From IMG/VR virus record IMGVR_UViG_3300032291_002085, positions 1 to 29,900 of that record: a stretch of 29,900 bases of DNA; one strand, given 5' to 3'. The notes under the pieces were generated by a model. The model was not told the origin of the DNA. It searched no databases and worked only from the letters and a program-made list of their open reading frames with translations. The first letter of the stretch is position 1. Each line of letters starts with the position of its first letter. Position numbers and translations under genes: made by a program. Positions 1 through 29,900 of this stretch are shown here, piece by piece. The stretch comes from a virus.

Positions 1-3000
1 ACTGCTACGGGTAACATCACAGGTGCTAACTTAGTAACTGGGGGTGTATTGTCAGTTACTGGTAATGCTAATATAGGTAATTTGGGTGTATCTACAGTAA
101 TTGCTTCAACCGTTAATGCTACTACTGTCAATAGTGGTTTGTTACAAAACGGTAATAGTAATGTAACTATTACTGGTAATGCTAATATTTCTCACTTTGT
201 CACTAGTAATACAACTAGTCAACTAACAGTTACAGCAACCGGTGCAAACATTCCAGGATACGCAAACGTAGGTTCATTGAGTGTAACAGGGGTAAGCAAT
301 TTAGGTCCAGTCGGTAACGTAACTATCACAGGTGGTGTTGCCAACTATCTATTACAAACTAATGGTTCGGGTGTGTTAACTTGGGTAGCACCGCCGTCAA
401 CCTCAAGTATTGTTAATGGTAACAGTAATGTAAATATACCTTCTGCTAATGGTAACGTCAACATTTCTGCTGTAGGCACTGCAAACGTAGTTGTTGTTAC
501 CGGTACTGGTGCAAATATAACAGGTACATTAAGTGCTAGCGGAAATGCTAACGTAGCTAATTTAGGTACAACAGGTGTATTCGCAACTACATTAAGTAGT
601 ACTGGCAACGCTAACGTAGGTAATTTAGGTACTGCTGGTTTAATTACCGCAACAGGTAATGTAACAGCAGGTAATTTAATAACTGGCGGTGTCATCAGTG
701 CAACTGGCAATGCTAATATAGGCAATATTGGAACAGCAGGTTTAATAACAGCTAGTGGTAACATCACAGGTGCTAACTTAGTAACAGGTGGTGTCATCAG
801 TGCAACTGGAAATGCTAACGTAGGTAATTTAGGTGCAACTGGTGTATTTGCAACAACATTGAGTAGTACAGGTAATGCTAATATAGGCAATATTGGTACA
901 GGTGGTTTAATTACTGCAACAGGTAATGTAACAGCAGGTAATTTAGTAACTGGTGGTGTCATCAGTGCAACAGGTAACGCTAACGTTGGTAACTTAGGCG
1001 CAACAGGTGTGTTTGTTACTACAGTAAGTGCAACCAGTAACGCAAACATTGGAAACATTGGTACAGGTGGTTTAATTACAGCAACAGGTAACGTAACCGC
1101 AGGTAACTTAGTAACAGGTGGCGTATTGTCAGTTACTGGTAATGCTAATATAGGTAATGTTGGCGCTACATTATTTGTAGGTAATATTAGTGGATCAGGA
1201 AACAGTAACGTTGGTAATTTAGGAACTACTAGATTAGTTGCAACTGGTGCTGGTAGTTTTGGCGCTAACTTAAACATGAACACAAACTGGATAAACAACG
1301 TAGGTTATCCAAGTGCTAATACTGATGCGGCATCAAAAGAATATGTAGATACACTAGTATCAACTGGTATTAGTTATCATCAACCAGTCAACGTTGCAAC
1401 AACAACTACACTGGCTACAGCTACAGGTGGTACAACAGCATATAATTCACCGAATGGAGCCGCAAATGGTATCGGTGCATACATTAGTACAACAGGTACA
1501 TTTAATTTAATTGATGGCGCAAACGTTCAAACAGTTGGTACACGTATCTTAGTTAAAGACGAAGCTAATGCAACATGGAATGGTGTTTATACATATGCTA
1601 ACACAACTGCAATTGTTCGTTCTACTGATACTGACGAAGCTGGAGTAGGTAGTGCATCACTATTAGGTATTAATGATTACTTCTTTACTTTAGGTGGGGT
1701 TATAAACGAAGGTACTGCATTCATTGTAAGTGCCCCTGCAGGTACAATTACATTTGGTACATCAAATATTACATTTGCAGTATTCAGCACATCACAGGTA
1801 TATGATGCTGGTACTGGATTAACATTAACTGGTACTACGTTTAGCGTTAACCCAAGTCAAACACAAGTAACTGCTGTTGGTACATTAACTAGTTTAAGTG
1901 TAAGTGGCAACGCAAATATTGGTAACGTAGGTGCTACATTATTTGTAGGTAACTTAAGTGGTACAGGTAACAGTAACGTTGGTAACTTAGGCACAGGAAT
2001 TTTAACAGCTAGTGGAAACATCACTGGTGCAAACTTAGTAACAGGTGGTGTATTATCTGTTACAGGAAACGCTAACGTTGGTAACATTGGTGTTGCAACT
2101 GCGATTATAACAACTGGTAATATTACTACAATCAACAGTGGATTGTTACAAAATGGTAACAGTAATATTGCGATAACTGCTAACGGAAATATCTCGTTGT
2201 CAGCAGTAGGAGCACCAAATGAAGTTGTGATTACTGGTACTGGAGTAAATGTTGCAGGTACATTAAGCGTAAGTGGTAATGCTAACGTTGGTAACATCGG
2301 AACAGCACAAGTTCTTGCATCTGCAAACATCACAGCACCGCAATTAATATCAAACGTAGCTACTGGTACTGCTCCATTAGTTGTTACTTCAACAACACAA
2401 GTTGCTAACTTGTCTGTTGCAACCGCTGGTAGTGCAACTACAGCCGGTACTGTAACAACTAACGCACAACCAAATATTACTTCAGTTGGTACATTAACTA
2501 GTGTTTCAGTATCAGGTAATGCTAATATTGGAAACATTGGTACAGGTGGATTAATTACTGCAACAGGTAATGTAACAGCAGGAAATATAGTCACTGGTGG
2601 TGTCATCAGTGCAACTGGAAATGCTAACGTAGGTAACTTAGGTACAGCAGGGATATTCGCAACAACATTAAGTTCTACAGGTAACGCTAACGTAGGTAAT
2701 ATTGGTACTGCAGGATTGATTACGGTTACCGGTAATGCGAACATTGGCAATATTGGAACAGGTGGATTAATTACTGCTACCGGTAACATTGGTGGCGGTA
2801 ATATTAACACTGGTGGTCTAGTAACTGCAACCGGTAATGTTACTGGTGGTAACTTAGTAACGACAGGTTCTGCAAACGTAGGCAACACTATTATTTTAGG
2901 TAATGCTTCAGTCCCGACAACTATTGCTTGGGCATCTGCTACTACTACCAGCATTACTGCAAACCAAACTATTGCAAGTTTTAGTGCTACTGGTGTGACT

Positions 3001-3234
3001 GGTGTTGAATATTTAATTAAAGGGATAGACTCAACCGGTTCTAAATATAGTGTGGCAACTGTAATTGCAGTAACTGACGGAACTACAGTAGATTATGCTA
3101 CTTTTGGTACAACTCAATTGGGTGGATACACAGGTAGTTTAGCAGTAAATATCGTAGGTGGATTTGTAAGGTTACAAGTTACTCCTGCAAGCAGTAATAG
3201 CACAGTTTGGACAACCCAATATAGGTTAATTTAA
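1..3234 (+). CDS. Repeat-rich tail fibre / virion structural protein (5' partial)
   Basis: The reading frame is open from base 1, so the start lies upstream of the window; 1077 residues are visible. The protein is built of about fifteen imperfect GNANVGNLG-like units joined by Gly/Thr/Val/Ser-rich beta-type segments. This is typical of trimeric fibres of marine and freshwater T4-type phages. Around residues 440-590 lies a phage fibre domain (DAASKEYVD, then RILVKDE and WNGVYTY). The last ~95 residues form a beta-rich C-terminal domain (AVTDGTTVDYATFG and RLQVTPASSN) of a kind seen at the ends of phage fibre proteins. Its stop overlaps the next start as TAATG. Probable role: tail fibre or another host-contacting appendage. 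The fibre class is well supported; the exact position in the virion is inference. Confidence 0.8.
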   Translation, partial: TATGNITGANLVTGGVLSVTGNANIGNLGVSTVIASTVNATTVNSGLLQNGNSNVTITGNANISHFVTSNTTSQLTVTATGANIPGYANVGSLSVTGVSNLGPVGNVTITGGVANYLLQTNGSGVLTWVAPPSTSSIVNGNSNVNIPSANGNVNISAVGTANVVVVTGTGANITGTLSASGNANVANLGTTGVFATTLSSTGNANVGNLGTAGLITATGNVTAGNLITGGVISATGNANIGNIGTAGLITASGNITGANLVTGGVISATGNANVGNLGATGVFATTLSSTGNANIGNIGTGGLITATGNVTAGNLVTGGVISATGNANVGNLGATGVFVTTVSATSNANIGNIGTGGLITATGNVTAGNLVTGGVLSVTGNANIGNVGATLFVGNISGSGNSNVGNLGTTRLVATGAGSFGANLNMNTNWINNVGYPSANTDAASKEYVDTLVSTGISYHQPVNVATTTTLATATGGTTAYNSPNGAANGIGAYISTTGTFNLIDGANVQTVGTRILVKDEANATWNGVYTYANTTAIVRSTDTDEAGVGSASLLGINDYFFTLGGVINEGTAFIVSAPAGTITFGTSNITFAVFSTSQVYDAGTGLTLTGTTFSVNPSQTQVTAVGTLTSLSVSGNANIGNVGATLFVGNLSGTGNSNVGNLGTGILTASGNITGANLVTGGVLSVTGNANVGNIGVATAIITTGNITTINSGLLQNGNSNIAITANGNISLSAVGAPNEVVITGTGVNVAGTLSVSGNANVGNIGTAQVLASANITAPQLISNVATGTAPLVVTSTTQVANLSVATAGSATTAGTVTTNAQPNITSVGTLTSVSVSGNANIGNIGTGGLITATGNVTAGNIVTGGVISATGNANVGNLGTAGIFATTLSSTGNANVGNIGTAGLITVTGNANIGNIGTGGLITATGNIGGGNINTGGLVTATGNVTGGNLVTTGSANVGNTIILGNASVPTTIAWASATTTSITANQTIASFSATGVTGVEYLIKGIDSTGSKYSVATVIAVTDGTTVDYATFGTTQLGGYTGSLAVNIVGGFVRLQVTPASSNSTVWTTQYRLI

Positions 3235-3617
3235 TGGCAATTAAATCTTTAAATTCCGTCGGTGGATTTTCAGTTAGAGATAGTGTTACCGGTAATCTAA
3301 TAGTAATTATTGATGATAACGGTAACATTACTACACCTACCTTAACAGTAACTGGTAATACCAATTTAGGTAATTTAGGTAATGTAAAAATAACTGGTGG
3401 TACTGCTAACTACGTACTACAAACTGATGGTACAGGTAATTTAACTTGGGTAGAACAATCAGGTGGCGGAGGCAACACAAGCATCACATCACCAATGCCC
3501 ACTTTAATTAACTCAGGTGAAACATATTATGTAACAGGAAATCATCAAGGATTATTTAGTTTCCCCATTACAATAAATGGAACATTTCAGATTGATGGAA
3601 TATTAATACAGGTTTAA
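3234..3617 (+). CDS. Small fibre-related structural protein
   Basis: This 127-residue protein is translationally coupled to the preceding fibre gene by a TAATG overlap. Its middle (NVKITGGTANYVLQTDGTG followed by NLTWV) closely matches residues about 105-125 of the upstream fibre protein. It therefore looks like a short paralogue or a detached fibre module. The C-terminal half (SGETYYVTGNHQGLFSFPITI, ending DGILIQV) has the short beta-strand pattern of a fibre tip or trimerisation domain. It probably works with the flanking fibres, either as a second fibre subunit or as an attachment tip. No catalytic motif is visible. Confidence 0.65.
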   Translation: MAIKSLNSVGGFSVRDSVTGNLIVIIDDNGNITTPTLTVTGNTNLGNLGNVKITGGTANYVLQTDGTGNLTWVEQSGGGGNTSITSPMPTLINSGETYYVTGNHQGLFSFPITINGTFQIDGILIQV

Positions 3618-3626
3618 GGAATAAAA

Positions 3627-6600
3627 ATGAGTTTAATTTTAATACAAGAAACAGCAAGTTCAATACCAAGCCCAGCGGCTGGCAAGGGCACTGTGTTTTT
3701 AAACACTAGCGATCAACTGAGTGTAAAGAATTCAAGTAATGCTGTGTCAGTATTACCCTCCATCAATAGTTCAACAAATACATACGTAATATATAATAAT
3801 GCAGGATCTTTTGGACAAAGTGCTAATTTTGTGTTTAACGAAACGACAAGCACATTGACTCTTGCTAATTTAATTGTATCTGGAACTTTACAAGCAGGTG
3901 ACATTAGTGTTTCTAGTATTTCAAACGGTACAAGTAATGTTGATATTGTGGGTACTAGTGGTAATGTTACTACTAGTGTTGCCGGTAATGCTAATATTGT
4001 AGTAGTCACTGGTACAGGTGTCGTGGTTTCCGGCAATCTTACAGCAAACGGAGCAGTTGGTAACGGTATTGTTGGCGGCGCAAAAACTTCTGGTTCAACA
4101 AGAGGTACAGGTGTTACTGGTCAAGGATATGTAACCGCAAGTGGAGATACAGGAGCCGCAGTTGGTGTTCGTGGATTTTCAACAGATACCCATTCGGGTG
4201 GTTATAACGTAGGCGTATTAGGTAATGCATCTGGTTCTGGTTTAGGCAACTATGCTTTTTATGTACAAGCTGGTAATATTGCTTCTATTGAAACAGCTAC
4301 TGCATGGGATTTAGTTGATAATAATACAAACGCTCTCTCATTCAACTCAACTGGAAAAGCTAACATTCTTGGTATTGAAACTACAGACGGCGCAGAAGGT
4401 ATTTTCACATCAGGATACTTGAATGTTTCAGGTAATGTAACTGCAACAAGATTAATTAGTAATATTGCAATTGGCACTGCACCTTTAACTGTAACAAGCA
4501 CTACACGTGTCGCAAACTTAAATGTAGCAACATCAGGTGTAGCAAACACGGTAAATGATGCGGCTCAAGGTAATATCACAAGTGTTGGAACACTAACAAG
4601 TGTTAGTGTATCAGGTAATGCCAATATTGGTAATATAGGTACAGGTGGATTAATTACTGCAACAGGTAATGTAACAGCAGGTAATTTAGTAACAGGTGGC
4701 GCATTGTCAGTTACCGGTAATGCTAACGTTGGCAACTTAGGCACAACAACAGCAATTATAACTACCGGTAATATCACAACTATTAATAGTGGATTATTAC
4801 AAAATGGTAATAGCAATATAGCGATTACAGCAAATGGTAACATATCACTTACTGCTGCAGGTGGTTCACCAGAATTAGTTGTTACTGGTACAGGTGCAAA
4901 TATAACAGGCACCTTGAGTGCTAGTGGTAATGCTAACGTGGCTAATTTAGGCGTTACTGGTGTATTTGCAACAACATTAAGTGCAAGTGGGAATGCTAAT
5001 GTTGGTAACATGGGTGCTACTGGTGTAGTTGCAACAACATTAAGTGCAAGTGGTAATGCTAACGTGGCTAATTTAGGTGTTACTGGTGTATTTGCAACAA
5101 CATTAAGTGCTAGTGGCAATGCTAACGTTGGTAATTTAGGTGCTACTGGTGTAGTTGCAACTACACTTAGTGGTACACTTACAACAGCGGCGCAACCAAA
5201 CATTACCTCTGTTGGAACACTAACAAGTGTTAGTGTATCAGGTAATGCCAATATTGGTAATATAGGTACAGGTGGATTAATTACTGCTACAGGTAATATT
5301 ACTGGCGGTAATTTAGTAACAACTGGTATACTAAGTGTTACTGGTACAGGTGTAAGTAGCATTGCTGGTAACTTAGATATGACCAGTAATACTATTATTA
5401 ATCTTGCATCACCCACAAATGACCAAGATGCGGCAACTAAAAAATATGTTGATGATGTTGCTCAAGGCTTAAACATTCATCCTTCTTGTAATGCGGCTAC
5501 AACTACCACTCTTGCGTCTATATCAGGCGGCACGGTAACTTATAATAATGGTACAGCTGGTGTAGGTGCAACACTAACAACTACTGGTTCATATACAACT
5601 ATAGACGGTGTTACATTGTCAGATGGTATGCGTATTTTAGTTAAGAATGAAGCAACTCAAGCAAATAATGGTATATATGTTCGCACAAGTGCAACAGTAT
5701 TAACACGTGCTACTGACTTTGATACTGCTATTGAAATCGCAGGTGGTGACTTTACATTTATTACTGCAGGTACACAATACAACTCAACTGGTTGGGTGCA
5801 AATCGATGAAGTTACTACAGTTGGAACAGACCCAATTGTATGGGAACAGTTCTCGGGTGCTGGTACATATAGTGCTGGTACAGGATTAACATTAACTGGC
5901 ACTACATTTAGTGTCAATGCTTCACAAACACAAGTTACATCAACAGGTACACTAACTAGTTTATCAGTTAGTGGTAATATTAATGCAGGTAATGTAAGTG
6001 CGACATTAATTTCGGGTACTATAACAACAGCAAGTCAAGCAAATATCACCTCAGTTGGCCAATTAACTAGTTTATCAGTTAGTGGTAATGCTACCGTAGG
6101 TAATGTTTATGCTAATTCAGGCACAGTTGGTGCTTCATTATTAACTGGTACATTAACTACTGCGGCACAGGGAAATATTACATCAGTCGGTACATTAACC
6201 GGACTTGGGGTCAACGGAACAATCACTGGTGTTAACATCACTGCTAACACTGGCGTATTTACAGGTAACGGCTCTGCACTGACAGCATTAAACGCAAGCA
6301 ACATTTCAAGTGGCACGTTAGCACAGGCTAGATTAGCAAACTCCTCAGTTACATTAGGTAGCACAGCACTTACATTGGGTGGTACTGTAACAACTGTTGC
6401 TGGTTTAAGTAGTGTAACTAGTACATCATTCGTTGGTGCACTAACAGGTGCGGCAACAAGTGCAACTACAGCCGGTACGGTAACAACTGCGGCTCAGCCT
6501 AATATTACAAGTGTTGGCACATTAACAGGTTTGACATTATCTAATGCGGCTGTAATCTCTGTAGGTTCTAACACTAACGTTGGTACGTTTACTGGTAACT

Positions 6601-7010
6601 TCTCATTAAGTGCAGGTTCAAGATTAAATGCTACATACGCTGACTTGGCAGAAAAATATGTTGCTGATGCTGATTATGAACCGGGTACAGTTCTAGTGTT
6701 TGGTGGTAATCATGAAGTTACATTGTCAACAGAATCAGATTCATTCAGAGTAGCAGGTGTAGTAACAACTAACCCAGCATACACTATGAATAATGATTGT
6801 GAGGGTGAACATGTGGCTACTGTTGCTCTACAAGGTCGTGTACCAGTTAAAGTAATTGGCCCAACCTATAAAGGTGATTTATTGGTATCATGTGGTAATG
6901 GTTATGCTATTGCTAATAACATTGCACGTGCAGGTACTATCATTGGTAAATCACTAGAAAACTTTAATCAAGCAAATGGTGTAATTGAAGTAGCTATAGG
7001 ACGATTCTAA
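3627..7010 (+). CDS. Repeat-rich tail fibre / structural protein with conserved C-terminal domain
   Basis: This 1127-residue protein follows an AGGA ribosome site at 3618. An N-terminal region of ~100 residues (SLILIQETASSIPSP) is followed by GNANVGNLG-type repeats shared with the first gene. An inserted domain at about 145-270 (GVRGFSTD, SGGYNVGVLGNASGSGLGN) interrupts the repeats. The fibre domain found in the first gene recurs at about 600-750 (DAATKKYVDD, RILVKNE, NNGIYV). A C-terminal domain from about residue 1005 (YADLAEKYVADADYEPGTV and VAGVVTTNPAYTMNND) is a recurrent ending of large phage fibres. Long exact DNA repeats lie inside it (see repeat entries). The probable role is host-contacting fibre or baseplate appendage. 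It is a paralogue of the first gene in repeats and central domain but ends differently. Confidence 0.8.
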   Translation: MSLILIQETASSIPSPAAGKGTVFLNTSDQLSVKNSSNAVSVLPSINSSTNTYVIYNNAGSFGQSANFVFNETTSTLTLANLIVSGTLQAGDISVSSISNGTSNVDIVGTSGNVTTSVAGNANIVVVTGTGVVVSGNLTANGAVGNGIVGGAKTSGSTRGTGVTGQGYVTASGDTGAAVGVRGFSTDTHSGGYNVGVLGNASGSGLGNYAFYVQAGNIASIETATAWDLVDNNTNALSFNSTGKANILGIETTDGAEGIFTSGYLNVSGNVTATRLISNIAIGTAPLTVTSTTRVANLNVATSGVANTVNDAAQGNITSVGTLTSVSVSGNANIGNIGTGGLITATGNVTAGNLVTGGALSVTGNANVGNLGTTTAIITTGNITTINSGLLQNGNSNIAITANGNISLTAAGGSPELVVTGTGANITGTLSASGNANVANLGVTGVFATTLSASGNANVGNMGATGVVATTLSASGNANVANLGVTGVFATTLSASGNANVGNLGATGVVATTLSGTLTTAAQPNITSVGTLTSVSVSGNANIGNIGTGGLITATGNITGGNLVTTGILSVTGTGVSSIAGNLDMTSNTIINLASPTNDQDAATKKYVDDVAQGLNIHPSCNAATTTTLASISGGTVTYNNGTAGVGATLTTTGSYTTIDGVTLSDGMRILVKNEATQANNGIYVRTSATVLTRATDFDTAIEIAGGDFTFITAGTQYNSTGWVQIDEVTTVGTDPIVWEQFSGAGTYSAGTGLTLTGTTFSVNASQTQVTSTGTLTSLSVSGNINAGNVSATLISGTITTASQANITSVGQLTSLSVSGNATVGNVYANSGTVGASLLTGTLTTAAQGNITSVGTLTGLGVNGTITGVNITANTGVFTGNGSALTALNASNISSGTLAQARLANSSVTLGSTALTLGGTVTTVAGLSSVTSTSFVGALTGAATSATTAGTVTTAAQPNITSVGTLTGLTLSNAAVISVGSNTNVGTFTGNFSLSAGSRLNATYADLAEKYVADADYEPGTVLVFGGNHEVTLSTESDSFRVAGVVTTNPAYTMNNDCEGEHVATVALQGRVPVKVIGPTYKGDLLVSCGNGYAIANNIARAGTIIGKSLENFNQANGVIEVAIGRF
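4583..5287 (+). repeat. 78-bp exact direct repeat within the fibre gene
   Basis: Positions 4583-4660 and 5210-5287 are identical over 78 bases, read base by base. Both encode the same fibre segment (GTLTSVSVSGNANIGNIG). A 44-base part, starting GGTACAGGTGGATTAATT, occurs at 4638-4681 and also, exactly, at 2539-2582 in the first fibre gene. Such identity at synonymous positions points to recent duplication or gene conversion. Confidence 0.9.
4932..5171 (+). repeat. 126-bp-period in-frame tandem repeat in the fibre gene
   Basis: The sequence beginning GCTAACGTGGCTAATTTAGG at 4932 recurs at 5058 with few changes, a period of 126 bases or 42 codons. Each unit holds two fibre modules (NVANLGVTGVFATTL and NVGNMGATGVVATTL, the second as NVGNLGATGVVATTL). 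An in-frame period allows length change without a frameshift. Confidence 0.85.
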
Positions 7011-7017
7011 TACAATT

Positions 7018-7054
7018 TCACACTGTACTTTTTGTAAAGATAAGTACAGTGTGA
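7018..7054 (+). promoter_or_regulatory. 13-bp hairpin covering the start of the next gene
   Basis: TCACACTGTACTT (7018-7030) and AAGTACAGTGTGA (7042-7054) are perfect reverse complements around an 11-base loop. The 3' arm contains the GTG start at 7051. There is no following T-run, so an ordinary intrinsic terminator is unlikely. The hairpin could protect the 3' end of the fibre mRNA or block translation of the next gene on read-through transcripts. GATAAGTA at 7039-7046, in the loop and arm, resembles the late-promoter motif seen elsewhere in the window. Confidence 0.6.
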
Positions 7055-7497
7055 TTAATGTATTTCAATTAAACTATGATTCCAGACTAAGAAGCTGGTA
7101 CGAACTAAGACAAACTCTCCAAAACTCGGACACACAAACCAAATGTTTAGAAATAGACAAGTGGTGGCAACACGCTCCGATTGTAAACCATTATCTCCAT
7201 CCACAAGAAATAGATACATGGCCAACACCTTGGGAACTGTTATATGACAACGAATACTGTCATGTTGCCCGAGGTTTGGGTATGATATACACACTTATGT
7301 TAACGGGTATAAAAGAAGTTGACTTCTCATTAGGAAAAGACGATAATAATGAAGATGTTGCATTAGTCATAGTTGACCACGCAAAATATGTATTGAATTA
7401 CTGGCCTAATACGGTAGTAAATATCAATCTACAGAATTTTAAAATAACAGATAGTTTAAGTTTAAAAAACATAATAAGAAAAATAGGTGAAATATGA
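7051..7497 (+). CDS. Conserved-looking phage protein of unknown function, upstream of nrdA
   Basis: This 148-residue protein starts with GTG; no Shine-Dalgarno is visible and the start lies in the arm of a 13-bp hairpin. The N-terminus INVFQLNYDSRLRSWYELR looks like a natural protein start, and no alternative in-frame start is near. It is rich in aromatic residues (KWWQHAP, DTWPTPWELLYD, LNYWPNTVV) and carries a central hydrophobic stretch (GLGMIYTLMLTGI). There is no recognisable catalytic motif. The stop overlaps the nrdA start (ATGA), so the two are translationally coupled. A link to nucleotide metabolism is only contextual. Confidence 0.6.
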   Translation: MINVFQLNYDSRLRSWYELRQTLQNSDTQTKCLEIDKWWQHAPIVNHYLHPQEIDTWPTPWELLYDNEYCHVARGLGMIYTLMLTGIKEVDFSLGKDDNNEDVALVIVDHAKYVLNYWPNTVVNINLQNFKITDSLSLKNIIRKIGEI

Positions 7498-9812
7498 TTA
7501 TAAATGTCACTAAACGTAGTGGTAAAAAAGAGCCATTGATGTTAGATAAATGGCAAGCACAGATAGCAAAAGTATGTCAAGGTATAGCAGATGTTTCGCA
7601 ATCAATGATAGAGATTAAAGCACAACCACACTTTTATGACGGTATTACTACTCGCATTATTGATGAGATAACATTACGTGCTATTGTAGACCTTATTAAC
7701 GTAGAACATAATCCGGAAGTAGGTCACACAAACTATCAATATATAGCCGGAAAACAACGATTAAGCATGTTACGTAAAGATGTGTATGGTAGTTATGAAG
7801 TACCGCATCTATATGATATTGTTAAAAAGAATGTAGCAACCGGACTTTACACTAATGAATTGTTAGACTGGTATAGTGAAGAAGATTGGAATAAGATGAA
7901 TGATATGATAGATCATTCTAAGGATGAAAGTTATTCTTATTCCGCCATTGAACAACTCATAGAAAAATATCTAGTACGCAATCGCAGTACAAAAGAAATA
8001 TATGAAACTCCACAAGTTAGATACATGGTTGCAGCCGCAACTATTTTTCATAAAGAAGAACCTAACAGCGCAAGAATGCGTTACATAAAGGAATACTATA
8101 ATGCGGCATCAGATGGCTTGTTTACTCTTGCTACCCCTGTACTTGCTGGTCTTGGTACTCCAACCAAGCAGTTTAGTAGTTGTGTGCTTATTCGCAGTGA
8201 CGATGATCTTGACAGTATTTTTGCCTCCGGAGAAATGATGGCAAAGTATGCTAGTAAACGTGCTGGCATTGGTTTAGAGATAGGACGCTTACGACCATTG
8301 GGTAGTCCCATTCGCGGTGGCGAAATCATGCATACTGGTATGATACCATTCTTGAAGAAATGGTTTGGTGACTTACGTAGTTGTAGTCAAGGTGGCATTC
8401 GTAATGCAAGTGCTACTGTATTCTACCCTATCTGGCATCATCAGTTTGATGACCTTATTGTTCTTAAAAATAATCAAGGAACGGAAGAAACTAGAGTTAG
8501 ACACATGGATTATGGAGTTGTTCTTAGTTCATTCTTCTGGAGAAGATTTAAAAACAAAGAAGACATAACCTTCTTTGATCCCAACGAAGTACCAGACCTA
8601 TATGAAGCATTTTATACCAACACAAAATTATTTGAAGAACTTTATGTTAGATATGAAAAACAAAAAGGACTCCGAAAGAAAACAATGTCTGCTGAAGAAG
8701 TTTTCAAAAGCGGTATCCTTAAAGAAAGAACCGACACTGGACGTATATATCTAGTATTCATTGACAACGTAATGAACCAAGGTCCTTTTGATCCTGAGTA
8801 TCATACAATTTACCAAAGTAATCTTTGCTGTGAAATACTTTTACCTACTAAGTCCTTTAAACGTCTGGATGACGATACTGGTCGTATCGCACTTTGCACA
8901 TTGGGCTCAATCAATTGGGGTGCGTTCCGCAATCCAGAAGACATGCGCCGTGCTTGCCGTATTCTACATCGTAGCCTTAATAACATTCTTGACTATCAAG
9001 ACTTTCTTTCCATTCAGTCTAAACTAAGCAACGATGAAATTCGTCCATTGGGCATTGGTATTACTAACCTAGCGTACTGGCACGCCAAGCGTAGCTACAA
9101 GTACGGAGAGAAAGATGCACTAGCAGAAGTTAAATTGTGGTCAGAGCATCAAGCGTTTTATCTAACCGAAGCAAGTGTAGAATTAGCAAAAGAACGCGGT
9201 CCTTGTTTGACTAGTGATAAAACTAGATATGGTAAAGGTATATTCCCTTGGGAACTACGTGCAAACGGTGTCAATGATTTAGCAGACTTTACTCCCGAAC
9301 TAGACTGGGAAACTCTACGTGTTAACATGAAACAATATGGAGTCCGTAATGCTACACAAATGGCAGTAGCTCCTGTAGAATCAAGCAGTGTAGTAATTAA
9401 CTCTACTAATGGCATTGAAATGCCTATGAGTTTAATTTCGGTAAAAGAAAGTAAAGCAGGAAGTTTTGTACAAGTTGTACCAGAATATCATAAATTAAAA
9501 AACAAATATCAATTAATGTGGGATCAAAAAGATTGTGATGGTTACTTAAAAACTAGTGCTGTGTTAGCCGCCTATGTTGATCAAAGTATCAGCACTAACA
9601 CATTTTATAATCCTGCACACTTTTTGGATCGTAAAGTACCTACTACTTTGATTGCTAAGAACTTAATGCAATCACATTATTGGGGATTAAAGACATTCTA
9701 CTATAGCTTAATTAATAAAGCAGGTAGTAAACAATTAGAAGAACAAGCACCAACAATGTTAGAACCTATTAACTTTGATGATGAAGAAGATTGTGAAAGC
9801 TGTAAACTTTAA
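7494..9812 (+). CDS. nrdA: Class Ia ribonucleoside-diphosphate reductase, large subunit
   Basis: The 772-residue protein reduces ribonucleoside diphosphates to deoxyribonucleotides together with NrdB, feeding phage DNA synthesis. An ATP-cone-like region forms the N-terminus. The active-site redox pair is C230 (FSSCVLI) and C468 (LCTLGSIN). The radical-site triad N443, C445, E447 is seen in SNLCCEILLP. The tyrosines relaying the radical from NrdB are Y736/Y737 (KTFYYSL). The shuttle cysteines C767 and C770 end the protein (CESCKL), as in E. coli NrdA. Length and all key residues are intact. The ATG overlaps the upstream stop and has AGGTGA before it. nrdB and a glutaredoxin follow within 5 kb on the same strand. 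Confidence 0.97.
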   Translation: MIINVTKRSGKKEPLMLDKWQAQIAKVCQGIADVSQSMIEIKAQPHFYDGITTRIIDEITLRAIVDLINVEHNPEVGHTNYQYIAGKQRLSMLRKDVYGSYEVPHLYDIVKKNVATGLYTNELLDWYSEEDWNKMNDMIDHSKDESYSYSAIEQLIEKYLVRNRSTKEIYETPQVRYMVAAATIFHKEEPNSARMRYIKEYYNAASDGLFTLATPVLAGLGTPTKQFSSCVLIRSDDDLDSIFASGEMMAKYASKRAGIGLEIGRLRPLGSPIRGGEIMHTGMIPFLKKWFGDLRSCSQGGIRNASATVFYPIWHHQFDDLIVLKNNQGTEETRVRHMDYGVVLSSFFWRRFKNKEDITFFDPNEVPDLYEAFYTNTKLFEELYVRYEKQKGLRKKTMSAEEVFKSGILKERTDTGRIYLVFIDNVMNQGPFDPEYHTIYQSNLCCEILLPTKSFKRLDDDTGRIALCTLGSINWGAFRNPEDMRRACRILHRSLNNILDYQDFLSIQSKLSNDEIRPLGIGITNLAYWHAKRSYKYGEKDALAEVKLWSEHQAFYLTEASVELAKERGPCLTSDKTRYGKGIFPWELRANGVNDLADFTPELDWETLRVNMKQYGVRNATQMAVAPVESSSVVINSTNGIEMPMSLISVKESKAGSFVQVVPEYHKLKNKYQLMWDQKDCDGYLKTSAVLAAYVDQSISTNTFYNPAHFLDRKVPTTLIAKNLMQSHYWGLKTFYYSLINKAGSKQLEEQAPTMLEPINFDDEEDCESCKL

Positions 9813-9821
9813 GGAAATTAT

Positions 9822-10019
9822 ATGTTAAAAGATAGACGAGCATTACTAGAACATGATCTTAAAATTGTGCATGACCAAGCATCAATGATGTATTTGGAAA
9901 TTGTAACAAAAAATGAAGATTGTCATAGCGTTGAGTATCAACAGTTGCGAGATCAAATTTCTAAATTAGAGTTTGATCTTAATATGGTTAATCAATTAAT
10001 TCATAAAGGACATGAATAA
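9822..10019 (+). CDS. Small coiled-coil protein of unknown function
   Basis: The 65-residue protein follows a good ribosome site (AAGGAAA, 5-6 bases before the ATG). It is nearly all charged helix with heptad-like hydrophobic spacing (RRALLEHDLKIVHDQ, then QLRDQISKLEFDLNMVNQLI), which predicts a coiled coil. It sits between nrdA and the aldolase-like gene and ends one base before the latter. No family is recognised. It could be a small assembly or regulatory partner, but nothing in the sequence shows this. Confidence 0.6.
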   Translation: MLKDRRALLEHDLKIVHDQASMMYLEIVTKNEDCHSVEYQQLRDQISKLEFDLNMVNQLIHKGHE

Positions 10020-10655
10020 GTGTTAGAAACAATTTGTGAAGTGTTAGAAGATGCGTATAAACGCAATTGGATTACTAGTCGTGACGGCAATGTGAGTATT
10101 CGTCATCATGACCGTGACCACTTCTATATTACTCCAAGTGGTGTACGCAAGCAAACATTACAACCAGACCAGTTTAAGAAGATTGGTATCTTATACCAAC
10201 CAATTGAACGATATAATTGGACTGAATTACCCTACACTGATATTAGTGAAAAGCTAAAGCCCAGCGGCGAGATTCCTTTACACTTTGGCTTACAAAAAAA
10301 GATGGGTCAACATAGTAATGATGTTCGTGTTATTGTACACGTGCATCCTACGTATTGTATTGCTGCCATGCATGCGGGTATTGATTTGAGTACAATCAGT
10401 GATGCGTTTCCAGAACTCAATCGTTATACTAAAGTTGCACCTAACGTAGGCGATGTAGCTCCTATCAGTCAAGAACTTGCTGATGAATGTCACAAGAACC
10501 TACAGTTAGATAGTGAGGGTTACATTAGGTATGACATTGTGGGAATCAAAGGACACGGAGTAGTTGCTATTGACACTAGCCCGTGGCGTGCTTATGAACA
10601 CATTGAACGATTAGAACATATTTGCAAGATTGTACTAGCATCAGGGAAATATTAA
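10020..10655 (+). CDS. Class II aldolase/adducin-family protein
   Basis: The 211-residue protein begins with GTG, preceded by AAAGGA. Its family (L-fuculose-phosphate aldolase, ribulose-phosphate epimerase, methylthioribulose dehydratase) uses a zinc ion to cleave, epimerise or dehydrate sugar phosphates. The family landmarks are present: GNVS (23-26), TPSG (38-41), E84 in SGEIPLH, the zinc pair H107/H109 in VHVHPTY, and a third histidine, H179, in KGHGVV, followed by PWRAYEHIERLEHICKI. All expected metal ligands are present, so an active enzyme is likely. The substrate cannot be told. Its place between nrdA and nrdB suggests sugar or nucleotide salvage, but that is inference. Confidence 0.85.
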   Translation: MLETICEVLEDAYKRNWITSRDGNVSIRHHDRDHFYITPSGVRKQTLQPDQFKKIGILYQPIERYNWTELPYTDISEKLKPSGEIPLHFGLQKKMGQHSNDVRVIVHVHPTYCIAAMHAGIDLSTISDAFPELNRYTKVAPNVGDVAPISQELADECHKNLQLDSEGYIRYDIVGIKGHGVVAIDTSPWRAYEHIERLEHICKIVLASGKY

Positions 10656-10656
10656 A

Positions 10657-11289
10657 ATGAGTTTTTTAGTAGCAAATTTACCGCCGGTCAAATGTTTTGT
10701 TCGTAGAGAATTTCTGTATGATTTTGAAAAAGGACACGGAGAACTTGAACCTTGTTGGTGGATATCAATAAAGTCCCAGCGTAGCCAAGCATTTAGAATT
10801 GAAGCATATTTAAATCAATATGGTGCGTTATATGATAAACTTCCATTACATGCATATTGTTGGAAACCCATAGAAGGTAAACCATATCCTTTAGATTTCT
10901 TGCAATTATGGAACAGTATGTCTTATGATATTACTGTGATTAAAAAAGCAATGATAGCAAATATGAGATGTAAAATTAAAATGAAAGATGGGTCTTGGTT
11001 AGAAGGAGAATATCTTTTTACAGTTGATTCAGCACATCCGGATTTCAATGTTATGGATTGTGGGCACAGTGAAGATGTTGAGGATCATAAATCCTTTAAC
11101 TTCATAAAATGTGATAATGGACAATTTGCAGCACAGCCAAATAACCGTGTTGTTATTTTAGAACCAGCAAGTAATCCTAAAGAAATGAAGATACCAGATT
11201 TTAATGTCGCTACTACTAGATGGAATGTTGAAATGGATCCAAAATGGGATTATGGATTGCCTGAAAACAAATGGCGAATGAACGAATAA
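10657..11289 (+). CDS. Unknown phage protein between aldolase and nrdB
   Basis: This 210-residue protein starts one base after the preceding stop, with AGGGA upstream. It is rich in aromatic and cysteine residues (VKCFVRREFLYDFE, EPCWWISIKS, HAYCWKPIEGKPYPLDFLQLW). A middle segment, CKIKMKDGSWLEGEYLFTVD, reads as beta strands. A conserved-looking acidic/histidine patch (DCGHSEDVEDHKSFN) follows, then a Trp-rich C-terminus. I do not recognise the family. No signal peptide or membrane segment is present. Cytosolic expression with the nrd genes is suggested by spacing alone. Confidence 0.65.
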   Translation: MSFLVANLPPVKCFVRREFLYDFEKGHGELEPCWWISIKSQRSQAFRIEAYLNQYGALYDKLPLHAYCWKPIEGKPYPLDFLQLWNSMSYDITVIKKAMIANMRCKIKMKDGSWLEGEYLFTVDSAHPDFNVMDCGHSEDVEDHKSFNFIKCDNGQFAAQPNNRVVILEPASNPKEMKIPDFNVATTRWNVEMDPKWDYGLPENKWRMNE

Positions 11290-11308
11290 AAATATTAGGA
11301 AATTATAA

Positions 11309-12421
11309 ATGTCAAAACAACAATATAACTTACACACAAAGACGGATTATTTGAATAGAAAAATGTTTTTGGATCCGGAAGGTCCCGTAACCATTCAACG
11401 ATTTGAAGAAGTAAAATATAAAAAGATTGCTGACTTTGAAACAACAGCCCGTGGATTCTTCTGGGTACCAGAAGAAATTTCTCTATCCAAGGATGCTAAT
11501 GATTTCAAGGACGCTAGCGATGCAGTCAAACATATCTTTACTTCTAATTTATTAAGACAAACTGCATTAGACAGTTTGCAAGGCAGAGCACCTAGTCAAA
11601 TCTTTACTCCTGTAGTAAGTTTGCCTGAACTAGAAGCACTTATATATAACTGGAGTTTCTTTGAAACAAACATTCATAGTCGTAGTTACAGTCATATCAT
11701 TCGTAACATCTATAACGTACCAAAGGAAGTGTTTAACACTATCCACGATACTAAAGAAATTGTAGACATGGCAAGTAGTGTTGGTAAGTACTATGATGAA
11801 CTACACAGAATAAATTGCCATAAAGAACTCGGCAATGAAATGATAGGTGAAGTTAGTGAACAAGAACATATCAAAGCAATTTGGTTAGCACTCAATGCTA
11901 GTTATGCATTAGAAGCATTTCGCTTTATGGTATCATTTGCTACAAGTCTAGCAATGGTTGAGAATAAAATCTTCATCGGTAATGGAAACATTATCAGTTT
12001 GATTCTACAAGACGAACTACTACACAAAGGTTGGACAGCATATCTTATTAATCAAGTAGTTAAAGAAGATAATAGATTTGTAAAAGCAAAACAAGAGTGC
12101 GAACAAGAAGTCTATCAGCTTTACATGGATGTAATTAGAGAAGAAAAAGAGTGGGCTGATTACTTGTTTAATAAAGGTCCTGTGATTGGATTAAATGCAA
12201 ACATCTTAAAAGATTTTGTTGATTACACAGCAAAGAATGCGCTACACGATATAGGTATTAAATATAATAATCCTGCACCAAAAAGTACTCCTATTCCTTG
12301 GTTCAACAAGCATAGCGATACAAGTAAAAAACAAACAGCACTGCAAGAAAGTGAATCAACAAACTACGTCATTGGTGTGATGAGTGAAACATTAGATTAT
12401 GACGCATTACCAAACATTTAA
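11309..12421 (+). CDS. nrdB: Class Ia ribonucleoside-diphosphate reductase, small (radical) subunit
   Basis: The 370-residue protein builds the di-iron tyrosyl radical that activates NrdA. Likely iron ligands are D88 (ALDS), E119, H123, E202 (ALEAFRF), a further Glu not pinned down, and the E236/H239 pair (QDELLH). The radical tyrosine is Y127 in IHSRSYSH. Relative to E. coli NrdB the segment reads E-T-N-I-H instead of E-T-I-H, one residue longer between the Glu and His ligands. The rest is close to the classical pattern, and the C-terminal tail (DYDALPNI) is present for docking to NrdA. A ribosome site (TTAGGAAA) precedes the ATG. The glutaredoxin follows 12 bases downstream. Confidence 0.95.
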   Translation: MSKQQYNLHTKTDYLNRKMFLDPEGPVTIQRFEEVKYKKIADFETTARGFFWVPEEISLSKDANDFKDASDAVKHIFTSNLLRQTALDSLQGRAPSQIFTPVVSLPELEALIYNWSFFETNIHSRSYSHIIRNIYNVPKEVFNTIHDTKEIVDMASSVGKYYDELHRINCHKELGNEMIGEVSEQEHIKAIWLALNASYALEAFRFMVSFATSLAMVENKIFIGNGNIISLILQDELLHKGWTAYLINQVVKEDNRFVKAKQECEQEVYQLYMDVIREEKEWADYLFNKGPVIGLNANILKDFVDYTAKNALHDIGIKYNNPAPKSTPIPWFNKHSDTSKKQTALQESESTNYVIGVMSETLDYDALPNI

Positions 12422-12433
12422 CAAAGGAATAAT

Positions 12434-12664
12434 ATGACAGCAATCGTTTGGAGTAAGTATCATTGTCCTTATTGTGACCAAGCTAAAGCGTTATTAACAC
12501 AAAAAGGTATTACCTTTGAAGAACGCAAAATTGGTGATGGATGGACAAAAGAAGAACTGTTAGAAGCTATTCCAACAGCAAGAACAGTTCCTCAAATTAT
12601 ATTAGAAGGCGAACTCATTGGTGGGTTCACTGAACTTAAGAAAAAATTAACAGAAAGTACATAA
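12434..12664 (+). CDS. Glutaredoxin (probable reductant of the phage RNR)
   Basis: The 76-residue protein has the glutaredoxin active site CPYC at residues 11-14, the TVPQI segment with its cis-proline at about 51-55, and a GG pair before the last helix. The length is normal for a small bacterial or phage glutaredoxin. Its probable job is to re-reduce NrdA through the C-terminal CESC cysteines, using host glutathione. The gene lies 12 bases after nrdB with AAAGGA upstream. Its stop overlaps the next start (TAATG). In T4 the equivalent gene is nrdC; orthology here is not shown. Confidence 0.93.
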   Translation: MTAIVWSKYHCPYCDQAKALLTQKGITFEERKIGDGWTKEELLEAIPTARTVPQIILEGELIGGFTELKKKLTEST

Positions 12665-12969
12665 TGAAAATAACACTAAAATTCGATCAGGTTTATACAT
12701 TTAAATTAAATTCAGGCGAAGAACTTATTGCCAAAGTAAAATTATCAGGAGAAGATTGGGTTGAAATAGAAGATCCAGTAAGTGTTGCTCCCGGTCCACA
12801 GGGTATGGGTCTTATTCCCAGTATGTTTACCTCAGATCCTAAAGAAAAAACAAAGCTAAATACTAACAGTGTTTCTCTTGTTGCTTTGACAGATGACAAT
12901 GTAAAAATGAAATATATTGAAGCAGTAACCGGTATCAAAGTACCAGAAAAGAAACTTATATTAGGATAA
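12664..12969 (+). CDS. Small Sm-like (SH3-barrel) protein, function unknown
   Basis: The 101-residue protein begins with alternating strands: KFDQVYTFKLNSGEELIAKV, then WVEIEDPVSVAP. This 'GEEL-akV ... i.dPv.v' arrangement is like the Sm/LSm small-barrel proteins encoded by several T4-type phages. The gene is coupled to the glutaredoxin by a TAATG overlap and ends just before the PAAR gene. If the Sm-like reading is right, it might bind RNA or serve in virion assembly; nothing in the sequence decides. The strand pattern is seen; the family is inferred. Confidence 0.5.
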   Translation: MKITLKFDQVYTFKLNSGEELIAKVKLSGEDWVEIEDPVSVAPGPQGMGLIPSMFTSDPKEKTKLNTNSVSLVALTDDNVKMKYIEAVTGIKVPEKKLILG

Positions 12970-12970
12970 C

Positions 12971-13252
12971 ATGGCAGGAGCAAGTAGAGTAGGAGATGCA
13001 AACTCAGCAGGTGGCACCATTACACGTGGTGCTGGTACCGTATTTATTGACGGAAGACCTGCCGGATTGCATGTCAGTGGTATAACTCCACATGCTCCTT
13101 GGGGTAAACCACATCCACCGCATGCATCTTCAACGACTACATCAGGTAGCGGAACAGTTATAGTAGAGGGTTCTCCTTTACTTAGAATAGGATCAGGCAC
13201 TACATGCGGGCATCCAATCGTTGGCGGTAGTGGTACCGTATTTTGTCCATGA
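12971..13252 (+). CDS. PAAR-repeat protein (tail spike tip)
   Basis: The 93-residue protein has the PAAR family pattern. It starts SRVGDANSAGG, has repeated Gly/Thr strands (TRGAGTVFIDGRPAG, SGSGTVIVEGSPLLRIG), and places histidines and a cysteine for a zinc site (GLHVSG, PPHAS, TTCGHP). PAAR proteins form the pointed metal-stabilised tip that caps the central spike of contractile tails; T4 gp5.4 is the model. The length is normal for a stand-alone PAAR protein. AGGA lies 6 bases before the ATG. The stop overlaps the next structural gene as ATGA, which supports a shared baseplate role. Confidence 0.9.
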   Translation: MAGASRVGDANSAGGTITRGAGTVFIDGRPAGLHVSGITPHAPWGKPHPPHASSTTTSGSGTVIVEGSPLLRIGSGTTCGHPIVGGSGTVFCP

Positions 13253-15603
13253 GTAATTCTGCTAAACAAAGTCCTTTAGGTGTTAATGTACTCAGTGGTT
13301 TTTTACAAAACACTGGCCTTACCATTAATCCTGTAGTAACTAGTTATATGGGTTCTAGTACCGCAGTAAGCAATTACACACCCGGTTCCTTAGTTAATAC
13401 TACTGTTTTATCTAAACTTACCAGTGCAATAAGAGAAGCCTGGGTATTGTTTGATAGTACTACTATTGCACAGAGTACATATGATGCAATAATTTCTATT
13501 GGTAGTACAACAATACCTGCATTAGGAAATTCACCACCTTCTACTTATACTTGGGTAGGTAGTCCTTTTACCACAAGTGTTCAATACGAAATCACTAGTT
13601 ATGGTTATGCTAGATTGTTTCCTAAGCAAGCATACGATGAGTTTAACTATAATGGTACCCTAGCGTTGACCGGTAATTACAAAGACTTTTTAGGTTCATT
13701 CTTAACAACAACTGGTTTTATTTCAATGTCTAATGGTGCTATAATGTCAATGCAAAATGCATTAACATTCTTGGATGGCACGTATAGTAACATGGATGAT
13801 TTGATTAGTGCTGACATAACCGGTGTTAGTCTATCAACTACTACATTTGGACTAGATTTAATAAATTCAGGCAAGGCAATTAATTTAGCAACAATTTCTA
13901 CATTTGGGTTGCCTTCTAATTTATTAGAAACATTAAAAAAATATAATGCACTTACTCAGTCATTAAGTTTAGCATTATTAGCAACTGGATTAACTCCTAA
14001 CGAAATTAATACGTTAACTTCCAATACCAATGTTACTGATTTACAGCAACAACAAGCATATGCTGCCTTTTTAATTATTACAGGGATTGACTTAGCAAAT
14101 ATATTAATTCCTCTCAACTGTAATATTACGGGATTAAACACTCTTGCTGACTTACTTGATGTAAAGAAATTATTTCCAAACAGTTACCAATCATTAACAG
14201 TACCTGTGTATAATGCTACGCCTAGCCCAACTAATAGTAAAACATACTATCCTATATACATAAATCAAGGTGTTAACTCTGGATTAAATAATCCTGCAAT
14301 TGTTAAACAAGTTGGTTCAATCAATAGTAATACAAGAAGTGTAGGAACTACTCAATCTGGACTTACTCCAGGAAGTAGTACAGTAGTTCAGCCATTGCCC
14401 GAAGGATTTGGATCATATCTTGAAAATATTTTACCCAATGACGTTGCTGTTTCAGCAGGCGCATTTAGTGTTACTATGCAACAAATTAGAAATATTTCTA
14501 ATGTTCCAATTGAAAAGTTTGCACAAGTAGTAACATCAATCGAAACGACTAGAGGTTTAGCTGTTAACGGAACAAATATTCCAACTGATGTTGTATCAGC
14601 ACAAGCTGGTATTAATCTAGTTGCATTTGGTACTGGTCCATATAAGACATATACATTTTCTGATTTCTTTGGTTGTATGTCTGGATTAACATATCCTTGG
14701 GAAAGTATTCAAACATTAATTTCCAAAGTACAAACTACAACGTTACAAACAATATATACAAATTTATATAATGCTACATTAGCCGCTAATGAAGCAGATA
14801 TGCTTACCTATATTGCACAAGCTAACGCAGAAATTGCATCAATCTATGCTACTAGGAATAGTAATTCTAATGTTAATTCATTAAACAGAGCATGGACTAA
14901 TACCGGTAGTCAATTAACAAGTGAACAAAATGCTAGAATTTTAGGATTACCCCCATTACCTTCGCCAAGAGATGCCAACATTTATCCATTCCCTATTATA
15001 ATTTATAGTATGGTAGAAGCAATAACTAGTTATGCAAAAGATACTTCACCTAATATGGCTGCACAAACATTAGAAGCAATAGCTAACTTAAGTAATGTAA
15101 CTGGTCAAAGTTTAGTTGGATTGATGAGGGCTGAACGAAATCAAGAACGATTGATTAGAGTGGGAATAACTTTAGATGATAATATACTTGACGTTGTTCC
15201 TTTACCAGAACAAAAAGAACTTATTGCTAATGGAACTGTAGCAAACTCATCACCTGCTACACTACAACAATATGATAGTAGTACTGATACTTATTTTTCA
15301 CCTACTCCAATAGGATCGTATGATCCTAACACAAATCAGTATTTGGTAAATGCTCCTTCAACTTCTAATCTGATTACACCGACTATACCGACTACACCGA
15401 CTATACCGATTACTACTGATACACCTATCGCTACCGGTGCACCAATATTCCCCGGAAGTTTAGCCGGATCGCCTTATGCCAATATCATTGAACCTCAATT
15501 GAATATAGTATATACTTCTGATATATTATTGCCGGCATCATACCCAGTCCAAGAAGCTATAGAACAAGTGATTCTATGCAATTGTGATTGTTGGGTACAA
15601 TAA
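13249..15603 (+). CDS. Large probable virion (baseplate/tail) protein
   Basis: I chose the ATG at 13249, which overlaps the PAAR stop as ATGA, rather than a TTG six bases earlier; this gives 784 residues. The sequence is rich in Thr, Ser, Asn and Ala. A mixed N-terminal half includes helical stretches (LLETLKKYNALTQSLSLALLA). A long helical middle (TNLYNATLAANEADMLTYIAQ) follows. Near the C-terminus is a Pro/Thr linker (TIPTTPTIPITT) and then a short tail ending CNCDCWVQ. No domain is recognised. Coupling to the spike-tip gene and the composition suggest a tail or baseplate component; that role is inference. Confidence 0.65.
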   Translation: MSNSAKQSPLGVNVLSGFLQNTGLTINPVVTSYMGSSTAVSNYTPGSLVNTTVLSKLTSAIREAWVLFDSTTIAQSTYDAIISIGSTTIPALGNSPPSTYTWVGSPFTTSVQYEITSYGYARLFPKQAYDEFNYNGTLALTGNYKDFLGSFLTTTGFISMSNGAIMSMQNALTFLDGTYSNMDDLISADITGVSLSTTTFGLDLINSGKAINLATISTFGLPSNLLETLKKYNALTQSLSLALLATGLTPNEINTLTSNTNVTDLQQQQAYAAFLIITGIDLANILIPLNCNITGLNTLADLLDVKKLFPNSYQSLTVPVYNATPSPTNSKTYYPIYINQGVNSGLNNPAIVKQVGSINSNTRSVGTTQSGLTPGSSTVVQPLPEGFGSYLENILPNDVAVSAGAFSVTMQQIRNISNVPIEKFAQVVTSIETTRGLAVNGTNIPTDVVSAQAGINLVAFGTGPYKTYTFSDFFGCMSGLTYPWESIQTLISKVQTTTLQTIYTNLYNATLAANEADMLTYIAQANAEIASIYATRNSNSNVNSLNRAWTNTGSQLTSEQNARILGLPPLPSPRDANIYPFPIIIYSMVEAITSYAKDTSPNMAAQTLEAIANLSNVTGQSLVGLMRAERNQERLIRVGITLDDNILDVVPLPEQKELIANGTVANSSPATLQQYDSSTDTYFSPTPIGSYDPNTNQYLVNAPSTSNLITPTIPTTPTIPITTDTPIATGAPIFPGSLAGSPYANIIEPQLNIVYTSDILLPASYPVQEAIEQVILCNCDCWVQ

Positions 15604-15610
15604 TTTAATT

Positions 15611-15624
15611 TCGCATTAATGCGA
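15611..15624 (+). promoter_or_regulatory. 14-bp perfect palindrome before the lysin gene
   Basis: TCGCATTAATGCGA is a perfect inverted repeat 14 bases before the lysin ATG and directly abuts its strong ribosome site (AGGAAAGGAG). It could be a protein-binding operator or a small RNA hairpin setting access to the ribosome site. Only the symmetry is seen. Confidence 0.45.
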
Positions 15625-15638
15625 GGAAAGGAGCAGAA

Positions 15639-16199
15639 ATGCTAACGACCCCACATAAAATTTTCAGTCTGTTAATATTAATTATAGGTTTATTTTTTGT
15701 AACACCATTAAAACCTGTACATTCTGAACCAACACTTTATACTAACTTTGCAAAAGTTGATAAAAAACAACTTGCCTGTATGGCAAAGAATATATTCTAT
15801 GAAGCAGGTAGCGAGTCAATAAAAGGTCAAGCCGCTGTAGCTAGAGTAGTTATGAACAGAGTTAATCACGGATTTGCAAGCAATCCTTGTAATGTTGTTT
15901 ATCAAAAAATAACAGTTAATGATAAAACAATATGCCAGTTTAGCTGGGTATGTGAAGGTAAAGGTGAACCTAATAAAAATAGCCATAGATATAAAGTAGC
16001 TGAACAAGTTGCGTATGAAGTAATGGTTATGAATCAATACACAGATGTAGTTCCAAAATCTACATTATTCTTCCACTCAATTAATATTGATCCATTATGG
16101 CCGTACAAAAAAGTAGCAACAATCGGTGGACATGTTTTTTATGCTAAAACAAAAGTAAACACACAACCAAAACGTAAATCTAATGACCATATAGATTGA
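15639..16199 (+). CDS. SleB-type cell-wall hydrolase with signal peptide (probable endolysin)
   Basis: The 186-residue protein matches the Hydrolase_2/SleB family: LACMAKNIFYEAGSESIKGQ, then AAVARVVMNRV, a CNVVYQK segment and CQFSWVCEG. The YEA glutamate, E55, is the likely catalytic residue of this lytic transglycosylase or amidase fold. The N-terminus is Lys-containing, then strongly hydrophobic (FSLLILIIGLFFVTPL), with a plausible cleavage site after VHS (residue 29). Export by the host Sec system, or a signal-anchor form, is therefore likely. Probable role: peptidoglycan digestion at lysis. AAAGGAG gives a strong ribosome site. It sits at the end of the structural block. No holin is visible next to it. 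Confidence 0.88.
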   Translation: MLTTPHKIFSLLILIIGLFFVTPLKPVHSEPTLYTNFAKVDKKQLACMAKNIFYEAGSESIKGQAAVARVVMNRVNHGFASNPCNVVYQKITVNDKTICQFSWVCEGKGEPNKNSHRYKVAEQVAYEVMVMNQYTDVVPKSTLFFHSINIDPLWPYKKVATIGGHVFYAKTKVNTQPKRKSNDHID

Positions 16200-16225
16200 G
16201 TTAAATGGCACATTTATGATATACT
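16196..16225 (+). promoter_or_regulatory. Sigma70-like promoter placing its start at the next ATG
   Basis: TTGAGT (16196-16201) and TATACT (16220-16225) are spaced 18 bases. A start 7 bases after the -10 box falls at 16232, which is the A of the next gene's ATG. That gene has no Shine-Dalgarno sequence, in line with a leaderless transcript. Confidence 0.5.
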
Positions 16226-16231
16226 CACGAT

Positions 16232-16801
16232 ATGAATAATCCTGTAAATATAGCAAGGAGTCCAGAACGTAATACCTTTCAAAAAGAAGGTGCAATCCGT
16301 CGAGCAGAAGAAAAGGGCGAAGAGCCTAATCAAGCATACATTGATATGTGGGATCAGATTAAGATCGATGATGCTATTAAGATTCACGATCCTGAGTGGC
16401 AAAAAGATAATATGGAATATGATCTAAGGTCTACTCAATGGATAATTGACAAAGTAAAAAGTGATGATGTATATGCTCAACACTTATATGCCGCTATGTG
16501 CAACAATGAGTTTACTAAAAATGATATTATCCCTATATTAACCGAGAAGCGTTGGGGCTGTAGTTGGAGACATGCAGGCGGTGTTATTGCTGACATGAAA
16601 GAACAAGGCGATTATATTGACTGGTATTGTTCTGGAATTAGAAAAGATGATATTTCCGATCACGAATTTAAAGAACTAAATGTAGAAGAACAAGAATTAA
16701 TACTACAAACAAAAGCATATGTAAGTGAGAGTGTTGTCACCGATGAGATACGTGCAGACTTGTTAAAATTAGGTTGGTTAGTAATTGATGACACCGAATA
16801 A
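16232..16801 (+). CDS. Phage protein of unknown function
   Basis: The 189-residue soluble protein starts with an Arg/Glu-rich stretch (GAIRRAEEKGEEPNQAYIDMWDQ). A conserved-looking core follows (YAQHLYAAMCNNEFTKNDI, then KRWGCSWRHAGGVIADM and GDYIDWYCSG), which I associate with hypothetical proteins common in T4-type environmental phages. No catalytic motif is identified. No ribosome site precedes the ATG, and the next in-frame ATG is 116 bases on and would lose the charged N-terminus. The promoter-like sequence just before it suggests leaderless expression. The following gene overlaps its end by 14 bases. Confidence 0.65.
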   Translation: MNNPVNIARSPERNTFQKEGAIRRAEEKGEEPNQAYIDMWDQIKIDDAIKIHDPEWQKDNMEYDLRSTQWIIDKVKSDDVYAQHLYAAMCNNEFTKNDIIPILTEKRWGCSWRHAGGVIADMKEQGDYIDWYCSGIRKDDISDHEFKELNVEEQELILQTKAYVSESVVTDEIRADLLKLGWLVIDDTE

Positions 16802-17435
16802 AGATATAATTCCAGTCACTTATATGTCCGGTACCGGCGGTGCTTTTTTATCAAAATTTATTACTTTTGCAAAATTAAATTCAAAAGATATTTTGAAGTT
16901 AAGCAAACATGGAAATGCTCATAGTGGATATGTTGAATTACCGCGTTCTATTTTAGGACCACCTGATGATGACAATCTTAAAATTGAACAACTACTGAAT
17001 GCTAAGCCATACGATGATGTTTTTCCTATCTATTATGTTCCTACACATATTTTAGATTTAAAATTATGTATGAATTTTTTTGAAAAAACAATTCGCATAA
17101 CTTATGAAAAAGAGGATATAGATGATATAGCTATTTGCTATGTAGGAAAATATCACATAGATGCAACCCATAAAATTGATTCAACTATATTAAACTTAAA
17201 ATTACATTCACATATGTTGCTATTGAAATTTTGTAATCAATTTTCAACGATAGAACAAAATTCAAATATACTGTATGTTTCTTGGAAAGAATTACTATAT
17301 TATGATCCTAATATATTGATTAACAAGTTACATACTTTCACACAAATACCAATAGAAAACTTTAATCTTGAAAATTTATATAATTGGAGAAAAGCTACTA
17401 TTTCTTGCATAGAGAACATTTCTACAGCTAAATAG
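16788..17435 (+). CDS. Sulfotransferase-like / P-loop-like phage protein
   Basis: I take the ATG at 16788 (215 residues), which overlaps the previous gene by 14 bases; a TTG lies one codon earlier. Near the N-terminus, YMSGTGGAFLSKFI (12-25) is a glycine-rich nucleotide-binding turn like the 5'-phosphosulfate loop of sulfotransferase-fold proteins. The C-terminal part (ILYVSWKELLYYDP and NFNLENLYNWRKATI) resembles the end of small phage sulfotransferase-like proteins. If right, it would transfer a sulfuryl group from PAPS to an unknown acceptor. A different P-loop function cannot be excluded. The fold call is weak. Confidence 0.45.
   Translation: MTPNKDIIPVTYMSGTGGAFLSKFITFAKLNSKDILKLSKHGNAHSGYVELPRSILGPPDDDNLKIEQLLNAKPYDDVFPIYYVPTHILDLKLCMNFFEKTIRITYEKEDIDDIAICYVGKYHIDATHKIDSTILNLKLHSHMLLLKFCNQFSTIEQNSNILYVSWKELLYYDPNILINKLHTFTQIPIENFNLENLYNWRKATISCIENISTAK
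17428..17434 (+). promoter_or_regulatory. Late-promoter-like CTAAATA upstream of iscU
   Basis: CTAAATA matches the nTAAATA motif recurring before genes in this window, which resembles the T4 late consensus TATAAATA. It overlaps the previous stop codon and lies 20 bases before the iscU ATG, leaving room for the AGGAG ribosome site. Confidence 0.45.
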
Positions 17436-17454
17436 AATACAGGAGATACTTATT

Positions 17455-17835
17455 ATGGCTTATAGCGCACAAGTAATTGACCACTACGAAAACCCAAGAA
17501 ACGTTGGAAGTTTTGCAAAAGATGATGACGATGTTGGTACAAGTATGGTAGGCGCCCCGGCTTGCGGTGATGTAATGAAACTGCAAATAAAAGTAGATCC
17601 ATCAACAGGATTAATAACAGATGCCAAATTTAAGACATATGGGTGTGGGTCGGCAATTGCTTCTTCAAGCCTTGTCACAGAGTGGGTCAAGGGTAAAACA
17701 TTGGATGAGGCTGCAACCCTTAAAAACTCAACCATCGCCGAACACCTCTCCCTCCCCCCAGTTAAAATACACTGCTCTATCCTCGCAGAAGACGCTATCA
17801 AAGCCGCAGTAGAAGATTATAAAAAGAGGCATTGA
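17455..17835 (+). CDS. iscU: IscU-type iron-sulfur cluster scaffold
   Basis: The 126-residue protein is a full-length IscU. It has the three cluster cysteines C37 (APACGDV), C64 (YGCGSAIAS) and C107 (KIHCSIL), the regulatory aspartate D39 and the adjacent H106. Residues 100-104 spell LPPVK, the motif through which IscU is handed to the HscA chaperone. This separates it from SufU and NifU and implies use of a host Isc system. It would hold [2Fe-2S] clusters built by host IscS and pass them to apo-enzymes. Its stop overlaps the radical SAM start (TGATG), so that protein is the obvious client. Codons near 17700-17770 are unusually C-rich, hinting at a host origin. Confidence 0.93.
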   Translation: MAYSAQVIDHYENPRNVGSFAKDDDDVGTSMVGAPACGDVMKLQIKVDPSTGLITDAKFKTYGCGSAIASSSLVTEWVKGKTLDEAATLKNSTIAEHLSLPPVKIHCSILAEDAIKAAVEDYKKRH

Positions 17836-18926
17836 TGGAAAGAACATCAATAGAACCTTCGTTAGATCAAAAGCCTACGTTTTCTATTACTTGGGAAAGC
17901 ACAATGAAGTGCAATTTAGATTGTTCTTATTGTAGTTCACATGATAATTCTATTCCCCATCCTGATTTAGAAGATTGTTTAAAAACAGTTGATTTCTTTT
18001 TTGAATATACTAACTTGTATCTGTCAGTTAAGAACCAAAAACATAGTCATGTGAGTTTTAACATTTTTGGCGGAGAGAGTTTATTTCATCCAAATATTGT
18101 TGAAATAATAGAATACTCAAACAAGAGACATAAAGATTTAAACTATACCTGGTCTCTGAGTTTAAACACTGTTACTAACGCTTTAGTCAAGCAAAAAGTT
18201 TGGGAAAAATTAGTTGGCTATATTGATTTTTTCACAGTAAGTTATCACTCTGAAAGTTCAGCAGAAGACCAAAAATTAATAAGAGAGAATATATTATTTT
18301 TAAAAAAACAAAATAAAAATTTTCACTGTGCAGTTTTGATGCATCCTAAAAATTGGGATAACTGTGTTGCGATGGTTGAATGGTGTAAGGAAAATAATAT
18401 TCCGCATGTTGCTAGAAATCTTGACCATCATCCAAGTGATACTCGATTTTTATATGATACGGAACAAGTTAACTGGTTTAATAAAATTCGAGGAATATCT
18501 AAGCCTATTCAAATAGTAAAGAAAGATGAAAAAATAAATATAGGAGCGACGGGTAGAGGTTGTTGCGGCGGTCAAACTATGTCAATTAATCAAGACTATT
18601 CTTGTACTACTTCATTTATTTCTGATAATTCTTTTGTTGATTGGTCGTGCGGTGTTAATTATTTCTTTGTTTACGCAAGACAAACTACTAAAGAGGTATT
18701 CATTAACAAAGATTGTAAGATGAATTACGATGGAGAAGTTGGGCCTATAGGAACATTAGATAATACTGAATTAATTCTAAATGATTTAAAAGAAAGATTA
18801 AAACAACCTGTTGTAGCTATAACATGTAAAAAGAGTGCATGTTGGTGTGGACTTTGTACACCAAAAGCTAGCACTAAAACAACATTTGATACTATAATGA
18901 AGAAATATCTTAAGGAAGTAGTATGA
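17835..18926 (+). CDS. Radical SAM enzyme, substrate unknown
   Basis: I take the ATG at 17835, overlapping the iscU stop by one base (363 residues). The radical SAM cluster motif CNLDCSYC is at C26, C30 and C33, and the SAM-binding GGE follows in IFGGESLF. Extra cysteines lie in the C-terminal half: CC in RGCCGGQ, single cysteines near SYSCTTS, WSCGV and KDCKM, and a terminal CKKSACWCGLC. This suggests auxiliary Fe-S clusters as in SPASM/twitch enzymes. Such proteins modify peptides, RNA or small molecules by radical chemistry; the target cannot be told. Coupling to iscU suggests co-supply of its clusters. Confidence 0.88.
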   Translation: MERTSIEPSLDQKPTFSITWESTMKCNLDCSYCSSHDNSIPHPDLEDCLKTVDFFFEYTNLYLSVKNQKHSHVSFNIFGGESLFHPNIVEIIEYSNKRHKDLNYTWSLSLNTVTNALVKQKVWEKLVGYIDFFTVSYHSESSAEDQKLIRENILFLKKQNKNFHCAVLMHPKNWDNCVAMVEWCKENNIPHVARNLDHHPSDTRFLYDTEQVNWFNKIRGISKPIQIVKKDEKINIGATGRGCCGGQTMSINQDYSCTTSFISDNSFVDWSCGVNYFFVYARQTTKEVFINKDCKMNYDGEVGPIGTLDNTELILNDLKERLKQPVVAITCKKSACWCGLCTPKASTKTTFDTIMKKYLKEVV

Positions 18927-19225
18927 GTAACGAACAAGCAAAATTTCTAAATAGTCAACGCCGTCATAAAACAGATGTACATATTGCTAGACAAGTTAAG
19001 ATTGCTAAAGCACACGGGTTAACAAATCGTGATAAAGCAATTAAAGAGCCGCATCGCTTATCTAAACATCATGTTATGGATTGCGGTAATCCACATTGTT
19101 ATTTGTGTGGTAATCCTCGCAAGACACATAAAGATAAATTAACCGCACAAGAAAAACGTTTGTTTCAAGACGTAGAAAAAATTACAGACAAACATAGTAA
19201 TGGGTTAACGCCTACAGAAGAATAA
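18923..19225 (+). CDS. Small zinc-binding protein (CGNP motif), unknown function
   Basis: The 100-residue basic protein overlaps the radical SAM stop (ATGA). A cysteine cluster, C54/C59/C62 in DCGNPHCYLCGNPRK with nearby H49/H50, looks like a zinc site. The C-terminal LTAQEKRLFQDVE is typical of a small hypothetical family found in phages and bacteria. The basic N-terminus (NSQRRHKTD, IARQVKIAKA) would allow nucleic-acid binding. Function is not established. It closes the iscU-radical SAM transcription block. Confidence 0.65.
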   Translation: MSNEQAKFLNSQRRHKTDVHIARQVKIAKAHGLTNRDKAIKEPHRLSKHHVMDCGNPHCYLCGNPRKTHKDKLTAQEKRLFQDVEKITDKHSNGLTPTEE

Positions 19226-19241
19226 TTACCCAATTTAATTG

Positions 19242-19249
19242 AATAAATA
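19242..19249 (+). promoter_or_regulatory. Late-promoter-like AATAAATA upstream of the peroxiredoxin gene
   Basis: AATAAATA fits the NATAAATA late-promoter pattern of T4-type phages. It lies 50 bases before the peroxiredoxin ATG, in the only sizeable gap (19226-19299) of this block. The leader carries a strong AAGGAG ribosome site. Confidence 0.5.
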
Positions 19250-19299
19250 ATATTGAGTATGTTATATTCAAACAGACTAAAACACACAAGGAGAAAGTT

Positions 19300-19860
19300 A
19301 TGAAAACAGTCGGTGATAAATTAGAAAAATTTGCAATTACTGGTGTCAAGCCAGGACAACCAGAAGATGCGTTCTTCACAATTACAGAAGAATCATTTCC
19401 AGGAAAATGGAAAGTAATCGTTTACTATCCGAAGGACTTTACATTCGTTTGCCCAACAGAAATTGTAGCATACGATAAGTTAACACAAGACTTTGCCGAC
19501 CGTGATGCAGTATTGCTCACAGGCAGCACAGACAATGAGTTCTGTAAAGTAGCATGGCAAAAGAGCCACGATGACTTGCGTAAGATCACACATCACCAGT
19601 TTGCTGACACTGCTCGTCACCAACCAGGTGAAGAACGTGGTAGCGTGAGCCTAATTGAACAACTAGGTGTGTTCTATGCTCCAGCAGGTGCCGCACTTCG
19701 TGCAACATTCATCGTTGATCCAGACAACGTTATCCAACACGTTACAGTCAACAACTTGAACGTTGGTCGTAGCCCAGAAGAAACATTGCGTGTATTGGAC
19801 GCATTGCAAACTGGCGAACTATGCCCATGCTCACGTCCAATTGGTGGTGAGACACTATAA
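19300..19860 (+). CDS. ahpC: 2-Cys peroxiredoxin (AhpC-like)
   Basis: The 186-residue protein is a complete AhpC/Prx1-type peroxiredoxin. The peroxidatic cysteine is C51 in FTFVCPTEI. The C-terminal resolving cysteine lies in ELCPCSRP (C175, with C177 beside it). A conserved arginine segment (GAALRATFIVDP) is present. It reduces hydrogen peroxide and organic peroxides in the cytosol and needs a disulfide reductant. AAGGAG precedes the ATG by 6 bases and an AATAAATA promoter motif lies 50 bases upstream. The stop overlaps the next gene (TAATG), and an AhpD-like protein is encoded 480 bases downstream. Codons are more G/C-ending than in the flanking genes, suggesting host acquisition. Confidence 0.95.
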   Translation: MKTVGDKLEKFAITGVKPGQPEDAFFTITEESFPGKWKVIVYYPKDFTFVCPTEIVAYDKLTQDFADRDAVLLTGSTDNEFCKVAWQKSHDDLRKITHHQFADTARHQPGEERGSVSLIEQLGVFYAPAGAALRATFIVDPDNVIQHVTVNNLNVGRSPEETLRVLDALQTGELCPCSRPIGGETL

Positions 19861-20270
19861 TGTTAGACTGCCTTATTGTCGGGGATAGTATTGCTGTAGG
19901 CGTTAGCCAAATTCGTAAAGAATGTATGGCTATAGTTAAAAGTGGAATTAATTCTAAGAATTGGAATCAACAACACTTAGATAAACTAAGTCCTACTAAA
20001 ACTTTGATTATTAGTTTAGGTGCAAATGATGTTAAAGGATCAGTTGATACTGAAACTAATATTCGTAAACTTAGAATTAAGGCACAGGCTGAAAAAGTAT
20101 TTTGGTTGTTGCCTAGTAATAAATTAAAATCCTTTCAAGTTAAGGCAGTTGAACAAGTGGCTAATGAGTTTGGGGATACTATCATCTCCAGACCAGAGTC
20201 AGATATCAGTGGAGATGGAGTACATCCTACTTACATTGGTTACAAAAAATTAGCAGAGAAAACAAAATGA
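19860..20270 (+). CDS. Small SGNH/GDSL-type hydrolase
   Basis: The 136-residue protein contains the SGNH blocks: GDSIAVG with nucleophile S10, GAND at 54-57 carrying N56, and DGVHPT with D119 and H122. The block II glycine is less clear. At 136 residues it is short for the family (usually 180 or more) but keeps the catalytic set. It may deacylate a small ester or a glycan acetyl group; the substrate is unknown. The ATG overlaps the peroxiredoxin stop (TAATG), and its own stop overlaps a short ORF (ATGA). Confidence 0.8.
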   Translation: MLDCLIVGDSIAVGVSQIRKECMAIVKSGINSKNWNQQHLDKLSPTKTLIISLGANDVKGSVDTETNIRKLRIKAQAEKVFWLLPSNKLKSFQVKAVEQVANEFGDTIISRPESDISGDGVHPTYIGYKKLAEKTK

Positions 20271-20359
20271 ACTTTCGTGATTTATACGAATACTTCAAGA
20301 GGGAACATTGCCCTCTTGTAACCAACAAGGAAAATAAAAATGCAACCAATTACAATTAA
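20267..20359 (+). CDS. Possible 30-residue leader-type ORF
   Basis: An ATG at 20267 overlaps the SGNH stop (ATGA) and encodes MNFRDLYEYFKREHCPLVTN and ten more residues. It ends 20 bases inside the next gene, in another frame. The coupling overlap and the natural-looking start support translation. Its length, and an 8-bp hairpin within it (CAAGAGGG 20296-20303, CCCTCTTG 20311-20318), favour a regulatory leader or chance. Evidence is limited. Confidence 0.3.
   Translation: MNFRDLYEYFKREHCPLVTNKENKNATNYN
20296..20318 (+). promoter_or_regulatory. 8-bp hairpin before the AhpD-like gene
   Basis: CAAGAGGG and CCCTCTTG pair perfectly around a 7-base loop, 21 bases before the next ATG and just ahead of its AAGGAAA ribosome site. 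There is no T-run, so an RNA stability or attenuation element is likelier than a terminator. Confidence 0.45.
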
Positions 20360-20879
20360 CGGAGACTGGATACAGTCAGTAAAAGATTCAATTCCAGATC
20401 ATGCTAAAGATATTAAATTAAATTTAGATAGTGTAATGAATCGTAGTGGGCTAGATCCTGTTGATGCTCATGCTTGTGCATATACTGCGGCTATTGCCGC
20501 AGGCAACGGTGGATTGGCATTTGAAATAGAAATGAACGGTCCATTGCTCATGGCAGAAAAAGAACGTGAAGCCGCAAAGACTGCTGTAGCATTAATGGGT
20601 ATGAACAATGTTTATTATCCGTTTGTTGAAATGACAGGCGATCCTCAATTGAAAGGATTGCCACCAGGACTACGCATGAATGCTTATGCTAATCACGGTG
20701 GAGTTTCTAAAAAGAAATTTGAAATGTATGCATTGGCTGCAAGCATTGTAGGAAAATGTCACTTTTGTGTGAAGAATCACTATGATGCACTTAAAGCTGA
20801 AGGAATGACTGTGCAAGAATTACAGGCAGTAGGTAAGATTGCATCTGTGATTAATGCTATTGGTAAAGTAGCAATTTAA
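20340..20879 (+). CDS. AhpD-like carboxymuconolactone decarboxylase-fold peroxidase/reductase
   Basis: The 179-residue protein has the AhpD core: E128 in FEMYALAAS, the redox pair C140/C143 in KCHFC, and H147 in KNHYDAL. The spacing equals that of mycobacterial AhpD (E118, C130, C133, H137). AhpD passes electrons from a dihydrolipoamide system to AhpC and has weak peroxidase activity. With AhpC encoded 480 bases upstream, the likely role is to recycle the phage peroxiredoxin. The N-terminal half (DPVDAHACAYTAAIAAGNGGL) matches the family's first helices. AAGGAAA precedes the ATG. Confidence 0.88.
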   Translation: MQPITINGDWIQSVKDSIPDHAKDIKLNLDSVMNRSGLDPVDAHACAYTAAIAAGNGGLAFEIEMNGPLLMAEKEREAAKTAVALMGMNNVYYPFVEMTGDPQLKGLPPGLRMNAYANHGGVSKKKFEMYALAASIVGKCHFCVKNHYDALKAEGMTVQELQAVGKIASVINAIGKVAI

Positions 20880-20887
20880 ACAAGTGT

Positions 20888-20895
20888 GATAAATA
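20888..20895 (+). promoter_or_regulatory. Late-promoter-like GATAAATA
   Basis: GATAAATA fits the NATAAATA pattern and lies 24 bases before the ATG at 20920, in the gap after the AhpD-like gene. An ATAGGA ribosome site lies in between. Confidence 0.5.
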
Positions 20896-20919
20896 CTATA
20901 TAACATAGGAAAAACACAT

Positions 20920-21426
20920 ATGTCTTTCACAGTAAATCATACTATAAATTATACTAGAAATTTCGGAGATTATAGATTTCCTAATTGGGTTGAAACCATT
21001 AATTATTCAGATTTAGAGGGTCTGTTCCCTGAAATTACTGAAGCAGAATGGCCCACAGTAAAACAAGAAATTATAAATGTAGTTAAACTTCCTTTTGGTG
21101 TAGTAGGAGAAACTCCAGGGTTAGTCAATTATACAGAAACTGATTCAAATGAAGGCGGAACTATAACGTTTGTGTTTGATAATGAAGCGTCATTCCAAGA
21201 TTTTGTTGAATATCGCCAATCTCAACAAAAATACGGTTTAAATCCAGATTTCTCAATTGAGATGTTTGAATTAGCAATGGGTGATAATGAAACGCTTGAT
21301 GGAAGAACTTTGCATAATCTTTTAAACGATATAACTCTACATAATGTACCTGTCGGTCTTTGGCTATTAAAGAAATATGAAATAATGCGTGGATGTATTT
21401 ATACAGTAGATCACGTAACTTCATAA
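20920..21426 (+). CDS. Unknown phage protein
   Basis: The 168-residue acidic protein begins with beta-type sequence (MSFTVNHTINYTRNFGDYRFP). An acidic segment (SDLEGLFPEITEAEWPTVKQE) and a helix-rich end (ELAMGDNETLDGRTLHNLLND) follow. FDNEASFQDFVEYRQSQQKY is likely helical. No family is recognised and no membrane segment is seen. The gene has its own upstream late-type motif and ribosome site. It meets the minus-strand PP-loop gene tail to tail with no bases between the stops. Confidence 0.55.
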   Translation: MSFTVNHTINYTRNFGDYRFPNWVETINYSDLEGLFPEITEAEWPTVKQEIINVVKLPFGVVGETPGLVNYTETDSNEGGTITFVFDNEASFQDFVEYRQSQQKYGLNPDFSIEMFELAMGDNETLDGRTLHNLLNDITLHNVPVGLWLLKKYEIMRGCIYTVDHVTS

Positions 21427-22368
21427 TCATTTAAATCTATTATTAGTACCTGGCTCACCGCCCAAGATTTTTGCGAATCTTGGGCCCCATTTTATCGAAC
21501 TTACCGTCTCACCATATTCTTTTTCTAATTTATCCATTTCTTTTTTGATATCCCATATAGCCCTAACTTGTTCCCATCCAAATGCTCTTGGCCTAGGCTC
21601 TGCATTAGTGTTACCTAATAAATGATGTATACCTTGTTTGAGTCGAATAACTCCTAATTCATCAAGTTTGTTTTCAGGATGGCTACGCATATAATCGATA
21701 TGTGCTTTAGTCACCAATGCGTTTAGCTCAAAACTACGATTCTGCATACTACCAATACCGTGTATATTATTCTCAGTTAAAAATCTATCGTATTGCGTGA
21801 ATAAATGACGGGTTGGACTAATTATAGCAGTTGACCCTGTGCCCGACCAAGGCCATGTATACTCACCTCCTATTACAGGGAACCCGGTGCATTGTTCAAA
21901 CAACCAAAAATGAGTTGCAATATGTGCAGTAAATATTTTATACTTATCCAAATATGGTCTATGCAATCCGTTCTCAAAGAAACTCACAGCATCCAAATCA
22001 ATTATAATTTGTTTTACACTATGTCTTCTACAGTACTCACCGCTATGATACAAATCATGTGTGTTTAATGTTATGCCGTAACCTTTTAAACGTAATGTTA
22101 CAGCCTCAACTGGTATTTTATTTTTTAAACAAGCATGTAGTGTCAATTCACTGTCAAGTCCGCCACTGAACAAAACTTGTACTGTCTTTGTTTGTCTTAC
22201 TGCTAATAAATCATTGTATACTTCATATATACTACGATTTTCTTGTATGGGTATACCTTCTTCCAATATTTCTATTTCATACGTATGTTTGTTTGTTTCG
22301 TCATCTGTTATGAATGTATTTTTAAGATAATTGTCTTGACCACTATACCAAATATTTGTTTCTATCAT
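21427..22368 (-). CDS. PP-loop ATPase (N-type ATP pyrophosphatase; asparagine-synthase-like)
   Basis: The 313-residue protein carries the PP-loop QVLFSGGLDSELTLH (SGGLDS at 68-73), which binds ATP and adenylates a substrate. Families with this loop include the synthetase domain of asparagine synthase, QueC, TilS and thiouridylases. The C-terminal zinc cysteines expected of QueC are not seen. IGGEYTWPW and RPRAFGWEQVRAIWDIK mark the later part. Probable role: ATP-dependent amidation or thiolation of an unknown substrate. It overlaps the upstream methyltransferase-like gene by ATGA, so the two form a minus-strand operon. A 10-bp inverted repeat lies inside its 3' end. Confidence 0.7.
   Translation of the reverse strand: MIETNIWYSGQDNYLKNTFITDDETNKHTYEIEILEEGIPIQENRSIYEVYNDLLAVRQTKTVQVLFSGGLDSELTLHACLKNKIPVEAVTLRLKGYGITLNTHDLYHSGEYCRRHSVKQIIIDLDAVSFFENGLHRPYLDKYKIFTAHIATHFWLFEQCTGFPVIGGEYTWPWSGTGSTAIISPTRHLFTQYDRFLTENNIHGIGSMQNRSFELNALVTKAHIDYMRSHPENKLDELGVIRLKQGIHHLLGNTNAEPRPRAFGWEQVRAIWDIKKEMDKLEKEYGETVSSIKWGPRFAKILGGEPGTNNRFK
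21460..21485. terminator. 10-bp inverted repeat at the convergent gene junction
   Basis: GCCCAAGATT (21460-21469) and AATCTTGGGC (21476-21485) pair perfectly around TTTGCG. It lies ~35 bases past the plus-strand stop and inside the coding end of the minus-strand gene. There is no strong T-run, so it may slow or stop both converging transcripts or just stabilise 3' ends. Confidence 0.4.
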
Positions 22369-22916
22369 TTTTTACCTATTAACATGAATCTATTGTAACC
22401 TTTACCATTTTCATATTGTATAGGTAAAGTGCCACAGAACAATACATCATCTAATGGATATTTTTCAATGAAGGATTCTAAAGATGGTGTATATTGTTTG
22501 ATATCCCATGTATCACCGTCATTTTTCATATCACTAGACTGGATACATACTAACGTTCCTTTGACTATGTTGTTAAGCCAGTCTATAGAGTCCATATGTT
22601 CAGGGCTACAGTTGATAATTACATCAGGTCCTGCTAAGTTGTATGTGTTTGCGTCCCCCACAACGTTACTTAATTTTTTTTCTATAATCCAGGTAACACC
22701 TAGCTTGTCAGCAACGCTCACTGCCTCAGCATCAATGTCTATGCCCAAAATAGATTGATATTGATTACGTTTTCGTGCTAACATCATTAAACCTAGTAAG
22801 TTGTACCAACTACCTAGTATGAACACTGTAGACTTCTCAGGGAGATATGGTTCAAGTTGTTCGCAAAGCCATAGCTTGCTAATAATCTGTCCGTGACTGA
22901 AAGAATCAAAATTCAT
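22365..22916 (-). CDS. Class I methyltransferase-like (Rossmann) protein
   Basis: The 183-residue protein shows a Rossmann layout: strand VFILGSWYN (31-39) in the place of motif I, LGIDID (57-62) as the acidic strand end that would hold the SAM ribose, GDAN at 87-90, and DVIINCSPEHMDSIDWL from 98 as the motif IV region. The motif I loop is not the usual GxGxG, so SAM binding is probable but not certain. It is followed by the PP-loop ATPase with an ATGA overlap, suggesting two steps of one modification pathway. No ribosome site is seen. CTAAATA lies 6 bases before the ATG on this strand, implying a very short leader. Confidence 0.6.
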   Translation of the reverse strand: MNFDSFSHGQIISKLWLCEQLEPYLPEKSTVFILGSWYNLLGLMMLARKRNQYQSILGIDIDAEAVSVADKLGVTWIIEKKLSNVVGDANTYNLAGPDVIINCSPEHMDSIDWLNNIVKGTLVCIQSSDMKNDGDTWDIKQYTPSLESFIEKYPLDDVLFCGTLPIQYENGKGYNRFMLIGKK

Positions 22917-22922
22917 ACTTTT

Positions 22923-22929
22923 TATTTAG
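22923..22929 (-). promoter_or_regulatory. Late-promoter-like CTAAATA 6 bases from the methyltransferase ATG
   Basis: Read on the minus strand, CTAAATA ends 6 bases before the ATG at 22916. If it works like a T4 late -10 box, transcription would begin at or next to the start codon. No Shine-Dalgarno sequence is present. Confidence 0.5.
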
Positions 22930-22996
22930 TGGGTAAAACTTATGATAAGTAAAAAGAGTAAGTTGTGTGTTTTGGGTAACAAGTTTAAAAAAGTTG

Positions 22997-23025
22997 TTGA
23001 CAATCAATTGAACCTGTCATATACT
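22997..23025 (+). promoter_or_regulatory. Consensus sigma70 promoter TTGACA-N17-TATACT
   Basis: TTGACA is at 22997-23002 and TATACT at 23020-23025 with a 17-base spacer, close to ideal for the host vegetative polymerase. It points into the small RNA and tRNA region. The same pair with the same spacing recurs at 28566 and 29114. Confidence 0.8.
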
Positions 23026-23064
23026 ACACACATCGAAACAAAAAGTGAAAAAAACACTATTAAA

Positions 23065-23093
23065 TTGACAGAATTTTTAACCAGGACTAAATA
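23065..23093 (+). promoter_or_regulatory. Second tandem promoter TTGACA-N17-TAAATA
   Basis: TTGACA (23065-23070) is followed after 17 bases by TAAATA (23088-23093). The latter is also part of a CTAAATA late-type motif at 23087. The predicted start is about 23100, at the beginning of the structured RNA. One box may serve both early and late transcription. Confidence 0.6.
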
Positions 23094-23100
23094 AAAGACT

Positions 23101-23311
23101 ATGATGAACTTAACTTGTAATCTGATGAAACAAAGAGCATGGCATGCCTTAGCCATAGCTTCCTTTGTCCCATCATATCCTACAAGTGCATTTAGTATTC
23201 GCGGTAATGATGCCCAAACAGAGGGAGCAAGCCCGGGGACTAGGTAAAGTCTAATCATAGATTGAATTTTATCTAAAACCCCTGGGAACTTAAAAAGTCT
23301 CAGGGGTTTTT
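23101..23311 (+). ncRNA. Candidate small structured RNA with its own promoters and terminator
   Basis: Between two tandem promoters and an intrinsic terminator lies a ~210-base unit. Its 5' half folds into one long hairpin at 23123-23175: TGATG/CATCA, ACAAAG/CTTTGT, AGC/GCT and ATGGC/GCCAT, 19 pairs with small internal loops and an 8-base end loop. The 3' half has short helices (GGG AGCAA GCCC near 23223) and the terminator. A 48-codon ORF (23101-23247, MMNLTCNLMKQRAWHALAIA...) coincides with it. It has no ribosome site and cuts across the paired region, so I favour a small RNA. A leaderless small protein is the alternative. T4 also encodes stable non-tRNA RNAs beside its tRNA cluster. Confidence 0.55.
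23275..23311 (+). terminator. Intrinsic terminator
   Basis: AAAACCCCTG (23275-23284) pairs with CAGGGGTTTT (23301-23310), with an inner ACTT/AAGT helix. The U-run ends at 23311. This is the clearest rho-independent terminator in the window and closes the small RNA unit. Confidence 0.85.
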
Positions 23312-23332
23312 GTTTATGGAGAAAAAACAACA

Positions 23333-23509
23333 ATGAAAGCTGACAATGATTTGAAAAGTAAGTTAGAATCGGCATCTTGTGATAAAACGAATTGGTTTAA
23401 AAATCATTCGTTATCAGAAGATGAACGAAAAAAGTTGATTGATGAAAAAGTAAAACGTTTCATTAATCAAGTAGAGTTTAGTAGAAAAACCGTAAAGGTT
23501 ATTAACTAA
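23333..23509 (+). CDS. Small charged protein of unknown function
   Basis: The 58-residue ORF starts 21 bases after the terminator. GGAG lies about 13 bases before the ATG, slightly far. The product is highly charged (MKADNDLKSKLESA, then SEDERKKLIDEKVKRFINQ) and mostly helical, with codon use like neighbouring genes. No family is recognised. It could be a small host-takeover or regulatory protein; the sequence does not show which. Confidence 0.5.
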   Translation: MKADNDLKSKLESASCDKTNWFKNHSLSEDERKKLIDEKVKRFINQVEFSRKTVKVIN

Positions 23510-23514
23510 ACTCA

Positions 23515-23740
23515 AGTGTTGATAGGCAACGAGGGCCGGTAAGCATCACTATAAAAATGCCACAAACGGGCGGACAGTATACATGAAAGCATGGCGATAA
23601 CATGTTAGTAAGACTACTGGTTAGGGTATCGACCCTAACATAGCGTAAGAAATTACGCTATTCTATAAGACATTGAAGAACAACGCCCTATCCCCCTGAC
23701 GGCATAGACAAGCATTTAGTGTTTTATAGAATAGCGTTTT
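23515..23740 (+). ncRNA. Structured RNA with two mutually exclusive stems, directly upstream of the tRNA array
   Basis: No ORF is credible here and helices are dense. TTAGGGT/ACCCTAA (23621-23627, 23632-23638) closes a 4-base loop. TAGCGTAA/TTACGCTA (23641-23648, 23653-23660) closes a GAAA tetraloop. A longer 14-bp stem pairs ACGCTATTCTATAA (23655-23668) with TTATAGAATAGCGT (23724-23737). The last two share ACGCTA and cannot form together. The long stem ends three bases before tRNA-Gln, followed by TTTT, so it may act as a processing stem or attenuator. No known RNA family is recognised. Confidence 0.5.
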
Positions 23741-23742
23741 GT

Positions 23743-23816
23743 TGGCGTGTAGTGTAATGGTAACACCACAGACTTTGACTCTGTTATTCTAGGTTCGAGC
23801 CCTAGCACGCCTGCCA
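23743..23816 (+). tRNA. tRNA-Gln(UUG)
   Basis: The full cloverleaf is readable, with anticodon loop CTTTGAC, T-loop TTCGAGC, discriminator G and encoded CCA. Position 1/72 is a U-U mismatch; a weak first pair is tolerated and even favoured by glutaminyl-tRNA synthetase. It is the first gene of the array. Confidence 0.92.
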
Positions 23817-23823
23817 AATTTAT

Positions 23824-23898
23824 ATCCTGTTAGTTTATCGGTAAGAACGATGGCCTTTCAAGTCGTAGAGACGGGTTCGACTCCCGTACAGGATGCCA
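23824..23898 (+). tRNA. tRNA-Glu(UUC), first copy
   Basis: Acceptor ATCCTGT pairs fully with ACAGGAT. The anticodon loop CTTTCAA gives UUC, and the T-loop is TTCGACT. Discriminator G and CCA are encoded. A second tRNA-Glu lies at 29454 with a different body, so this is not a simple local duplication. Confidence 0.92.
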
Positions 23899-23903
23899 GT
23901 TTT

Positions 23904-23959
23904 AGGATCGGTTCAGCAATTAAAAAAACTTTTATTGTCAAAAAGCAAAAAACGATCCT
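23904..23959 (+). repeat. Inverted repeat in the spacer between tRNA-Glu and tRNA-Arg
   Basis: AGGATCG (23904-23910) and CGATCCT (23953-23959) enclose an A/T-rich 42-base loop. The loop contains TCAGCAAT, also found in the next large spacer hairpin (24122-24200). It may be a processing structure or the remnant of a tRNA-like gene. Confidence 0.4.
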
Positions 23960-23968
23960 GTTTTATAT

Positions 23969-24045
23969 GCGACCGTAACTCAGTTGGATAGAGTACTAGG
24001 CTACGAACTTAGGAGTCGGGAGTTCGAATCTCTCCGGTCGCACCA
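23969..24045 (+). tRNA. tRNA-Arg(ACG)
   Basis: Acceptor GCGACCG pairs with CGGTCGC, and the anticodon loop CTACGAA gives ACG. D- and T-arms are regular and ACCA is encoded. A34 would need deamination to inosine by host TadA to read all CGN codons it serves. Confidence 0.95.
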
Positions 24046-24049
24046 TCAT

Positions 24050-24124
24050 GCTGATGTAACACAGTGGTAGTGTACTTTCTTGGTAAGAAAGAGGTCGTGG
24101 GTTCAAATCCCGCCATCAGCACCA
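24050..24124 (+). tRNA. tRNA-Thr(GGU)
   Basis: Acceptor GCTGATG pairs with CATCAGC. The anticodon stem is CTTTC/GAAAG with loop TTGGTAA, and ACCA is encoded. Its CCA is also the first part of the long inverted repeat 24122-24200. Confidence 0.95.
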
Positions 24125-24200
24125 TATAAAAACACATTATACGAACCCGAATCAGCAATGGCATTGCAGAGGTTTAATTGTGTAATGTGTTTCTATATGG
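24122..24200 (+). repeat. Two-part inverted repeat joining tRNA-Thr and tRNA-Met
   Basis: CCATATA (24122-24128) pairs with TATATGG (24194-24200), and ACACATTA (24132-24139) with TAATGTGT (24183-24190). This is 15 pairs separated by a 3x3 internal loop. The outer arms lie in the tRNA-Thr CCA and the first two bases of tRNA-Met. Inner AACC/GGTT and GCAA/TTGC helices add structure. It could be a stem recognised during precursor processing. Confidence 0.6.
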
Positions 24201-24274
24201 TTGAGTAGCATAGTGGCTAATGCACCACCTTCATACGGTGTTTATCGTCGGTTCGAGTCCGACCTCAACTACCA
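24199..24274 (+). tRNA. tRNA with CAU anticodon (elongator Met or Ile2)
   Basis: The anticodon loop TTCATAC gives CAU. The D-stem is GCAT/ATGC and ACCA is encoded. The first acceptor pair is G-U and the outer anticodon pair is C-U. It is not an obvious initiator (no GGG/CCC anticodon stem). Whether the host modifies C34 to lysidine, making it Ile2 as in T4, cannot be told from sequence alone. Confidence 0.88.
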
Positions 24275-24279
24275 ATTAG

Positions 24280-24371
24280 ACTTTTTAGGTGTGACTATGT
24301 TGTAATGGTAGCAACCTAGACTGTGACTCTGGTAGTACGGGTTCAAATCCCGTTAGTCACCCCTAAAAAGT
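24280..24371 (+). repeat. 10-bp inverted repeat flanking tRNA-His
   Basis: ACTTTTTAGG (24280-24289) and CCTAAAAAGT (24362-24371) are perfect reverse complements placed on either side of the tRNA acceptor stem. The precursor acceptor helix could therefore extend to about 17 pairs. Confidence 0.75.
24291..24361 (+). tRNA. tRNA-His(GUG), CCA not encoded
   Basis: Acceptor GTGACTA pairs perfectly with TAGTCAC. The anticodon loop CTGTGAC gives GUG, and C73 follows. Unlike the other readable tRNAs here, the next bases are CCT, not CCA. The base at -1 is T, not the genome-encoded G that histidyl-tRNA synthetase normally requires. D- and T-arms are intact, so it may still be functional after CCA addition. 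Confidence 0.85.
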
Positions 24372-24375
24372 TTAT

Positions 24376-24451
24376 GGCACAATAGCTCCAATGGTAGAGC
24401 AGTGGACTGAAAATTCATGTGTTGCTGGTTCGAGTCCAGCTTGTGCTACCA
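24376..24451 (+). tRNA. tRNA-Phe(GAA)
   Basis: Acceptor GGCACAA pairs with TTGTGCT (G-U at the first pair). The anticodon loop CTGAAAA gives GAA, the T-loop is TTCGAGT, and ACCA is encoded. Confidence 0.93.
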
Positions 24452-24459
24452 ATCAATAT

Positions 24460-24534
24460 GCCTCCTTAGCTCAGTGGTAGAGCAATCGCTTGATAAGCGA
24501 TAGGCCGATGGATCGTTCCCATCAGGAGGCACCA
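24460..24534 (+). tRNA. tRNA-Ile(GAU) with unusual T-loop
   Basis: Acceptor GCCTCCT pairs with AGGAGGC. The anticodon stem ATCGC/GCGAT holds loop TTGATAA, and ACCA is encoded. The T-loop reads ATCGTTC where TTCGANC is expected, so the T54-A58 pair is replaced by A and T. Everything else is canonical. Confidence 0.9.
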
Positions 24535-24542
24535 AGAATTAT

Positions 24543-24620
24543 TCCGTGAGAGCAAGCAAGGTGTGGGCGTCTGACTGTTAATCAGAAATGAGCCAGGTTC
24601 GATCCCTGATCACGGAGCCA
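24543..24620 (+). tRNA. tRNA-Asn(GUU), first copy
   Basis: Acceptor TCCGTGA pairs with TCACGGA, and the anticodon stem TCTGA/TCAGA holds CTGTTAA. Discriminator G and CCA are encoded. The D-arm is poorly paired and slightly long, and one T-stem pair is C-A, so this copy looks weaker than the second tRNA-Asn at 28696. Confidence 0.85.
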
Positions 24621-24628
24621 AGTTAAAT

Positions 24629-24703
24629 GGTCTTGTCATATAGTGGTTATTATACCGGCCTGTCTAGTCGGATATCGGGGTTCGATTCCCCGCAGGATCG
24701 CCA
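24629..24703 (+). tRNA. tRNA-Asp(GUC), first copy
   Basis: The anticodon stem CCGGC/GTCGG holds loop CTGTCTA. The T-arm CGGGG/CCCCG is perfect, and discriminator G and CCA are encoded. The acceptor has two G-U pairs. The last A of CCA begins the inverted repeat of the following structured spacer. Confidence 0.93.
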
Positions 24704-24856
24704 AGTTTTGAGATAGACGTAGAGATTGAGTCCCTTATACGCTAGTGCCCTATTCTTGAGCATGACACACCAGTAGCAGTATGAGGTTGTTAAACTCTCT
24801 TATACGAGACAAGCTGGTGAGTCCTCCCTGGAGGATAGTCAGTCTCTCAAAAACTT
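24703..24856 (+). ncRNA. Structured spacer RNA between tRNA-Asp and tRNA-Ala
   Basis: A closing stem pairs AAGTTTTGAGA (24703-24713) with TCTCAAAAACTT (24845-24856), with one bulged base. Inside are CACCAG/CTGGTG (24768-24773, 24814-24819), GTATGAG/CTTATAC (24779-24785, 24799-24805) and TCCTC/GAGGA around a CCTG loop (24822-24835). There is no credible ORF. The layout looks like a folded stable RNA that starts exactly at one tRNA end and stops 6 bases before the next. No known family is recognised. Confidence 0.55.
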
Positions 24857-24862
24857 ATTCAT

Positions 24863-24937
24863 GGGCTGTTAGTGATAATGGGAGCACGGGGGCTTTGCAC
24901 GTCCTAGGTAAGAGTTCGATTCTCTTACGGTCCACCA
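24863..24937 (+). tRNA. tRNA-Ala(UGC)
   Basis: Anticodon stem GGGGC/GTCCT holds loop TTTGCAC, giving UGC. The acceptor GGGCTGT/ACGGTCC includes two G-U pairs, one of them at the third position as alanyl-tRNA synthetase requires. ACCA is encoded. Confidence 0.9.
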
Positions 24938-24942
24938 AACAT

Positions 24943-25034
24943 GGAAAGTAATGCAGCGGGGATGGTCCTGCGACTGGCCTTGAAAACCAGGTTCTCTTAA
25001 CAGGGATGGGGTTCGACTCCTCTGCTTTCCGCCA
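24943..25034 (+). tRNA. tRNA-Ser(UGA)
   Basis: The 92-base class II tRNA has acceptor GGAAAGT/GCTTTCC, anticodon loop CTTGAAA giving UGA, and a long variable region as serine tRNAs need. Discriminator G and CCA are encoded. The anticodon stem has one C-A pair next to the loop. Confidence 0.9.
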
Positions 25035-25048
25035 AACAAGGAGTGATT

Positions 25049-25414
25049 ATGTTAAAACAATTTAACATTGATGAAAGTTATATTTGTGATGTTAGAGTCA
25101 GAACCGAAACATCTTTAATCAAAGATCCCAACAACCCTACGTATGATGACATTATCAAAATCCTAAAAGGACATGATAAAATGATAAACATCAGTAACAA
25201 AGACCATGATGAGTTTACAAAGTTACGTAACCTCTTAGAAGAACAAGGCTACATCAAAACCGATCGTGGGTGTTGGAATGGTGACAGAGTATTAAAAGGG
25301 TTCAAACTAAATGAATTCACTCTAAAAAAAGGTAATAAGTTTCTTTGTGCTACTGCAATGCAAGGAGCAATTGGTTTTGCTAGAAAGTACAATAGAACGA
25401 CTATAGGAATTTAA
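25049..25414 (+). CDS. Unknown small protein between tRNA genes
   Basis: I choose the ATG at 25049 because AAGGAG ends 5 bases before it; a GTG two codons upstream falls inside the ribosome site. The 121-residue basic protein begins MLKQFNIDESYICDVRVR, has a helical middle (TKLRNLLEEQGYIKTDRGCW) and ends in AMQGAIGFARKYNRTTIGI. The middle could be a winged-helix-like segment, but this is weak. The stop is immediately followed by tRNA-Pro, so mRNA and tRNA are co-transcribed and separated by processing. Confidence 0.6.
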   Translation: MLKQFNIDESYICDVRVRTETSLIKDPNNPTYDDIIKILKGHDKMINISNKDHDEFTKLRNLLEEQGYIKTDRGCWNGDRVLKGFKLNEFTLKKGNKFLCATAMQGAIGFARKYNRTTIGI

Positions 25415-25492
25415 CTGGGTATATTGTCAACTTGGTAGACGGCCGGGCTTGGAACTCGGAGGCTGGAGGTTCAAATCCTCCTACCCAGACCA
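25415..25492 (+). tRNA. tRNA-Pro(UGG)
   Basis: Acceptor CTGGGTA pairs with TACCCAG. Anticodon stem CCGGG/CTCGG holds CTTGGAA, giving UGG. The T-arm is perfect and ACCA is encoded. The gene begins at the base after the preceding stop codon. Confidence 0.95.
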
Positions 25493-25517
25493 AAATTAGT
25501 TAACATAACTATTTAAA

Positions 25518-25524
25518 CTAAATA
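25518..25524 (+). promoter_or_regulatory. Late-promoter-like CTAAATA
   Basis: CTAAATA lies 18 bases before the ATG at 25543, with an AAGAGG ribosome site in between. It follows tRNA-Pro and would restart late transcription here. Confidence 0.45.
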
Positions 25525-25542
25525 AATGTTTAAGAGGTTGTT

Positions 25543-25812
25543 ATGTTACCGTTACAGAAAGCTATTCATATTAGGTTTAAGGAAAAGGTTCCTTTTTGTG
25601 CTCCACATGAAATGATTCAATTACTAAATGAAAAATGTGAAGAATTTTTTTATAAAGATAAAACAGACCTTGATTTAACTTTTATAGACGAATACACAAC
25701 ACAACGTCTTTTTGTGGACCAAGAGTCAGTTGAAGAATGGGCCGAGATTATGAAAACTGAAGCGGCTAAAAATAATGTTGAAATAGCAGAAATTAAAATT
25801 TTTGATATTTAA
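25543..25812 (+). CDS. Unknown small acidic protein
   Basis: The 89-residue protein begins MLPLQKAIHIRFKEKVPFC. Acidic helices follow (EMIQLLNEKCEEFFYKD, then ESVEEWAEIMKTEAAKN), and it ends in a predicted strand (IAEIKIFDI). It has a late-type promoter motif and ribosome site upstream. The next gene starts one base after its stop. No family is recognised. Confidence 0.55.
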   Translation: MLPLQKAIHIRFKEKVPFCAPHEMIQLLNEKCEEFFYKDKTDLDLTFIDEYTTQRLFVDQESVEEWAEIMKTEAAKNNVEIAEIKIFDI

Positions 25813-25813
25813 T

Positions 25814-26593
25814 ATGAGTACTTTAAAAGATCCAGAACAATCATTTGAAGAAATGATGGCACGTAACAGAATGTCGCAACTACATCAGTCTGCGTATTCA
25901 TTCTGGCGTGATAGCAATTATGCGTATCACGAATACTATGATAGATTCAAAAGATTTTCTAGGTGGTTTGACCCTTCTTGGTCGCTTCCACCTCACGTTC
26001 AAGCAGTTAGTGATTTATACAGCAAATACTTTATAAGTCATAAGATAATTCCAACAGATTATGGGCAGGGTGTGCAAATGCATTTGAATCCTAGTAATGT
26101 ACCAGAAAACCCAAAAAATTGGCAACGTTGGAAATCGTGGTCCTATACCGCATGTATTCCATTCTCACTTGAAGATTTAGATAAATGGGATCCGATTCCA
26201 TTAAGATATACTCAGTATTATAATCTTTCTGAGTTAGATTATAATCCTTGTTCATACGATGAATCAAAATTTAGTACAATGTATTGTCGTCCATTTGAAC
26301 GAATGTCATTTGCTTCATCACACATTGCACATGAAGTATTACCGGCAAACAACAGATGTTTTTGGATATTGCATGATTTAACATTTGAAGATGGTGTACT
26401 TCCACACACTAATATCAGATCAGATGTGGTTGAAAATCTTGCTGATATGCAAAAAGATATTTTAGAAATTATTAGTACTAAAAAAGAAGACGGCACTCCG
26501 TATTTCAAACGTCAGTTCATGTCTGACCTAGATTATTTCTTATCATTTAATAAACCAGTCAATGACTTTGATTGGATGCCACCAAACTTATAA
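25814..26593 (+). CDS. Unknown aromatic-rich phage protein
   Basis: I take the ATG at 25814, one base after the previous stop, giving 259 residues. The protein is rich in Trp, Tyr and Phe (SAYSFWRDSNYAYHEYYDRF, RFSRWFDPSWSLPPH, NWQRWKSWSYTACIPF). It has several His and Asp residues (SSHIAHEVLPANNRCFWILHD) but no motif I can assign. It ends in FDWMPPNL. No ribosome site is obvious, so expression may depend on coupling to the preceding gene. tRNA-Leu begins one base after the stop. Confidence 0.55.
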   Translation: MSTLKDPEQSFEEMMARNRMSQLHQSAYSFWRDSNYAYHEYYDRFKRFSRWFDPSWSLPPHVQAVSDLYSKYFISHKIIPTDYGQGVQMHLNPSNVPENPKNWQRWKSWSYTACIPFSLEDLDKWDPIPLRYTQYYNLSELDYNPCSYDESKFSTMYCRPFERMSFASSHIAHEVLPANNRCFWILHDLTFEDGVLPHTNIRSDVVENLADMQKDILEIISTKKEDGTPYFKRQFMSDLDYFLSFNKPVNDFDWMPPNL

Positions 26594-26594
26594 T

Positions 26595-26672
26595 GCCCTG
26601 CTGGACAAATTGGTAAAGTCATCTCTCTCAAAAGGAGAAGTTCTCCCCGTTCGAATCGGGGGCAGGGTACCA
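26595..26672 (+). tRNA. tRNA-Leu(CAA) with a short, class I-type variable loop
   Basis: Acceptor GCCCTGC pairs with GCAGGGT. Anticodon stem TCTCT/GGAGA holds CTCAAAA, giving CAA for UUG codons. The T-arm CCCCG/CGGGG is perfect, and A73 plus CCA is encoded. Bacterial leucine tRNAs normally have a long variable arm; here only about six bases fill that place. Identity is set from the anticodon alone. Confidence 0.82.
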
Positions 26673-27266
26673 TTATAATTTTTCTATAATTAAATGTTTA
26701 TGTTTTTCAATGAATTCAGGCTCTCTGATATTTTGAAAACAGATAGAATATAATATTCTATGATTTACTATATTATGGACACTATGATAGTTTTGCGGGC
26801 AAAATTGATACCATGATTCATCATTGAATTGATATTCACCTAATAAATCAAATTGTTCATCTTTATTACTCATTAGTCCGTTAGTTTTATAATCACTTTC
26901 TTGTTTATATATTCTAGTACGCACATCTGGTCCTCCTATTTGAATACAACGATTGATAGAAATAGTTCGTCCTCCCCCGTCAAAATGAGGGGGATAATTA
27001 GCAATAGTGTTTGGCTTGATGTTTATTAAATTCACAAAAATACCAAAAATTTTATCTTTAAAATATTGTTGGTATGTTTTTTCAGTATATTCTTGTATTT
27101 TTTCGTTATGAAAATATGCACATTTAGCAACATTAATCATATGATTATCCGAATAGTGTAATGCTCTTGTATTAAACATTGGATCTTCTGGAAAAGAGTT
27201 GCAATAGTCTAAGATTTCTGATATAATAGACATATCAGGTTGGGGCAAGTTAAATTTATACGGCAT
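26673..27266 (-). CDS. Putative 2OG-Fe(II) oxygenase
   Basis: The 197-residue protein shows the iron-binding H-x-D at H94/D96 (YPPHFDGGGRT). A distal histidine (H161 or H164 in NYHSVHNIV) and R170 (VNHRILYSICF) would bind 2-oxoglutarate, as in the double-stranded beta-helix oxygenases. The substrate is unknown; phage members can hydroxylate proteins, nucleic acids or small molecules. Its stop abuts the 3' end of tRNA-Leu on the other strand. CATAAATA lies 4 bases before the ATG and no ribosome site is seen, so the mRNA may be leaderless. A second such enzyme lies just downstream on the plus strand. Confidence 0.65.
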   Translation of the reverse strand: MPYKFNLPQPDMSIISEILDYCNSFPEDPMFNTRALHYSDNHMINVAKCAYFHNEKIQEYTEKTYQQYFKDKIFGIFVNLINIKPNTIANYPPHFDGGGRTISINRCIQIGGPDVRTRIYKQESDYKTNGLMSNKDEQFDLLGEYQFNDESWYQFCPQNYHSVHNIVNHRILYSICFQNIREPEFIEKHKHLIIEKL

Positions 27267-27270
27267 CAGA

Positions 27271-27278
27271 TATTTATG
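27271..27278 (-). promoter_or_regulatory. Late-promoter-like CATAAATA just before the oxygenase start
   Basis: On the minus strand CATAAATA ends 4 bases before the ATG at 27266. It also lies one base from the 5' end of the plus-strand tRNA-Arg, so a single short gap carries both signals. Confidence 0.5.
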
Positions 27279-27279
27279 C

Positions 27280-27354
27280 GGGTCATTAATTCAGTGGAAG
27301 AATTCTGGTCTTCGAAACCAGCAGTCAGAGGTTCGAATCCTCTATGACCCTCCA
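27280..27354 (+). tRNA. tRNA-Arg(UCG)
   Basis: Acceptor GGGTCAT pairs with ATGACCC. Anticodon stem CTGGT/ACCAG holds CTTCGAA, giving UCG. The discriminator is T, unlike the other arginine tRNAs here (A), and CCA is encoded. It is flanked by a minus-strand gene and a plus-strand gene. Confidence 0.92.
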
Positions 27355-27362
27355 AACATATA

Positions 27363-27369
27363 CTAAATA
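27363..27369 (+). promoter_or_regulatory. Late-promoter-like CTAAATA 5 bases from the next ATG
   Basis: CTAAATA ends 5 bases before the ATG at 27375. With T4 late spacing the transcript would start at the A of the ATG. No Shine-Dalgarno sequence is present. Confidence 0.5.
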
Positions 27370-27374
27370 AAGTC

Positions 27375-27962
27375 ATGCAAGACGAATTTTCAAATATACT
27401 ATGGATGCCAATCGACATTCCAAAATGTCCGATTCAGCCTACTGTTAATGATGGTTTTCATTGGGCATGGTGGGAAGTAAATAAACTGACTCAACAACGA
27501 GAAAATCCATATGATGAAAGTGATTGGACAGACGAGACTAGGGAAAAATATCCTGAGTTCGTAGATTGGTTTAAACAGTTACCTTACAAAACAATACGAA
27601 ACGTAAAGGTCAATCGACAAACAAGATTTGTTGATCCACATATTGATTTTTACAAACCAGAACTTCATCCTACATTACACACTAATAATAAAGAAAACGA
27701 ACCGTGTGGTTATAGGATACTAATTAAAGGTAGTAGAGACAAGGGTATTTTCATTATGCGTGGTGAAGAAAAAATTTACTGCAATATGCCTGATGCTACT
27801 GATACTTATGTTTTAGGTCATACCTCAACTAAGCACGGTGTAGAAAATGATGAACAAAGAATTACAATCTTTACTCATTTTGAAATTGATGCAGAAAAAA
27901 ATAGAGCCTTATTGCAAAAAAGTTTTGCAAAATATGGATCATACGCAATTTTTAACAAATAG
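27375..27962 (+). CDS. Putative 2OG-Fe(II) oxygenase (aspartyl/asparaginyl hydroxylase-like)
   Basis: The 195-residue protein has the H-x-D iron pair H89/D91 in FVDPHIDFYKPE. The distal H154 lies in TSTKHGVEND and the 2OG-binding R162 in DEQRITIFTHFEID. The order and spacing resemble Asp/Asn beta-hydroxylase-type enzymes. The N-terminal third is Trp-rich (ILWMPIDIP, FHWAWWEVN). The target is unknown. The gene starts without a ribosome site and with CTAAATA 5 bases upstream, so leaderless translation is likely. It is not closely similar to the other oxygenase on the minus strand, so it is not a recent duplicate. Confidence 0.7.
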   Translation: MQDEFSNILWMPIDIPKCPIQPTVNDGFHWAWWEVNKLTQQRENPYDESDWTDETREKYPEFVDWFKQLPYKTIRNVKVNRQTRFVDPHIDFYKPELHPTLHTNNKENEPCGYRILIKGSRDKGIFIMRGEEKIYCNMPDATDTYVLGHTSTKHGVENDEQRITIFTHFEIDAEKNRALLQKSFAKYGSYAIFNK

Positions 27963-27989
27963 TGTGCAAGCTAAACAAAGGAGTAAATC

Positions 27990-28550
27990 ATGGCAGTTCT
28001 AGCACTAGATATTTCAGGAGTTCCCCGGCAGTGGATCTCACACGATGACGCAATTACCTATCATGCAAAAAATGCAGTAGCATGGGCATTGGGTGAAGTT
28101 GTGGCTAAATATCGTGGTGGTATTCAGCACGATGGTGAAATGAGTTACCTAGAAACTTCTAGTATCATTGCTATTAAGGGTCATGGTTTCAATCCACATA
28201 AACATGCTAATGTTGCATTAAGCAACCGTACATTGTTCGGCCGTGACCGACATGTATGTGCATACTGCGGTGGACATTTCCCCAACTATAACAATCTAAG
28301 TCGTGACCACATTTTGCCTAAGAGTAGAGGTGGTGAAAACACTTGGATGAACGTGGTTACTGCATGTAAGGATTGTAATGCAAAGAAGGGTCACAAACTG
28401 TTAAAAGAATGTGGCTTAGAATTGTTGTATGTTCCATATGCACCAAATCACTATGAAAACATGATTTTACAAAATCGCACGATTCTTGCGGATCAAATGG
28501 AATATTTGCTTGCAGGTGTTCCAAAGCATAGTAGAATTTTGTTGTCCTAA
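27990..28550 (+). CDS. HNH endonuclease
   Basis: The 186-residue protein has a zinc-stabilised HNH site at 90-134: CAYCGG (C90, C93), SRDHILPKSRGG with the catalytic H107, NTWMNVV with N121, and ACKDCNAKKGH (C126, C129, N130). The N-terminal ~80 residues (LALDISGVPRQWISHDDA and SSIIAIKGHG) match a common bacterial and phage HNH family whose members start the same way. It cuts DNA; the biological role may be homing, exclusion of competing phages or DNA processing. AAAGGAG gives a good ribosome site. Its place inside a tRNA array is typical of free-standing mobile HNH genes in phages. Confidence 0.88.
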   Translation: MAVLALDISGVPRQWISHDDAITYHAKNAVAWALGEVVAKYRGGIQHDGEMSYLETSSIIAIKGHGFNPHKHANVALSNRTLFGRDRHVCAYCGGHFPNYNNLSRDHILPKSRGGENTWMNVVTACKDCNAKKGHKLLKECGLELLYVPYAPNHYENMILQNRTILADQMEYLLAGVPKHSRILLS

Positions 28551-28565
28551 ATATTATAGGAAGAC

Positions 28566-28594
28566 TTGACAAAAAAGTTTTCCTATGATATACT
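28566..28594 (+). promoter_or_regulatory. Consensus sigma70 promoter TTGACA-N17-TATACT before tRNA-Thr
   Basis: TTGACA (28566-28571) and TATACT (28589-28594) are separated by 17 bases. The predicted start near 28601 is 12 bases before tRNA-Thr(UGU). It marks an independently started tRNA transcript. Confidence 0.8.
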
Positions 28595-28612
28595 TTTGTT
28601 AAATAAACACAT

Positions 28613-28688
28613 GCCCTTTTAGCTCATTAGGTAGAGCAACTGTTTTGTAAGCAGTAGGTGGTCAGTTCGAATCCGACAAAGGGCACCA
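28613..28688 (+). tRNA. tRNA-Thr(UGU)
   Basis: Acceptor GCCCTTT pairs with AAAGGGC. Anticodon stem ACTGT/GCAGT holds TTTGTAA, giving UGU for ACA codons, which are common in these genes. The T-stem has one A-C mismatch. ACCA is encoded. Confidence 0.93.
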
Positions 28689-28695
28689 AATTTAT

Positions 28696-28771
28696 TCCCC
28701 AGTAGCACAGCGGTAGTTGCAGTTGACTGTTAATCAACGTGTCGGTGGTTCGATCCCATCCTGGGGAGCCA
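28696..28771 (+). tRNA. tRNA-Asn(GUU), second copy
   Basis: Acceptor TCCCCAG pairs with CTGGGGA. Anticodon stem GTTGA/TCAAC holds CTGTTAA. Discriminator G and CCA are encoded. The body is better paired than the first tRNA-Asn and differs from it throughout. Confidence 0.94.
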
Positions 28772-28790
28772 ATTTTTTAATGGAGTATCT

Positions 28791-28985
28791 ATGTTAGTAA
28801 GCGAAAACGCAGGTTATAAATTGTTTTGTGAAGTTCATAAACTTAGTGTACATCCACAAGACAACCATGTTAGAATCTATACTACATACGATTGGGCCAA
28901 GAACCCAAATGCAGAACAAAATAAACTAGAGTTATTCCTTAGTGACAAGGAATTAGAAACACTCAGACAATCACTAACAGCCTAA
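28791..28985 (+). CDS. Small unknown protein between tRNA genes
   Basis: The 64-residue protein has GGAG 6 bases before the ATG. It reads as strands (MLVSENAGYKLFCEVHKLSV, then HVRIYTTYDWAKNP) followed by a helix (LFLSDKELETLRQSL). No family is recognised. It lies between tRNA-Asn and tRNA-Arg and probably shares their transcript from the 28566 promoter. Confidence 0.55.
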   Translation: MLVSENAGYKLFCEVHKLSVHPQDNHVRIYTTYDWAKNPNAEQNKLELFLSDKELETLRQSLTA

Positions 28986-28990
28986 ATTCT

Positions 28991-29065
28991 CCGGCGTTAG
29001 TATAATGGATAATACAGCGGTCTTCTACACCGTGAATGTGGGTTCGATTCCTGCACGCCGGACCA
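28991..29065 (+). tRNA. tRNA-Arg(UCU)
   Basis: Acceptor CCGGCGT pairs with ACGCCGG. Anticodon stem GCGGT/ACCGT holds CTTCTAC, giving UCU for AGA codons. ACCA is encoded. AGA is a frequent arginine codon in the AT-rich genes nearby and usually rare in proteobacterial hosts. Confidence 0.93.
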
Positions 29066-29083
29066 AAAACAAAAGTACTATAA

Positions 29084-29107
29084 TGTTGTTGTAAAAATAC
29101 AACAACA
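29084..29107 (+). promoter_or_regulatory. 10-bp hairpin or dyad before the promoter
   Basis: TGTTGTTGTA (29084-29093) and TACAACAACA (29098-29107) pair perfectly around AAAA. No T-run follows, so it is an imperfect terminator for the preceding transcript or a protein-binding dyad 7 bases before the -35 box. Confidence 0.5.
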
Positions 29108-29113
29108 AAAGAT

Positions 29114-29142
29114 TTGACAACAAATCTATATGGTGCTATACT
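29114..29142 (+). promoter_or_regulatory. Consensus sigma70 promoter TTGACA-N17-TATACT before the antitermination leader
   Basis: TTGACA (29114-29119), a 17-base spacer and TATACT (29137-29142). The start would be near 29149, only 5 bases before the boxB-like hairpin. It drives the structured RNA and, on read-through, the last tRNA group. Confidence 0.82.
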
Positions 29143-29153
29143 ATGTCTAATGA

Positions 29154-29183
29154 GTTGAGAAATCAACAACGTTCTTTAAAAAA
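29154..29183 (+). promoter_or_regulatory. rrn-like boxB-boxA antitermination leader
   Basis: GTTGA-GAAA-TCAAC (29154-29167) is a hairpin with a GNRA loop. Three bases later, GTTCTTTAAAAAATT (29171) closely resembles the boxA of bacterial rRNA leaders (E. coli TGCTCTTTAACAA). The order boxB then boxA, close behind a strong promoter, is that of rRNA operons, not lambda nut sites. BoxA RNA is bound by host NusB/NusE, letting polymerase ignore Rho on untranslated transcripts. Confidence 0.55.
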
Positions 29184-29191
29184 TTAATTGT

Positions 29192-29225
29192 CATATAGTC
29201 CCTGTTAAGTTCAGGGTACTATATG
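29192..29225 (+). promoter_or_regulatory. 13-bp leader hairpin
   Basis: CATATAGT+CCCTG (29192-29204) pairs with CAGGG, one bulged T and ACTATATG (29212-29225) around a 7-base loop. It sits between the boxA-like site and the structured RNA and could be a processing stem. Confidence 0.65.
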
Positions 29226-29230
29226 TAAAT

Positions 29231-29440
29231 GCATTAGGTTATCAACTCCGGTAGGTACCTTAGTAGAGTAACTATACCAGCTGACGGGCTGGCTCTACTA
29301 AGACTACATGAAAGCAGATCCGAAAGGACGAGGCGCGCCGGATCAAGTTGACCCGTAATGTGGTTGATAGACAAGTCTGTGGACGACACAGTAGGGCAGG
29401 TTCGAAACTGCGTTCTCTATCAAACATCCTAATGCTTTTT
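29231..29440 (+). ncRNA. Structured RNA of about 205 nt, unknown family
   Basis: Outer stem GCATTAGG/CCTAATGC (29231-29238, 29428-29435) is followed by TTTTT. Inside are CTTAGTAGAG/CTCTACTAAG (29259-29268, 29293-29302) stacked on CCAGC/GCTGG (29277-29281, 29288-29292), GATCCG/CGGATC (29317-29322, 29339-29344), CTGTG/CACAG (29377-29381, 29387-29391) and GCAG/CTGC (29396-29399, 29408-29411). TTGATA at 29364 can pair with either TATCAAC (29240) or TCTATCAA (29416). No credible ORF fits. It is not recognisable as tmRNA, RNase P, 6S or a group I intron. T4's stable RNAs C and D are the nearest analogy by location. Confidence 0.65.
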
Positions 29441-29453
29441 CATATAGTAATTT

Positions 29454-29528
29454 GCTCGGTTCGTCTATCGGTTAGGACGGTGGCCTTTCACGCCGCAAAG
29501 AGGGGTTCGATTCCCCTACCGAGTACCA
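29454..29528 (+). tRNA. tRNA-Glu(UUC), second copy
   Basis: Acceptor GCTCGGT pairs with ACCGAGT (G-U first pair). Anticodon stem GTGGC/GCCGC holds CTTTCAC, giving UUC. ACCA is encoded. It is GC-richer than the first copy and has discriminator A where that one has G. Confidence 0.92.
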
Positions 29529-29535
29529 AATTTAT

Positions 29536-29620
29536 GGAGCAGTAGAGTTAATGATAAACCCTGTGGGCATACAAATAAGTCCTTCCGATTATCAGGTTTG
29601 ATTCCTAGTCTGTCCCACCA
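29536..29620 (+). tRNA. Degenerate tRNA-like element, identity unclear
   Basis: An 85-base segment sits between two good tRNAs, with GGAGCAG/CTGTCCC as a possible acceptor (one A-C mismatch), a TTTGATT T-loop on a partly paired stem, and a terminal ACCA. The middle does not form a normal anticodon arm with U33. Instead GATAA/TTATC pairs across it. It is probably a decayed tRNA or an unusual class II tRNA. Confidence 0.4.
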
Positions 29621-29627
29621 AGAATAT

Positions 29628-29704
29628 GCACCGTTAGATCAGTTGGTTAGATCGTCTGCCTGTCACGCAGAAGGCCAGGGGTTCGAGTCCCCTACGGTGC
29701 GCCA
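29628..29704 (+). tRNA. tRNA-Asp(GUC), second copy
   Basis: Acceptor GCACCGT pairs with ACGGTGC. Anticodon stem TCTGC/GCAGA holds CTGTCAC, and the T-loop is TTCGAGT. Discriminator G and CCA are encoded. All arms are canonical, and it is better paired than the first tRNA-Asp. Confidence 0.95.
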
Positions 29705-29711
29705 AGTTTAT

Positions 29712-29799
29712 AGAGAGTTGGGTGAGTGGTTAAACCAGCAGATTGCTAATCTGTCATTCAGAAATGGGTGCGTGGGTTCGAATCCCACACTCTCTGCCA
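29712..29799 (+). tRNA. tRNA-Ser(GCU)
   Basis: Acceptor AGAGAGT pairs with ACTCTCT. Anticodon stem GCAGA/TCTGT holds TTGCTAA, giving GCU for AGC/AGU codons. A variable arm around CATTCAGAAATG and a perfect GTGGG/CCCAC T-stem follow. Discriminator G and CCA are encoded. Confidence 0.93.
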
Positions 29800-29900
29800 G
29801 AACGTTCCGGGTGTCTCCGGATAGTGTGACCCGCACGATGAGAAGTAGTGTGACAGCTACGGGTGGTAGTCTTTAAACCGAAAGGCCGCTAGCAATGCGA
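29800..29900 (+). other. Unassigned GC-richer tail with short hairpins
   Basis: No tRNA or convincing gene is seen in these last 101 bases. CCGG/CCGG around 29808-29820 and CTAC-GGGTG-GTAG (29857-29869) are short hairpins. The GC content is higher than in the protein genes. It may be the start of another structured RNA that continues past the window. Confidence 0.3.

Follow-up and report, generated by a model that had tools for sequence, protein, structure and literature searches.

Viruses of an uncultured clade, represented here by a window of 29.9 kb (the whole stretch of DNA analysed), very probably produce leaderless mRNAs, with leaders of 0–3 nt, from both sigma70-type and T4-type late promoters, and do so beside mRNAs that carry a leader and a Shine-Dalgarno (SD) sequence. 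The earlier observation that several late-type boxes in this window end only a few bases before an ATG holds good and extends further than the note claimed; as an architecture of the sequence it has good support.

Three genes of the window have a late-type box 4–6 nt before the ATG, and a fourth box, absent from the earlier note, precedes a small ORF. The boxes and ORFs, all read from the sequence, are as follows (gap, number of nucleotides between box and ATG).

22923–22929, minus strand: late-type promoter box CTAAATA (CTAAATA AAAAGT ATG, gap 6)
22365–22916, minus strand: Rossmann/methyltransferase-like gene of 183 aa, for which a leaderless start is inferred; ORF with N-terminus conserved in 15 relatives
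27271–27278, minus strand: late-type promoter box CATAAATA (CATAAATA TCTG ATG, gap 4)
26673–27266, minus strand: gene of 197 aa without a family match, for which a leaderless start is inferred; ORF without SD
27363–27369, plus strand: late-type promoter box CTAAATA (CTAAATA AAGTC ATG, gap 5)
27375–27962, plus strand: gene of 195 aa without a family match, for which a leaderless start is inferred; ORF without SD
23087–23093, plus strand: late-type box CTAAATA, 7 nt before ATG 23101
23101–23247, plus strand: small ORF, 48 aa, conserved at the protein level in 7 clade contigs

The spacings of 6, 4 and 5 bases claimed for CTAAATA or CATAAATA before the ATGs of 22916 (−), 27266 (−) and 27375 (+) are exact on re-reading of the sequence, and the claimed absence of an SD at all three starts is confirmed. 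When the expectation is calculated from about 34 genes and the window's own TAAATA frequency, three TAAATA placements at gaps of 4–7 are seen where 0.05–0.13 are expected (Poisson P = 2e-5 to 3e-4). TAAATA itself is not over-represented in the window (31 copies against 56 expected by shuffling), so that the signal lies in placement and not in abundance. The gene at 22365–22916, the Rossmann matches of which are weak, is the first gene of a two-gene operon with 21427–22368 as the second. No homologues of the proteins encoded at 27375, 26673 and 20920 are found in viral contigs.

The distance from TAAATA to the start codon has been counted over 96 related viral contigs (1.62 Mb, 2228 ORFs, 705 gene families), in which genes are called by simple rules and some starts may be wrong. 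With candidate start ATGs of the 705 families, gaps of 0–8 are represented by 1, 1, 2, 3, 19, 30, 8, 9 and 3 families, gaps of 9–15 by 0–2 families each, and gaps of 16–21 by 8, 7, 13, 8, 6 and 9 families. The distribution is bimodal, with a sharp peak at 4–7 (mainly 4–5), where the background is about 2 families per distance as against the 19, 30, 8 and 9 observed, and a broad peak over 16–24. Control hexamers other than promoter words are flat and produce no peak. A strict count confined to the first ATG of ORFs no shorter than 100 aa (403 families) gives 17, 21, 7 and 8 families at gaps 4–7 for TAAATA compared with 2, 0, 0 and 1 for its reverse complement TATTTA, and the short class amounts to about 50 of the 403 families (13%). 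In the clade records, the raw pattern TAAATAN{4,6}ATG likewise outnumbers its reversed control several times over. Lack of a distance peak at 4–7 had been named as the outcome that would refute the original proposal; the peak is present in the related contigs, and only at starts without an SD. Chance, by which AT-rich intergenic DNA would yield TAAATA near ATGs, has a negligible share in this pattern. AT-rich words near ATGs are indeed expected in a window of 63% AT, yet TAAATA stays below the shuffled expectation; the family-level histogram, with its peak against flat controls, already refutes such an origin, and the peak is absent in T4 and PA5oct, which are more AT-rich.

The broad peak has three representatives in the window.

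17428–17434, plus strand: CTAAATA, 20 nt before the iscU ATG 17455, with AGGAG between
20890–20895, plus strand: TAAATA, 24 nt before ATG 20920, with AGGA between
25519–25524, plus strand: TAAATA, 18 nt before ATG 25543, with GAGG between

These genes had been described as a contrasting set with the motif 18–24 bases upstream and a ribosome site between, and their gaps of 20, 24 and 18, each with an SD, bear this out. Over the families, an SD is found in 2.3% of the gap 4–7 class and in 78% of the gap 16–24 class, compared with 10.6% at random ATGs, and the contrast between the short and long classes is significant (Fisher P = 1e-18). The earlier suggestion of two deliberate classes of late gene therefore stands as regards the two classes, one at 4–7 without SD and one at 16–24 with SD, but not as regards their restriction to late genes, because sigma70 promoters share the short placement.

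In the family histogram, TATAAT shows a spike at gap 6 before the ATG, and −35 words appear at gap 30. Sigma70 promoters with spacers of 16–18 bp are found in 18 families at gap 6 and in 2 families each at gaps 5 and 7. No member of this short-gap class has an SD (0%), compared with 70% for sigma70 promoters at gaps 16–30. The sole positioned −35 words (TTGAC, gap 30) match the spacing of the TATAAT class, although the TAAATA class is not separated in this count. Because sigma70 promoters are placed alike, the short placement is not solely a late-gene device; because both classes are seen for sigma70 and for late boxes, each promoter type would exist in a leaderless and in a leader-plus-SD form. 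Two looser cases from the window bear on the promoter type.

16196–16225, plus strand: sigma70-type promoter TTGAGT-18-TATACT, 6 nt before ATG 16232 (read from the sequence)
16232–16801, plus strand: gene with inferred leaderless start from the sigma70-type promoter, 189 aa
7019–7053, no strand assigned: perfect 12-bp inverted repeat with arms at 7019–7030 and 7042–7053, containing GATAAGTA and the GTG at 7051; outside the promoter class

At 16232 the short placement is upheld, with TATACT at gap 6 and TTGAGT..TATACT retained at gap 6 before the homologous gene of contig G001. Its promoter is not of the late type, however, and is reassigned to sigma70 on account of the TTGAGT −35 box at 18 bp from TATACT. 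The GTG at 7051 is rejected as a member of the short class, since GATAAGTA sits in a hairpin arm and GTG is practically never used in this class. The inverted repeat itself lies between the tail-fibre gene and 7051, and its 3' arm includes the GTG used as start.

The start codons of the short class have features of their own. At gaps of 4–7, 66 family matches are obtained with ATG and 1 with GTG and TTG taken together, the numbers of candidate codons being similar. A at position −1 is avoided, being found in 5 of 58 short-class families compared with 231 of 579 over all families (P = 5e-7), as would be expected if transcription starts on the A of the ATG after a pyrimidine. In the late-type box, the TAAATA core is positioned in dozens of families, and the first two bases of the TATAAATA-like 8-bp box are variable. 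AT-rich leaders that lack an SD are known to bind S1. TAAATA before the ATG might accordingly be a translation element, namely an unstructured, S1-binding leader within longer transcripts, and no promoter at all; 6 of 57 short-class boxes overlap an upstream gene on the same strand, and in 6 the TAA stop codon of the upstream gene forms part of the box, as this would allow. However, 44 of the 57 boxes are intergenic, other AT-rich hexamers are flat, and the same placement is shared by sigma70 promoters with a −35 box and 16–18 bp spacing, which is a signal at the DNA level. A translation element alone would predict neither the avoidance of A at −1 nor the use of AUG only, and it is an improbable account of the short class. 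It is likewise hardly credible that the start codons are mis-called, such that the true starts lie downstream with an SD and the transcripts have short leaders. Annotators of the Xanthomonas jumbo phage XacN1 did place one start, that of ORF 163334, about 24 codons downstream, at 163262. However, an in-frame start with an SD within the next 40 codons is found in 6 of 58 short-class genes compared with 47 of 302 SD genes, the N-termini of the 22365 family are conserved from the called ATG, the annotations of isolates share the same ATG at most sites checked, and an irrelevant ATG would not be expected to keep a fixed distance from the box. The reading of the short-gap boxes as promoters of leaderless mRNAs is preferred to either explanation.

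The short placement is conserved among homologues. Relatives of the 22365–22916 protein are encoded at 15 loci with 49–89% identity and have the N-terminus conserved from the called ATG, and their upstream DNA differs between groups. TAAATA ends 4–6 nt before the ATG at 13 of these loci and is absent at 2; the 13 loci and the window together represent five upstream contexts, two of which are interrelated. Over the whole set, homologues of short-class genes in different upstream DNA belong to the short class in 17 of 55 contexts, to the SD class in 12 and to neither in 26, compared with a short class in 3 of 285 contexts for homologues of SD genes. Judged from these sequence comparisons, the short arrangement is inherited yet exchangeable. 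Homologues often switch class, which, like the absence of the arrangement from T4, Syn9 and PA5oct, counts against the leaderless reading.

The T4 late box is usually numbered −13 to −6. Its distance upstream of the transcription start is about one turn of the helix (PMC2988020). With this geometry, a gap of 5 would put +1 on the A of the ATG and gaps of 4–7 would put it within about 3 nt, and a sigma70 −10 box at gap 6 would likewise place +1 at the ATG. In the proposed mechanism, two promoter types, the late box TATAAATA/NTAAATA and consensus sigma70, would each be used in two arrangements. In the long arrangement, a promoter 16–30 nt upstream would produce an mRNA with a leader, the translation of which is started by the SD. 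In the short arrangement, in which the box ends 4–7 nt (late) or 6 nt (sigma70) before the ATG, RNA polymerase would start on, or about 3 nt from, the A of the AUG. Such a leaderless mRNA would have no room for an SD, and the ribosome would take the message through its 5'-terminal AUG, a route which, going by the references listed in PMC4631060, is known in E. coli. Both the exact transcription start and the leaderless route of translation are inferred, no RNA 5' ends being available for the clade. The form of polymerase acting at the late boxes, presumably one with a gp55-type sigma, is also inferred. Searches of the clade contigs, all of which are fragments, with a single gp55 sequence, a PHROG profile and a profile built on about 85 gp55 sequences give no convincing gp55, and a gp45 profile search of the same contigs finds none. 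The boxes are thus called late because of their resemblance to the T4 late box. A gp55 homologue is present in XacN1, Mosig EXVC030M (a Pelagibacter phage), Syn9, T4 and PA5oct.

Among isolates, TAAATAN{4,6}ATG exceeds its reversed control in XacN1 (20 versus 4) and marginally in Mosig EXVC030M (24 versus 18), and shows no excess in T4, PA5oct, Atu_ph07, Phosso, GAP32, Syn9 and SCTP-2. Gene-start histograms give 8 and 5 cases for TAAATA at gaps 5–6 and 4 and 4 for TATAAT at gaps 6–7 in XacN1, and 6 cases at gap 5 with zero at the neighbouring gaps in Mosig EXVC030M; those of T4, the cyanophage Syn9 and PA5oct lack a peak at short gaps. Gap-5 genes include those with ATGs at 126974, 128288 and 158321 in XacN1 and at 60328, 60990, 92996, 94129 and 106670 in Mosig. 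In XacN1 the peak is not as clean as in the clade, since an SD is scored in 3 of its 15 short-gap cases. Among the sites checked, the short-gap ATG is also the annotated CDS start at eight (Mosig, five; XacN1, three), and at one XacN1 ORF the two differ. This ORF (AP018399, 162627–163334) has a gap-5 ATG without SD at 163334, about 24 codons upstream of the annotated start 163262, which is possibly misplaced. Around gp55 genes in IMG/VR, 80 loci show a small peak at gaps 5 and 6 (9 and 4) beside a dominant mode at 16–28.

The clade resembles T4-type late promoters in a TATAAATA-like box, with variable first two bases, at about one turn from the inferred start, and in the occurrence of this box 16–28 nt before SD genes as well, but placement 4–7 nt from the ATG is almost unused in T4 and Syn9. 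XacN1 and Mosig EXVC030M resemble the clade in their short-gap TAAATA peak, mostly without SD, and both encode a gp55 homologue; however, they have fewer short-gap genes. Leaderless mRNAs are known from bacteria and phages, for example lambda cI and the leaderless genes of actinobacteria. Likenesses to these are the inferred 5'-terminal AUG, the lack of an SD, strict AUG use and a promoter box at a fixed distance from the ATG. The differences are that in this T4-superfamily clade a sizeable share of families is involved while its other genes often have an SD, and that two promoter types are used, one of them phage-late. Leaderless T4-type late genes are a combination of two known kinds that is unreported in searchable papers; no report is found in the searchable literature, reviews included (subscription papers lay outside the search), and the text of the XacN1 paper does not contain the short-gap trait.

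The window is a fragment of an uncultured virus with 20 tRNA genes, NrdA and one phrog_527 protein. Contigs with relatives of the latter include G022 (142.9 kb), which encodes T4-type TerL, UvsX, a gp44-like clamp loader, a DnaB-like helicase and a gp32-like protein and has PHROG matches to phrog_36964, phrog_97, phrog_168 and phrog_19 (T4-type TerL, UvsX, gp44 clamp loader, DnaB-type helicase). Judged by TerL and UvsX, the isolates closest to G022 are the jumbo myoviruses PA5oct, Phosso, Atu_ph07, GAP32 and CBB. The clade is placed in the jumbo branch of the T4 superfamily on these marker genes, which are seen in the relative G022 and not in the window's own contig. The window peroxiredoxin (19300) is closest to Burkholderiales, with the exception of one probable phage fragment in a MAG, and hints weakly at a host among the betaproteobacteria. 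The exception is a 5.9-kb contig in a Bacteroidota MAG (L302), the peroxiredoxin of which is 86% identical to that of the window; this contig is probably a piece of phage DNA that was binned with the MAG. A radical SAM protein at 17832–18926, adjoining iscU, has weak similarity to viperin and peptide maturases.

A gene for ribosomal protein bS21 is present in 11 of 22 clade contigs besides the window (G022, G008, G010, G014, G007, G009, G006 and G017–G020), the four largest included, and also in Mosig and PA5oct. For Bacteroidetes phages, a link between phage-encoded bS21 and late-stage translation has been described (PMC9723584). As a determinant of the short class it is rejected, since PA5oct encodes bS21 but lacks the trait and XacN1 shows the trait with no bS21 detected. 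Because of this mismatch, a causal tie between bS21 and leaderless starts is no more than a hypothesis. It is conceivable, but rather unlikely, that this T4-superfamily lineage runs a two-channel translation programme, in which the same promoters fire SD-led or leaderless mRNAs and a set of genes bypasses SD recognition and could be favoured once initiation changes late in infection, possibly through the phage bS21.

Among Gram-negative bacteria and the phages that infect them, leaderless mRNAs are usually regarded as rarities. A clade with dozens of inferred leaderless genes beside SD genes under the same promoters would offer a natural comparison of both initiation routes within each infection. 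If this reading is true, genes with the short placement are expressed in a second way, besides the customary SD-led one, a proposal that has sequence statistics as its basis. Start predictors that expect an SD can misplace short-class starts, as the XacN1 annotation may have done. Because XacN1 and Mosig EXVC030M are cultured, the leaderless prediction is directly testable.

The small ORF at 23101 (window 23087–23312, plus strand) has 43–56 aa across 7 clade contigs, with the pattern M.N..C..LKH.GLWS...TPSIRG..NDEG.PGSF. Upstream of it, ACCAGGACTAAATA (AATAAATA in G005) N7-8 ATG is retained in the 7 contigs, so that a TAAATA box always lies 7–8 nt from the ATG; a strong terminator follows downstream. 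The ORF diverges fast although its flanks are nearly identical, and its RNA fold has z = −4.9. It has no family match, a search for additional relatives returned only itself, and an Rfam search of 22917–23740 gives no match over threshold. It is possibly a small modified peptide or a leader peptide. At window positions 28564–28613, TTGACA-17-TATACT is directly followed by TTAAATA ending 7 nt before tRNA-Thr 28613, and sigma70-type and late-type boxes thus adjoin at the head of this tRNA gene.
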